Below, one piece after another: positions 1 to 52,377 of a stretch of 52,377 nt of DNA. Position 1 is the first letter of the stretch. Each line of letters begins with the position of its first letter. Source of the stretch: Paludibacteraceae bacterium (GTDB lineage Bacteria; Bacteroidota; Bacteroidia; Bacteroidales; Paludibacteraceae); NCBI GenBank assembly GCA_017546705.1, contig JAFYSB010000010.1:1-52377 (forward strand), read 5' to 3'. The translations under genes and the position numbers were made by a program. The notes beneath the pieces were generated by a model. The model was not told where the DNA came from, searched no databases, and saw only the letters and a program-made list of their open reading frames with translations.

Positions 1-7
1 AAAATAG

Positions 8-174
8 AAAAAGCGTTTTAGCTTATATTCGGGCTTCTGAAACTTCGACACTTTCAAAACACCACGAATTAAGTGATGACGTTCATGCTACAGCGTGAAC
101 ATTATTCATTTATTTGGTGTTAAGGTAGTCGAAGACCTCAGGAGCGAATAAAAGAATATTGTCCGCGCTTTTTT
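8..174 (+). ncRNA. Structured leader RNA element E1 (candidate cis-regulatory RNA)
   Basis: This element lies 80 bases before the exported-protein gene on the same strand. Hand folding gives a rod: closing helix AAAAAGCG (8-15) with CGCTTTTT (166-173); helix D 22-31 with 145-154, one mismatch; helix A CTTCTG (34-39) with CAGGAG (139-144), one G-U; internal loop AAA (40-42) facing ACCT (135-138); helix B CTTCGAC (43-49) with GTCGAAG (128-134); helix C AACACCA (58-64) with TGGTGTT (115-121); apical hairpin GTTCATGC (81-88) with GCGTGAAC (93-100). The same layout with different paired bases recurs in E2 and E3. E1 is the shortest copy and has one apical hairpin rather than two. Its promoter must lie outside the window. 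The function is unknown; the folding is mine and not computed. Confidence 0.72.
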
Positions 175-254
175 ATGCATATAAACGAAATGTGACGGAG
201 TAACCCGAAATGCCAAAAGTGAGTAGGGAATAAATGTATAAATACAAAATGATT

Positions 255-1034
255 ATGAAAAAGATTTTGCTTGGTTTAGCTCTACTAGCTATAACAACGC
301 CAATTAGTGCTCAATTGAAATTAGAACGGGTCTTAGATGGTGCTATTCTGCTTTACAACGAAGGGTTGTGGACGTTTGGAGTAGATGATTTAATTTTTAT
401 GGAAGGTAATGATGATAAACTCTATGCCTATTATAAAACGGATTTTACATTGTATGGAGTTTTTGATACAGAAAAAGTTGATATAATAACACGAAATATT
501 GTTACAACTGATAATAAATTGTGTTTTATCTCCGAAAATTCTGAAGGTGATTATCGAAATTCTAAGTCTACAATAACTATTTTGAATGAATCAATGCAAG
601 TTATACAGGAAATGAAACTTGATGGAGTTGCAGAAGGTGATTATCATTTTGTAAAGATTGGTGATCAATATAAATTTTTCCTTAGTGAGCACATTGGGAA
701 ATATGATGCAGAAACGGGAGAATATCTTGGTAGTACTAGCAAAACTTATATTTACTCCTGCCCAGGCAATGGCGAAACTACCACAAGTGTGGAGAATATG
801 CCTGCAAAAGTAAAACGCAATGCGTACCCCAATCCTGCAACTGATTTAGTGACATTGCCTTATGACGCGAATGGCGCAACATCTATGAAGATTTACGACA
901 TGCAAGGCAAGTTGGTTGAGCGTAAGTTCTTGGATAAGAGCAAACAAGAACTCCAACTCAATGTAAAAGACTACCCAAGTGGCATGTACTTCTTTGAAGT
1001 AAATGGCGAAAGCAATTCATTTATTGTTGACTAA
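255..1034 (+). CDS. Exported protein with T9SS type A C-terminal sorting domain
   Basis: The predicted product has 259 residues. An in-frame ATG lies upstream at 234, but starting at 255 gives a clean signal peptide (MKKILLGLALLAITTPISAQ), so I chose 255. The middle of the protein, rich in D, Y and K, matches no family I recognise. The last ~75 residues form a classic Por secretion tail: AYPNPATD, then MKIYDMQGKLV, then YPSGMYFFEV and a final FIV. That tail sends proteins through the outer membrane by the type IX system and is normally removed on export. The gene stands alone between RNA element E1 and a strong terminator. It is AT-rich compared with the housekeeping genes downstream. The sorting call is secure; the function of the body is unknown. 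Confidence 0.85.
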   Translation: MKKILLGLALLAITTPISAQLKLERVLDGAILLYNEGLWTFGVDDLIFMEGNDDKLYAYYKTDFTLYGVFDTEKVDIITRNIVTTDNKLCFISENSEGDYRNSKSTITILNESMQVIQEMKLDGVAEGDYHFVKIGDQYKFFLSEHIGKYDAETGEYLGSTSKTYIYSCPGNGETTTSVENMPAKVKRNAYPNPATDLVTLPYDANGATSMKIYDMQGKLVERKFLDKSKQELQLNVKDYPSGMYFFEVNGESNSFIVD

Positions 1035-1052
1035 CCAATAACAAATCTGTAC

Positions 1053-1091
1053 AAAAAAATCGTTCTCTTTTACCAAGGGAACGATTTTTTT
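1053..1091. terminator. Bidirectional rho-independent terminator
   Basis: A-rich arm AAAAAAATCGTTC (1053-1065) pairs with GAACGATTTTTTT (1079-1091) around a short loop. T-runs occur on both strands, so it can serve the exported-protein gene (+) and murI (-). Confidence 0.85.
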
Positions 1092-1130
1092 GTTTATGTA
1101 TCTGCCACTGCTCCGTCACGGAAGTGAAAG

Positions 1131-1185
1131 GAATAGTGCGTGTATTGTGCGTCTATTGTCCGTGTATTGTGCGTGAATAGTGCGT
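1131..1185. repeat. Five tandem 11-bp units
   Basis: Units of exactly 11 bp start at 1131, 1142, 1153, 1164 and 1175, with consensus gtattgtgcgt and variant gaatagtgcgt at both ends. The array lies between a terminator and the murI stop codon. Two other loci in the window also carry 11-bp-period arrays, of different sequence. Confidence 0.85.
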
Positions 1186-1198
1186 AATTGAAAGCTAT

Positions 1199-2017
1199 TT
1201 ATAGTTCAATATGGTTTGCTGTAATTGGGGTGGAAAGGAAGATTGATGCCGATTCTGCGAATTTTGTAGCCGACTCGGTGGTGAGATAGGTGATTGTTTG
1301 TTTTCCTCCCATCTTGGCACGCTCGGCAATATCAGGATGGCGTAGGAGGTAATCTTGCAGGCTGTTGGCTACGATTGCTCCTTGTGCGATTACAGATATT
1401 TGTCGGTTGGTTCTTTTTAAGAAGTCTTCTATTTTGTCTTGTAAGAGCGGGTAATGTGTACAGCCGAGTATAATGGTGTCAATTAGCGGGTCGCGGGTAA
1501 GGAGCTCGGTGAGGTATTTCTCAACGAAATAGTCAGCACCTGCGTTAAGGTGCTCGCCCGATTCAATCAGCGGTACCCACATAGGGCATGCCTGTTGTGT
1601 GACAACGAGAGTAGGGTCTTGCTTGAGTAACTCGATGACGTAACTCTCAGAAGCCACGGTGCCAGGAGTAGCAAGCACACCTATATGTTTTGTGCGCGTA
1701 CGCGCGGGCACGACTTCCACGGTAGGGCGAATCACACCCAACACGCGAACTTCATCGGGATTGATATCACGCTGCTGAATCGTTCTGAGTGCCTTCGCAC
1801 TGGCAGTATTACATGCCAAAATAATGAGGTTACAGCCCTGCTCATGAAGGTAGTTGACAGCTTGCAGTGTATATTCGTAAATCACATCAAATGAACGAGT
1901 TCCGTATGGCGCACGAGCATTATCACCCAAGTAAAGATAGTCGTACTCGGGTAGGGTCTTGCGGATTTGATTGAGAATAGTCAATCCGCCATAACCGCTG
2001 TCAAAAATACCAATCAT
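1199..2017 (-). CDS. murI: Glutamate racemase
   Basis: The product has 272 residues, the usual family length. It converts L-glutamate to D-glutamate for peptidoglycan in the cytoplasm. The N-terminal signature FDSGYGGLT (residues 5-13) and both catalytic cysteines are present: Cys69 in ACNTASA and Cys186 in GCTHYPLL. These are the two acid/base cysteines of the cofactor-independent racemases. The start is fixed by MIGIFDSG. The gene is read away from dnaN and has its own perfect promoter 50 bases upstream. Downstream it runs into the bidirectional terminator at 1053-1091. Nothing is unusual. Confidence 0.95.
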   Translation of the reverse strand: MIGIFDSGYGGLTILNQIRKTLPEYDYLYLGDNARAPYGTRSFDVIYEYTLQAVNYLHEQGCNLIILACNTASAKALRTIQQRDINPDEVRVLGVIRPTVEVVPARTRTKHIGVLATPGTVASESYVIELLKQDPTLVVTQQACPMWVPLIESGEHLNAGADYFVEKYLTELLTRDPLIDTIILGCTHYPLLQDKIEDFLKRTNRQISVIAQGAIVANSLQDYLLRHPDIAERAKMGGKQTITYLTTESATKFAESASIFLSTPITANHIEL

Positions 2018-2067
2018 TTTTTTGTTTAGTGTTTAGAGTTTCGTGTTTAGGGCACATATTTTGGGTG

Positions 2068-2099
2068 CAAAGGTAAGAAAAATAAATAATTTATGCAAA
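2068..2099 (-). promoter_or_regulatory. Promoter of murI
   Basis: On the minus strand TTTG (2099-2096), 20 bases, then TACCTTTG (2075-2068). This is the Bacteroidota primary sigma pattern (-33 and -7 boxes). Confidence 0.85.
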
Positions 2100-2102
2100 T
2101 TA

Positions 2103-2134
2103 TTTGTATAATTCGTTATTTTTTTGTAACTTTG
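2103..2134 (+). promoter_or_regulatory. Promoter of dnaN
   Basis: TTTG (2103-2106), 20 bases, then TAACTTTG (2127-2134). Its -33 box lies only four bases from that of murI, so the two divergent promoters are back to back and polymerase binding at one may exclude the other. Confidence 0.85.
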
Positions 2135-2174
2135 CCGGCTGAAAAGATTGATAACAAATTAAAATTAAACGAAT

Positions 2175-3293
2175 ATGAAATTTAATGTATCCAGCAAGGA
2201 ATTGTTTGCACAATTGCAAGCTGCAAGTCGCGTGATTGCGGCTAAGAATAGTTTACAGATTTTGGAGTGCGTGTTGTTTGACTTGAAAGGTGATGAGTTG
2301 ACTTTGACCGCATCTGATGGTGAGACCACTTTGCGTACTACCATGCCAGTAGATGGCGCTCAGGGTGAAGGAAAAGTGGCTGTGGCTGCGAAGATTTTGT
2401 TGGAAACCCTCAAGGAGTTCTCAGAGCAACCATTGACATTCCATATTGATGACCAAAACTTTGGCTTGAATATCACCAGTGCGAATGGTACGTATAGCTT
2501 TGTTGGCGCGAATGGTAATGAGTACCCAGAGATGCCAGTAGAGGCGGGTGAGAATAGCTTTGAGATTGCTGCCGATGTGCTATTGGATGCTGTGAATAAG
2601 ACAATCTTCTGTACAGCTGATGACGAGTTGCGTCCTGTGATGAATGGTATTTATTTTGACCTCGCAGAGGACAAGATTACCATGGTGGCTACAGATGCCC
2701 ATCGCTTGGTGCGTTACACCAACTCTACTGTTGCAAGTGCACAACCTGTTAGTTTTATCCTGCCAAAGAAGCCTGCTCAGTTGCTTCGTCAAGTGCTGAA
2801 GGGTAATGATACTGTGTCAGTTAACTTTGGTGCGAAGAATGCTACTTTTGCATTTGGTAAGACGGTGGTTGTTTGCCGCCAAATAGAGGGTCGTTTCCCT
2901 AACTACAATGCGGTGATTCCACAAAACAATACCAACAAAGTGATTGTGGATCGTCAAACAATCGTGAATGCTTGTAAGCGTGTGGCTGTGTTTGCTAACA
3001 CGGGTACCAGCTTGATTAAGTTGGCATTGACTGAGAACCAAATCAAGATTTCTGCTCAAGATATCGACTTCTCTACTTCAGCAGAAGAGACCATCGCATG
3101 CGATTACGCTGGTATGCCAATGGCAATCGGCTTTAAGGCGCCTTTCTTGATTGAGATCTTGTCTTCAATCGCTTCTCAAGATGTAATCTTGGCTTTGGCA
3201 GATCCTGCACGCGCAGGTTTGATTTTGCCTTCTGAGAACGAGGCAAATCAAGAGTTGCTCATATTGTTGATGCCAATGCTTTTGAACGACTAA
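2175..3293 (+). CDS. dnaN: DNA polymerase III beta subunit (sliding clamp)
   Basis: The product has 372 residues, the normal beta clamp length (three repeated clamp folds). Recognisable family segments are MKFNVSSKELFAQLQAASRVI at the N-terminus, ATDAHRLVRY in the second domain, and LPSENE near the end, with a C-terminal LLMPMLLND tail in place of the more usual methionine-rich one. The clamp encircles DNA and tethers polymerase III. The stop codon overlaps the start of the next gene by one base (TAATG), so translation is probably coupled to the exonuclease. The gene is not beside dnaA here. Confidence 0.95.
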   Translation: MKFNVSSKELFAQLQAASRVIAAKNSLQILECVLFDLKGDELTLTASDGETTLRTTMPVDGAQGEGKVAVAAKILLETLKEFSEQPLTFHIDDQNFGLNITSANGTYSFVGANGNEYPEMPVEAGENSFEIAADVLLDAVNKTIFCTADDELRPVMNGIYFDLAEDKITMVATDAHRLVRYTNSTVASAQPVSFILPKKPAQLLRQVLKGNDTVSVNFGAKNATFAFGKTVVVCRQIEGRFPNYNAVIPQNNTNKVIVDRQTIVNACKRVAVFANTGTSLIKLALTENQIKISAQDIDFSTSAEETIACDYAGMPMAIGFKAPFLIEILSSIASQDVILALADPARAGLILPSENEANQELLILLMPMLLND

Positions 3294-4084
3294 TGAAGTT
3301 GAAATTGACACGCCCGTTGGTTTTCTTTGACTTGGAGACTACGGGTTTGAATATAGCTCAAGATAGAATCGTAGAATTGAGTTACTACAAGGTCTTCCCT
3401 AATGGCTGTGCCGAGGGGAAGACTTTCCGCGTTAAACCTACGCAGGTGATGCTTGGGCAAGAAATACAAATGCATATCTCGGATGAGGCTACTGCTGTGC
3501 ACGGCATACATGATGAGGATTTGGTGGATTGCCCTACCTTCAAAGAGATTGCTCCTGAATTGGTTAAGGTGCTGGAAGATAGCGACTTGGCAGGTTATAA
3601 CTCCAATCATTTTGATGTACCATTGCTGGCGGAAGAACTGTTGCGTGTAGGACAAAATGTGGATCTGAAACGCATGCGCATGGTGGATGTGTTTACCATT
3701 TTCCAACGTCAAGAGCCACGTAACTTGGTAGCTGCGTATAAGTTCTATTGCGGCAAGGATTTGACCAATGCCCATGCTGCGGATGCAGATACCATGGCGA
3801 CTTACGAGGTGCTGAAGGCACAGTTGGAGAAGTACGAATTGCCTGATACTGTAGAGGAATTGGCAGATTATACCACGGGTGCAGTGCGCTTTGCGGACTT
3901 TGCAGGACGTGTGGCATATGACGCAGAGGGTAAAGAGATATTCAATTTTGGTAAGTATAAGGGGCAACGTGTGGCGGATGTCTTCCGTCGTGATCCTGGT
4001 TATCATGGTTGGATTCAGCAAGGCGACTTCCCTCAATACACCAAAGCGGTGTTTATGCGAGTGTATTTGAGTCTTCGTGGCTAA
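3293..4084 (+). CDS. DEDDh 3'-5' exonuclease with ExoX-like C-terminal domain
   Basis: The 263-residue product begins with a DnaQ-type fold: exo I motif FDLETTG (Asp13, Glu15), exo II GYNSNHFD (Asp108), exo III HAADAD (His161, Asp166). All four acidic residues and the histidine are present, so the enzyme should be active. The last ~50 residues (FNFGKYKGQRVADV...GYHGWIQQGDFP) are the small C-terminal module seen in exodeoxyribonuclease X and other polymerase III epsilon-like proteins. The start overlaps the dnaN stop by one base. Proofreading, repair or RNA trimming are all possible; the coupling to dnaN favours a role at the replisome, which is inference. Confidence 0.88.
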   Translation: MKLKLTRPLVFFDLETTGLNIAQDRIVELSYYKVFPNGCAEGKTFRVKPTQVMLGQEIQMHISDEATAVHGIHDEDLVDCPTFKEIAPELVKVLEDSDLAGYNSNHFDVPLLAEELLRVGQNVDLKRMRMVDVFTIFQRQEPRNLVAAYKFYCGKDLTNAHAADADTMATYEVLKAQLEKYELPDTVEELADYTTGAVRFADFAGRVAYDAEGKEIFNFGKYKGQRVADVFRRDPGYHGWIQQGDFPQYTKAVFMRVYLSLRG

Positions 4085-4117
4085 ACCTTTAGAACGCTTA
4101 AAACTTTTAGAACGCTT

Positions 4118-4900
4118 TTGAATAACGAAGTAACCATATTAGGTTGTGGCAGTGCGATGCCGACGTTCCAGAATTCGCCTACAGGGCAGATTGTGGAGTT
4201 GTGCGACAAGTCGTTTCTTGTGGATTGCGGAGAGGGAACTCAACTGAAAATGAGGCAGTTGGGTGTGAAAACTGCACGGCTATATACGGTGCTGATCTCG
4301 CATTTGCATGGCGATCATTGCTTTGGACTGATAGGATTAATTTCTACTTTGGGAATGATGGGGCGAATCCAACCCTTGCATATCTATGCGCATGCTGACT
4401 TGGAGAAACTGCTTCGTCCGTTGTTAGATTATCATTGCCAAGACTTGCCATATGAGGTGGAGTTTCATGCCATCAATCCGCGCAAGAAAGAAGTGATTTT
4501 TGAGGATCGTACACTGACCATAGAAACGATTCCGTTGAAACACAAAGTACCTACTTGTGGTTTCTTGTTTACCGAACATCATCGCGACAAAGAACCTCGC
4601 AAACGCTATGCCTACTGTTCGGATACGGCGTATCGCGAGCAGATAGTTGAGCAGATTGCTGGAGTAGAGGTGCTCTTCCATGAGGCAACGTACACTGAAA
4701 AGGATGCTGATAAGTGCAAAAAACATACCCATTCAACTGCGAAGCAGGCTGCTCAGATTGCGAAATTAGCAGGGGCAGGAAAATTGATAATAGGGCATTT
4801 TAGTGCTCGCGAAGACGATCATACGGTGTTTTTGAACGAAGCGAAAGAGGTTTTTGAAAATACGGTATTAGCGGTAGAAAAAGAGAAAATCGAACTATAA
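4118..4900 (+). CDS. rnz: Ribonuclease Z
   Basis: The 260-residue metallo-beta-lactamase fold enzyme removes the 3' trailer of tRNA precursors. The zinc motif SHLHGDH carries His62, His64, Asp66 and His67. Further ligands are in YCSDTAY, FHEATY and IIGHFSARE, and the RNase Z loop HTHSTAKQAA is present. The start is a TTG at 4118 because an in-frame stop lies at 4082-4084 and no ATG falls between. RNase Z should matter in this genome since at least two of the three tRNA genes in the window do not encode CCA. The stop overlaps the radA start by one base. A direct repeat of TTAGAACGCTT precedes the start. Confidence 0.93.
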   Translation: MNNEVTILGCGSAMPTFQNSPTGQIVELCDKSFLVDCGEGTQLKMRQLGVKTARLYTVLISHLHGDHCFGLIGLISTLGMMGRIQPLHIYAHADLEKLLRPLLDYHCQDLPYEVEFHAINPRKKEVIFEDRTLTIETIPLKHKVPTCGFLFTEHHRDKEPRKRYAYCSDTAYREQIVEQIAGVEVLFHEATYTEKDADKCKKHTHSTAKQAAQIAKLAGAGKLIIGHFSAREDDHTVFLNEAKEVFENTVLAVEKEKIEL

Positions 4901-6258
4901 TGGCAAAGGCTTCTACGAAATATGTATGCTCTAATTGTGGCGCCCAATCTCCTCAGATGATAGGTCGCTGCCCTGTTTGTGGCGAATGGGGAACATACGA
5001 GGAAGAGGTTACTGCCACCATCTCCACCAAGAAAGGCGGAGCTTCTTTGCGCCGTGGTGCACAAGCGCAGCGCTTGCACGAGGTGGAGGCAAAAGAGGAA
5101 ATGCGATTGGATATGCAATCCTCGGAATTGAACCGTGTGTTGGGGGGAGGATTAGTGCCTGGCAGTTTGGTGCTCTTAGGCGGTGAGCCAGGTATCGGAA
5201 AATCAACGCTTGCCCTGCAAGTGCTGATGAAAATGGGCAACAGAAAAACGCTGTATGCTAGTGGTGAGGAAAGTGCTAAGCAGCTGAAACTCAGAGCAGA
5301 GCGTTTATCTGGCAATGCAGAGAATCTATATATCCTGGCAGAGACTTCATTGGAGCGAATCTTGGATAGCGTAACCGAAATTCAGCCCGATATAGTGGTA
5401 GTGGATAGTATTCAAACGATAGGTACAGAGTCCATTGAAGCGAGTATCGGAAGTTTGAGTCAAGTGAAAGAGTGTGCTGCGAGGATATTGCAATATGCCA
5501 AAGAAAAAAATGTGCCATTTATCATTGTGGGGCATATCAATAAAGAGGGTTCGCTGGCTGGACCAAAAGTATTGGAGCATATTGTGGATACGGTGTTGCA
5601 GTTCGAAGGTGACCAACACTATGTCTATCGTATTCTGCGAGCACAAAAGAATCGTTTTGGAAGTACGAGCGAATTAGGAATCTTCGAAATGCAGCAAGAT
5701 GGATTGCGCGAGGTGCTGAATCCGAGCGAACTGCTATTATCTGGTAATCGCGATGGCTTATCAGGTGTGGCTATTGCTGCTGCGGTGGAGGGTGTGCGCC
5801 CATTATTGATTGAGGTTCAGGCGCTTGTGGCGAGCGCAGCCTATGGCACGCCGCAGCGTAGTAGCACTGGCTTTGACGGAAGACGATTGAATATGCTCTT
5901 GGCTGTTCTGGAGAAAAGGGTAGGATTCAAACTGCTCCAAAAGGACGTATTCGTGAATATTGCAGGTGGTATCAAGGTGAATGACCCTGCTATCGATTTG
6001 CCAGTATTAGCAGCAGTATTATCGTCCAATATGGATATTGCTTTGGATGCTAAAATTTGTTTAACTGGCGAAGTGGGATTGGCGGGAGAAATACGTCCTG
6101 TAAACCGTATTGATCAACGCATTCGAGAGGCGGAAAAGCTTGGTTTTGAACAGATTATAATCCCTTCTGGACAGAAATATAACACATTGGGATTGAAGAT
6201 AAAAGTGGTAGAGGTGAGTCGTGTTGTAGATGCTTTTCGTATTTTAATTCAAAAATAA
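4900..6258 (+). CDS. radA: DNA repair protein RadA
   Basis: The 452-residue protein has the full RadA layout: a four-cysteine zinc finger (Cys10, Cys13, Cys24, Cys27), a RecA-like ATPase with Walker A GEPGIGKST (95-103) and the RadA signature KNRFGS (250-255), and a C-terminal Lon-protease-like domain. RadA drives branch migration of recombination intermediates together with RecA, which is encoded about 39 kb away in this window. The ATG overlaps the rnz stop. dnaN, the exonuclease, rnz and radA therefore look like one transcript. The next promoter starts one base after the radA stop. Confidence 0.95.
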   Translation: MAKASTKYVCSNCGAQSPQMIGRCPVCGEWGTYEEEVTATISTKKGGASLRRGAQAQRLHEVEAKEEMRLDMQSSELNRVLGGGLVPGSLVLLGGEPGIGKSTLALQVLMKMGNRKTLYASGEESAKQLKLRAERLSGNAENLYILAETSLERILDSVTEIQPDIVVVDSIQTIGTESIEASIGSLSQVKECAARILQYAKEKNVPFIIVGHINKEGSLAGPKVLEHIVDTVLQFEGDQHYVYRILRAQKNRFGSTSELGIFEMQQDGLREVLNPSELLLSGNRDGLSGVAIAAAVEGVRPLLIEVQALVASAAYGTPQRSSTGFDGRRLNMLLAVLEKRVGFKLLQKDVFVNIAGGIKVNDPAIDLPVLAAVLSSNMDIALDAKICLTGEVGLAGEIRPVNRIDQRIREAEKLGFEQIIIPSGQKYNTLGLKIKVVEVSRVVDAFRILIQK

Positions 6259-6290
6259 TTTGCATATATCAAAAAAAAGTAGTACCTTTG
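6259..6290 (+). promoter_or_regulatory. Promoter of the PorG-like/uppS/bamA run
   Basis: TTTG (6259-6262), 20 bases, then TACCTTTG (6283-6290). The site excludes an upstream GTG/ATG start near 6288 for the next gene, because that start would lie before the transcript begins. Confidence 0.85.
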
Positions 6291-6335
6291 CGGGCTAATT
6301 ATGGTATAGTAACAAAAAAGACGAGATATCGCTTT

Positions 6336-7190
6336 ATGAACAAAGTTAAAGTATTGATGGTATTTTTGCTTGTGGCTATTTGCGCACAAGGTTTGTTTGC
6401 AGCACCAAGACGGTCTGCTGCTGTTGGAAAAGGTGTGTCAGCAGCGCGCGGTGAGCACTTTGAGCTAGGTCTCCAAGTGGGAATTGGCTTGCACTGTGGT
6501 ATGACGGAGCCTGCGGATGGAATTACGCGCGTTTATCAAAATGCAGTAACACCGTTGGCGGATAAGTTTCCTGTGATGGAGACCTTTGGTGCAGTGGCGA
6601 GATATAGTCTTGACTATCATTGGGCTTTTCAAGCGCAAGCGATGCGCCAGCGTATTTATTTCAAAGATGGTGGTTCGCATTTCTACAATGCGATGTGGGA
6701 TGTTGATGTTACTGCGGAATACAATATCTTGAACTATGGTACACGTTATCACCGTCCAAAAAGTTCTCGTTGGTTACGTTCGCGTGCTTATCCTATAACA
6801 CCATATGTGTTCTTTGGTCTGGGTGTGGCTATTTCAAACAAGTACGCACCAGTTCGTGGAAAGGGTGTTCCAGTACATGAGTGGACTCCAGAGGATCTTG
6901 ATAAGATGTATACGATGATAGGTCCTTCTAATCTTGCTGCGAATTTTTATTTGCCAGTGGGTGTTGGTGTGAAGTGGCGTATGGCATACAATTGGCAGTT
7001 GAAGGCAGCTTGTCAATACAATTTAGGTATCGGTAAGGATCCTTCGGGAGGTACTGTTGCAACTAAAGCAGGGGATGAGATCTGGACAAGTTACGATGAT
7101 TTACGTATAGGTGTTTGGAATAATGTGGTGTTGAACTTAGGTGTGATTTATAGTTTTGGTGAGCGTAAACGCATGCTTGTAAATTATTAA
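6336..7190 (+). CDS. PorG-like outer membrane beta-barrel protein, first copy
   Basis: The product has 284 residues from the ATG at 6336; a longer frame from 6288 would begin inside the promoter. The signal peptide is MNKVKVLMVFLLVAICAQGLFA. The body has alternating aromatic strands (WAFQAQAMRQR, ITPYVFFGLGVAIS, FYLPVGVGVKWRM, WQLKAACQYNLGIG) of an eight-strand-type barrel. It shares a clear frame of matching segments with the following gene (PVGVG-KW, WQL-AA-Q-N). In Porphyromonas gingivalis the T9SS barrel PorG (DUF6089) sits at this position, before uppS and bamA. This copy is longer, with extra loops, and is the more diverged one. The call is by position and pattern, not by alignment. Confidence 0.6.
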   Translation: MNKVKVLMVFLLVAICAQGLFAAPRRSAAVGKGVSAARGEHFELGLQVGIGLHCGMTEPADGITRVYQNAVTPLADKFPVMETFGAVARYSLDYHWAFQAQAMRQRIYFKDGGSHFYNAMWDVDVTAEYNILNYGTRYHRPKSSRWLRSRAYPITPYVFFGLGVAISNKYAPVRGKGVPVHEWTPEDLDKMYTMIGPSNLAANFYLPVGVGVKWRMAYNWQLKAACQYNLGIGKDPSGGTVATKAGDEIWTSYDDLRIGVWNNVVLNLGVIYSFGERKRMLVNY

Positions 7191-7212
7191 ATCGTAGGTG
7201 CTCCTAAAAAGA

Positions 7213-7854
7213 ATGTCAAATCGTTTAAGCCAATTAGGAATCCTTACTTTAATTGCTTGGTGCTATACTGGTGTTAGTTTTGCGGACAATCGCATGTATC
7301 ATTGCGAGATAGGCGTGCAAGGAGGAATGGGGTATTACGTTGGTGAGTCGGCTCCGCATGTGTTTCAAAGCGTGAGTGGAGCTTATGGCGCGCAATTCCG
7401 ATATAAGTTTGACCAGCGTTGGGCTTTGCAAGCAAAAATTCAACACCAGCGTGCGTGTGGCAATCCGCTATGGGCTTTGGATGCGAATGCAGAGTACAAT
7501 TTCTTTCGTTTTGGCAGTCAATCACATGACTATCGCGTAAAGCAGATCACACCATATATATCAATAGGTGTAGGAGTGGGCGCGTATAATGATTGGAAGG
7601 TCGGTGTTTATTTGCCAGTGGGTGTTGGCTTGAAGTGGAAATTTGCTGATAGATGGCAGTTGCAGGCTGCGTGGCAGCACAATGTGTATGTGTACAACGG
7701 TGATAGCCTGGAGGGACTTCCTGAATATAATAACACGCATAACCTAAACGGAAGCAACATAATGAATAATGATGTAACCTCTACGATAATGTTGGGCATC
7801 GTCTTTGAATTTGGAAAAGGAGCAAAGATATGTTCGTTTTGTAGGAATGATTAA
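7213..7854 (+). CDS. porG: PorG-like (DUF6089-type) outer membrane beta-barrel protein, second copy
   Basis: The 213-residue product starts at the ATG at 7213 (a GTG lies at 7198) and has signal peptide MSNRLSQLGILTLIAWCYTGVSFA. It follows the DUF6089 pattern well: YHCEIGVQGGMGYYVGE at the mature N-terminus, RYKFDQRWALQAKIQHQR, LDANAEYNFF, ITPYISIGVGVG, YLPVGVGLKWKF, RWQLQAAWQHN and the closing VTSTIMLGIVFEFG. PorG helps anchor the periplasmic PorKN ring of the type IX secretion machine. The gene ends 7 bases before uppS, as in Porphyromonas. It is paralogous to the gene just upstream. Either copy, or both, may be the functional PorG. Confidence 0.65.
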   Translation: MSNRLSQLGILTLIAWCYTGVSFADNRMYHCEIGVQGGMGYYVGESAPHVFQSVSGAYGAQFRYKFDQRWALQAKIQHQRACGNPLWALDANAEYNFFRFGSQSHDYRVKQITPYISIGVGVGAYNDWKVGVYLPVGVGLKWKFADRWQLQAAWQHNVYVYNGDSLEGLPEYNNTHNLNGSNIMNNDVTSTIMLGIVFEFGKGAKICSFCRND

Positions 7855-7861
7855 GAATTAG

Positions 7862-8602
7862 ATGGGATACAAAGAGCAAATACAACAAGATAGAATACCT
7901 CGCCACATTGCTATTATCATGGACGGCAATGGCCGGTGGGCAAAGCGCCAAGGTATGGCACGTATGTTCGGACACCGTCAAGGTGTAGAGACTGTGCATC
8001 GTATCACAGAGGCTGCGGCAGAACTGGGGATTGAGTATTTGACATTGTATGCCTTTTCTACTGAGAATTGGAATCGACCAAAGGAGGAGGTGGATGCTTT
8101 GATGGCGTTGCTGGTAGATACCATTGCTAAGGAAACGCCTACTTTGATGAAGAATAATATTCGTCTTCAAACAATTGGTGATATAAGTCGTTTGCCAAAG
8201 GCTACGCATGACAAATTTGTTGCGTGTATAGAGCAAACGAGTCAAAATACAGGTCTAACGCTGGTAATAGCCCTCAGCTACAGCGCACGTTGGGAGATTA
8301 TTCAATCGGTGCGCCAAATTGCTCAGGCAGTAAAAGATAATTCGATGCTGCTTGAGGATATCAATGAGGAGACTATTTCTGCAAATCTCACGACCTGTGA
8401 TATGCCCGATCCAGACTTATTAATTCGTACTAGTGGCGAACTCCGCATTAGTAATTTCTTATTGTGGCAGTTGGCTTACGCTGAGCTATATTTCACGGAT
8501 TGTCTGTGGCCAGAGTTTACCAATGAAGAATTTTATCGTGCGATAGTGGATTATCAACATCGTGAACGTAGATTTGGAAAAACCAGTGAGCAGATTCGTT
8601 AA
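7862..8602 (+). CDS. uppS: Isoprenyl transferase (undecaprenyl diphosphate synthase)
   Basis: The 246-residue cis-prenyltransferase makes undecaprenyl diphosphate, the lipid carrier for cell-wall and O-antigen sugars. The signature [16 protein letters not shown] contains the essential Asp21. FSTENWNRP, the [21 protein letters not shown] segment and a TDCLWPEF motif follow in the order expected for the family. It lies between the PorG-like barrels and bamA, a conserved Bacteroidales order. Its 3' end overlaps the likely bamA start. Nothing unusual. Confidence 0.96.
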
Positions 8603-11213
8603 CATATTGTTCGCTTTGTTGCTCGCGCTGCCTATGGCAGCGCAAGTAGATTCGTTGTCTGTATCTGCGGATACAGTCGTTGCTTCATCTCCTGTTCCTA
8701 CGATTGAGTACACCATGCAACGCAAGACCTATGAGATTGCAGATATTGCAGTTACAGGTGCTGATAGCTATGAGGATTTTGTGTTGATTGGATTCTCGGG
8801 CTTGGCTGTCGGAGATAGAATAGAAATACCTGGTGACCAAATTACCAAGTCGCTCAAACGTTTCTGGAAGCAAGGCTTGTTTTCGGATGTTAAATTCAAG
8901 GCAACTAAAATCGAAGGCGATAAGATTTGGATTGAAATAGCGCTTACTCAACGTCCACGTGTTTCGGATATTGTGTATAACGGATTACGTAAGAGCGAAC
9001 AAGAAGATGTGGAGGTCAAGGTGGGTATTAAAAAGGGAGGTCAGATGACACCTGACTTGGCGGATAGGGCAAAGAAAGTGGTCAAGAAATACTTGGATGA
9101 AAAGGGCTTCTATAATGCAGAAATCACTGTTCATCAGTTCAACGATCATGATCATCCGGGCTATGTAAAGGTTGCGGTCAATATTGATAAGAAAGATAAA
9201 ATTCGTGTGGGACATATCTATATTACTGGTAATGAGGCATTAAATCATAACCAGATTAACCGTGCAATGAAAAAGACTAATGACAACCATATCGTTAATC
9301 TTTTTCAGACTAAAAAGTTTGTCGCAGACGAATTTGAGAATGACAAAAAGTTGATTATTGAGAAGTATAACGAGATAGGTTATCGCGATGCTATGATTGT
9401 TGCAGATAGCGTCGTTCGCTCCAAGGAGGATTCTACGCGTGTAGATGTATATATGACTGTAGATGAAGGTAATAAGTATTTCTTCCGTGACATTACATGG
9501 GTCGGAAATACAGTGTATCCTTATGACTATCTCAATGCCATCTTAGGAATCAAACATGGTGATACCTACAACCTCAAAGAACTTAATAAGCGCCTCAATG
9601 AGGATGATGATGCAGTGGCGAAACTCTATACGGATCAGGGATATCTCTTCTTTAGTGTTGACCCAGTGGAGGTTCGAATTGAGAATGATTCGATTGACTT
9701 CGAGATGCGTATGTATGAGGGTAAGCCTGCTACCATCAACGAGATTAATATAGTAGGTAACACGCGCGTGTACGAGCACGTAGTGCGTCGCGAACTTTAT
9801 ACCAAGCCAGGTCAACTCTATAGTCAATCCGACATCATGCGCTCACTCCGTGAGTTGGCGCAAATGGGACACTTCGACCAAGAGAAATTGGTGCCAGATA
9901 TTCAGCCTAATCCAGAAGATGGTACGGTAGATATTACCTATCAACTGGAGACCAAGTCAAGCGACCAAATCGAGTTCTCACTCGGTTGGGGTGCTACTGG
10001 TCTTGTTGGTTCGTTGGGTTTGAAATTTACCAACTTCGCCATTCAGAACCTCTTTAATCCAAAGAGCTATCGCATCGTGCCACAAGGTGAAGGACAAACT
10101 TTCAGCATCAACGCACGCACCAATGGTGTGTACTATACCTCAGCATCCATCAGTTTCTTAGAGCCATGGCTCGGTGGAAAACGACCTAACTCGCTGAGTG
10201 CGAGCATCTTCTTTGCTTCGCAAACGGGTTATTCCGACCGCTATTACAAGGCATACGAGAATCTCTATAACAACTACTACTACAACTACAACTACTACGG
10301 TCAATCCGATTATTACCAACAGTTGCAGGAGTCTGAGGCCGATCCCGATAAGTATCTCCGTACGTTTGGTGTGAGTTTGGGTTATGGTAAACGTTTGAGT
10401 TGGCCTGATGACTATTTCTCTTTCTACGGAGAGTTGAGTTATCAACTATATATGCTCAAAGATTGGCCATATATGATCCTTACCGATGGTAATAGCCATA
10501 ACTTTGCGCTCAATTTGCAACTTTCACGCTCTAGTATCGACAACCCAATCTATACTCGTCGTGGTTCGCAATTCACTTTAGGACTGAAGATTACGCCACC
10601 ATATTCACTCATCAAGGGTACTACCGATGCGCAATATGCTCAAATGACGCCTTCGGAGAAGTACCACCTGCTTGAGTACCACAAATGGCGTTTCTCTGGT
10701 AAAGTGTTTACACCACTTACGCCCGATTCCAAACTTATTCTCATGACACGTGCAGAGTTTGGTTATTTGGGACATTATAATAAGAATGCTAAATCCCCAT
10801 TCGAAACCTTCTATATGGGTGGCGATGGTATGTCTAGCTATTCCAGCTACTCTACAGAGTATATTTCTATGCGTGGTTACCAATCGGGTTCACTCACGCC
10901 TTACGATCCAGCGGTTGGACGTAACATGGGATATGTGTACAACAAGTTCACAATGGAGCTCCGTTATCCAATTTCCCTTGAACAGAATGCTACTATTTGG
11001 GCATTGGCATTTGTGGAGGCGGGTAACTGCTTCGCAGATATCAAAGATTATAACCCATTCAACCTCAAGCGTTCTGCTGGTGTAGGTGTACGCCTCTTCT
11101 TGCCTATGTTCGGACTCATGGGTATCGACTGGGGATGGGGCTTTGACCCAATCAATGGATCTAATCAATATGGTGGCTCACAATTCCACTTCGTACTTGG
11201 ACAAGAATTATAA
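8586..11213 (+). CDS. bamA: Outer membrane assembly factor BamA
   Basis: This is an Omp85 protein of about 875 residues. The frame is open from 8562, but a GTG at 8586 gives a tidy signal peptide ([20 protein letters not shown]), so I prefer it; that start overlaps uppS by 17 bases. The N-terminal half holds POTRA repeats, for example [29 protein letters not shown] and [15 protein letters not shown]. The C-terminal half is a surface-antigen barrel ending in an aromatic-rich strand (FHFVLGQEL). An extracellular loop is strikingly Tyr/Asn-rich (residues ~560-585, [13 protein letters not shown]). BamA folds and inserts barrel proteins; the skp genes that follow encode its periplasmic chaperones. 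Confidence 0.95.
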
Positions 11214-11230
11214 TACATATAAGGTGTAAC

Positions 11231-11758
11231 ATGAAACGATATATTTTAATCGCCATTATGGCATTCTCTGCTTGGAGCGCAACCACTCCGATGCTCGCAC
11301 AAAAGTTCTCTGTAGCATATGTTGATATGCAATACATATTGAAGAATCTTCCTATGTATGAGACTGCTAATGAGCAACTTAATATGATTTCAAAACGTTG
11401 GCAGAAGGAGATTGATGCCTTGCAACAAGAGCTGCAAATTCTTACTACCAATTACCAAACAGAGCAAATTTTCCTCTCTGCGGAGATGAAACAACGTCGT
11501 GAAGACGAGATTCTTCAAAAAGAGCAACAGTTGCTTGAACTCAAACGTACTTATTTCGGACAGGATGGTGAGTGGTACAAGAAACGTGAATCGCTACTCA
11601 AACCTATCCAAGATGAAATCTATACGGCAATCCAAGATATTGCCAACGAGAAACATTATGATGTGGTCAAAGATCGTTCTGCGGAACCAAGTCTTATCTA
11701 TATGTCTAGCAAATTGGATATCTCAGACCAAGTGCTGACAAAATTAGGCGCAAAATAA
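11231..11758 (+). CDS. OmpH/Skp family periplasmic chaperone, first copy
   Basis: The 175-residue product carries a signal peptide (MKRYILIAIMAFSAWSATTPMLAQ), then the OmpH opening KFSVAYVDMQYILKNLPMYE and a long charged coiled-coil hairpin (about residues 50-125) typical of Skp trimers that hold unfolded outer membrane proteins. The C-terminal part (YTAIQDIANEKHYDVVKDRS) is the conserved body segment. The gene follows bamA by 17 bases and so belongs to the same transcript. Two OmpH genes in a row after bamA is the usual Bacteroidales arrangement. Confidence 0.92.
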   Translation: MKRYILIAIMAFSAWSATTPMLAQKFSVAYVDMQYILKNLPMYETANEQLNMISKRWQKEIDALQQELQILTTNYQTEQIFLSAEMKQRREDEILQKEQQLLELKRTYFGQDGEWYKKRESLLKPIQDEIYTAIQDIANEKHYDVVKDRSAEPSLIYMSSKLDISDQVLTKLGAK

Positions 11759-11846
11759 CTATCCGCACCGCACAATAACCGCACAATTCGTATACCCTTG
11801 GTATACTTGTCGTATGAAATAATAACATTAAAAAGATAAAAGAACA

Positions 11847-12338
11847 ATGAAAAAAATGATTCTTATGCTTGCTTTGGCATTGCCTATCCTTGCAAGCGCA
11901 CAAAAGATTGGACACGTTAACTCGCAAGAAATCATGGCTATTATGCCAGAGACCAAGCAAATGGGTGAGAAATTAGACTCTTTGCAATCATCTTATGAGA
12001 CTCAACTGGCCAATATGCAAGAGGAGTTCAATAAAAAACTCACTGAGTTCCAACAACAACAAGCTACCATGACTGCTGGTGTACGTGAGTTCCGTCAACA
12101 AGAGTTGGCTGAGATGGAGCAACGCATGCAAATGTTCTATCAAACCGTACAAAAGGAGTTGCAAGCTAAGCAAGTAGAGTATCTCCAACCTGTACAAACC
12201 AAACTTCTGGAGGCAATCAACAAGGTGGGTGCTGCACAAGGTTGCACCTATGTGATGGATAAAGCAGGTATGCTCTACATCGCTCCTGATGCATTGGATT
12301 TAACCGCTGCTGTAAAAGCAGAACTCGGCATCAAGTAA
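11847..12338 (+). CDS. OmpH/Skp family periplasmic chaperone, second copy
   Basis: The 163-residue product has signal peptide MKKMILMLALALPILASAQ, then KIGHVNSQEIMAIMPE, which matches the mature start of OmpH. The central coiled coil is rich in Gln, Glu and Lys (QEEFNKKLTEFQQQQATM). It ends with AAQGCTYVMDKAGMLYIAPDALDLT, the family's C-terminal signature. It is paralogous to the preceding gene; 88 bases separate them. It probably acts with BamA on outer membrane protein folding. Confidence 0.92.
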   Translation: MKKMILMLALALPILASAQKIGHVNSQEIMAIMPETKQMGEKLDSLQSSYETQLANMQEEFNKKLTEFQQQQATMTAGVREFRQQELAEMEQRMQMFYQTVQKELQAKQVEYLQPVQTKLLEAINKVGAAQGCTYVMDKAGMLYIAPDALDLTAAVKAELGIK

Positions 12339-12378
12339 CTCTTAACAGTCAACTGTAAATTGTCAACAGTCAACTGTA

Positions 12379-12504
12379 ATGGCTGACGGCTATTTGGAAT
12401 CTCACTATGCTGAATACGAACAACGTAAAGCAGCATGGCTCAAAAAAAAGAAAAAGAAACAAGCTCGTCCTCTGATCGAAAAACCAGAGGACGAAGCCTT
12501 ATAA
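12379..12504 (+). CDS. Small basic protein, 41 residues
   Basis: The frame ATG GCT GAC GGC TAT TTG GAA encodes MADGYLESHYAEYEQ, followed by a run of six lysines and an acidic tail (IEKPEDEAL). It starts 40 bases after the skp stop and ends 12 bases before the MFS gene, so it fills an otherwise empty gap and keeps tight spacing. From memory, short Bacteroidales proteins starting M-A-D-x-Y-L-E are common and uncharacterised. There is no signal peptide or membrane segment; it would be cytoplasmic and might bind nucleic acid, which is a guess from charge alone. Confidence 0.6.
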   Translation: MADGYLESHYAEYEQRKAAWLKKKKKKQARPLIEKPEDEAL

Positions 12505-12516
12505 ATACTCATAATT

Positions 12517-13890
12517 ATGACAAAAGTTTTGCAATCTACTCTCCGCGACTCTGCTCTCGCGCGTTGGACTGTCCTCGTGCTCGTGGCATCGATGATGTTC
12601 TTTGCCTACATGTTCGTGGATATCCTTTCTCCTTTGGCATCTGTGCTCAATGATACCCTTGGTTGGGATCAAGGTGTATTTGGTACTTACGCATCTGCGG
12701 AATATATCCTTTGTGTCTTCGGATTCCTCATCTTTGCGGGAATCATCTTGGATAAGATGGGCGTTCGTTTTACTGGCTTGCTCTCTGCGGGCTTGATGGT
12801 GTTGGGTGCTTCTATCAAATATATCGGTATCTCCGACTGGTTTGATGCCAATAATATCGTATGGCTCAACTCTTGGTGGACAGCTATGCCTGGCTCTGCT
12901 AAGATGGCTGCTTTCGGATTTATGATCTTCGGTTGCGGCTGCGAGATGGCTGGTACTACTGTTAGTAAGATTCTTGCTAAGTGGTTCAAGGGTAAAGAGA
13001 TGGCACTTGCTATGGGTCTTGAGATGGCTATCGCACGTATTGGTGTGTTCGCTGCCATGGCATTCTCACCTGCTATTAGCGAGCATTTCGCTGTCAATGG
13101 TAATCCATTTGTTGTGGCTTCATTGCTTTTCGCTGCGCTCTTGCTCGTGGTTGGCTTGCTCAACTTCTTCGTATTCACTATCATGGATACCAAGTTCGAC
13201 AAGCAACTTGTGGCGATTGGTGAGGCTACCGATATGCACGACCCAGAGGATGAGTTCCATGTATCTGACCTTGGTAAGATATTTTCTAGCAAGATGTTCT
13301 GGATTATCGCCCTCTTATGCGTACTCTATTATTCAGCTATCTTCCCATTCCAACGCTTTGCGACTAACTTCCTTGAGGAGACCCTCATGATCTCCAATGC
13401 AGAGGCATCTGGTTTGTTCAAATGGTTCCCTATCTTGGCAATGGTATTGACGCCATTCCTCGGTATGTTTATCGACTATAAGGGTAAAGGTGCTTCGATG
13501 ATGATGGTAGGTGCAATTATCATGGTTATTTGCCACAGTATTTTCGCTTTCGTCTTGCCAGCATACCCAAGCAAAACATTGGCTCTCTGCACCATCTTGG
13601 TGTTGGGTGTAAGTTTCTCTTTGGTGCCAGCGTCTATGTGGCCATCTGTTCCAAAGATTATTGATGAAAAGATTTTGGGTTCTGCTTATTGCTTGATTTT
13701 CTGGGTACAGAATATTGGCTTGTGCTTAGTGCCAATGTTGATAGGTACGCTTCGCGTATCTACCAACGGTTATGTAGTACCTATGATTGTCTTCGCTTCG
13801 TTTGGCGTCTTGGCATTCTTGCTCAGCCTCGCTTTGAAAGTAGAAGATAAGAAGAAAGGCTACGGCTTAGAGTTGCCAAACAAGAAGTAA
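12517..13890 (+). CDS. MFS transporter, substrate unknown
   Basis: The 457-residue protein has about twelve hydrophobic membrane segments, for example VLVLVASMMFFAYMFVDILS, YILCVFGFLIFAGIILDKMG and IIALLCVLYYSAIFPFQRFA. Between TM2 and TM3 the motif GIILDKMGVRFTG fits the MFS loop signature (G-x-x-x-D-[RK]-x-G). A soluble loop of ~35 residues splits the two halves. The shape resembles MFSD1-like carriers, but I cannot assign a substrate. It closes the bamA-skp run and is followed by a strong terminator. Confidence 0.85.
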   Translation: MTKVLQSTLRDSALARWTVLVLVASMMFFAYMFVDILSPLASVLNDTLGWDQGVFGTYASAEYILCVFGFLIFAGIILDKMGVRFTGLLSAGLMVLGASIKYIGISDWFDANNIVWLNSWWTAMPGSAKMAAFGFMIFGCGCEMAGTTVSKILAKWFKGKEMALAMGLEMAIARIGVFAAMAFSPAISEHFAVNGNPFVVASLLFAALLLVVGLLNFFVFTIMDTKFDKQLVAIGEATDMHDPEDEFHVSDLGKIFSSKMFWIIALLCVLYYSAIFPFQRFATNFLEETLMISNAEASGLFKWFPILAMVLTPFLGMFIDYKGKGASMMMVGAIIMVICHSIFAFVLPAYPSKTLALCTILVLGVSFSLVPASMWPSVPKIIDEKILGSAYCLIFWVQNIGLCLVPMLIGTLRVSTNGYVVPMIVFASFGVLAFLLSLALKVEDKKKGYGLELPNKK

Positions 13891-13933
13891 GAACTTGTGC
13901 ACCAAGTTGGTGCAGAATTAGCAATTACCTATT

Positions 13934-13969
13934 AATCACCATTTATGTTTTCGGACATAAATGGTGATT
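13934..13969. terminator. Terminator hairpin after the MFS gene
   Basis: AATCACCATTTATG (13934-13947) pairs perfectly with CATAAATGGTGATT (13956-13969), a 14-bp stem with an eight-base loop, between two converging genes. The T-run is weak (TTTGTTT). Confidence 0.8.
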
Positions 13970-14007
13970 TGTTTATAGCATTTCAGTTATAAATTTTAGG
14001 TGAGGTA

Positions 14008-14898
14008 TTACTCCCATCCGATGGTAGCTATCACAGGATAGTGGTCGGAATAGCGCTTCTCGCCTACGCGGCAAGTGAGCGGATGAAGGCTACGGGAGCA
14101 GAAAATATAATCAATGCGGATGCCTATGCCATGGCGCTGATACGTGGCACCATAACGTCCCAAACTACTTTCGGCAAAGCAGTCGCGCAGACCCATATTC
14201 ATTGTCCAATAGACCAGTGACACGGGCAGCGCATTAAAATCACCTACCGCTATCACTGGATAAGGCGATTGGCGGATAGCACGGCGCACCTTCTGCACTT
14301 GTTTGCGGCGTAGTTGGCTGGTCTGCGTAAGCTTGCGATTGAGTGAACTTTCCTTGAAATGTCCTGCGGTGAGTGAGTCGAGACTGAAATCGGCATCCTC
14401 CAACTTAAAACTCTCAAGATGGTTCACAATCAGGCGCAACGTATCCTTACCCACCACCACATCGCATTGACTGCTGATGTTGGACATGGACTCGTAGCGC
14501 ACCGTTTGCTTGTGGATGAGCGGATAGCGCGAGAAGACTACATTGCCGAATTGGCGGCGACTATTGTAGTGCTTGAAGTCGTAATAGGTATAGGGATATT
14601 GGCGCATCACCTCGCGCAGCATGGGCAGGGTGAGGCGTTGTCCGCTCTTATAGACTAAGACCTCTTGCAAGCAGACAATATCAGCATCCATGCGGTTGAT
14701 GTATTGTAGCATGGCTAACTTGGAGTCGAGGCTCTCGCCCATCATCATGGCGCGGGTGTTGTAGGTCAATACCTTGAGCTGTTGAGCAGATTTGGTATGG
14801 TGCTGCCAAGGCATACGGTGGGAGAATAGCGACCACGCACACCAGAATATGAGGAGCGCAACAATAGACCAAAATATGCGTCGAATAATGCGAAACAT
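14008..14898 (-). CDS. Membrane-anchored endonuclease/exonuclease/phosphatase family protein
   Basis: The 296-residue product has an N-terminal membrane anchor (IFWSIVALLIFWCAWSLF), then the EEP fold: LKVLTYNTR, CLQEV with the metal-binding Glu, VNHLES, VAVGDFNALP (Asp and Asn of the active site) and the closing SDHYPVIATI with its catalytic His. Substrate could be nucleic acid, phosphoinositide-like lipid or sphingomyelin; the sequence does not decide. It follows porX by 6 bases and shares its transcript. Conserved catalytic residues are all visible, so it is probably active, with the domain outside the cytoplasmic membrane. Confidence 0.85.
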   Translation of the reverse strand: MFRIIRRIFWSIVALLIFWCAWSLFSHRMPWQHHTKSAQQLKVLTYNTRAMMMGESLDSKLAMLQYINRMDADIVCLQEVLVYKSGQRLTLPMLREVMRQYPYTYYDFKHYNSRRQFGNVVFSRYPLIHKQTVRYESMSNISSQCDVVVGKDTLRLIVNHLESFKLEDADFSLDSLTAGHFKESSLNRKLTQTSQLRRKQVQKVRRAIRQSPYPVIAVGDFNALPVSLVYWTMNMGLRDCFAESSLGRYGATYQRHGIGIRIDYIFCSRSLHPLTCRVGEKRYSDHYPVIATIGWE

Positions 14899-14904
14899 GA
14901 TGCG

Positions 14905-16443
14905 TTATTTTGGTTCGAGGGTGATGAGTGGAATGAGCATCTCCTCCATCGAAATACCTCCATGCTGGAAGGTATTGCGGTAGAATTGTGCGTAGTAGTT
15001 GAAATTGTTAGGATATGCAAAGAAGTCGTTGTTTGTGCAGAACATATAGCTACTGCTGACATTCGGACAAGGCAATCCTACTTGCTTTGGACGGGCAATC
15101 TCGAAGCAGTTTTTGGCACTGCAATTGAGGGCTTTGCCTACCTTGTATCGGAGGTTGGTATTGGTGTTCTTGTCGCCAATGATTTGCACGGCATTGTCCA
15201 CGCGTGTAGTGCCATGGTCGGTGGTGAGCACTACCTTATAGCCGAGTGCAGCAATTCGGCGGAACATCTCCGCCGTAGGCGAGTGCTTAAACCAACTGAG
15301 GGTGAGGCTGCGGTAGGCGGCCTCGTCGTTGGCCAATTCACGCATCATCTTACTATCGGTGCGTGAGTGGGATAGCATGTCGATAAAGTTGATTATCACC
15401 ACATTAAGCGGTGTTTTGAGTCCCTTAAACTGGCGGGTAATCTTCTCGCAAAAGTCGCTCTCATTGACCTTGTAATAGGTGTAGCCATAGCGTTTGCGGA
15501 ATCGGTCGAGTTGAGTTTGAATCAGGGCTTCCTCGTTGTTGTTTTTGCTCTCTTCTTCGTCTTCGTCGATCCATAGGTTGGGGTACATCTCTTGTATTTG
15601 CAGAGGCATCAGTCCCGCGAAAATGGCATTGCGGGCATACTGTGTGGCAGTAGGTAGGATGGAGGTGTACATCTGTTCCTCTTTGATGGTAAACCACTCC
15701 GAGAGAAGGGGTTGGATAATCTTCCATTGGTCGTAGCGGAAATTGTCGATGACTACGAAGAATACTTTCTCGCCAGCATCGAGCATAGGGAAGATAGTTT
15801 GCTTCATGAGGTCGGGCGACATGAGTGGGCGTTTGGCTCCTTGCGCAAACCATGACTCGTAGTTCTTGGCGATGAACTTAGCAAACTTAGTATTGGCTTG
15901 CTCGCGCTGCATATGCAACATCTCGTGCATGGCAGAGTCCACATTCTCCAATTCAAGCTCCCAACGCGTGAGGGTGCGCTCTACTGCCATCCACTCCTCG
16001 ATGGTAGTGGCGGTATCGATCATATAGGTGATGTCGGAGAACTCTTGGCGGTAGGTGGTGTTGGTATGTTCCTCCACAATCTCGCGCTGATGGATATGCT
16101 TCTTAAGGCAGAGTAGTATTTGGCTTGGATTGACTGGTTTGATGAGGTAATCGGCTATTTTTTGTCCTATGGCTTGCTCCATGATATGCTCCTCCTCTGA
16201 CTTGGTGATCATCACCACAGGCAGGGTGGGGTGCAGGTCTTTAATCTCTTGCAGGGTTTCTAAACCCGACAAACCTGGCATGTTCTCATCCAGGAAAACA
16301 ATATCAAATCGCTGCTCTTGGCAAGCTTCGATGGCATCTTGGCCACTATTGACAGGGGTAACTTCGTAGCCTTTTTCTTGCAAATAAATGATGTAGGGTT
16401 TTAGCAAATGAATCTCATCATCTGCCCAAAGTATTCGGTTCAT
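14905..16443 (-). CDS. porX: PorX-type response regulator with PglZ domain (T9SS regulator)
   Basis: The 512-residue protein starts with a CheY-like receiver: acidic pair Asp8-Asp9, phospho-acceptor Asp52 in FLDENMPG, Thr80 and Lys102 (YLIKPVN). A helical linker leads to a PglZ domain of the alkaline-phosphatase superfamily: VVIDNFRYDQW, LPTATQYARNA with the presumed nucleophile Thr, FIDMLSHSRTDSK, LTTDHGTTRV and the final HGGISMEEMLIPLITL. PorX of P. gingivalis has this exact architecture, controls T9SS genes and cleaves phosphorylated nucleotides. No histidine kinase (PorY) is nearby. It overlaps the 3' end of rluD by 26 bases. A T9SS client protein and PorG-like barrels are in the same window. 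Confidence 0.93.
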   Translation of the reverse strand: MNRILWADDEIHLLKPYIIYLQEKGYEVTPVNSGQDAIEACQEQRFDIVFLDENMPGLSGLETLQEIKDLHPTLPVVMITKSEEEHIMEQAIGQKIADYLIKPVNPSQILLCLKKHIHQREIVEEHTNTTYRQEFSDITYMIDTATTIEEWMAVERTLTRWELELENVDSAMHEMLHMQREQANTKFAKFIAKNYESWFAQGAKRPLMSPDLMKQTIFPMLDAGEKVFFVVIDNFRYDQWKIIQPLLSEWFTIKEEQMYTSILPTATQYARNAIFAGLMPLQIQEMYPNLWIDEDEEESKNNNEEALIQTQLDRFRKRYGYTYYKVNESDFCEKITRQFKGLKTPLNVVIINFIDMLSHSRTDSKMMRELANDEAAYRSLTLSWFKHSPTAEMFRRIAALGYKVVLTTDHGTTRVDNAVQIIGDKNTNTNLRYKVGKALNCSAKNCFEIARPKQVGLPCPNVSSSYMFCTNNDFFAYPNNFNYYAQFYRNTFQHGGISMEEMLIPLITLEPK

Positions 16444-17452
16444 AGTTTTTCCATTTGTTTATTAGGTTTTGCATATCTTCGGGCCATTGGCTTGTAAAAT
16501 TCATCTCCTCGCCCGTTCGAGGATGACGAAAGCCTAAGGTTTTGGCATGTAGCACTTGTCGTGGACAGAGTGCAAAGCAGTTTTGGATGTATTGTTTGTA
16601 TTTCTGCGTAGGCAGTCCCTTGAGTATCTCCATGCCGCCATATTTCTCGTCGGCAAAGAGTGGGTGACCAATGCTCTTCATGTGAACGCGAATCTGGTGG
16701 GTGCGTCCGGTCTCCAGGCGACATTCCACGAGTGTGACATAGGGGTAACGCTCCAGTACACGCCAGTGGGTGATAGCCTCTTTGGCATTGGGGTTCTCCT
16801 CGAGGTCCCATATCCTATATATAGTGCGGTCGCGCGTATCGCGCGCGAGTGCGCCCGTGATGGTGCCTTCATCTTCGGTGAAGGTTCCCCAGACAAGGGC
16901 GTTGTAGGTGCGGCGAGTGGTATGCTCAAAAAACTGTTGCCCCAAGTTGGTCTTCGCCTCGGGTGTCTTGGCTATGAGCAATAGGCCGCTGGTGTCTTTG
17001 TCAATGCGATGGACCAGACCGATATTAGGATCGTTGATGTCCAGTTTGTCGCGGAAGTAGTATGCCAAAGCATTGAGCAACGTATGCTCGTAGTTACCAT
17101 GTCCTGGATGCACCACCATGCCTGCGGGCTTGTTGATGACTAGTACGTCATCATCTTCGTACACTACCTCCAGCGGAATCTCTTCGGGTTGGATGGTATA
17201 GTCATGCGGCTCGTGGTCGAGTAGCACTTGTATGACGTCGAAGGGCTTGATCTTGTAGTTGCTGCTCACGGGCTTGCCATTGACCCATACATTGCCTGCA
17301 TCTGCAGCACTTTGGATACGACTACGCGAAGTGCCTGCCATATGCTCTGCCAGGTACTTATCAATGCGCTGAAGTGCTTGACCCTTGTCCACCTCACTTC
17401 GCCAACGCTCCCATACTTCGTCTTGCTCTATGTTTTGTATTTCTTCTGTCAT
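16418..17452 (-). CDS. rluD: RluA-family 23S rRNA pseudouridine synthase
   Basis: The 344-residue enzyme has an N-terminal S4 RNA-binding domain (about residues 25-80, SRSRIQSAADAGNVWVNGK) and an RluA catalytic domain with HRIDKDTSG, whose Asp151 is the catalytic residue, and RLETGRTHQIRVHM. RluD modifies helix 69 of 23S rRNA, but RluC-type specificity cannot be ruled out. Its 3' end overlaps porX. The 122 bases upstream, to the PASTA gene, hold TTAGACC-type short repeats and no gene. Confidence 0.9.
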   Translation of the reverse strand: MTEEIQNIEQDEVWERWRSEVDKGQALQRIDKYLAEHMAGTSRSRIQSAADAGNVWVNGKPVSSNYKIKPFDVIQVLLDHEPHDYTIQPEEIPLEVVYEDDDVLVINKPAGMVVHPGHGNYEHTLLNALAYYFRDKLDINDPNIGLVHRIDKDTSGLLLIAKTPEAKTNLGQQFFEHTTRRTYNALVWGTFTEDEGTITGALARDTRDRTIYRIWDLEENPNAKEAITHWRVLERYPYVTLVECRLETGRTHQIRVHMKSIGHPLFADEKYGGMEILKGLPTQKYKQYIQNCFALCPRQVLHAKTLGFRHPRTGEEMNFTSQWPEDMQNLINKWKNYEPNTLGR

Positions 17453-17574
17453 AATAATAAATAGATCGGCTATGCCTGTTAGACCACTGCGTTGTTAGAC
17501 CGGGCTAATGCCCTGAGAGATATTAGATCATTGATTCTAGCAGTGCCGTAATCGCGATTTAACAGTGTAACGGT

Positions 17575-18399
17575 CTAGAAAAACTCCTCCTCATCCACTT
17601 CGTTGTCCGCTGTAATGGTCTTTTCGATGTCGGTGGATAGTTTGAGATTCACATTGGTTCCTTCTACAACAACTATGCCACTCTCTGGCGATTGGCTATA
17701 GACTATGTATTGCTCTTGTGTCTCCTCGGTAGGTGGGATGTCGTATTCCACCACGCCGACACTCAGTTTGCTACCCAATAGCCACGAACGAGCATCTGTC
17801 AGCGACTTGCCTATCACTGAAGGTACTGTCACTTCAGAGGTGCCTTGCCCTTTGCCTACAACCAAAATGATGGGGGTGCCTTCTGCCAAACTGCTACCCG
17901 CCAAGATAGGTGTTTGGTCTTCAGTTTGTATGTCAAGGATGATATCTTTGTATGCTGAAGGTTCGTAAGTAATCTCTTTCACTAGCAATCCTAATGCTTG
18001 GATGGTTACCGATGCTTGGCGCAAACTCAAGTCGCGCAACTCGGGCATTATGACTGGACGGCGGAACTGGGCATTGCGAATCACGTAGATGGTGCGGTCG
18101 TGCTTCACCGCCGAACCTGCCACTGGGTTCTGCTCCACGATGGTGCCAAGGGGGGTCTTGTTGGAATAAGTAGAGTCGATGACTTGCAAGCGCAATCCTT
18201 CTGACTCGACTATGATATTGGCTTCCTCAAGATACAAGCCAGTGATATTAGGCACAGTAACCTCCACACCATGTTCGGTGGCACGGCGCAAGCACAAAGT
18301 CACAATCACTACCACAACAATACCTACCACTACAGCGGCAACCAAATTGATGAGAACAAAATACCAGTTGCTCTGTTTCCAATCGTTTTTAGTTTTCAT
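17575..18399 (-). CDS. PASTA-domain membrane protein
   Basis: From the ATG at 18399 the product has 274 residues: a short basic N-terminus, one membrane segment (FVLINLVAAVVVGIVVVVIV), then three PASTA repeats outside the membrane (EVTVPNITGLYLEEA..., VIMPELRDLSLRQA..., EVTVPSVIGKSLTDA...) and an acidic tail DNEVDEEEFF. An in-frame upstream ATG (18468) would put the start inside the promoter. PASTA domains bind peptidoglycan muropeptides in Ser/Thr kinases and penicillin-binding proteins; here there is no kinase or transpeptidase domain. It probably heads the rluD-porX-phosphatase transcript. The gap of 122 bases leaves this uncertain. Confidence 0.88.
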   Translation of the reverse strand: MKTKNDWKQSNWYFVLINLVAAVVVGIVVVVIVTLCLRRATEHGVEVTVPNITGLYLEEANIIVESEGLRLQVIDSTYSNKTPLGTIVEQNPVAGSAVKHDRTIYVIRNAQFRRPVIMPELRDLSLRQASVTIQALGLLVKEITYEPSAYKDIILDIQTEDQTPILAGSSLAEGTPIILVVGKGQGTSEVTVPSVIGKSLTDARSWLLGSKLSVGVVEYDIPPTEETQEQYIVYSQSPESGIVVVEGTNVNLKLSTDIEKTITADNEVDEEEFF

Positions 18400-18437
18400 T
18401 TTTACTCCAAAGTATGAAAAAATCATTAAATTGTCCG

Positions 18438-18469
18438 CAAAAGTACAATTTTTTTTGCATATATGCAAT
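18438..18469 (-). promoter_or_regulatory. Promoter of the PASTA gene
   Basis: Minus strand: ATTG (18469-18466), 20 bases, TACTTTTG (18445-18438). One mismatch in each box relative to the best promoters here, with the standard spacing. Confidence 0.75.
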
Positions 18470-18577
18470 TTTTAATGTAAATTTGCACGGATTTTGTAAA
18501 TCAGTAATTAAAACTTTTAGAATTTTATAACTTTTAGAATTCTACAACCGTTGAAACTTTAAAAATTTTTAAGCGTT

Positions 18578-18844
18578 ATGAAGAAGATTTTGTTAATCGC
18601 TGCTGTTGCATTTTGCGCAATGAGTTGCTGCTGCAAGAAGGCAGACAAGGGCGAGTGCGCTAAGGAGTGCTGCCCAAAGACTGAGTGTGTAGAGAAGAAG
18701 TGCTGCAAGGCTGATAGCTGCGCTGCTAAAGCTGCTTGCGCTACTCCATGCGAGAAAGCTGATAGCTGCTGCGCTGCTAAGGCAGAGTGCCAAAAGGCTT
18801 GCTGCGAGAAGCAAGCAGAGTGCCCAGCTCAAGCAGCTGAGTAA
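18578..18844 (+). CDS. Cysteine-rich small exported protein (19 Cys in 88 residues)
   Basis: The product begins with a short hydrophobic signal (MKKILLIAAVAFCAMS) and then a CCC cluster; Cys17 could be a lipobox cysteine (AMSC, a weak match). The rest consists of degenerate 8-12 residue units around C-x(3-4)-CC and DSC motifs, spaced by K, A and E: KEC-CPKTEC, KKCCKADSC, ADSCCAAKAEC, KACCEKQAEC. I recognise no family. The spacing resembles metallothionein-like metal binding or a disulfide-rich envelope protein. Its stop overlaps the start of the DUF454 gene (TAATG), so the two are translationally coupled. The window shows no metal transporter beside it. Confidence 0.82.
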   Translation: MKKILLIAAVAFCAMSCCCKKADKGECAKECCPKTECVEKKCCKADSCAAKAACATPCEKADSCCAAKAECQKACCEKQAECPAQAAE

Positions 18845-19206
18845 TGCGAGTATTCTACATCATTTTAGGATGTATCTCTGTCGTGCTTGGCACGATAGGA
18901 ATATTTGTACCAGGATTGCCAACAACACCTTTTGTGCTGTTGGCATCTTGGTGTTTTTATCGCAGTTCGCCTCGCTTGCAGGCGTGGTTGCTGCAGTCCT
19001 TTTTGGGCAAGTATATCCGCGAGTATCGTGATAAAGGTGGCTTAACCCTGCGCAAGCGCATATATATTATTCTACTGATGGCTACGATGGTGGCTATCTC
19101 TACTATTTTCTTTATAAAAACGCTACCCATCCGAATCATCGTCTGGGTAGCGGGTGCCATAGGTTGTGTTGTCGTGGGCTTCGTCGTGCCCAAGGCAAAG
19201 GAGTAG
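18844..19206 (+). CDS. DUF454 (YbaN-like) inner membrane protein
   Basis: The 120-residue protein carries the DUF454 hallmark near its N-terminus: IILGCISVVLGTIGIFVPGLPTTPFVLLASWCFYRSSPRL, followed by FLGKYIREYRDKGGLTLRKRI and two further membrane segments. YbaN proteins are small, widespread and without a settled function. Coupling to a cysteine-rich exported protein is the only local clue. The short tail VVPKAKE faces the cytoplasm by the positive-inside rule. Confidence 0.88.
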   Translation: MRVFYIILGCISVVLGTIGIFVPGLPTTPFVLLASWCFYRSSPRLQAWLLQSFLGKYIREYRDKGGLTLRKRIYIILLMATMVAISTIFFIKTLPIRIIVWVAGAIGCVVVGFVVPKAKE

Positions 19207-19300
19207 ATTACAGGTTCGTGCCACTAGCAGAGAAATATTAATCAACATACCATATGCGTGGTATAGGAATAATCTAGTGAGGTTTGTGTGTAGGGGGAAG

Positions 19301-19435
19301 TTATTCAAACATTATCAACGCGAGCAAGGTACTAATGTCTTCTTCTATTGCATCTACCGATGGGATATCACGATAAGCGAGGTCTGGTAATTCATTGAGA
19401 TAAGTAGGTTGCAATAGTTGCCAGGTAGCATGCAA
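19301..19435 (-). CDS. Possible small acidic protein, 44 residues, TTG start
   Basis: A perfect minus-strand promoter (19489-19520) fires into this stretch, which holds no other gene. The only sensible frame starts at TTG (19435), about 50 bases after the expected transcript start, and encodes an acidic, well-mixed sequence with LPDLAYRDIPSVDAIEEDIS in it. There is no ATG in frame after the promoter. The product has no signal peptide. The leader contains a weak hairpin ATGTTT...AAACAT. The transcript could equally be a small RNA; the protein call is tentative. Confidence 0.3.
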   Translation of the reverse strand: MHATWQLLQPTYLNELPDLAYRDIPSVDAIEEDISTLLALIMFE

Positions 19436-19488
19436 ATTAATTGTTAGTGTGTTATGTTTCTTACGCAAAAAACATAACAATTTCGCTG

Positions 19489-19520
19489 CAAAGGTAGTGA
19501 TTTTATTTGGTTTGTGCAAA
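19489..19520 (-). promoter_or_regulatory. Orphan promoter
   Basis: Minus strand TTTG (19520-19517), 20 bases, TACCTTTG (19496-19489): both boxes are perfect. The transcript would run left through 19483-19210, where only the 44-codon frame is found. Confidence 0.8.
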
Positions 19521-19596
19521 TGTTTGTTGTATTTTTGTCAGAAAATCCCCGATTTTGGTGTTTTGCAAGATATGTAAAGTTGCCTGCAAGTTTCGG

Positions 19597-19868
19597 GACC
19601 TGAAGGAGTGCGACGGAACGCACTCCGAGCGCAGCGCCCGAAGAGTCCCCACTCTGAGGAAATAGCGCAAGCATAGAACAAAATAAAGAGATCTATAGGA
19701 TATCTATGGGCTTTCGGTGGCTTTTAGGTCGCTTTCAGACCGCTTTCAAGTTGACTGCGGGCTACGCGACCACTTCGCGACCACTGTATCATATCTATGG
19801 GCTAGTTGTGTCTTATCTGTGGCTTTTATGTGTTCGCTTTTCACCTTCCAGTTTTCCGAAGGGATACC
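19597..19868. repeat. Dispersed repeat, copy A (about 272 bp)
   Basis: It matches copy B (39611-39859) over nearly its whole length with small indels. Both start with a perfect hairpin, GGAGTGCG then ACGGAA then CGCACTCC, and end in ccgaagggatacc. Both contain GCGACCACTTCGCGACCAC and a run of ~11-bp steps (gcttttaggtc, gctttcagacc). No open frame is conserved between copies. It sits between convergent genes, just beyond the terminator of cassette A. Confidence 0.9.
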
Positions 19869-19912
19869 AAACTCTTGCCGAAAGAGGAGTATTAGACATT
19901 AATAATGGAAAA

Positions 19913-19941
19913 AGAGAGTATGTTGCAATAACATACTCTCT
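19913..19941 (-). terminator. Terminator of cassette A
   Basis: AGAGAGTATGTT (19913-19924) pairs with AACATACTCTCT (19930-19941); on the minus strand a TTTTT run follows. It lies 28 bases after the stop of the 203-residue gene. Confidence 0.8.
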
Positions 19942-19969
19942 AAAATCTACCTTAATATGATTGTAGATT

Positions 19970-20581
19970 TTATTTTGCTAATGCTTGATTTGCAATCACT
20001 TGAGCTTCTTTAATTGATGAAATGAGTTTTGAAAGAAAGTTGATGGGAAGCATAGCAAATCCCTCAGAATAGTTATTGGTTTGCACTCCATAATTGTCTG
20101 TAACAAACCACTTTTTACGGAACATTACAACTGGAGCTGGTTGACCAGGAAAATCGGTTACAAAAAATACATCAATACCACCAGGAGCAGTATAACTGAT
20201 TGTGTATTTATCTTTTTTTGCAGAATTATTAAACTCGTTTAAAATTGTTTCTAAAGCAAGTAATAAATCGTCAACTTGATCCATGTCGAGGTATCCTAAA
20301 GGTGCAGCTATTCCACCTGAAAGTACTTTTACAAATGTAGATGGGTGGAACTCCAATGCTACAAGTTGCTCGCCACTTTGAAGGTCAGTAAATAATTTTG
20401 CCAATACCTTTACACCTGCTTGATCAAATTTATAGATTTCAGTTTCTTTAATAAAACTATTCTTAGTTTTAAACTGTTCTGCTTTGGTTAATTGAGTTGT
20501 AGCCTCTACTTCAGAACTTTGTGCTTGTACGGTAGCAAATGCGAAAAAGCATGCTACGATCAAAAGAAATGTTTTTTTCAT
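19970..20581 (-). CDS. Exported protein of unknown function (cassette A, second gene)
   Basis: The 203-residue product has signal peptide MKKTFLLIVACFFAFATVQAQ and then a soluble domain with KFDQAGVKVLAKLFTDLQSG, VALEFHPSTFVKVLSGGIAAPLGYLDM and YTISYTAPGGIDVFFVTDFPG. I recognise no family. There is no T9SS tail and no lipobox, so it is probably periplasmic. It lies 37 bases after the protease gene, in one transcript with it. The gene is AT-rich relative to the housekeeping genes. A role with the protease is guilt by association only. Confidence 0.75.
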   Translation of the reverse strand: MKKTFLLIVACFFAFATVQAQSSEVEATTQLTKAEQFKTKNSFIKETEIYKFDQAGVKVLAKLFTDLQSGEQLVALEFHPSTFVKVLSGGIAAPLGYLDMDQVDDLLLALETILNEFNNSAKKDKYTISYTAPGGIDVFFVTDFPGQPAPVVMFRKKWFVTDNYGVQTNNYSEGFAMLPINFLSKLISSIKEAQVIANQALAK

Positions 20582-20618
20582 TGTTGTAAGTTTTTAAGAG
20601 TTAATATTTTAGTAGATT

Positions 20619-22187
20619 TTAATAGATCAATATCATAGCCACATAGGGTGCGAACTCTTTAATAAGTTCAGTAAAACTACTTTGCTTAGGAGATTTATCT
20701 GTTATATCTTTAATATCGATTGGAGCAGCATCCATCAATTGGTATAAATAACTACTCTTTATTGCATAACCCACATTATCTGCGCCAATAATGCCAGCTG
20801 AGGTTATTCCTACTAAATTCCCTTCTTTATCAAACATTGGTCCTCCACTATTTCCTGGCTGTATTGGAGCGGAAATTTGATAGGCGGATACTTGCCCCTC
20901 ATATCCTGTTTTAGAACTAATGATTCCGTCTGTTACTTTGATTTCTGCTCCCATAGTTTGAGCCATAGGATAACCCATCGTAAAGATAGAAGAGCCTACA
21001 TCAATTGTTCTTTGATATATATTATAAGGGAGAGTGGATATATGTTGAAACTCCTTGTCATCAATCATCAAAAGTGCAAGGTCGTTTATCTTATCAGCGC
21101 ACAAAACTTTAGTAGAGTACGTCTTTATATCTGAAGCTGTTTGTATTTGTACCCTTATCTCGTTCGCTTCATCCACTACATGATTATTGGTTGCAATGAT
21201 ATTTTTGCCAATAAAGAATCCGCTACCATTCCCTTTGAGTTCTTTTGGTTGCTTCTCTTCTTTCTTTTCCTCTTGTTTTACCATAGAAAAGTCTATATCA
21301 TTTTCTGGGTACAGTTTCATAAAGATTGTTTCTACATAGTTTTTAGTGTCATATAGCGTTATTTTCTTCTCATGATACTCCAAGTAAAAGTCCGCTTTAG
21401 ATTGCATCTTGTTTTCTAAGTACCAAGAATTAACTTTATACAATCCCGCAGTTGTGGTAGCTGTAAATGTACCCTTTAATTCACCCTCTTTCCATACTTC
21501 ATTGTTTGATCCCTCTAAATAAATTACTTTGTATGTTTCTTTTTCTTTAACAACTGCCAATCGGTGGCGGTTGCTTCCCCAATACTGAGGATTTGATGTG
21601 CTGATAAAATTGTAAATGCCCTCGATAGGAGCAGCAGGCGAATTATCCCAGATATTTCGCAATTTTTCTTCTGTATAGGATGTTTGTGGGGTAGTGTTTT
21701 TATTTTGTGGAACCTCTAATGTATTTACAACAAATGAGGGACATTGATAGTTGCTCTTTTTGAAATCAGCATTACCCGTACCACCATGAAAATGCCATTT
21801 AATTGTACTAACGCCAGCAGGTACACGAGGAAAATAGAATACTGCATGCGCTACTTTCCCCTTATTCTTATTCATGAAATAATTCCAATAAGTAACCTTG
21901 TAGTATCTATTCCATGGCTTGTAATAGCCTTCATATTCAGAAGCCACTAATTTGTATTTTCCAAATGAGCCAGAAATATAGATAGACGCATTTTCGTCTA
22001 ATTCGTGAGAATCAAAGCATCCTGGTTTATTGCTGAGGATTGTTATGTCACAGAAGATTGCAGTATAATCATCATTCGATGCTACACCTGTAATATTCCA
22101 TCTTTGGTCTTTATTCTCAAAAACCATTTGTGCGTTAGCATAACATACGCACAACAAACACATTGTAAAAAATAATAGTCTTTTCAT
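20619..22187 (-). CDS. Exported trypsin-like serine protease with N-terminal accessory domain (cassette A, first gene)
   Basis: The 522-residue product has signal peptide MKRLLFFTMCLLCVCYANAQ. Residues ~21-300 form an accessory region I do not recognise. A Glu/Lys linker (EEKKEEKQPKE, ~306-316) leads to a trypsin-like domain with the full triad: His336 in TNNHVVD, Asp369 in INDLALL, Ser447 in PGNSGGP. The peptidase is of DegP/HtrA type by motif, but no PDZ domain follows; a ~45-residue tail ends in a hydrophobic stretch. It starts 27 bases after RNA element E2. AT-rich codon use sets the gene apart from core neighbours. Confidence 0.88.
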   Translation of the reverse strand: MKRLLFFTMCLLCVCYANAQMVFENKDQRWNITGVASNDDYTAIFCDITILSNKPGCFDSHELDENASIYISGSFGKYKLVASEYEGYYKPWNRYYKVTYWNYFMNKNKGKVAHAVFYFPRVPAGVSTIKWHFHGGTGNADFKKSNYQCPSFVVNTLEVPQNKNTTPQTSYTEEKLRNIWDNSPAAPIEGIYNFISTSNPQYWGSNRHRLAVVKEKETYKVIYLEGSNNEVWKEGELKGTFTATTTAGLYKVNSWYLENKMQSKADFYLEYHEKKITLYDTKNYVETIFMKLYPENDIDFSMVKQEEKKEEKQPKELKGNGSGFFIGKNIIATNNHVVDEANEIRVQIQTASDIKTYSTKVLCADKINDLALLMIDDKEFQHISTLPYNIYQRTIDVGSSIFTMGYPMAQTMGAEIKVTDGIISSKTGYEGQVSAYQISAPIQPGNSGGPMFDKEGNLVGITSAGIIGADNVGYAIKSSYLYQLMDAAPIDIKDITDKSPKQSSFTELIKEFAPYVAMILIY

Positions 22188-22213
22188 ATTATTGATTTTT
22201 ATAAATACACAAC

Positions 22214-22447
22214 AAAAAAGCGTAGACCTCGTGCTGTTTACTTACAGTTCGAGGTCTTAGCATAACCTTAATAGTCAAATAAACAACAGGAAACCTACGC
22301 TGGTATGAAAACATACTACACCTTTCGTAGATGTAGTATGGGTATAATCATACCCATAGGCATTTACTGTTACTTTGATTTTGACTATTAATCTGAAAGT
22401 TGCTAAGTTTCGAACTGTCAAACGCAAAGCGCAATAAACGCTATTTC
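22214..22447 (-). ncRNA. Structured leader RNA element E2 (candidate cis-regulatory RNA)
   Basis: Read on the minus strand, the leader of the protease gene folds like E1. Closing helix AGCGT (in 22438-22447) with ACGCT (22214-22223). Helix A ACAGTTCG (22418-22411) with CGAACTGT (22251-22244). Internal loop AAA (22410-22408) facing ACCT (22255-22252). Helix B CTTAGCA (22407-22401) with TGCTAAG (22262-22256). Helix C is a perfect 12-bp pairing (22391-22380 with 22279-22268). Two apical hairpins follow an AGTAAATGCC motif, which E3 has as AGTAAACGCC. A promoter lies 85 bases before the element. The ATG comes 27 bases after it. Confidence 0.75.
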
Positions 22448-22531
22448 AATATGTCAGAAACCTACCCAAGAAAGAACCTTTGCGAAACGCTTTTCGCAGG
22501 ACATATTTCCCTCCAGCGTAGGATTCGGTTG

Positions 22532-22563
22532 CAAAGGTACAACAAAATTTGCGGATGTGCAAA
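22532..22563 (-). promoter_or_regulatory. Promoter of cassette A
   Basis: Minus strand TTTG (22563-22560), 20 bases, TACCTTTG (22539-22532). Transcription should begin near 22526, giving a leader of about 340 bases that contains E2. Confidence 0.85.
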
Positions 22564-22840
22564 TTTTGAGTGGAAAAAGTGACTGCGATAAAGATTTAAA
22601 CAAAAATACGGGGCTAATGGACAAAGAGAAAATAGAACACTCAACTAGAAGTCGAGACAATAGAAGAATATTTATTTACTCGGCGGGAAATCGCCGAGAA
22701 CTAGATAGGTGGCATAGTACGGGGAAAGTATTGGATGGTAATGGATTGGTATCGAAGTGGTAACGAGAAAGAAAGCGGAAAGATGTATGCAGAAGGTAGG
22801 CGGAAGACAGGGCTGTCCTATAGTGAAAGTTGCTGAATAA

Positions 22841-22895
22841 CCAAAGAATAACCTATAAATCACCTAAGAATCACCTAAGAATCACTAAAGATTTA
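22841..22895. repeat. Five tandem 11-bp units, family TAAGAATCACC
   Basis: Units start at 22841, 22852, 22863, 22874 and 22885 (for example cctaagaatca twice in a row). The same 11-bp family, inverted, lies at 43061-43115 beyond cassette B. The surrounding stretch 22564-22913 holds no gene I can support; it has one perfect 7-bp hairpin, CTCGGCG (22679-22685) with CGCCGAG (22692-22698). Confidence 0.8.
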
Positions 22896-22913
22896 TAAGG
22901 GAATTTATATGAA

Positions 22914-22938
22914 AAAACGAGGTCGTGTGACCTCGTTT
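22914..22938 (-). terminator. Terminator of tnaA
   Basis: AACGAGGTC (22916-22924) pairs with GACCTCGTT (22929-22937) around GTGT; on the minus strand the stem is followed by six T. Between it and the tnaA stop lies a run of degenerate GGCTATAGG units. Confidence 0.85.
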
Positions 22939-22994
22939 GTTTGGGCTATAGGCTATGGGGTATAGGCTATAGGTTATGGGCTATAGGATATTGG

Positions 22995-24371
22995 TTAGCC
23001 GAGGCGCTCTAACTCGACGGTGAAGTGGCGCATGAGAGGTGCCTCCTTGGTGATCGCTAAGCCACGGGTGATGGTCTCACGGCGGTCATAGACATTCTTG
23101 AGTGCAGCAGCAATGACCTTCATGTGGTTGTCGGTATAAACGCGACGAGGGATACACAAACGTACCAAATCCAAGCCAGAGAAGCGGTTCTCGCGGGTCT
23201 CAGGGTCACGGTCAGCCAAGATATAACCAATCTCGCAAGCACGGATACCTGCCTCGAGGTAGAGCTCGCAAGTGAGTGTTTGCGCAGGGAACTCCTCGAT
23301 AGGCACATGGGTGAGCACCTTATCTGCATCCACGAAGATGGCGTGACCGCCCGCAGGGCGTTGGTAAGGAATGCCGTACTCGTCGAGCAACTGAGCCAAG
23401 TATTCCACTTGGTGGATGCGGGTATGGAGCATGTCGAACTGGGTGTTCTCCTCGAGACCGACAGCCAAAGCCGCCATGTCACGACCGTTCATACCACCAT
23501 AAGTGATAAAGCCCTCGTAAGGGATACAGTAGCGTTTGCAGCCCTCGTACCAGTCCTCGCGGTTGGTAGCGATGAAGCCACCCATATTGACGATACCGTC
23601 TTTCTTAGCAGACATGGTCATGGAGTCGGCATAAGAGAACATCTCGCGGGCAATCTCTTGGATGGACTTGTCGGCATAACCTTCCTCGCGAGTCTTGATG
23701 AAGTATGCGTTCTCAGCAAAACGAGCAGAGTCCATATTCACAGGTACACCATACTTGTGGCAGAGTTCGCATGTCTCGCGGATATTCTTCATGGATACTG
23801 GTTGTCCACCTACGGTGTTGTTGGTGACGGTGAGTACCATGAATGGCACATTGCCAGGGTTGTCTTTGAGGAGTTGCTCGAGGTGAACGAGGTCCACATT
23901 ACCCTTGAATGGGATCTCGAGTTGGGTGTCCTTCGCCTCTTTGATGGTCACATCAATAGCGTGTGCACGGCGTGCTTCGATATGGCCCTTGGTGGTATCG
24001 AAGTGTGCATTGCCAGGGATGATTTGTCCTTCCTTAACCAGGTGAGAGAAGAGTACGTTCTCAGCCGCACGACCTTGGTGGGTAGGGATGACATAGTTGA
24101 AACCTGTGATGCGGGTGATGGTGTCTTTCAATTCGAAGAAAGACTTACTACCCGAATAACTCTCGTCACCTAGCATCAACGCTGCCCATTGGCGGTCAGA
24201 CATAGCACCTGTGCCAGAGTCGGTGAGAAGGTCGATATACACTTGCTCGCTGCGGAGCATGAAGATGTTGTTCTTGGCTTCACGGAGCCATTGTTCGCGC
24301 TCAGCGCGTGTGGATTTGCGGATGGGCTCTACCATCTTGATTTTCCACGATTCAGCAAAAGGTAATTCCAT
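22995..24371 (-). CDS. tnaA: Tryptophanase
   Basis: The 458-residue PLP enzyme splits tryptophan into indole, pyruvate and ammonia. Family motifs include YIDLLTDSGTGAMSD, the aromatic-lyase segment PTHQGRAAE, TNNTVGGQPVSM, DSARFAENAYFIK and the PLP lysine in SAKKD (Lys257). It could be confused with tyrosine phenol-lyase. Where that enzyme has the substrate-binding Arg (SMERG) this protein has Ile (RACEIG), as tryptophanases have a small hydrophobic residue there, so I call tnaA. No tnaC-like leader peptide or tnaB permease is visible. It has its own promoter, divergent from rsfS. Confidence 0.9.
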   Translation of the reverse strand: MELPFAESWKIKMVEPIRKSTRAEREQWLREAKNNIFMLRSEQVYIDLLTDSGTGAMSDRQWAALMLGDESYSGSKSFFELKDTITRITGFNYVIPTHQGRAAENVLFSHLVKEGQIIPGNAHFDTTKGHIEARRAHAIDVTIKEAKDTQLEIPFKGNVDLVHLEQLLKDNPGNVPFMVLTVTNNTVGGQPVSMKNIRETCELCHKYGVPVNMDSARFAENAYFIKTREEGYADKSIQEIAREMFSYADSMTMSAKKDGIVNMGGFIATNREDWYEGCKRYCIPYEGFITYGGMNGRDMAALAVGLEENTQFDMLHTRIHQVEYLAQLLDEYGIPYQRPAGGHAIFVDADKVLTHVPIEEFPAQTLTCELYLEAGIRACEIGYILADRDPETRENRFSGLDLVRLCIPRRVYTDNHMKVIAAALKNVYDRRETITRGLAITKEAPLMRHFTVELERLG

Positions 24372-24409
24372 GGTGGTGATTATAAAGTTAAAAAAGTTTT
24401 AAGGGTGTG

Positions 24410-24441
24410 CAAAGGTACGATTTTTTTTGTATTCTTGCAAA
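24410..24441 (-). promoter_or_regulatory. Promoter of tnaA
   Basis: Minus strand TTTG (24441-24438), 20 bases, TACCTTTG (24417-24410). The leader to the ATG is only about 30 bases, so there is no room for a regulatory leader peptide. Confidence 0.85.
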
Positions 24442-24465
24442 TTCTTTCATCAAAATTCACAAATT

Positions 24466-24497
24466 CTTGCAAATGTGCGTTTTTTTTTGTACTTTTG
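24466..24497 (+). promoter_or_regulatory. Promoter of rsfS (and probably ftsH)
   Basis: CTTG (24466-24469), 20 bases, TACTTTTG (24490-24497). Confidence 0.78.
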
Positions 24498-24567
24498 CAC
24501 GATTTTTGTGTTAATATGCGCGAGTATGTCATTTTGAAAGGTGAAAACTGAAAAGTAAAAATATATA

Positions 24568-24933
24568 ATGAAAAAAGAAGTATCAACAAAGAAATTAGTA
24601 GAGACGATTGTAGAAGGAATTCAAAATCGTAAGGGACAACGTATTGTAACAGTAGATTTGCGTAAGCTGAAGGATGCTCCAGCGGAGTATTTTATTATTG
24701 CAGAAGGTGGCTCGAACGTACAAGTGGTAGCCATCGCAGATGAAGTGGATAGCTATGTGCGCACACAAACTCATGTGCACCCATTGGGCATTGACGGACG
24801 CGATAATGCAGAGTGGATAGCGATGGATTATGGAACCATCTTTGTACATATTATGCAACGTGAGCCACGTGCCTACTACGACATTGAGCACCTGTGGGCT
24901 GATGGAAAAATTACGGAGATCCCTGAAGTGTAA
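24568..24933 (+). CDS. rsfS: Ribosomal silencing factor RsfS
   Basis: The 121-residue protein has the compact RsfS/Iojap fold: VTVDLRKLKDAPAEYFIIAEGGSNVQV, then the strongly conserved GIDGRDNAEWIAMDYGTIFVHIM and the YYDIEHLWAD ending. It binds ribosomal protein uL14 and blocks joining of 30S and 50S subunits when nutrients are low. It precedes ftsH, a common Bacteroidales pairing. The 76-base gap to ftsH carries a short C-rich/G-rich inverted repeat (CTCCCT...AGGGAG, 24951-24972). Confidence 0.93.
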   Translation: MKKEVSTKKLVETIVEGIQNRKGQRIVTVDLRKLKDAPAEYFIIAEGGSNVQVVAIADEVDSYVRTQTHVHPLGIDGRDNAEWIAMDYGTIFVHIMQREPRAYYDIEHLWADGKITEIPEV

Positions 24934-25009
24934 AAAAGCCTACCCCCAACCCCTCCCTAAAGGGAAGGGAGAGTAGGAGAATGAAAAATATTTAACCCTA
25001 ATAGATTAT

Positions 25010-27118
25010 ATGGCAGAACAGAAACCTAAACAACCCAAACAAACTAACAAACAGAACAACAAGCCAAAGCGTTCGCCGCTGACGTGGCTGTATTATGCTA
25101 TTATGGTAGGTCTATTGATCTTTTTCTTCTTCCCTATGGGGGGTGAGAAAGGTGCGAAAAAGGACCTGAGTTATACCAAATTTACGGCCTACATTGACAA
25201 CGATGCTGTGGCATCGGTAAAGGTGTATGATGATAATAGTGCCGAAGCGAAGATTCGCCCAGAGAGCTATGCCCTGGTGTTTGGCAATCAAGAGGCTGGC
25301 GAAGATGTGAAGGGCAAATTGAATGCCCAAGTGCCTTCCGTAGAGGAATTTGCAAAATACATTGATAATGTGAATATTACTCGCAAAGAAGCGGGTAAGG
25401 CCGCTATTGATGTCAGCTATGCCAAGTCGAAAGACTATTGGTATATGATATTGGTGAATATCTTGCCTTTTGCGCTGATAGTCTTGTTCTTTGTGTGGAT
25501 GAGCCGCGGAATGGCGAATGCTGCAGGCGGCGGTCCTGGTGGTATATTCAATGTGGGTAAAGCCAAAGCCGAGGTGTTTGACAAAGACAAGAAGAACAAA
25601 GTCACCTTCAAAGATGTGGCAGGTTTGGCAGGTGCTAAACAAGAGGTGGAGGAGATTGTGTCCTTCCTCAAGAACCCTACCAAATATACCAACTTGGGTG
25701 GTAAGATTCCAAAGGGTGTGCTGCTCGTAGGCCCTCCGGGAACGGGTAAGACCCTGCTCGCTAAGGCGGTGGCAGGTGAAGCGAATGTGCCATTCTTCTC
25801 GATGTCGGGTAGCGACTTCGTGGAGATGTTCGTGGGTGTAGGTGCGAGCCGTGTGCGCGACCTCTTCCGTCAGGCTAAGGAGAAAGCTCCTGCTATCGTG
25901 TTTATTGATGAGATTGATGCCGTGGGCCGTGCTCGTGGCAAAAATAATATGATGGGTGGTGGCAACGATGAGCGCGAATCGACTTTGAATCAGTTGCTTA
26001 CTGAGATGGATGGTTTTGGTAGCAATTCGGGTGTGATCATCTTGGCGGCTACCAACCGCGCCGATGTGCTGGATGCTGCGCTGCTGCGTGCAGGACGTTT
26101 CGACCGTCAGATACATGTAGAATTGCCCGACTTGCAAGAACGCAAGGAAATATTTGGCGTACATATAGCAAGCATCAAGATAGACAAGGACTTGGATATC
26201 AATTTCTTGGCTAAGCAAACACCTGGTTTCTCGGGCGCGGATATTGCCAATGTCTGCAACGAGGCAGCATTGATAGCAGCGCGTAATGACCATAAGTCTG
26301 TTACGCGACAAGACTTTATGGATGCCGTGGATCGTATCATCGGTGGCTTGGAGCGAAAGAATAAGATTATGACCGAAGAGGAGAAACGTTCGGTGGCTTA
26401 CCACGAAGCAGGTCACGCGACAATCTCTTGGCTGTTGCGTTGGGGCAATCCATTGGTAAAAGTGACCATCGTGCCACGCGGTATGGCGTTGGGTGCAGCG
26501 TGGTACCTGCCAGAGGAGCGACAGCTGACCAACAAAGATCATATCATGGATAATCTCTGTTCACTGTTGGGCGGTCGTGCTGCAGAGGAAGTGTTCTTGC
26601 AGCAGACTTCCACAGGCGCATTGAATGACTTGGAGCGTGCGACCAAACAGGCATACGCTATGGTGGCGTACTATGGTATGTCCGACAAGCTGAAGAACCT
26701 CAGCTACTACGATTCGACAGGCAGATACGATATGGGATTTGCGAAACCCTATTCGGAGAAGACGGCTGAAGTGATTGATAGTGAGACGAGTGCGATTATT
26801 GCTGAGCAGATGGCGCGTGCGAAGAAAATCCTTGAGGAGAACGCCGAAGGGCACAACAAGTTGGCGCAAATGTTGATCGAGAAAGAGGTAATCACCTCCG
26901 ACGATGTTGAGGCAATCCTTGGTCCTCGCCCTTGGGTGAGTCGTACTGATGAGATCATTGAGGCGAATGAGGCGATGAGGCTAAAAGGCGAGGAAGAGAG
27001 CCCCAAGAAGAAACGTGCTCCAAGAAAGAAGAAAGAGGAAGAAGTGGTGAGCAAAGAACAAGGAACCAAGAGCCAAGACGAAATAGTGGAGAATGGTGTG
27101 GAAGAAAACAAAAATTAG
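25010..27118 (+). CDS. ftsH: ATP-dependent zinc metalloprotease FtsH
   Basis: The 702-residue membrane protease has two N-terminal membrane segments ([16 protein letters not shown] and [20 protein letters not shown]) around an extracytoplasmic domain, then an AAA+ module with Walker A GPPGTGKT (241-248), Walker B FIDEID (298-303), a second region of homology LLRAGRFDR, and the zinc site HEAGH (465-469). It degrades misfolded membrane proteins and regulators. The N-terminus is rich in K, Q, N, and P. The C-terminal tail is long, charged and low-complexity ([16 protein letters not shown]...), which is loose in the family. Confidence 0.96.
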
Positions 27119-27152
27119 AGTAAATTATAGAAATTAACCAAAATTTGTTGAA

Positions 27153-29951
27153 ATGAAAAAGTTGATTCTAAGCACTTTGGTGCTGGCGTTGTCGCTCGTA
27201 GCGGTTGCGCAACAACCACAACCACTGCCTATCGATTCGGCAGTACGCGTTGGTAAGTTGGAGAATGGTCTGACTTATTATATTCGTCACAACGAACATC
27301 CTAAGCAACGTGCGGAGTTCCATATCGCACAAGCAGTAGGTGCAACTATGGAAGAAGACCATCAAAACGGTCTTGCTCACTTCTTGGAGCATATGGCTTT
27401 CAATGGTACAGAGCACTTTGCTGGTAAAGGTATTATTGAGTATTTTGAGTCTATCGGTGTGAACTTCGGTGGCAATATCAATGCTTACACTTCACTCGAT
27501 GAGACTGTTTATCGTCTTTCTGAGGTGCCAACCGTTCGTGAGGGTATTATCGACTCTGCTTTGTTGGTGATGCACGACTGGGCTTGCGGTCTTTCTCTCT
27601 TGGAGGAGGAGATCGATAACGAGCGTGGTGTGATTCGCGAGGAGTGGCGTACAGGTGCACAAGCTAACCGCCGTATGTGGAAAGCTATCAACCCACTCAA
27701 GTATCCTGGTAGCCAATATGCTAAGCGCGATGTGATTGGCGATACAGCTGTGATCAACAACTTTACATACGATGCACTCCGCGACTATTATAAGAAATGG
27801 TACGGTCCAGATAACCAAGCTATTATCGTAGTTGGTGATATTGATGTGGATCAAGTGGAGCAAAAGATCAAAGCTCTTTGGGCAGATGTGCCAGAGCGCG
27901 TGAATCGTGGCGAGCGTCCATTGTATTCTGTAGACGACAACGTGGAGCCAATTGTGGCTATCGTTCGTGATAAAGAGGCTCAATACACTCGTATTGAGAT
28001 GGAGTTCAAGAAAGATCAATTGCCAAAGCCTTTGCGCGGAACCAATGTGTCTTATTTGCAAAATCTCGCTCTTGAGCTCGTTTGCGATATGTTCAACAAC
28101 CGCTTGTCGGAGTTGGCAATGAAGCCAGAAGCAACTTTCGTGGGTGCTGGTTCATACCATGGCGAATTGGTGAAAGAGAAAGATGCGTTTGTTGCAGTAT
28201 ATTTGGCTAAGCAAGGTCAAGAGGTAGCAGCATACAAAGATCTGCTCACTCAATTGGAGAAGATGCGTCGCTATGGCTTTACCTATGCAGAGCTCGATCG
28301 CGTGAAGAAAGAGATGTTGGCTGCTTATGAGAAGTCTTACAACGAGCGCAACACCGTGCGCAATATTAGATATGCTCAAGAGTATATTCGTCACTATTTG
28401 AGCGACGAGCCTATTCCTGGTATCGCATGGGAGTACGAGACGGTGCAACAACTCTTGCCTATGTTGAGCGTGGATATGCTCAACCAAATTGCTAAAAACT
28501 TGGTAACAGATGAGAACCTTATCATATCTTTCCAAGCGCCAGAGGATGAGAATGTGGTTCTTCCTACTGAGGCAGAGGCTGTAGAGATGTTAGCAGCAGT
28601 CAAGAACGAGGAGATAGAGGCTCCAGTAGAGGAGGCTATTCGTGAGAATCTTGTAGAGACAGCTCCTAAGGCAGGTAAAATTAAGAAGACTACATACAAC
28701 GAGACCTTGGGTGTAACCGAGTGGACACTCTCCAATGGTGTGCGCGTGATAGTGAAGCCCACTACCTTCAAGCAAGATGAGATCTTGTTCCAAGGTGTGT
28801 CGAAGGGTGGAGCATCGTTGGTGGCTACAGAGGATTTGCCATCGTCTATGTTGGCTAGTACTATTGTTGACTTTAGCGGTTTGGCAGACATGTCGTTGAC
28901 CGATTTGCAAAAGGCATTGACGGGTAAAAATGTATCACATTCTGTTTCTATCAACAATAATACTGAGGTTGTTAGTGGTTCTTCTACCGTGAAGGATTTG
29001 GAGACATTGCTCCAAATCAACTATTTGTCTTTTACCGCTCCACGCCGCGATGAAGAGGCATATCAAACATTGATGAGTGTGTTGAATAGCCAATTGGCAA
29101 ACCGTGATAAGAACCCTAAAGTGGCTTTCTCTGACTCTATTCAGATGATGGCAAATGACCATTCATCTCGTATTGTTTTGCAAGATTTGGCTTGGTTGGA
29201 AAAGGTGAATTTGGATAAGGCGTTGGAGGTTTACAAAGCGCGTTTTGCTAATCCAGCAGACTTCGTGTTTACTTTCGTAGGTAATGTAGATCCTGCGGAT
29301 AAGGTATTCCAAAAAATGGTTTGCACATGGTTAGGCGGTTTGAAGACATCCAAGAAGAAAGAGAGCGTTCGCGACAATGGCGTGCGTGCTCCTGAGGGCA
29401 TCAATAAGAATTATTTCACTCGCCCAATGGAGATTAAGACAGCCAGCAACCGTATTCAATATACTTCATACGATATGCCATATACTTTGGCAAATGACCT
29501 TAATATGGAGATGATAGGTCGCATTCTTTCTACCCGCTACTTGGAGTCTATTCGCGAGCGTGAAGGTGGTTCATATGGTGTAGGTTGCTGGGGTACGATG
29601 GAGATTGTTCCTGTGCCATGTGCACGTCTGATAATGCAGTTTGATACCGACCCTGAGAAGCAAGAGAAACTCATGAGCATCATCCACGAGGAAGTGATGA
29701 CTATCGTGGAGAATGGTCCTTTGGCAAAAGACTTGCAAAAGGAGAAAGAGTCTATGCTCAAAGACTTCCAAGAGGACTTGGAGAAGAATGGCTATTGGCG
29801 TCAAGTGTTGGATATATATTATAGGTTTGGTATCAACTACATCACCGATTATAAGGCTGCTGTAGAAGCAATCACCGCAGAAACTGTGCAAGCTACATTG
29901 AAACAGTTGGTAGCGAGTGGCAACGTGTTTGAGGTGGTAATGCTACCATAA
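27153..29951 (+). CDS. M16 family zinc metallopeptidase
   Basis: The 932-residue product has signal peptide MKKLILSTLVLALSLVAVAQ. The inverted zinc motif HFLEH (His76, Glu79, His80) and downstream Glu in EEEIDNERGVIREEW mark an active pitrilysin-type half. A second M16 half follows after ~residue 515 (TLGVTEWTLSNGVRVIVKPT) and lacks the motif, as usual for one-chain two-domain members. The protease is periplasmic or outer-membrane associated and probably degrades peptides. It follows ftsH by 34 bases and may share its transcript. A strong terminator follows. Confidence 0.93.
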   Translation: MKKLILSTLVLALSLVAVAQQPQPLPIDSAVRVGKLENGLTYYIRHNEHPKQRAEFHIAQAVGATMEEDHQNGLAHFLEHMAFNGTEHFAGKGIIEYFESIGVNFGGNINAYTSLDETVYRLSEVPTVREGIIDSALLVMHDWACGLSLLEEEIDNERGVIREEWRTGAQANRRMWKAINPLKYPGSQYAKRDVIGDTAVINNFTYDALRDYYKKWYGPDNQAIIVVGDIDVDQVEQKIKALWADVPERVNRGERPLYSVDDNVEPIVAIVRDKEAQYTRIEMEFKKDQLPKPLRGTNVSYLQNLALELVCDMFNNRLSELAMKPEATFVGAGSYHGELVKEKDAFVAVYLAKQGQEVAAYKDLLTQLEKMRRYGFTYAELDRVKKEMLAAYEKSYNERNTVRNIRYAQEYIRHYLSDEPIPGIAWEYETVQQLLPMLSVDMLNQIAKNLVTDENLIISFQAPEDENVVLPTEAEAVEMLAAVKNEEIEAPVEEAIRENLVETAPKAGKIKKTTYNETLGVTEWTLSNGVRVIVKPTTFKQDEILFQGVSKGGASLVATEDLPSSMLASTIVDFSGLADMSLTDLQKALTGKNVSHSVSINNNTEVVSGSSTVKDLETLLQINYLSFTAPRRDEEAYQTLMSVLNSQLANRDKNPKVAFSDSIQMMANDHSSRIVLQDLAWLEKVNLDKALEVYKARFANPADFVFTFVGNVDPADKVFQKMVCTWLGGLKTSKKKESVRDNGVRAPEGINKNYFTRPMEIKTASNRIQYTSYDMPYTLANDLNMEMIGRILSTRYLESIREREGGSYGVGCWGTMEIVPVPCARLIMQFDTDPEKQEKLMSIIHEEVMTIVENGPLAKDLQKEKESMLKDFQEDLEKNGYWRQVLDIYYRFGINYITDYKAAVEAITAETVQATLKQLVASGNVFEVVMLP

Positions 29952-29969
29952 TCTACTGTACACGCATAA

Positions 29970-30000
29970 AAAATCCTGCTCTTTATGGGCAGGATTTTTT
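29970..30000. terminator. Bidirectional terminator
   Basis: AAAAATCCTGC (29970-29980) pairs with GCAGGATTTTT (29990-30000), with T-runs on both strands, between the converging M16 and phosphatase genes. Confidence 0.88.
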
Positions 30001-30007
30001 TTATGCT

Positions 30008-30481
30008 TTAATCTTGCATGGCTGTGAGCAATGCACTGCATCCTTCTATCAGATCGCGGTAGGTGGCTTCGAAGTCGCCCGTATACCACGGATCGGCTAC
30101 ATCGCGGTTCAATAGGCGTCGAATCTTAGGCTGGGGTAGGGCTGCATCACGCTGCATAATCTCCTCACCCAACACACGCCTGAGGTTGCGGATATTATAA
30201 TCTTCCATGCAGAGAATCGCATCAAACGCTTCATAATCCGCGCGGGTAATCTGACGTGCTGCATGGCGGTTGAAAGGGACACCATGTGCCGACAGACAAC
30301 GTTTGGCTGGCGGATATATGTCATTGCCAATCTCCTCGCGCGAAGTAGCGCATGAGTCAATAATAGTTGATAGTTGACAGTTCGCAGTTGATGTTTTTTG
30401 CGATACAAGATGGCGCATAATCATCTCTGCCATCACGCTGCGGCAGATGTTGCCGTGACAAACAAATAATATTTTCTTCAT
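30008..30481 (-). CDS. Low-molecular-weight protein tyrosine phosphatase
   Basis: From the ATG at 30481 the product has 157 residues. The P-loop VCHGNICRS carries the catalytic Cys8 and Arg14, and the general acid Asp lies in VADPWYTGDF. Such phosphatases often act on tyrosine kinases of polysaccharide export; no kinase is nearby. A short segment (SQKTSTANCQLSTIID) has no family counterpart I recall. It is encoded by a CAACTG-type repeat also seen in intergenic DNA at 12345-12378, so it looks like an in-frame insertion. The start lies one base after the DUF486 stop region. Confidence 0.88.
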   Translation of the reverse strand: MKKILFVCHGNICRSVMAEMIMRHLVSQKTSTANCQLSTIIDSCATSREEIGNDIYPPAKRCLSAHGVPFNRHAARQITRADYEAFDAILCMEDYNIRNLRRVLGEEIMQRDAALPQPKIRRLLNRDVADPWYTGDFEATYRDLIEGCSALLTAMQD

Positions 30482-30482
30482 A

Positions 30483-30851
30483 TCACTTAAACCCAAACAC
30501 GAAATACACCGCAGCAATCAAGCATGCTGCCGCTGCGATATGATTCCATTTTACTTGCATGTGAAATGCGACCACGGAAAACACAACGAATACCACCAAG
30601 GTGATGACCTCTTGCAAAATCTTGAGTTGCATCAATGAGAAGGGCCCGCCGTTACCCTCAAAACCAATCCGGTTGGCTGGCACTTGCAGGCAGTATTCAA
30701 AAAATGCAATACCCCACGATAGCGCAATCACACCAATCAATGGTAGTGCCTTAAACCAACTAAACTCGGCCATCTTTAAGTGGCCATACCATGCCAGCGT
30801 CATAAACACATTCGACGCAATCAAAAGTAATATGGTATAAAAACTATTCAT
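30483..30851 (-). CDS. DUF486 (DMT-type) small membrane protein
   Basis: The 122-residue protein has four membrane segments, with ASNVFMTLAWYGHLK at the start, the conserved ALSWGIAFFEYCLQVPANRIG in the middle and LKILQEVITLVVFVVFSVVAF near the end. This is the DUF486 pattern of the drug/metabolite transporter superfamily. The substrate is unknown. It lies between ttcA (26-base gap) and the phosphatase (two-base gap), so the three are probably one transcript. Confidence 0.88.
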   Translation of the reverse strand: MNSFYTILLLIASNVFMTLAWYGHLKMAEFSWFKALPLIGVIALSWGIAFFEYCLQVPANRIGFEGNGGPFSLMQLKILQEVITLVVFVVFSVVAFHMQVKWNHIAAAACLIAAVYFVFGFK

Positions 30852-30877
30852 AACTATAATCTTTCAGTTTTCCGTTT

Positions 30878-31654
30878 TCACCTTTCCCCTTTCACGCGAG
30901 TGGGTAAATAATCCGTTTTGATATTCTCCATCGCTCCCCATATAGAATCGCGCACATTAGGGTTGAGCCGCTCCAGTTGCTGGATGAGTTGCTTAATCTC
31001 GGCGCGATTACTCAATTTCTCCAGAGGACAGAGCTTTACTTGTTGCTCGTATTCGCTGAGTTGGGCATAATGCGCAAGGTCTTTCTCTTCGATAAGGCAC
31101 AGCGGGCGGATCATCTGTATGGGCATCTTATCCATCTGCAAAAGTGGAGGAATAGTGCCGATACTACCTTGAAAAATCAGGTTCATTAACAGTGTCTCTA
31201 CCAAGTCATCTTTGTGATGCCCAAGCGCAATCTTATTGCAACCCAACTCTTGTGCCACATCAAACAATACTTTTCGCCTATACCACGAACACAAAAAACA
31301 TGGATCTTTTGCCTTCCCCCTTTCACCTTTCACCTCATCACCTATTTCGGTATCCCGTACAATAAATGGTACGCCTACGCGCGCACAAAAATTCTCTAGA
31401 TAGCTCAAATCAGAATGATAATCACGCTCCTTGACGCGCACGTGCACAGCAGTGACCGTAAAACGAGGAACATGAATCTGTGCACGTCTGCCTAGTAATT
31501 CCACCAAAGCAAGCGAATCTTTTCCCCCGCTTAGCCCAATCAAAATGTGATCACCATCGGCAATCAATCCATAATCAGCACAAGCCTTGTGAAAACGTTT
31601 CGTCAGACGGCTGCGTAATTTGATCAAAGCTATTTCTTGAGGCGTTTTTTCCAT
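30878..31654 (-). CDS. ttcA: tRNA 2-thiocytidine biosynthesis protein TtcA
   Basis: The 258-residue product from the ATG at 31654 has the PP-loop SGGKDS (42-47), a CFLC pair (Cys119, Cys122) and Cys186 in IRPLC, fitting the three cysteines that hold the Fe-S cluster in TtcA. It thiolates C32 of some tRNAs. An upstream in-frame Met (31705) would add a hydrophobic stretch and is unlikely. Two stretches, GDEVKGERGKAK before the CxxC and the last residues VKGER, are encoded by the same GGTGAAAGG-type low-complexity repeat found in nearby intergenic DNA, so the gene appears to have absorbed it. Confidence 0.88.
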   Translation of the reverse strand: MEKTPQEIALIKLRSRLTKRFHKACADYGLIADGDHILIGLSGGKDSLALVELLGRRAQIHVPRFTVTAVHVRVKERDYHSDLSYLENFCARVGVPFIVRDTEIGDEVKGERGKAKDPCFLCSWYRRKVLFDVAQELGCNKIALGHHKDDLVETLLMNLIFQGSIGTIPPLLQMDKMPIQMIRPLCLIEEKDLAHYAQLSEYEQQVKLCPLEKLSNRAEIKQLIQQLERLNPNVRDSIWGAMENIKTDYLPTRVKGER

Positions 31655-31742
31655 ATCCGACTGCAAAGGTAATGAAAAAATGGGATATAATAGGCAAAAA
31701 ATCAAAGAAAATACATTTTTTTTGCATTTTTTCGCTAAAATA

Positions 31743-31774
31743 TTTGGTCATATCAAAAAAAAGCAGTACCTTTG
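31743..31774 (+). promoter_or_regulatory. Promoter of the tRNA cluster
   Basis: TTTG (31743-31746), 20 bases, TACCTTTG (31767-31774), about 40 bases before the first tRNA. Confidence 0.85.
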
Positions 31775-31814
31775 CACCCGCTTTCGAGAAGGAAGCAGTG
31801 TTCTTACAAAAAAT

Positions 31815-31887
31815 GCGGCAATAGCTCAGTTGGTAGAGCACAACCTTGCCAAGGTTGGGGTCGCGAGTTCGAGTCTCGTTTGCCGCT
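31815..31887 (+). tRNA. tRNA-Gly (anticodon GCC)
   Basis: Acceptor GCGGCAA/TTGCCGC, D-arm GCTCAGTTGGTAGAGC, anticodon arm CAACC-TTGCCAA-GGTTG, T-arm GCGAG-TTCGAGT-CTCGT. The 3' CCA is not encoded. Confidence 0.96.
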
Positions 31888-31988
31888 CTATAGAGATGAG
31901 CAGGACACAGTTCCTGCTTTCATTTTCTAAAAGGGTTCTTTGAATACGGAATAGAATCGGCAGTCGATTCAAGAGTCGCTGACGCAAC

Positions 31989-32070
31989 GCCCAAATGGCG
32001 GAATTGGTAGACGCGCTCGTTTCAGGTGCGAGTGTTGAGAGACGTGCAGGTTCGAGTCCTGTTTTGGGCA
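31989..32070 (+). tRNA. tRNA-Leu (anticodon CAG)
   Basis: Acceptor GCCCAAA/TTTGGGC, class II length with a variable arm (TGTTGAGAGACG), anticodon loop TTCAGGT, T-loop TTCGAGT. CCA is not encoded. Confidence 0.95.
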
Positions 32071-32074
32071 CAAT

Positions 32075-32158
32075 GCGCAGGTGGTGAAATTGGTATACAC
32101 GCTACTTTGAGGGGGTAGTGGTCGCAAGACCGTGTGAGTTCGAGTCTCATCCTGCGCA
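32075..32158 (+). tRNA. tRNA-Leu (anticodon GAG)
   Basis: Acceptor GCGCAGG/CCTGCGC, anticodon loop TTGAGGG, long variable arm TGGTCGCAAGACCGT, T-loop TTCGAGT. It starts four bases after the previous tRNA. The discriminator A is followed by CCA (32159-32161), possibly by chance. Confidence 0.95.
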
Positions 32159-32163
32159 CCAAT

Positions 32164-32197
32164 AAAAAGAGGAAATCCATTCGGGTTTCCTCTTTTT
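32164..32197. terminator. Bidirectional terminator after the tRNA cluster
   Basis: AAAAAGAGGAAA (32164-32175) pairs with TTTCCTCTTTTT (32186-32197). It can also end the esterase transcript arriving from the right. Confidence 0.9.
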
Positions 32198-32215
32198 GTT
32201 TGTATTGCTATTCTT

Positions 32216-33889
32216 TTATCCTTGTCCTTGCGATGGATAGGTCAACGCGCCTTCAGAAGGTATATGACCTACAGCGTTCATCCTGCGAACAAATAGACGT
32301 TCGCCACATAGTACATACAAGTAATGTCCACTAAACGCCAATCCTTGTACTGCACCTGCAGGCAGCGACAAGATCGCTCGTACACGTCCATTATGATCTG
32401 CCACTTGCACGCCCATCGCTGTAGCCACATATAGATTGCCTTGCGTGTCAAATGCCATAGCTCCTGATGGCTGCAATGTACCGTTGCTCAAGTCGTGCAG
32501 ATAATAGAATGGCTCACTATAGCGTATATTGCCTGCCGTATCAATGATTGTACTAATTAAATGATGGGTATGCGCCTCCCCTGTCACACAATAGCGATAA
32601 TCGGGTGCTATCGCCAATGCTCGGTAACCTGCGTTCACCACCCATACCTTGTCCGATGAGTGGGCATTCGATGCGCATAAAGTTATATATCGGTTGTCGG
32701 ATAATGCGTATGCTGCTTGCAGTCCATACAGCCCTTCCGCTACTTTTTGTCCGTGGCGGTATAGTGCACTACCACGTGTGGTCAATCCCTCGCCTAGTAG
32801 TCGTTCGCCTGCTTTGAGTTTACCACTCTCTGTGATATCTCCGGTGGATGACACCTTATATATATTATTACCTACAGCAAATACCGCCGCACTATCACTA
32901 CAAGCAAACAGCTCCTTCGGCGCATGTGCTAAAGCTATTTCTTGCCAGTCTTGTCCTTCTGCCAATATGTTTTGCAGCATACCATTGTTGGATATCCCCT
33001 TTTCTACCTTAGCGGGATAGCCTCTCCACAACCATCGCATCGCATCGGGAAATGCCAAGGTACCATATTTGATACTATGATTACCTCGATCCCATTGGTG
33101 TGCTACTTCATAGCCTGCGAAGTTGAATGCCGACTCCATCAGTAGGTTATACTCAAACCATTCGCCGAAGATAGGATCCCATACATCGTACCATCCATCT
33201 TGCATGTATATACGCAGTGGTTTAGGCTCTGTCTTACGCACAATTGCGGGATAGTTGTTGCCTCCGCGCATGGCTACAAACGTGCCTACGCTGGTATAAA
33301 CTCGGCTAAAGAGGTCGGGGCGATGCCACGCTACGCTGAAAGCCGCAATACCGCCACTACTGGCGCCTGTGATACAACGATCATTGGGGTCTTGCGACAG
33401 GCTGATGGTCTTTCCTTGCTCAGTCTGCATGCCCTCTATACGTGGCAATACTTCTGTTTCCAAAAAACGAGCAAATGTATCATCCGTAGAGTCAAACTCC
33501 TTGCAACGGTTGTAGCGCACTACTTCTTGGCTTTGGTCGTACACGATTCCAGGGTTAACAAACACACCAATCGTCACAGGCATCTCGCCTGTAGCAATCA
33601 GATTATCCATCACGGTGGTAGCATCATACAAGATACCGTCCATACAAACTAGCAAACATGCGGGTTGGCTACTGTCGTATTGCTGTGGCACATACACCAA
33701 CACTTCGCGTTGGGTGCCAGGATAGATGGCTGAATTGTCTAATGTGAATTGCAATACCTCACCGCGCAACGCTGCCTCCAGTTTTTGAGTGGCAGGGTCA
33801 TACGGACTGCGCACATTATAGGCTTGCTGTGCATAGCAGACGCAGCAAAAGAAGATGTTGATTAGTAGGTAAAAGATTTTAGGTTTCAT
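32216..33889 (-). CDS. Exported esterase fused to a beta-propeller-like domain
   Basis: The 557-residue product has signal peptide MKPKIFYLLINIFFCCVCYAQ. Residues ~45-290 are an alpha/beta-hydrolase of the putative-esterase type (Fes/IroE/antigen 85 group): ERGs in order are VLVYVPQQYD, the nucleophile elbow GASSG (Ser177) and the catalytic His271 in RGNHS. From ~300 to the end there are repeated strands such as RYITLCASNAHSSDKVWVVN and FDTQGNLYVATAMGVQVADHNG, typical of SMP-30/gluconolactonase-like propellers. Substrate is unknown; sugar-acid esters or siderophores are candidates. It is the last gene of an operon with the DUF4290 and nuclease genes. Confidence 0.83.
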   Translation of the reverse strand: MKPKIFYLLINIFFCCVCYAQQAYNVRSPYDPATQKLEAALRGEVLQFTLDNSAIYPGTQREVLVYVPQQYDSSQPACLLVCMDGILYDATTVMDNLIATGEMPVTIGVFVNPGIVYDQSQEVVRYNRCKEFDSTDDTFARFLETEVLPRIEGMQTEQGKTISLSQDPNDRCITGASSGGIAAFSVAWHRPDLFSRVYTSVGTFVAMRGGNNYPAIVRKTEPKPLRIYMQDGWYDVWDPIFGEWFEYNLLMESAFNFAGYEVAHQWDRGNHSIKYGTLAFPDAMRWLWRGYPAKVEKGISNNGMLQNILAEGQDWQEIALAHAPKELFACSDSAAVFAVGNNIYKVSSTGDITESGKLKAGERLLGEGLTTRGSALYRHGQKVAEGLYGLQAAYALSDNRYITLCASNAHSSDKVWVVNAGYRALAIAPDYRYCVTGEAHTHHLISTIIDTAGNIRYSEPFYYLHDLSNGTLQPSGAMAFDTQGNLYVATAMGVQVADHNGRVRAILSLPAGAVQGLAFSGHYLYVLCGERLFVRRMNAVGHIPSEGALTYPSQGQG

Positions 33890-33898
33890 GACGCAATG

Positions 33899-34234
33899 TC
33901 ATTTTTTCTTTTTCTTTTGGTTGTTGTTGCGTTCTCCCAGTAGCATGGGGCGTTGTGCCAGTTTCTCCAATGTCTCATCAAAACTTGGAAAGTCGCATGT
34001 CAATATGCCATTCGATAGTGCGGTGATATCTTCTTTCAGACGCTCAATACCTGATTCCTGTTCTTTGTTCCATTGAGCATTCTTTTGTCGCATGCATTGC
34101 GCGATATAAATCACCATCGCTTGTTGTTTCTCCACATCCTGTTCGTTAGCAGCCAATGTCACCATATCTTCAATGATGCGTCCGTAGTTGCGCATGCGTA
34201 CAGGCGCAACATTGCGTTTGAGGGTATCTGTCAT
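33899..34234 (-). CDS. DUF4290 protein, half length
   Basis: The 111-residue product contains RMRNYGRIIEDMV, MRQKNAQWNKE and LKEDITALSNGIL, which I recognise as the C-terminal half of DUF4290 proteins, and ends in a basic NNNQKKKKK tail. Typical members are about 200 residues and have a related N-terminal half that is absent here. Only four bases separate it from the upstream nuclease stop, so the missing half is not encoded nearby. Function of the family is unknown. It could be a natural short form or a remnant. Confidence 0.75.
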   Translation of the reverse strand: MTDTLKRNVAPVRMRNYGRIIEDMVTLAANEQDVEKQQAMVIYIAQCMRQKNAQWNKEQESGIERLKEDITALSNGILTCDFPSFDETLEKLAQRPMLLGERNNNQKKKKK

Positions 34235-34238
34235 ATGC

Positions 34239-35321
34239 TTATTTTTTCTTAAGTAAATAGATCATGGTAGGGTAGTGGTCGGCATATCCATCTTGCCATA
34301 CACCACTCTTCACTGTACGTAGTGGAGTACCTTTGTCCTTGCCTTCTTGCACGGTCAAGAATGGTTTGTTGAAAATCTGCGATTTCCAATAAATCCATTT
34401 CCCATCTTCTTTCTTAGCATTCATCAGTGGCTCAGAGATGAAGATTTGGTCAAAGAGGTTCCAACTGCCTTGGTATGCCAAACTGCCGATGCCGCGGTCC
34501 AATTTTTGCCACATGGTGTTGAAGAAGCCCTGAGCTTCCACCTCTTCGCGTGTCTTCTTTGCACCCATCACTACGGCACAACTGTGGTTGTATGGGTCGT
34601 CGTTCAAGTCACCCATCACAATGATCTTAGCATTAGGCTCGCGCATATAAATGCTGTCACATACTTGTTTGCAGAGCATGGCTGCGGTATCGCGGGTGGC
34701 ACGACTACTCTCCTCACCACCGTAGCGACTAGGCCAGTGGTTCACGCTGATATGAATCTTATCCATCACAATCTTGCGGTTGTCGTCTAGCAAATACCCC
34801 GACACCCAGAGTTGCAAACGGCTTCTCACTACACCTCCATCTGCATAATGTGCCTTCAGCTCGTAGCCTTTGGGTTGTCCCACAGGCTTGAACATATCGG
34901 GGTTATATAGGAAACCCACATCCACACCGCGGCGGTCTGGACCTTCCAATAGGATGGGTACATAGTTGCGATTATGTTTCTCTTTCAACTCTTTGCATAG
35001 GTCGTACAAACAACCGATGTTCTCCACCTCCGATACGCCTACGCACGCCGCACCACGAGGATCTTCATCGGTGCCGAGTTGAGCAATAGCATATGCCATG
35101 TTGTGGAGTTTGTGTTGATACTTCATGCTTGTCCACTTCATACCGCCGTCTGGTAGGTATTCGTAGTCATTCTTGCCTTCGTCATGAATGGTGTCGAACA
35201 AGTTTTCGAGGTTGTAAAACGCGATGCATCGCACCATCATGTCATTGTCTGCCAATGCGGTGTTGTATGCCATCAATATTGCAATGGCAACTACCATCAA
35301 TCGAGAAAAAATGTGCTTCAT
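34239..35321 (-). CDS. Exported endonuclease/exonuclease/phosphatase family protein
   Basis: From the ATG at 35321 the product has 360 residues with signal peptide MKHIFSRLMVVAIAILMAYNTALA. EEP motifs are MVRCIAFYNLENLFDTI, the metal Glu in GVSEVEN, ISVNHWPSRYGG, VMGDLNDDPYN and the final GYADHYPTMIY. It is a Bacteroidales-type secreted nuclease or phosphatase; the DNase I-like fold does not define the substrate. It has no T9SS tail. It is first in a three-gene operon and has a clear promoter. Compared with the membrane-bound EEP protein at 14 kb it has a longer N-terminal segment. Confidence 0.87.
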   Translation of the reverse strand: MKHIFSRLMVVAIAILMAYNTALADNDMMVRCIAFYNLENLFDTIHDEGKNDYEYLPDGGMKWTSMKYQHKLHNMAYAIAQLGTDEDPRGAACVGVSEVENIGCLYDLCKELKEKHNRNYVPILLEGPDRRGVDVGFLYNPDMFKPVGQPKGYELKAHYADGGVVRSRLQLWVSGYLLDDNRKIVMDKIHISVNHWPSRYGGEESSRATRDTAAMLCKQVCDSIYMREPNAKIIVMGDLNDDPYNHSCAVVMGAKKTREEVEAQGFFNTMWQKLDRGIGSLAYQGSWNLFDQIFISEPLMNAKKEDGKWIYWKSQIFNKPFLTVQEGKDKGTPLRTVKSGVWQDGYADHYPTMIYLLKKK

Positions 35322-35345
35322 ATTGATTTTTTGATTAATTCCGCG

Positions 35346-35377
35346 CAAAGGTAGTATTTTTTTTTTATATATGCAAT
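35346..35377 (-). promoter_or_regulatory. Promoter of the exported nuclease operon
   Basis: Minus strand ATTG (35377-35374), 20 bases, TACCTTTG (35353-35346). Confidence 0.8.
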
Positions 35378-35435
35378 CTTTTTTGATTCTTTATTTGTCA
35401 CTATCTCAATAAATTTACTAAATATATATCGTAAA

Positions 35436-35467
35436 TTTGGTTAATTGCAAATTTTATTGTACCTTTG
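35436..35467 (+). promoter_or_regulatory. Promoter of the pRiA4b-like gene and miaA
   Basis: TTTG (35436-35439), 20 bases, TACCTTTG (35460-35467). The leader then holds several CTATCAATT units. Confidence 0.85.
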
Positions 35468-35529
35468 CACCAAATTGTAAACTATCAATTATACACGATA
35501 TAACTATCAATTGTCAATTATAATCAATT

Positions 35530-36081
35530 ATGGTATATAAAATCACCTTTTCTTGCGACGATGCGGATGATTTTCGTCGCGTGTTTGAAGCCGATAGTGA
35601 AGCTACGTTTCTTGAGTTGCATCAAGCCATCTTGAAGAGCGCAGGTTATCCTGATGACCAAATGACGTCGTTCTTTATGTGCAACGACCGTTGGGAGAAA
35701 GAACAAGAAGTGACGCTCGTAGAGATGGGTAGCAACTTCGAGTATGATAATATGATTATGGAATCTACTCGTCTGAGCGACCTTATGGAAGAGCGTGGAC
35801 AACGTCTCATCTACGTGTTTGACCCAATGTACGAGCGCTATTTCTTTGGTAGTCTCACTGAGATTATGCCGGGCTATTGCAATGGTGTAGAATGTACTGA
35901 ATCACGCGGAGATGCGCCTAAGCAATTACAAACCGAAGATATGGCTGAAGCGGCACGCGCAAAAGATGCTAAAGATTGGGGCTTGGACGATGATCTCTTT
36001 GGCGATAGTCAGTTTGACATTGAAGACTTAGATGCCGACGGATTCCAAGATTTGAGCTTCGACGACGGCTCTATGTTCTAA
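35530..36081 (+). CDS. pRiA4b ORF-3-like protein
   Basis: The 183-residue acidic protein starts with MVYKITFSCDDADDFRRVFE and holds FLELHQAILKSAGY, LMEERGQRLIYVFDPM and SLTEIMPGYCNGVEC. This is the PF07929-type fold named from a plasmid pRiA4b gene; its role is unknown. The C-terminal third is very acidic (DLFGDSQFDIEDLDADGF). Its stop overlaps the miaA start by one base. The gene order before miaA is found in other Bacteroidales to my recollection, but I cannot check it. Confidence 0.82.
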   Translation: MVYKITFSCDDADDFRRVFEADSEATFLELHQAILKSAGYPDDQMTSFFMCNDRWEKEQEVTLVEMGSNFEYDNMIMESTRLSDLMEERGQRLIYVFDPMYERYFFGSLTEIMPGYCNGVECTESRGDAPKQLQTEDMAEAARAKDAKDWGLDDDLFGDSQFDIEDLDADGFQDLSFDDGSMF

Positions 36082-36971
36082 TGCCCACGCTCGTAGTCAT
36101 ATTGGGACCTACTGGAGTAGGAAAGACTGAATTAAGTTTGCAACTGGCTCAGGAGTATGGTTGCCCGATTGTGAGCGCAGATTCGCGCCAGATATATCGT
36201 GACCTTCCCATAGGCACGGCTGCGCCAACAGCAGAGGAACAAGCTCAGGTAGAGCATTATTTCATTGCATGTAAATCACTTATTGAGACCTACAATGCGG
36301 GGCAGTACGCGCGCGATTGCAAGGTATTGCTGAGCAATCTATTCACGAAGCACGAACATGTGGTGATGGTGGGGGGCAGTATGATGTACATTGATGCAGT
36401 ATGCAATGGACTGGATGATATTCCCGATGTGCCAGCTGCTATTCGTCAGGAGGTGCGCGAAGCGTATAACCAACGCGGATTGGAGTGGTTGCAAACCGAA
36501 GTACAGCACTTAGACCCTGCGTATTGGGTAGAGGTGGACCAACAAAATCCGCAACGATTGATGCATTGCGTGGAGATATGTCGAGCGACAGGCCAACCCT
36601 ATTCTAGTTTCAGAAAGCGTGGTGCAACCGCTATGGAACGAGGATTTGATGTCGAATATCGTGTAGTAACTCGTCCACGAGAAGAATTATACGAACGAAT
36701 CAACTTGCGCGTGCACAAGATGATAGAGGCAGGTTTGCTGGATGAAGCGCGAAGCGCATTTGAGCAGTTGGGCATCTCGCTGCTACCAATGGCAGATGAC
36801 GAACAATCGATGCTCCCCAATAGCCTAAACACAGTGGGCTACAAAGAGCTGCTCCCCTATTTCAAAGGCGAATATACACTCGAAAGGGCCATTGAATTGA
36901 TACAACAGAATAGCCGTCACTACGCTAAGCGACAAATGACATGGTGGCGATCAAAAGGATTTAATTTTTGA
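36081..36971 (+). CDS. miaA: tRNA dimethylallyltransferase
   Basis: The 296-residue enzyme adds a dimethylallyl group to A37 of tRNAs reading codons that start with U. It has the P-loop GPTGVGKT (9-16), the DSRQIYRDLPIGTA signature with its catalytic Asp, VVMVGGSMMYIDAV and the C-terminal NTVGYKELLPYFKG and RHYAKRQMTWWR motifs. Start and length are normal. The 3' end lies 15 bases from the following ATG. Confidence 0.95.
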   Translation: MPTLVVILGPTGVGKTELSLQLAQEYGCPIVSADSRQIYRDLPIGTAAPTAEEQAQVEHYFIACKSLIETYNAGQYARDCKVLLSNLFTKHEHVVMVGGSMMYIDAVCNGLDDIPDVPAAIRQEVREAYNQRGLEWLQTEVQHLDPAYWVEVDQQNPQRLMHCVEICRATGQPYSSFRKRGATAMERGFDVEYRVVTRPREELYERINLRVHKMIEAGLLDEARSAFEQLGISLLPMADDEQSMLPNSLNTVGYKELLPYFKGEYTLERAIELIQQNSRHYAKRQMTWWRSKGFNF

Positions 36972-36985
36972 GCAATCAATACAAT

Positions 36986-38032
36986 ATGAAGAAGATAATA
37001 ACAATGTGTTTGGTACTTACGTTAATCGTAGGTTGCAAAAAGATAGATGTAGATTTTTCCTATTCACCAACCGATCCTAAAGCGGGTGAAACGATTAAAT
37101 TTACCAACAATAGTTCTGCTGGTGAATCGTGGGCGTGGACATTTGGTGATAACAGTACAAGTATGAGTAAAAATCCAAGCAAGGTGTATAAAAAGCCAGG
37201 TGAATACATGGTAACCTTGATGGTAGATAGTACGAAGCACTTTACGCATAGCAAACTAATTACAGTTTACGACACGATTCCTACTTTCGTTGCTTCATCT
37301 GATTCTATTTTATACTTCCATGATGTCACACTGAAGGCGAATATCTACAACCCGTTTAAGTACGATTTAGTTTATCAATGGACTATGCCCGATAATTGTG
37401 TCATCATTGCTGGTGATTTGAATAGCGCTTCCGTGACGTTATATTTTACAACTCCGGGACAAACAGATATACAATTAACCATCATTCAAAATGGCAAGGA
37501 GTATAATATCTCACGCCAATTCACCATTCATCCTGCCCAAGCACCAGCGATAGTTATACGTACTGCGGATAATAAAGTGTTCCGTCAGCGAATGATTAAC
37601 GACCGTTTAGATCAACCTAGTATGGCGAATAGTGAGGACGTATATCTCATTGAGCAAACATGTGATACCATGCTTACTTTCAATGGCACTGTTTTTATTG
37701 CTAGCCAAATCGCTAACCAAATTGCTGGTTTTCAAGGTTTAAACATCCAGCATTTGCAAATTGATGCTATGCAAATGAAATGGTATATCACTACGCCTAA
37801 TGGTTTGTTTGTGGCTTCTTTCGATGGTAGTAATCTTACTGCTATTGATACCAATGCCACCGGAGCAATCTATGTAGATGATTTGCGCAATCGTATCTAT
37901 TGGGCTACCAAGCAGGGCGTCATGGCAATGCCATTGGTAAAGAGCAAAAATAATCAATTTTCTACTACTCCTATATCGTACAACGATTTTAGCAATGTTG
38001 ACTTGATTACTGTCAACAACAAATTTCAATAA
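36986..38032 (+). CDS. PKD-domain lipoprotein
   Basis: From the ATG at 36986 the product has 348 residues. The lipobox LIVGC marks a lipoprotein. A PKD fold follows (DFSYSPTDPKAGETIKFTN, SWAWTFGDNS, KVYKKPGEYMVTLMV). A second Ig-like stretch (~95-190) and a C-terminal part resembling YWTD-type strands (LRNRIYWATKQGVMAMPLVK) complete the chain. Probably surface or periplasmic and binding protein or sugar; no catalytic motif is visible. It ends seven bases before the glycogen synthase gene. Confidence 0.8.
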   Translation: MKKIITMCLVLTLIVGCKKIDVDFSYSPTDPKAGETIKFTNNSSAGESWAWTFGDNSTSMSKNPSKVYKKPGEYMVTLMVDSTKHFTHSKLITVYDTIPTFVASSDSILYFHDVTLKANIYNPFKYDLVYQWTMPDNCVIIAGDLNSASVTLYFTTPGQTDIQLTIIQNGKEYNISRQFTIHPAQAPAIVIRTADNKVFRQRMINDRLDQPSMANSEDVYLIEQTCDTMLTFNGTVFIASQIANQIAGFQGLNIQHLQIDAMQMKWYITTPNGLFVASFDGSNLTAIDTNATGAIYVDDLRNRIYWATKQGVMAMPLVKSKNNQFSTTPISYNDFSNVDLITVNNKFQ

Positions 38033-38038
38033 TTATAT

Positions 38039-39520
38039 ATGCAACCTGAATATATTTTCGAAACGAGTTGGGAGGTTTGCAATCGTGTAGGCGGTATTTA
38101 TGCCGTGCTCTCTACGCGTGCAGCTTCCATGCAAAAAGAACATAAAGACAAAGTCGTATTCTTCGGTCCTGATTTCGGAGACCATTCCAACCTCACTTTC
38201 AAAGAGAGCAAGACTTTATTGAAAGGTTGGCGCCCCAAAGGTGTACGCGTAGGTCGTTGGCAAGTGCCTGGCAAACCTATTGCTGTACTACTCAAATGGG
38301 ATGAACTCTGGGCAGAGAAAGACCAAATCTTCGGCCACATGTGGGAGAGATTTGGTATCCAGAGCCATGCCGCCTATGGCGATTACGACGAGAGTTGCCT
38401 CTTTGCCTATGCTGTCGGTCAAGTAGCAGAGAGCCTGTACAAGCACCTTGATATGCCTACCACCGTCATGCATTGCAACGAGTGGCAAACGGCTTTCACC
38501 ATCCTCTACCTCCGCGAGCATTGCCCTGCTATCGGTACACTCTTCACCACCCATGCTACCAGTATCGGGCGCAGTATAGCAGGCAATGGGAAACCATTGT
38601 ATGACTGCTTCGATGCTTTCCAAGGCGATCAAATGGCACAGGAACTCAACATGGTCAGCAAACACTCAGCTGAGAAGAAAGCCGCACACCTTTGCGACTG
38701 CTTCACCACGGTGAGTGACCTCACCGCACGCGAGTGCAAGCAACTCCTTGATAAACCTGTGGATATAGTCACCCCTAACGGCTTTGAGCAGGGCTTCGTG
38801 CCACAAGGCGAAGACTTTGATGCAGCACGCAAACGTGCACGCAATGCCTTAATATCGCTTGCACGCGCAAAGGGCATTGATGCCAAAGCTACCGATATGC
38901 TTATCGGCACAGCAGGTCGCTTTGAGTGGAAGAACAAAGGCATCGATGTCTTCTTGGAATCGATGACCCGTTTAGGCGAAATCCAACAGCGCAGCGGTCT
39001 AACAGCGCAGCGCTCCATCATCGCTTTTGTCATGATCCCTTACCTCGACCGCCAAGACTTCACCGTGGGTAATGTACATGTGATATTCGTGCCCACCTAT
39101 CTCAATGGCAATGATGGTGTACTCAACTTGCCTTATTATGATTTGTTGATTGGTTTGGACTTGACCGTCTTCCCTAGTTACTACGAACCATGGGGTTATA
39201 CGCCATTGGAGAGTATGGCATTCCATGTGCCTACTATCACCACCAGCTTGAGTGGCTATGGCGTTTGGTGCGAGGAACAAGGTTGTACTACCATTGATAA
39301 GGGGGTAGCGGTCATCTACCGCAACGATAGCAATACCCATGATGTGATTACGCATATTGTCAATACGATTGAGTATTACCTCTCACTTTCCCCACAGAAG
39401 ACGGCAGCTATCCGCAAAGCAGCAGTCCGATTGGCACTACAAGCCGAGTGGAAGAACTTCTTTACCTTCTATCGCGAAGCCTATGCTATCGCCCTCAAGA
39501 AAGCTGCAGCTCGTCAATAA
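38039..39520 (+). CDS. Glycogen synthase, GT3 (eukaryote-like) type
   Basis: The 493-residue protein starts YIFETSWEVCNRVGGIYAVL, which is the N-terminal hallmark of GT3 glycogen synthases rather than the bacterial GT5 type (KTGGLADV). The catalytic E-x7-E region is FPSYYEPWGYTPLESMAFHVPTI followed by TTSLSGYG, again of GT3 type. It transfers glucose, probably from UDP-glucose, to growing glycogen. The stretch EIQQRSGLTAQRS (~residues 319-331) is encoded by a copy of a CTAACAGCGC-type repeat also present in intergenic DNA at 50090-50145, so it looks like a small in-frame insertion. Confidence 0.88.
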   Translation: MQPEYIFETSWEVCNRVGGIYAVLSTRAASMQKEHKDKVVFFGPDFGDHSNLTFKESKTLLKGWRPKGVRVGRWQVPGKPIAVLLKWDELWAEKDQIFGHMWERFGIQSHAAYGDYDESCLFAYAVGQVAESLYKHLDMPTTVMHCNEWQTAFTILYLREHCPAIGTLFTTHATSIGRSIAGNGKPLYDCFDAFQGDQMAQELNMVSKHSAEKKAAHLCDCFTTVSDLTARECKQLLDKPVDIVTPNGFEQGFVPQGEDFDAARKRARNALISLARAKGIDAKATDMLIGTAGRFEWKNKGIDVFLESMTRLGEIQQRSGLTAQRSIIAFVMIPYLDRQDFTVGNVHVIFVPTYLNGNDGVLNLPYYDLLIGLDLTVFPSYYEPWGYTPLESMAFHVPTITTSLSGYGVWCEEQGCTTIDKGVAVIYRNDSNTHDVITHIVNTIEYYLSLSPQKTAAIRKAAVRLALQAEWKNFFTFYREAYAIALKKAAARQ

Positions 39521-39543
39521 AGATACAGTTATTAGGAATATAT

Positions 39544-39590
39544 CAACAATCGCTTGCCTGATGGTAAGCGATTGTTGTTTTTCTTTTTTC
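39544..39590 (+). terminator. Terminator of the glycogen synthase gene
   Basis: CAACAATCGCTTGCC (39544-39558) pairs with GGTAAGCGATTGTTG (39563-39577), a perfect 15-bp stem with a T-rich tail. Confidence 0.9.
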
Positions 39591-39610
39591 AAGTTCTCTT
39601 CGGGCTACGC

Positions 39611-39859
39611 GACCTGAAGGAGTGCGACGGAACGCACTCCGAGCGCAGCGCCCGAAAAGTCCCCACTTTGAGGAATCAGCGCAAGCATAGAACAAAATAC
39701 AACATCTATGGGCTTTCGGTGGCTTTTAGATTGCTCTAAAGTTGGCTATAGGCTACGCGACCACTTCGCGACCACTGTATCATATCTGTGGGCTAGTTGT
39801 GCCTTATCTGTGGCTTTCCCGTTTTCTCTTTTCAGTTTCCCGTTTTCCGAAGGGATACC
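39611..39859. repeat. Dispersed repeat, copy B (about 249 bp)
   Basis: Matches copy A (19597-19868) end to end with short deletions. It carries the same GGAGTGCG/CGCACTCC hairpin and the same ending. Like copy A it lies between convergent genes, beyond the terminator of an operon headed by a structured leader RNA. Confidence 0.9.
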
Positions 39860-39919
39860 TTTTCCGAAGGAGCGCATGAATACGAGCATTGATACGAGAA
39901 GAATAACAATATAAAAAAT

Positions 39920-39950
39920 CACCCCGCTACCAAATGAGAGTGGCGGGGTG
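39920..39950 (-). terminator. Terminator of cassette B
   Basis: CACCCCGCTAC (39920-39930) pairs with GTGGCGGGGTG (39940-39950); the minus strand continues ATTTTTTAT. The collagen-like gene stop is 120 bases upstream; the gap 39951-40069 holds no gene. Confidence 0.85.
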
Positions 39951-40069
39951 GGAAATCTGTGTCTATACGTCTACTTTTGAGTGTATCAGTTTTTTAGTTA
40001 ATTGAAAATTACTTTGACTTCAATCAATCTTATAGACATCAATATTAAATTTCTTAGCAATCCAATACA

Positions 40070-41938
40070 TTATGGGCAAACGGGACGAATACTTAAGCCT
40101 GAATATCGGTTTTCAGTGTGTCCCCATGGAGTATTAGACCAACTGAAACATATACATTCTGCGAATCTTTCTCCAGTATCATAAGAGCTAATTGAACCTC
40201 CTAAAGAAGTTTTCCAATAGTGACCACCTGCACTATTACAACTTAGATGTGCATGTCCTTTATAACCTGCTGCTGGAAGAAAAATACTTTTTTGTGTATA
40301 TCCTTCTTTTTGAGATGTCACTACATAGCCATTCTTTTCATTATCCCATTCCCATGTGCACTGGGATATTAACTCTCCCCATTCACTATCACTTGGCATG
40401 CGCCATTTTCCACCCCAATTCATTCGAGCAGCATCATCTATAATGTCTAATACTTTTTTCTTGTCTGTAGGATTATATTTTGTATATCCGTAATATTTGT
40501 AATCGTAATATTTGTAATTATATTCAGTATAATCTATTTTGGATTTTACTTCTCCCCATGCAAAGTAATCACCATATTCTTCTGGAGTAGTTGCGCCCAC
40601 ATTATAAGTCGCCCATTTAACACTTAAACCTAAATCAACATATTCAGCAGGAGTGCCTAATGCTTTTTCCCATTGCGCATATAGAATAATATTCTTATCA
40701 ATAGATATTTTTGTTCCATAAGCATATGTAACTCCTGACCCATCAGGTCTTGTATTCCATTCAGTAAAGTAATAATTTTCTCTTGTGTAAAAACAAGTCA
40801 AAGTTACAACTTTACTAATTCCATAGTAAAATGTATCTGGCACCATTACTCCTTCACCTCCATTTGGGGCATATGTAATTGTAAATATAAACTCTGAATT
40901 GGGTTGTTCTTCTTTAGAAGCCTTTGCTATCTTAATCACAGTACCATCAGCGAGGGTGAAGTAAACATAGTTCTCATCTTGTGTTACAGATTGGAACATA
41001 GAATCGCCGTCTTGACCGTCCTTTCCATCTGTACCATTTTGTCCGTCTTTACCATCTTCGCCATCAATACCGTCCTTGCCATCTTCGCCTGTGGCTTTGC
41101 CAAGTTGTGTCCAAGTAGCGCCATTATCATAAGAGATAAACCAATAGCCCTCTTCTATCTTCAATTGAGGAGTAACACCGTCCTTACCATCTTGACCGTC
41201 TTGTCCATCTTTGCCGTCAGTACCATTTTGACCATCTTGTCCGTCCTTTCCATCAGAACCATTCTGACCATTTTGACCGTTATCGCCTGTAGCTTTTCCT
41301 GATTCTGTCCAAGTTGCGCCATTGTCATAGGATATATACCAATAACCATTCTCTATTTTTAATAGAGGTGTTATACCGTCTTTGCCATCGGTACCGTCTT
41401 GACCATCTTGTCCGTCAGTGCCGTTTGCTCCGTCCTTTCCATCTTTGCCAGAAACAGGGAGTTTGTTGCCATTGTCATCCAAAAGCCACTCGCCATTCAA
41501 TGTCCAGTAATACACACCGTCGGTATCTTGTGCTACACCAATTACAGGGGTAGAGCCATCTTTGCCGTCATCACCATTTTCTCCGTCTTGACCATCCTTT
41601 CCATCTGCTCCGTCTTTACCATTTGTACCATTTTGTCCATCCTTACCGTCTTGTCCGTGATAAATGGTAATAGGGTCGTGTTTGCCAAAAGTAATGGTGT
41701 AACCAACTACTTTGCCGTCTTTTTTGATTTCTACAATGCTTGTAATAAAGTCATTGGATTGTAGTACATCCACAATCGTTTGGAGTGATGTGATGTTGGT
41801 GTTCATCTCTGCACATAGCATCTCAAGAGTCTCTACGCGCTCATCTAAGTCTTCTACAACCTCTTGCCATAATGAATCTTTATGGTTACAACTTAATAAG
41901 CCTAAAGTAATAGCTATATATAAAAATATCTTTTTCAT
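40070..41938 (-). CDS. Collagen-like mosaic lipoprotein (cassette B, second gene)
   Basis: The 622-residue product is a lipoprotein (LLSC, Cys17). A coiled-coil N-terminus (~22-60, DUF4988-like) precedes four Gly-x-y collagen-like stretches (about 95-128, 164-188, 218-254, 284-311) rich in GKD, GQD and GTD and lacking proline. Between them sit modules such as TPLLKIENGYWYISYDNGAT and its near copy at ~256-282. Residues ~350-425 match a Listeria-Bacteroides (InlB-type) repeat, and ~430-622 match a FISUMP-type domain (YVDLGLSVKWATYNVGATTP, GKWRMPSDSEW, SGLSIRPVCP). It is probably surface exposed. The parts suggest adhesion or structure, not catalysis. The gene is AT-rich. Confidence 0.88.
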   Translation of the reverse strand: MKKIFLYIAITLGLLSCNHKDSLWQEVVEDLDERVETLEMLCAEMNTNITSLQTIVDVLQSNDFITSIVEIKKDGKVVGYTITFGKHDPITIYHGQDGKDGQNGTNGKDGADGKDGQDGENGDDGKDGSTPVIGVAQDTDGVYYWTLNGEWLLDDNGNKLPVSGKDGKDGANGTDGQDGQDGTDGKDGITPLLKIENGYWYISYDNGATWTESGKATGDNGQNGQNGSDGKDGQDGQNGTDGKDGQDGQDGKDGVTPQLKIEEGYWFISYDNGATWTQLGKATGEDGKDGIDGEDGKDGQNGTDGKDGQDGDSMFQSVTQDENYVYFTLADGTVIKIAKASKEEQPNSEFIFTITYAPNGGEGVMVPDTFYYGISKVVTLTCFYTRENYYFTEWNTRPDGSGVTYAYGTKISIDKNIILYAQWEKALGTPAEYVDLGLSVKWATYNVGATTPEEYGDYFAWGEVKSKIDYTEYNYKYYDYKYYGYTKYNPTDKKKVLDIIDDAARMNWGGKWRMPSDSEWGELISQCTWEWDNEKNGYVVTSQKEGYTQKSIFLPAAGYKGHAHLSCNSAGGHYWKTSLGGSISSYDTGERFAECICFSWSNTPWGHTENRYSGLSIRPVCP

Positions 41939-41962
41939 ATTCTGTCGATATTAAAGTGTTAG

Positions 41963-42436
41963 TTAAAAGTTCAAAGCGACCCCCGCACCATTGCCAGTAT
42001 ATTGTATATCTAATTGTAGCATTTTCTTGCCATGCACGTACAATGGAATACCCACGATAGTTAATGCTGCGCCCATAGGTGTTAGAATATAACCTGTCAT
42101 TTCTAGTGCATGCGTTAAGTCGGTATATTCACGGAGTTTGGTATTGTACTCTTCTACTGAAATGAGTTGCAAGTCCTTATTCGCATTTGCTTTAGTGGCT
42201 GATGTTGTATATCCCACCATTGGGTTGGGAAGGAAATTAGCACACATGAGAGTTGCCGCTCCGATAGCTAAGCATGGCACACCTGTAGATAAAGAGATAA
42301 CACCCGTTTTGGTTAATGCTTCTCCTACCACCTTCTGAGGATCACTCGCCTTATCTAATTGGATAGGCGCAACATACTGTGCTTGTGTGTATATAGCCAT
42401 ACATACAAGAGCACATAACAACATCAGTTTTTTCAT
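41963..42436 (-). CDS. Exported or membrane protein of unknown function (cassette B, first gene)
   Basis: The 157-residue product has signal peptide MKKLMLLCALVCMAIYTQAQ and two hydrophobic segments (GVISLSTGVPCLAIGAATLMC and GYILTPMGAALTIVGIPLYV) on either side of a polar loop with SVEEYNTKLREYTDL. It ends in GAGVALNF, a pattern that could be a barrel-type or membrane-associated tail. I recognise no family. It lies 24 bases before the collagen-like gene and 58 bases after RNA element E3. Confidence 0.7.
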   Translation of the reverse strand: MKKLMLLCALVCMAIYTQAQYVAPIQLDKASDPQKVVGEALTKTGVISLSTGVPCLAIGAATLMCANFLPNPMVGYTTSATKANANKDLQLISVEEYNTKLREYTDLTHALEMTGYILTPMGAALTIVGIPLYVHGKKMLQLDIQYTGNGAGVALNF

Positions 42437-42493
42437 TATGTTATAAAATATTGTGGGAAGTTGGCTCCAAACGCCCCGTTGGTATAAATATAG

Positions 42494-42736
42494 AAAAAGC
42501 GTGGAACCTTACCTTTGCTTATTCTCTGTAACGAGGCTCTGGTAAACCCTTTCGCAAGAATAAGCAAGCAACGCCCACGCCGAATATGAACAGCCACCAA
42601 ACAGAGCAGTCCACGAGGGGACGCTCTGCGGCGGGATAGTCATATCCCAAAGGGCGTTTACTGCCTTCTTGTTTTGGGCGATTGTGAAATTTACCAGATT
42701 TCGTTACACCAAAACAAGCGCTAATAAACGCTTTTT
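42494..42736 (-). ncRNA. Structured leader RNA element E3 (candidate cis-regulatory RNA)
   Basis: On the minus strand it repeats the E1/E2 fold. Closing helix AAAAAGCGT (42736-42728) with ACGCTTTTT (42502-42494). Helix D GCTTGTT (42719-42713) with AATAAGC (42523-42517), one G-U. Helix A GTAACG (42707-42702) with CGTTAC (42533-42528). Internal loop AAAT facing AGCCT. Helix B CTGGTAAA (42697-42690) with TTTACCAG (42546-42539). The motif AGTAAACGCC and a GGGATA-TGAC-TATCCC hairpin parallel E2, and a second ~10-bp apical hairpin follows. Primary sequence outside short motifs differs from E1 and E2. The leader runs from about 42869 to the ATG at 42436. Confidence 0.75.
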
Positions 42737-42874
42737 ATAATATGTCCTCCTGTTTTGCGTCGGTGAGCGACGATATGTTTACTCGCATGCGAGCTGAATT
42801 GGTCAGTCAGTGACTGACTTTTTTCAATCTCCTGACTTATTCCTTAATTTTCTAAGTTGTTGCAATTCTGCCCG

Positions 42875-42906
42875 CAAAGTTACACTTTTTTTTCGAGATG
42901 TGCAAA
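42875..42906 (-). promoter_or_regulatory. Promoter of cassette B
   Basis: Minus strand TTTG (42906-42903), 20 bases, TAACTTTG (42882-42875), giving a leader of about 430 bases containing E3. Confidence 0.83.
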
Positions 42907-42942
42907 TAAATGGCGACTTTTGAGGTGATTTTTTCTTTAAAC

Positions 42943-43026
42943 AAATGAGTCAACTATTTCAGGAAATGAGTCAACCTTTTTAGGAAATGAGACAACTTTT
43001 TTAGGGAGCAAGACAACCTTATTCGG
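42943..43026. repeat. Four tandem 21-bp units
   Basis: Units start at 42943, 42964, 42985 and 43006. Each contains GAGTCAAC or GACAAC followed by a T-rich part ending in agg or cgg. The last unit is the most diverged. No gene uses this stretch. Confidence 0.85.
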
Positions 43027-43030
43027 AATC

Positions 43031-43173
43031 AATCTTAAGAAACAGCACTTTTTGGTGGTTGGTAGTTCTTAGGTCGTTCCTAGGTTCTTCTTTGGTTCGT
43101 CCTTGGTTTTTTACACGGAGATTAAATACAAGGTACAAAGGAACAGAATCTTAATAAACAGCACTTTTTAGTG
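43031..43173. repeat. 27-bp imperfect direct repeats enclosing 11-bp tandem units
   Basis: A segment with ATCTTAA, AAACAGCACTTTTT and GTG occurs at 43031-43057 and again at 43147-43173. Between them five 11-bp units (43061-43115, plus-strand consensus GGTNGTTCTTA) are the inverted form of the TAAGAATCACC array at 22841-22895. The right copy overlaps the stop of the flavoprotein gene. The stretch 42437-43167 contains no protein gene I can support. Confidence 0.75.
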
Positions 43174-44769
43174 TGTGGAGGGGAGTTGTTCGGCGATTTT
43201 GAGGGCGACATTGATGCCATCCAAAGCCGAGGATGTGATGCCGCCTGCGTAGCCTGCACCCTCGCCACAAGGATAGAGGTGAGGCGTGGAGATGGATTGC
43301 AGGGTCTCTGGATCACGAGGCAAACGCACAGCACTACTGCTGCGGCTCTCTACACCAAGGATAACCGCTTCGTTGGTCAAGAAACCACGATACTTGCGGT
43401 CGAAATCGCGGAAGCCCTGTTGCAAGCGTTTGCCGATATGTTCGGGTAGCCATTGGTCCATGCGACTGGATACCATGCCCGGCAGATAGCTACACGCAGG
43501 CAGCGACTTGCTAGCTTTGCCCTCCACAAAATCGCGCAGGCGTTGGGCTGGAGCTAAGGATGGTTCGCCACCGTGCTGATATGCCAACTGCTCCAAATAC
43601 TGTTGAAAAGCAAGACCTTTCAGTTTACACTCCTGAACTCCTGAACCACTCAACTTCTGAACTCCTGAACTCCTAAACTCCTGAACTACACCAACTAGGT
43701 CCTCGGGACGAATCTCCACCACCATGCCCGAGTTGGCAAATGGAGAGTTGCGATGGCTGGCAGACATGCCATTGACCACGCAGCTATTCAGTGCACTGCC
43801 CGCAGGGACGATATGTCCGCCTGGACACATGCAGAAGGAATAGACACCGCGACCCTGTACCTGCGTTACCAATGAATACGAGGCATTGCCCACCAAACGA
43901 ATGAGTTCGGGCGATGGGTCGTGGTACATCAGTTTGTTGATTAACGCTTGTGGGTGCTCCGCGCGTACGCCCATCGCAAAACCTTTCGTTGCCAAAGCAA
44001 CACCATTGGCATGAAGCATGTGGTAGGTATCGTGGGCGGAGTGACCGATGGCGAGGATAACGCCAAGGAGTGGACGCCCTAAAGGGCTATTGGACGGCGT
44101 TCCGCCTATTGGATATTGGCTATTGGCGATGAGGTTGCGGAAGAGAGACTCATCCACGCAGGTAGAGAAGTGGATCTCGCCACCGTGTTCGATGATGCAC
44201 TCGCGCATGCGGCGGATGATGGTTGGTAGTTTATCGCTACCGATATGAGCATGGGCTTCATACAATAGGCGGTCGTCACCACCGAAATGGTGGAAGAGTT
44301 CCATGACGCGTTGCATATTGCCGCGCTTTTTGCTGCGTGAGAAGAGTTTGCCATCAGAGAAAGTACCTGCTCCTCCTTCGCCAAAGCAATAGTTGGACTC
44401 GGCATTGAGTCCCTGGTTGCGGTTGAGCGTAGCGATGTCCTTCTTGCGCTCGGCTACCTCTTTGCCGCGCTCGTAGATGATAGGCTTGACACCTTTTTCA
44501 ATGAGGGTCAAAGCAGCGAATAAGCCCGCAGGACCGGCACCGATGATAGCCACACTATGCTCAACGTTGTGCACATCTTGGAAATGTGGAGGTTCGTAGA
44601 GCGGGATGGGCGCATCCTTAGGCAGCGGTGCGCCATGCTCGTCAGTGAGCACGGTGAGGTGTACTTTGAGTTGCTTTTGGCGAGCATCAATAGAACGCTT
44701 CACGACACGAAACTTTTGTTCCATGTCGTGAGCTTTCTCTGGGGATAATATGAGCGTGGTTTGATTCAA
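43168..44769 (-). CDS. FAD-dependent oxidoreductase, COG2509 family
   Basis: The 533-residue protein begins at a TTG (44769), kept because LILSPEKAHDMEQKF matches the usual N-terminal domain of this family. The FAD site is VAIIGAGPAGLFAAL (GAGPAG 77-82), followed by NAESNYCFGEGGAGTFSDGKL and the C-terminal YPCGEGAGYAGGITSSALDG. The reaction is not known for most members. Two stretches look like repeat DNA read in frame: EFRSSGVQKLSGSGVQE (from seven 8-bp CTCCTGAA units at 43630-43685) and IANSQYPIGGTPSNSP (~44080-44125). It lies two bases after recA. Confidence 0.87.
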   Translation of the reverse strand: MNQTTLILSPEKAHDMEQKFRVVKRSIDARQKQLKVHLTVLTDEHGAPLPKDAPIPLYEPPHFQDVHNVEHSVAIIGAGPAGLFAALTLIEKGVKPIIYERGKEVAERKKDIATLNRNQGLNAESNYCFGEGGAGTFSDGKLFSRSKKRGNMQRVMELFHHFGGDDRLLYEAHAHIGSDKLPTIIRRMRECIIEHGGEIHFSTCVDESLFRNLIANSQYPIGGTPSNSPLGRPLLGVILAIGHSAHDTYHMLHANGVALATKGFAMGVRAEHPQALINKLMYHDPSPELIRLVGNASYSLVTQVQGRGVYSFCMCPGGHIVPAGSALNSCVVNGMSASHRNSPFANSGMVVEIRPEDLVGVVQEFRSSGVQKLSGSGVQECKLKGLAFQQYLEQLAYQHGGEPSLAPAQRLRDFVEGKASKSLPACSYLPGMVSSRMDQWLPEHIGKRLQQGFRDFDRKYRGFLTNEAVILGVESRSSSAVRLPRDPETLQSISTPHLYPCGEGAGYAGGITSSALDGINVALKIAEQLPSTH

Positions 44770-44771
44770 GA

Positions 44772-45779
44772 TTATTTCTTGAGTGCTTCCATAATCTTGT
44801 TTTCGATCTCTTCGGCGAGGTCTGGATTGTCGCGGAGAACATTCTTGGCGGCATCGCGACCTTGAGCGAGTTTGTTGCCCTCGTAGCTATACCATGAGCC
44901 AGATTTGGTCAAGATACCTTTCTCTACACCCATATCCACGATTTCGCCTACGCGAGAGATACCCTCGTTGAACATGAGGTCGAATTCGGCTTTCTTGAAT
45001 GGAGGTGCCACCTTATTCTTGATGACCTTCACGCGTACTTGGTTGCCGATGATCTCGTCGCCATCTTTGATAGCGCTTGCCTTGCGGATGTCGAGGCGCA
45101 CCGAAGCGTAGAACTTCAGCGCGTTACCACCGGTGGTAGTCTCTGGGTTGCCGAACATCACGCCGATCTTCTCGCGGAGTTGGTTGATGAAGATGCAGGT
45201 GGTGTTGGTCTTGTTGATGGTAGCGGTGAGTTTACGGAGCGCTTGGGACATCAATCGTGCTTGCAAACCGACGCGGTTGTCACCCATATCGCCTTCGATC
45301 TCAGCTTTTGGAGTAAGGGCTGCCACAGAGTCGATGACTACCAAGTCCACAGCAGCGCTACGGATAAGTTCGTCTGCGATGTCAAGGGCTTGCTCGCCGC
45401 AGTCAGGTTGCGCAATGAGCAGGTTGTCGGTATCCACGCCGAGTTTCTCTGCATAGAAGCGGTCGAAAGCGTGCTCTGCATCGATGATAGCAGCGATACC
45501 GCCTTGCTTCTGCACCTCAGCCATAGCGTGGATGGCGAGGGTGGTTTTACCTGAAGACTCAGGACCATAGATCTCTACCACGCGACCGCGAGGATAACCG
45601 CCTACGCCAAGCGCGATGTTCAAACCTACTGAACCAGAAGGGATTACTGGTACATCTTCTATCTTATCGTCGCCCAATTTCATGATGGCACCTTTGCCAA
45701 AATCTTTATCGATCTTTGCCATTGCTAGTTGCAATGCTTTCAGTTTCTCTGGTGAGGGCATTTTCTTTTCTTCAGCCAT
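44772..45779 (-). CDS. recA: Recombinase RecA
   Basis: The 335-residue protein has Walker A GPESSGKT (72-79), the catalytic Glu region [30 protein letters not shown], the L1 and L2 DNA-binding loops ([38 protein letters not shown]) and the C-terminal [13 protein letters not shown]. All are standard. RecA pairs homologous DNA and activates SOS cleavage; no LexA-type box is obvious in front. It has its own promoter and probably cotranscribes the COG2509 gene. Confidence 0.97.
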
Positions 45780-45845
45780 AGTTGTATAATGTTTTAAGGG
45801 TTAAAAAAGTTTCAAAACTTTGCGCGAGATTATCGAACGCGTGTG

Positions 45846-45877
45846 CAAAGGTAGTGTTTTTTTTGCATTTATGCAAA
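45846..45877 (-). promoter_or_regulatory. Promoter of recA
   Basis: Minus strand TTTG (45877-45874), 20 bases, TACCTTTG (45853-45846). Confidence 0.85.
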
Positions 45878-45900
45878 TAGTAGTTGCTTTTTTTGTGTCT

Positions 45901-45999
45901 TTATGCTTTGGTATGCCATAATTGTGCAATCATGTCAATACAAAAAGTAATTACTGTAGCCGAAGCCAAACTGATAAGTAATGTTAAAAATGTGTTCAT
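45901..45999 (-). CDS. Possible 32-residue single-span membrane protein
   Basis: The frame from ATG (45999) to TAA (45901) encodes MNTFLTLLISLASATVITFC followed by IDMIAQLWHTKA, one clear hydrophobic helix with a short polar tail. A -7 box TACCTTTG lies on the same strand at 46056-46049, about 50 bases upstream, though its -33 box is poor. The 450-base gap between recA and holA otherwise holds only the two flanking promoters. Small one-helix proteins of this length are frequent in Bacteroidales. The function is unknown, and the frame may be chance. Confidence 0.5.
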   Translation of the reverse strand: MNTFLTLLISLASATVITFCIDMIAQLWHTKA

Positions 46000-46048
46000 A
46001 CTTGTGCCTGTTTTAGTAGTTAAACATATAATTTTTTGAAATCGGGTG

Positions 46049-46056
46049 CAAAGGTA
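46049..46056 (-). promoter_or_regulatory. -7 promoter box before the 32-codon ORF
   Basis: TACCTTTG on the minus strand. At the standard 20-base spacing the -33 position reads ACAA, so the site is weaker than the other promoters. Confidence 0.5.
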
Positions 46057-46170
46057 CTATAGCAAACTGCTAAAACTTGTCAGTATCTCAATAAAAATAC
46101 AAAAAAGTGTATAAATTGATAGTTTTTTGCTTTTTTTCTATTTAATTAGTTTTTTAATTAGCGGGATTTT

Positions 46171-46202
46171 TTTGCATAGATGTATTTTTTTTTGTACCTT
46201 TG
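46171..46202 (+). promoter_or_regulatory. Promoter of holA
   Basis: TTTG (46171-46174), 20 bases, TACCTTTG (46195-46202), 29 bases before the ATG. Confidence 0.85.
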
Positions 46203-46231
46203 CAGACTAAAATAATCGTAATAGCTGACTT

Positions 46232-47272
46232 ATGGCAAAGTATGAAGAAGTGATGATTGGTTTGAAGCAAGGCAAATATGCACCTGCGTATATGCTTTGT
46301 GGAAAAGAGTCGTATTATATCGACTTGGTAGCCAATTACATAGAGAATAATGTGCTAGACGAAATGGCGCGTGAGTTCGACCAGACTATTATTTATGGCA
46401 AGGATTTGAATAGCGGTGATGTGTCGCCTGTGATTGGCGCGGCACGTGGGTTCGCCATGATGGGTGGATACAAGGTGATCATTGTTAAGGAGGCGCAGAA
46501 CATCAAGAAGTGGGAAGCATTGGCCATGTATATGGATAATCCCCAGCCATCCACAATCTTGGTCTTCTGCTATAAATACGGTTCGCCAGATAAGCGTTTG
46601 AACCTATTTAAGAACTGGGAAAAGAAAGGTGGCGTGCTGATGGAGTCGGATCAACTCAAAGATTATCAGGTAGAGAAGTGGATTCGAGACTATGTGATGC
46701 AACGCAATAAAGAGTTGAAGGCCAATGGTGATGAGGTACAGATTGATGAGAAAGTGACGAAGATTTTGGCAGATAGTATTGGTACAGATCTAACACAGAT
46801 AGTAGGTGCTTTGCAGAAATTGATTGACGGACGCCCAGATGGAGTGAAGGTGATTGATGCTGCCTTGGTGGAGCGGAATATCGGTATATCGAAGGACTTT
46901 AATGTATTTGAGTTGCAAGAGGCCTTGGTGAAAGGGGATGTGGTGAAAGCTAATCGTATTACGCAGTATTTTGCGTCGTCGAAAGATCACCCGATGGTGA
47001 AAGAGTTGGGCATATTATACGGATTTTTTGCTAACTTAATGATATATCACTATTTACCTGATAAGACAGATAGGGTTGCAGCTAGTGCATTAGGCGTATC
47101 GCCCTATTTCGTAAAAGACTATGCGGCAGCAGCCAAACGCTATTCGGCAGGTAAGACATTTGCGATAATTGGGTATTTCCGAGAGATAGATGCGCGATTG
47201 AAAGGTGTCAATAATCCGAGCGCGAAGGATGCGGACTTGTGGAAAGAGTTAATATATAAGATAATGCATTAA
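46232..47272 (+). CDS. holA: DNA polymerase III delta subunit
   Basis: The 346-residue clamp-loader subunit opens the beta clamp. It has the HolA N-terminal pattern (YAPAYMLCGKESYYIDLVANYI), a central AAA-like region without a P-loop (GGYKVIIVKEAQNIKKWEAL, STILVFCYKYGSPDKR) and the C-terminal helical domain (NIGISKDFNVFELQEALVKGD, HPMVKELGILYGFFANLMIYHY). The absent Walker motif is normal for delta. It works with the product of dnaN in this window. The gene is monocistronic between its promoter and a perfect terminator. Confidence 0.93.
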   Translation: MAKYEEVMIGLKQGKYAPAYMLCGKESYYIDLVANYIENNVLDEMAREFDQTIIYGKDLNSGDVSPVIGAARGFAMMGGYKVIIVKEAQNIKKWEALAMYMDNPQPSTILVFCYKYGSPDKRLNLFKNWEKKGGVLMESDQLKDYQVEKWIRDYVMQRNKELKANGDEVQIDEKVTKILADSIGTDLTQIVGALQKLIDGRPDGVKVIDAALVERNIGISKDFNVFELQEALVKGDVVKANRITQYFASSKDHPMVKELGILYGFFANLMIYHYLPDKTDRVAASALGVSPYFVKDYAAAAKRYSAGKTFAIIGYFREIDARLKGVNNPSAKDADLWKELIYKIMH

Positions 47273-47300
47273 AAAAATCCTCCGTAGTGGAGGATTTTTT
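47272..47300. terminator. Bidirectional terminator between holA and the Omp85-type gene
   Basis: AAAAAATCCTCC (47272-47283) pairs with GGAGGATTTTTT (47289-47300), with T-runs on both strands; it begins inside the holA stop codon. Confidence 0.92.
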
Positions 47301-47302
47301 AT

Positions 47303-48802
47303 TTAAAAGAGGTAACCCATCTTGATGTAGAAGTTAGCCCACTTAGCGTTATCTTGCTTATCCAAAGCCATAGCCCAGTCCACAGAAAGCACGAAGTTTT
47401 CGTTCATAGCTGCTTTCAAGCCCAGACCTGCTGCCATGTGAGGCATATAGACCTTTGATTGGTCAATGTTACCTTTTTCATCCAACTTAAAATACTTGTC
47501 AAAGTCCATCGGCATTACCGCATTTTCGCCTTTTGATATTTTAGCTGCAGTTTCAACGCAATCTTCATCATATAATTTTCTGATTTTCACCTCATCCAAC
47601 TCGTATGGCTGCGTAATCACGCCCAAATCAAAGAAAGGAGCTAAACCGATATAGAAGTGTTGGCGACCGATGTCGAATTTCGCCACTTTGCAGCGCAGTT
47701 CCACATTCGCATATGCAAAGCCATTTGCCAAAATACGGTTACGCATGATACCGCGCAATGAGTTTGCGCCACCCAATCCCTCGTACATCACGCGTTGGAT
47801 AAACAAGGTGTTGAGATAGGTGTTCATATAGAATGGCGACTGACCTGCGATATTATTTTGTGTACCAATGCGATATGCGAAAGTCACGCGGTCGCGATAT
47901 ACTGGCACATAGTGGCGGAAGTTGAAGTTGAATTGCAAATGATTATATCCTGCTGCTGCTTGCTCGCCAAATGCTGCGGTATAGGTAAAGAACGCATCCG
48001 CATAAATACCTTTGGTTGGGCAAGTGCGTTGGTCGCGGCTATCATAAGTAATACCTGCACGTAAATAGGGATGCCAACCGCCTTTAGCTTCTGCCTGATC
48101 AATAAGCCCCCATTTCACATATTTTTCGTACAATCCTTCTACATTTTCATTCATCGCTTTTTGTTCAGCGAGCGGAATATTTGGATCAAACTCGTTTTTA
48201 CCATTGAGCATATCGATGTTACACTCATCGATCATATAACCGAGCACACCCACTCCCGCATTCCATTTGATATCCTTCCAAATTGTACCTTCGATATCCG
48301 CTGCAAAGCGGAAAAGGTTGCGTTTGTACTTATAGAACGCACGCGATTGATAGGTATCAACATCCATTTTTTCTGGATTTTTGTTCCACTTATGCAACGA
48401 CTGATTATAAATAGACTGATAGCCATTGAACCCGTAGAAGTCGCACATCGCATCAGGCTGATAGGTGGCATCGAGGGTCAAACGATGCTTAGGAATCAAG
48501 TACTTACTATCATAGTTCACACGGAAGATACCATAGTTCTTGGTCGTATAGGCTGCCTCTGCGTAAAGAGAGTGGATATACTCTGGGTACTGCGAACCGT
48601 CGCCATAATAATATATATTGGCAAGTGCACCACCTTGAAAACCAAGGTCCGCATCAAACGCTACTGATGGTAATGCTCCGAAGTTCCAGCCGGTTTTAAT
48701 CTTCCTACCCAGCGAGTCTACTTGTTGCACTTTCTCCTTTTTTGCAGCAGAAATTGGTAATACAAACAATATGCTGATCGCAAAAATAAAAATACGCTTC
48801 AT
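47303..48802 (-). CDS. Omp85/surface antigen-type outer membrane barrel without POTRA repeats
   Basis: The 499-residue product has signal peptide MKRIFIFAISILFVLPISA. The barrel begins almost at once (GWNFGALPSVAFDADLGFQGG), and the family region GGANSLRGIMRNRILANGFAYANVELRCKV is the Omp85 R-G-[YFI] motif (here LRG). It ends in FYIKMGYLF with a terminal Phe for BamA recognition. No POTRA repeats are present, so it is not an assembly factor like the BamA at 8.6 kb. Secretion or lipid-linked roles are both possible. Confidence 0.8.
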   Translation of the reverse strand: MKRIFIFAISILFVLPISAAKKEKVQQVDSLGRKIKTGWNFGALPSVAFDADLGFQGGALANIYYYGDGSQYPEYIHSLYAEAAYTTKNYGIFRVNYDSKYLIPKHRLTLDATYQPDAMCDFYGFNGYQSIYNQSLHKWNKNPEKMDVDTYQSRAFYKYKRNLFRFAADIEGTIWKDIKWNAGVGVLGYMIDECNIDMLNGKNEFDPNIPLAEQKAMNENVEGLYEKYVKWGLIDQAEAKGGWHPYLRAGITYDSRDQRTCPTKGIYADAFFTYTAAFGEQAAAGYNHLQFNFNFRHYVPVYRDRVTFAYRIGTQNNIAGQSPFYMNTYLNTLFIQRVMYEGLGGANSLRGIMRNRILANGFAYANVELRCKVAKFDIGRQHFYIGLAPFFDLGVITQPYELDEVKIRKLYDEDCVETAAKISKGENAVMPMDFDKYFKLDEKGNIDQSKVYMPHMAAGLGLKAAMNENFVLSVDWAMALDKQDNAKWANFYIKMGYLF

Positions 48803-48819
48803 AGAGATTTATTCTTTGA

Positions 48820-48845
48820 GCGCTCGAGGGAGTTGATTCGAGCGC
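48820..48845. promoter_or_regulatory. Perfect hairpin in the leader of the Omp85-type gene
   Basis: GCGCTCGA (48820-48827) pairs with TCGAGCGC (48838-48845). It lies 17 bases before the ATG of the minus-strand barrel gene and 36 bases after the DUF819 stop. There is no T-run, so it may be a leader structure rather than a terminator. Confidence 0.5.
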
Positions 48846-48881
48846 AAGTTGTCTATATTGTCGTTAATTATCCGTTAAGTC

Positions 48882-50051
48882 TTACCCCAAAACCCAAGCC
48901 AGCAGCGCACCAAGGTAAGTGCCTATTGCATAACCTACTAAGCCCACTACAATACCTGAGATAAGGACTTTTTTGTTTTTCATCGCACCTGCGATAGGTG
49001 GCACGAATGGAGGTGAGCAGAGGAGTCCCACTTGGCAAACGCAGAAGAGGTCGCCACTGACTTTAGCGATACGGCAGAGCAACAAGTGCAGGCCTACCGA
49101 AATACCAATTATCCAAAATACAAAACCACCGATATACAACGAACCACCGTTCACACTATTGATATCGAACATAGATGCCACAATCACACTAAAAATCAGG
49201 ATAAAGAACATTCCCAACTCAAAGGTCTTCGGCAATTCGCGTACCTTCTTAAAGAACGAAGCAATGATAGACAATGTGGTGATAGTCAATATCACAACCA
49301 ACTCGTTTAGGGTCCCCGTGATCAGCAATGCCAAACCTGCACCTACTGCCAAGAAGCAAATACTCAACCCCAATCCCTTCATCATACCAATGAAGTTTTT
49401 CTTTTCGAACATACCGCGGTAGTTTTCCACATCGTTAGTCTCCACCTCGTCTTCATCCATACGCCCTTTGTGGGTGATATCCTTGTATGGTAACAACTTG
49501 CGGAAGATCTTATAGCCGCCACCCAAGAGGAAGAATATATAAGGTGTAGTAATCACCATTTGGAATGCCAGCACAATCGCCATTACAGAGCGATCCACAT
49601 TCAATGCTGCACCCAAAGCGTTGAAGTTCATTGTTCCGCCCGTATAGATACCTGCCATCATACCTGTCACTTTGGCAATCTCAGGCACATTGTTGCGGAA
49701 AACAAAATAGCCCGAGATAGAAGCAACGATTACCGCTGCAATACCTGTTACCAACGCCCAAGTGGTTTTAGGTAGCGATTTCGTCCAAAGCTTGAAATCG
49801 CAATTGAAGAGCATTAGCGGAATAGCTAATGGCACAGCCACACTCATGATAGTGGATTGCAGTTTACTAAAGGTAGCACCTATAGTAGGGTCAGCAAAAT
49901 GGAATACTCCGCAAAGCGAAGCGATAATACCTACAGCATACGCAAGTACCACAGTACCAATCTTTTGGACAACTGTCCAACGCTTGAACGCCTCAATAAT
50001 CAATATAGGAAAGATGATATAGCAAGCAAGAATGATGTAAACTTTTACCAT
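48882..50051 (-). CDS. DUF819 family membrane protein
   Basis: The 389-residue protein has about ten membrane segments arranged as two halves, with FADPTIGATFSKLQSTIMSVAVPLAIPLML, MMAGIYTGGTMNFNALGAAL and the second-half VCQVGLLCSPPFVPPIAGAMKN. These fit the DUF819 (YjcL-like) family. The role is unknown; a transport function is likely from topology. A soluble loop at ~205-225 (DITHKGRMDEDEVETNDVENY) is acidic. It stands 79 bases before the Omp85-type gene and may be cotranscribed. Confidence 0.83.
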   Translation of the reverse strand: MVKVYIILACYIIFPILIIEAFKRWTVVQKIGTVVLAYAVGIIASLCGVFHFADPTIGATFSKLQSTIMSVAVPLAIPLMLFNCDFKLWTKSLPKTTWALVTGIAAVIVASISGYFVFRNNVPEIAKVTGMMAGIYTGGTMNFNALGAALNVDRSVMAIVLAFQMVITTPYIFFLLGGGYKIFRKLLPYKDITHKGRMDEDEVETNDVENYRGMFEKKNFIGMMKGLGLSICFLAVGAGLALLITGTLNELVVILTITTLSIIASFFKKVRELPKTFELGMFFILIFSVIVASMFDINSVNGGSLYIGGFVFWIIGISVGLHLLLCRIAKVSGDLFCVCQVGLLCSPPFVPPIAGAMKNKKVLISGIVVGLVGYAIGTYLGALLAWVLG

Positions 50052-50143
50052 AACTATTTATTTTTATGCGAAGCAATCTAACAGGGCTTCAGCCCGATCT
50101 AACAGCAACGCGGTCTGACTTCTAACAGCGCAAAGCGCGGTCT

Positions 50144-51169
50144 TTACTTCGTTTCTTCTGGTTTTTGCAATTTACGTACTAAGTAAAGATATTCTTGAAG
50201 GAACATCCAAAATGGCATCGTGATAAATCCCGTGAGCGGGATGAATAGCAATTGCCATACAAATTGTACCGAGTTATGGAATGCTGGATCTTTGATTGCC
50301 CAGCGGATAATTAACCATACAAGCCATAATGGTAAAGTAAGCACACCTGAAATGAGGAATAGAGGTGACATTACCACTAACATCAAAAGCAAACCCCACT
50401 TAGGCATACGATGCTTAGGGAACCAGTTTTTATTGGCTGGACGATTGTGGCTGAGTTTGTCCCAGTTCTTCTCATAGTTCTCGTCATCTGGCACCCAGAG
50501 AATCTGCTCGCGCATGCGGTTGGTGAGTTCTTCGCGCATGGCAAGAATCAATTTAGGTTGCTCCAAATCCGCGTGTTCAGCAATAAACTCGGTCATATTG
50601 ATTGGCTTACCTATATTGATAACCAATGTGTCCCACAGATGGAACCAATCGCTATATTCCAATCCCACCGGCACAATATAGATAGGTTTCTCTTTGCCAA
50701 ACTTTTCGTTAGCGCGCAATGTGATACGGAAAATACCTTTGCCTAACGGCAGTAGCGAGTGCTTAGTGCGGTGAGTCCCCTCTGGCAGGATACAGAATGG
50801 TACGCCCTCTTCGAGGGTGTCAATAGCACGCTCTACAGTCTCATCGTTTTTGAGCACTTCGCCCGCTCCATCGCGCATGCGACGGATAGGCATGATCTTA
50901 AAGAAACTCAGGATTTTAGCTAATCGCTTGTTGCGGAAGATATCCGCACGAGCTACAAACACTTTTCGCTCCGAATTGATAGACAACACCGCCAGCGCAT
51001 CTTGCAGCGCGTTAGTGTGATTCGGTGCAAAAATTACTGCCCCATCTTGGGGGATATTCTCCTCGCCTACGTATTTGATATGACGGTACGAATGTCGGAA
51101 CATCCAATTCACCAGCGGGAGAAGAAATCGATACGCACGATTCTCATCATGTATCTGCTTCATGGTCAC
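50144..51169 (-). CDS. PlsC-type 1-acylglycerol-phosphate acyltransferase
   Basis: The 341-residue protein has the acyltransferase motif NHTNALQD with His51 and Asp57 (one residue longer than the standard H-x4-D, a spacing I recall from Bacteroidota glycerol acyltransferases), the FVARADIFR segment and PEGTHR (~129-134). Two hydrophobic helices follow near the C-terminus (LLLMLVVMSPLFLISGVLTLPLWLVWLII). It makes phosphatidate or a related lipid at the inner membrane. The gap 50052-50143 downstream contains CTAACAGC/GCGCGGTC repeats. Confidence 0.85.
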   Translation of the reverse strand: MTMKQIHDENRAYRFLLPLVNWMFRHSYRHIKYVGEENIPQDGAVIFAPNHTNALQDALAVLSINSERKVFVARADIFRNKRLAKILSFFKIMPIRRMRDGAGEVLKNDETVERAIDTLEEGVPFCILPEGTHRTKHSLLPLGKGIFRITLRANEKFGKEKPIYIVPVGLEYSDWFHLWDTLVINIGKPINMTEFIAEHADLEQPKLILAMREELTNRMREQILWVPDDENYEKNWDKLSHNRPANKNWFPKHRMPKWGLLLMLVVMSPLFLISGVLTLPLWLVWLIIRWAIKDPAFHNSVQFVWQLLFIPLTGFITMPFWMFLQEYLYLVRKLQKPEETK

Positions 51170-51229
51170 TTCTATAAATTTTATTTATAGTAATCTAATA
51201 CCTTCTCAGATTTTTTTGTTTCCGTGCTG

Positions 51230-51261
51230 CAAAGGTAGTATATTTTTTTGGAATGACCAAA
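51230..51261 (-). promoter_or_regulatory. Promoter of the acyltransferase gene
   Basis: Minus strand TTTG (51261-51258), 20 bases, TACCTTTG (51237-51230). Confidence 0.85.
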
Positions 51262-51313
51262 CATTTTTGATAAAAAAGTAAGGTTTCAAGTGTATATTGT
51301 TAATAAAAAAATG

Positions 51314-51336
51314 AGGCACTCAATTTGAGTGCCTCG
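51314..51336 (-). terminator. Terminator of gapA
   Basis: GAGGCACTCAA (51314-51324) pairs with TTGAGTGCCTC (51326-51336); on the minus strand the stem is followed by ATTTTTTTATT. Confidence 0.92.
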
Positions 51337-51357
51337 CTGTATATCTTAATAAGAATA

Positions 51358-52377
<1,020 letters not shown>

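Follow-up and report, generated by a model that had tools for sequence, protein, structure and literature searches.

The elements described here form, with a probability that we place a little above even, a single family of uncatalogued, structured leader RNAs at the 5′ end of Bacteroidota messages, which would act in cis on the gene behind and would pass between two states. We prefer this reading because the promoter upstream, the position before a gene, the covariation of one strand (b) with two partners at once and a further pairing (S) all fit it.

Elements in the window

The window is the whole stretch of DNA that was analysed, 52,377 nt of contig JAFYSB010000010.1 (assembly GCA_017546705.1) from a Paludibacteraceae bacterium. 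A preliminary description, made from its letters, had reported three elements (E1, E2 and E3) with one common fold. A sequence check found every quoted strand in its place, and the common fold proved real, on the basis of folding compared with dinucleotide shuffles (z -7.5, -6.4 and -5.5 for the E1, E2 and E3 stretches) and of helices A and B set around an AAA/ACCT internal loop in 137 of the 145 elements, from 80 genomes, of our table. Our covariance model R1, built from 11 elements of the own genome after removal of the variable distal hairpin, places E1 at 8–173 (+), E2 at 22215–22446 (-) and E3 at 42494–42736 (-), matches that arise by construction since all three are among its training sequences.

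E1 (8–173, +) is of the short class; the contig begins just upstream and its promoter lies outside the window. At 33–49 (+) it has the 5′ arm of helix A (33–39), AAA (40–42) and the 5′ arm of helix B (43–49), and at 128–145 (+) the 3′ arm of B (128–134), ACCT (135–138) and the 3′ arm of A (139–145).

E2 occupies 22214–22455 (-), from GACATATT through the U-run, behind the TAnnTTTG-type promoter element TACCTTTG (22532–22539, -). In the order of its strand it contains strand a (22432–22442), which is the 5′ arm of helix R and also of the closing helix; the 5′ arm of A (22411–22418), AAA and the 5′ arm of B (22401–22407), together 22401–22418; strand a′ (22359–22369), the 3′ arm of R; strand b, GCGTAGG (22294–22300), which is the 3′ arm of D or the 5′ arm of Q; the 3′ arm of B (22256–22262), ACCT and the 3′ arm of A (22244–22251), together 22244–22262; and, at 22214–22228, strand b′ (22220–22228), the 3′ arm of Q, with the U-run (22214–22219). 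The gene behind (20619–22187, -) encodes 522 aa with a signal peptide and a trypsin-like protease domain, assigned from its sequence; one Trypsin_2 match occurs among the 124 proteins scanned below, in output that does not display which. By eye, a 5′ helix AATATGTC/GACATATT (22500–22507 with 22448–22455) lies upstream of E2 and has paired changes in other classes.

E3 (42494–42746, -) follows the promoter element TAACTTTG (42875–42882, -). Its A 5′ arm (42702–42708), AAA and B 5′ arm (42690–42698) span 42690–42708 (-), and its B 3′ arm (42538–42546), GCCT (42534–42537) and A 3′ arm (42527–42533) span 42527–42546 (-). Strand b, GCGTGGG, is at 42574–42580 (-), b′ with the U-run at 42494–42510 (-), and segment s, TTTGGAGCC, at 42463–42471 (-), complementary to GGTTCCA of b′; the pairing S that it would form was tested family-wide. 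The minimum-energy fold of E3 alone contains R and lacks the A/B rod, which for E3 is drawn from comparison.

Copies and phylogenetic distribution

BLAST with E2 gave five near copies in the own genome (83–88% over about 305 bases) and three short second-class matches, and over 41 genomes it matched 16, all of the own genus; since its reach was thus confined, we built covariance models. R1 gave 42 matches in the own genome at E<=1 and 30 at E<=0.001, one of which overlaps another, leaving 29 places in 2.1 Mb; among them is one pair of identical elements, each on its own contig. Loci L084 and L085 have identical elements and nearly identical genes (98%) on two contigs, as by a recent duplication or an assembly duplicate.

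At E<=0.01, R1 matched 28 of 41 genomes (the own one and 40 relatives), namely the own genome, 22 of 24 relatives of the same genus (all except G013 and G024) and five of 16 from other families. An evenly drawn sample of the order, in which nine candidates were scored per genome, had R1 matches in 85 of 295 genomes and in 58 of 183 genera. A second model (R2), made from 69 short-class elements, was applied to the phylum and at E<=0.001 matched 53 of 395 Bacteroidota genomes, with seven candidates scored in each; eight of the 53 lie outside the class. Further homologues, for which the preliminary description had proposed a search of Bacteroidales genomes, were found in the genus, the order and the phylum.

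A short-class sequence pattern occurs in at least 119 stretches of named genomes. Among the 80 matches listed, one title is non-Bacteroidota (a Fibrobacter MAG, L198) and one reads 'uncultured bacterium', and A/B pairing is absent by a simple rule in six (L198, L199, L223, L226, L244 and L250). Also among the matches listed are MAGs of Alistipes senegalensis and Porphyromonas cangingivalis and isolates of Chryseobacterium culicis and Terrimonas pollutisoli, as well as Paludibacteraceae records with the element class of the window. Viral contigs gave no exact match to this one pattern, which covers the short class only, and a plasmid search gave none for E2 and one weak match for L312. Window position 1 and several contig ends adjoin copies, as if repeats had broken the assembly.

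Covarying helices

The parse A - RAA - B ... B′ - RCCU - A′, in its strict form, fits all except eight of the 145 elements. When mutual information was calculated from 144 aligned sequences, the first ten ranks were ten pairs of A and B; pairs of R (22:85, rank 12; 21:86, rank 41) and of Q (114:187, rank 14; 110:191, rank 26) were also raised, and many pairs outside any helix also fell within the first 110 ranks. The paired fraction was 0.922 for A (0.560 in shuffles), 0.973 for B (0.686), 0.944 for R (0.876), 0.968 for Q (0.928) and 0.927 for D (0.887). Cells with both sides changed, in which related sequences are counted more than once, numbered 360 for A (120 in shuffles), 277 for B (83), 49 for R (11), 37 for Q (7) and 48 for D (16). 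Examples of compensation are GCGTAG:CTACGC, GTGTGG:CCACAC (L074) and GCATGGG:CCCATGC (L154) in Q, and GTGTT:AACAC (L074) and GCATT:AATGT (L100) in R.

In the 69-element alignment, the covariation score of A, B, R and Q together was 0.523 against 0.186 in shuffled and at most 0.122 in slid controls; there, 17 pairs were changed on both sides, a number equalled or exceeded in 60 of 500 shuffles, and two outer B pairs were mostly unpaired. On these grounds we regard the family as having a selected RNA secondary structure, as judged by comparison. The preliminary description had taken changes on both sides of at least two helices as a sign of selection; covariation of A and B lies far above the shuffles and the combined score above both the shuffled and the slid controls, and the outer helix D, which it had called kept, is likewise supported by its double changes.

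Its closing helix, AAAAAGCG/CGCTTTTT, survives as one pairing of those strands and not as their sole one. The G-C part is 0.977 paired (0.971 in shuffles) with 3 double-change cells (0.4), and the A-U part 0.875 (0.870) with 9 (4.5), whereas R and Q, the alternative pairings, covary more: in R the 5′ AGCGU pairs with the middle ACGCU, and in Q the 3′ CCCACGC pairs with the middle GCGUGGG. Pairing P1 together with D scored 0.215 against 0.150 shuffled, D holding 26 of the 28 double-change cells. In the 34 discriminating rows, P1 was kept in 25, Q in 27 and R in 32; the three have similar letters, so that P1 may still form. Both R and Q cross the A/B rod, and they would therefore be pseudoknots if formed together with it. 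The local 5′ hairpin AAGC/GCTT in strand a showed covariation no higher than controls.

A strand common to two helices

Strand b (GCGUGGG) is common to D and Q. Of the 36 cells where b departs from the consensus, related rows being counted apart, 32 retain D, 24 retain Q and 21 retain both, against eight for each helix with the partners at consensus; nine Q failures are a U facing a U at the end of Q. As read from sequence, b covaries at once with two mutually exclusive partners, as is characteristic of a two-state switch.

A segment s that is complementary to the left part of b′ (pairing S) recurs past the U-run. The best runs averaged 5.89 in native and 5.37 +- 0.06 in swapped combinations (z 8.2), and a score of 7 or more was reached by 43 of 188 native and 8.5% of swapped ones. 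In six of nine copies from other families, s is clear by eye in a hairpin loop before the start codon, whereas many copies have a weak S or none, including E2, whose 27 nt before the ATG contain no hairpin. Directly before the U-run, an additional hairpin of the E2 class, AGACCTCG/CGAGGTCT (window 22250–22257 and 22224–22231), would break helix A and is possibly a class-specific substitute for S. A simple terminator scan did not flag the E2 U-run; Q followed by the U-run fits an attenuator, yet the loop of Q is about 60 nt.

We propose the following mechanism. The TAnnTTTG promoter would drive transcription of each element, and helices A, B and C would form a rod bearing the conserved internal loop, GAAA facing RCCUC. 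The mid-strand b would pair either upstream, in hairpin D, or with b′ just before the U-run, in Q; in many copies b′ may instead pair with s beyond the U-run, in S, often in a hairpin loop near the start codon. The two exchanging states would then be D with S on one side and Q on the other. Q beside the U-run would stop RNA polymerase and lower expression, and/or S would alter ribosome access near the start codon. Comparison supports the family, its promoter and position, helices A, B, R, D, Q and S and the double covariation of b; from these we infer that the RNA passes between its states in the cell, which way this acts, which step is regulated and that the conserved loop holds a sensor.

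Promoter and downstream genes

Of 141 elements, 116 have the Bacteroidota promoter motif TAnnTTTG 30–190 nt upstream; of 286 control windows, 28 contain it. Among the 72 of the 145 elements that have at least 700 nt of sequence on both sides, 63 have the start of a same-strand ATG ORF of at least 100 aa no more than 250 nt away, against five on the divergent side. On the coding strand, the element stands after the promoter and ahead of the start codon. At L079, a second TAnnTTTG promoter-like site lies between the element and a C10-type peptidase gene.

The preliminary description had placed a signal-peptide gene 27–80 bases behind each copy. This holds for the window, where the gaps to genes with export signals are about 80 (E1), 27 (E2) and 57 nt (E3), and across the family it is common but no rule: of 209 distinct first ORFs, 138 scored as exported, and of the 39 genes of the window 16 did so, by a home-made, rough heuristic with the genes of that one window as its control; eight further elements had no first ORF by the rule. 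Pfam models were scanned with 124 of the 209 first proteins; LRR_5 was most frequent (10), with Por_Secre_tail (6) and CsgG (3), restriction or defence models were matched by single proteins, and the 124 shared no common family or pathway. Capsule-type gene operons follow some copies, and some gene families retain the leader across different bacterial families. By their predicted products the downstream genes are accessory, two thirds of them exported under this rough heuristic.

The excess of exported products, together with the capsule-type operons, is what speaks for a protein-recruiting leader that needs no small ligand and would serve, for example, in antitermination, mRNA stability or the targeting of exported-protein mRNAs. 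We regard this as a tentative alternative, possible though well short of even, because a third of the genes, restriction and regulatory ones included, are non-exported and the protein partner is putative.

Comparison with known RNAs

With Rfam 15 at gathering scores, the window contains three tRNAs and nothing else, and 33 further loci gave no match within the element, only tRNA and, outside it, DUF805b RNA; a permissive scan of 22100–22700 gave ten weak matches far below the gathering scores. Three tRNA genes (Gly, Leu and Leu) lie at 31815–32161. The preliminary description had suggested this Rfam comparison and the element matches no known family in the window or at the 33 loci; together with the homologues and the covariation, this supports its view of a selected leader RNA. 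The element is probably an uncatalogued gene-control RNA. A literature search, in which supplements and many journals were beyond reach so that an earlier sighting is possible, did not find it described. A 2017 paper reportedly lists 224 candidate RNAs, and the element may have been sighted there. The main texts of PMC11109978 and PMC8632094 contained none of six Bacteroidota names on a word search.

DUF805b RNA (RF02914) is an Rfam cis-regulatory motif that occurs in the same leaders, lying between element and start codon at three of the 33 loci (L092:945-979, -; L102:1291-1325, -; L190:739-773, +); unlike the element, it is one small hairpin of 35 nt, and it lies outside the element. Near 195–230, behind E1, a stretch resembles DUF805b RNA by eye. 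The epsC RNA (RF01735), also called EAR, and JUMPstart (RF01707) are leaders of polysaccharide operons. They resemble the element in standing before surface-related operons, and differ in occurring in other phyla, according to PMC2864571; the present elements have no Rfam match and precede genes of many kinds. The FopS and GibS small RNAs of Bacteroides are likewise a multi-copy paralogous family in Bacteroidota, with 12–15 copies per genome, and FopS has a single-stranded 5′ stretch and a terminator hairpin and acts in trans, as given in PMC11697453. An identity with FopS was rejected, as the long paired, pseudoknotted leader before genes does not fit that description, from which it is set apart by architecture.

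The elements are best read as a class of cis-regulatory leaders, so far uncatalogued, that would operate through a conformational switch. Riboswitch and attenuator leaders are a general class with mutually exclusive helices. They share with the elements the position in a 5′ leader, a conserved internal loop, a strand common to two alternative helices and a U-run after one of these; here, unlike there, no ligand or Rfam family is known, the Q loop is about 60 nt and one stem changes faster than the rest. A riboswitch proper, with a small molecule at the internal loop and the D/Q exchange as expression platform, would account for the complex pseudoknotted fold, the conserved unpaired GAAA/RCCUC, the many copies before surface-related genes and the alternative pairings; with its ligand putative and no common pathway among the 124 downstream proteins scanned, we consider it rather doubtful.

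A fast-changing paired stem

In the 137 parsed elements there are 117 distinct 7-mers of helix A and 37 of helix B. Integron attC sites keep conserved core letters in their pairing arms, and the number of A 7-mers rules them out. G.U pairs make up 0–6% at A pairs 1–7 (13% at pair 8) and under 1% at B pairs 1–7. We compared 47 disjoint pairs of elements whose divergence, helices A and B left aside, is below 20%: in the A5 arm 128 of 326 sites differ, against 667 of 3951 in the middle plus C5 (Fisher p 8e-20), with flanks at 9–11%, A being the more divergent part in 36 pairs and not in 11, and B did not differ from the middle in these pairs (p 0.28). In the closest 39 pairs, which are not independent, A differs by 42% and the middle by 13%. 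Two elements of different genomes, L061 and L173, have 2 differences in 76 middle positions, against 4 in the 7 of A and 2 in the 7 of B, with pairing retained. By these comparisons, A changes about 2–3 times faster than other variable parts and stays almost purely Watson-Crick paired.

No cis partner of A emerged. Exact 6-mers in the 300-nt flanks of 136 elements were not above swapped means overall: A5 gave 14 downstream and 10 upstream (swapped 10.6 and 10.7), and A3 gave 7 and 10 (11.8 and 9.2). Best runs of A against five leader parts gave |z| of at most 2.2 in 20 tests. Uniqueness within a genome was rejected as the cause of the variability, since it is not strict: 26 own copies have 23 distinct A sequences, three sharing the letters CCAATAG, and two of the copies are identical. 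The fast change could come from selection for change or from a local mutational process. We think it unlikely, though worth stating, that diversifying selection acts on A, and sometimes on B, as the private address of a phylum-wide RNA switch. The letters of the stem would be replaced almost wholesale between near-identical copies with pairing kept, for telling paralogues apart or escaping a partner that acts in trans, for instance an RNA of a phage or competitor, or a nuclease.

Other readings and significance

A separate small RNA ending at the U-run, with the gene behind merely adjacent, would have its own promoter and U-run and, in some classes, a local hairpin immediately ahead of CGCTTTTT (in E2, for example, AGACCTCG/CGAGGTCT); we judge it improbable, as a same-strand gene almost always lies just behind and S extends past the U-run. 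The weakest reading, which we hold to be highly improbable, is a mobile element or one that works at the level of DNA (a single strand of DNA that folds, or a recombination or insertion site). It would agree with the near-identical copies within a genome, with the near lack of G.U in helices A and B and with some contigs that break near copies, but promoter and gene orientation are kept, some gene families hold the leader across bacterial families, the viral and plasmid searches gave the results described above, and the upstream promoter together with the G.U pairs common in R, D and Q favours RNA over a folded DNA site.

Taken as a two-state cis-acting leader, the reading that we prefer, the element would be a handle on the control of surface, secretion and restriction genes in Bacteroidota. 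With 29 copies in one genome, a spread over gut, oral and environmental Bacteroidota and no Rfam match, it would rank among the commoner uncharacterised leader RNAs of the phylum. A stem that changes fast and yet remains paired poses a new question on RNA evolution, and, if the stem is indeed a private address, this would be a regulatory RNA that evolves like a recognition locus.
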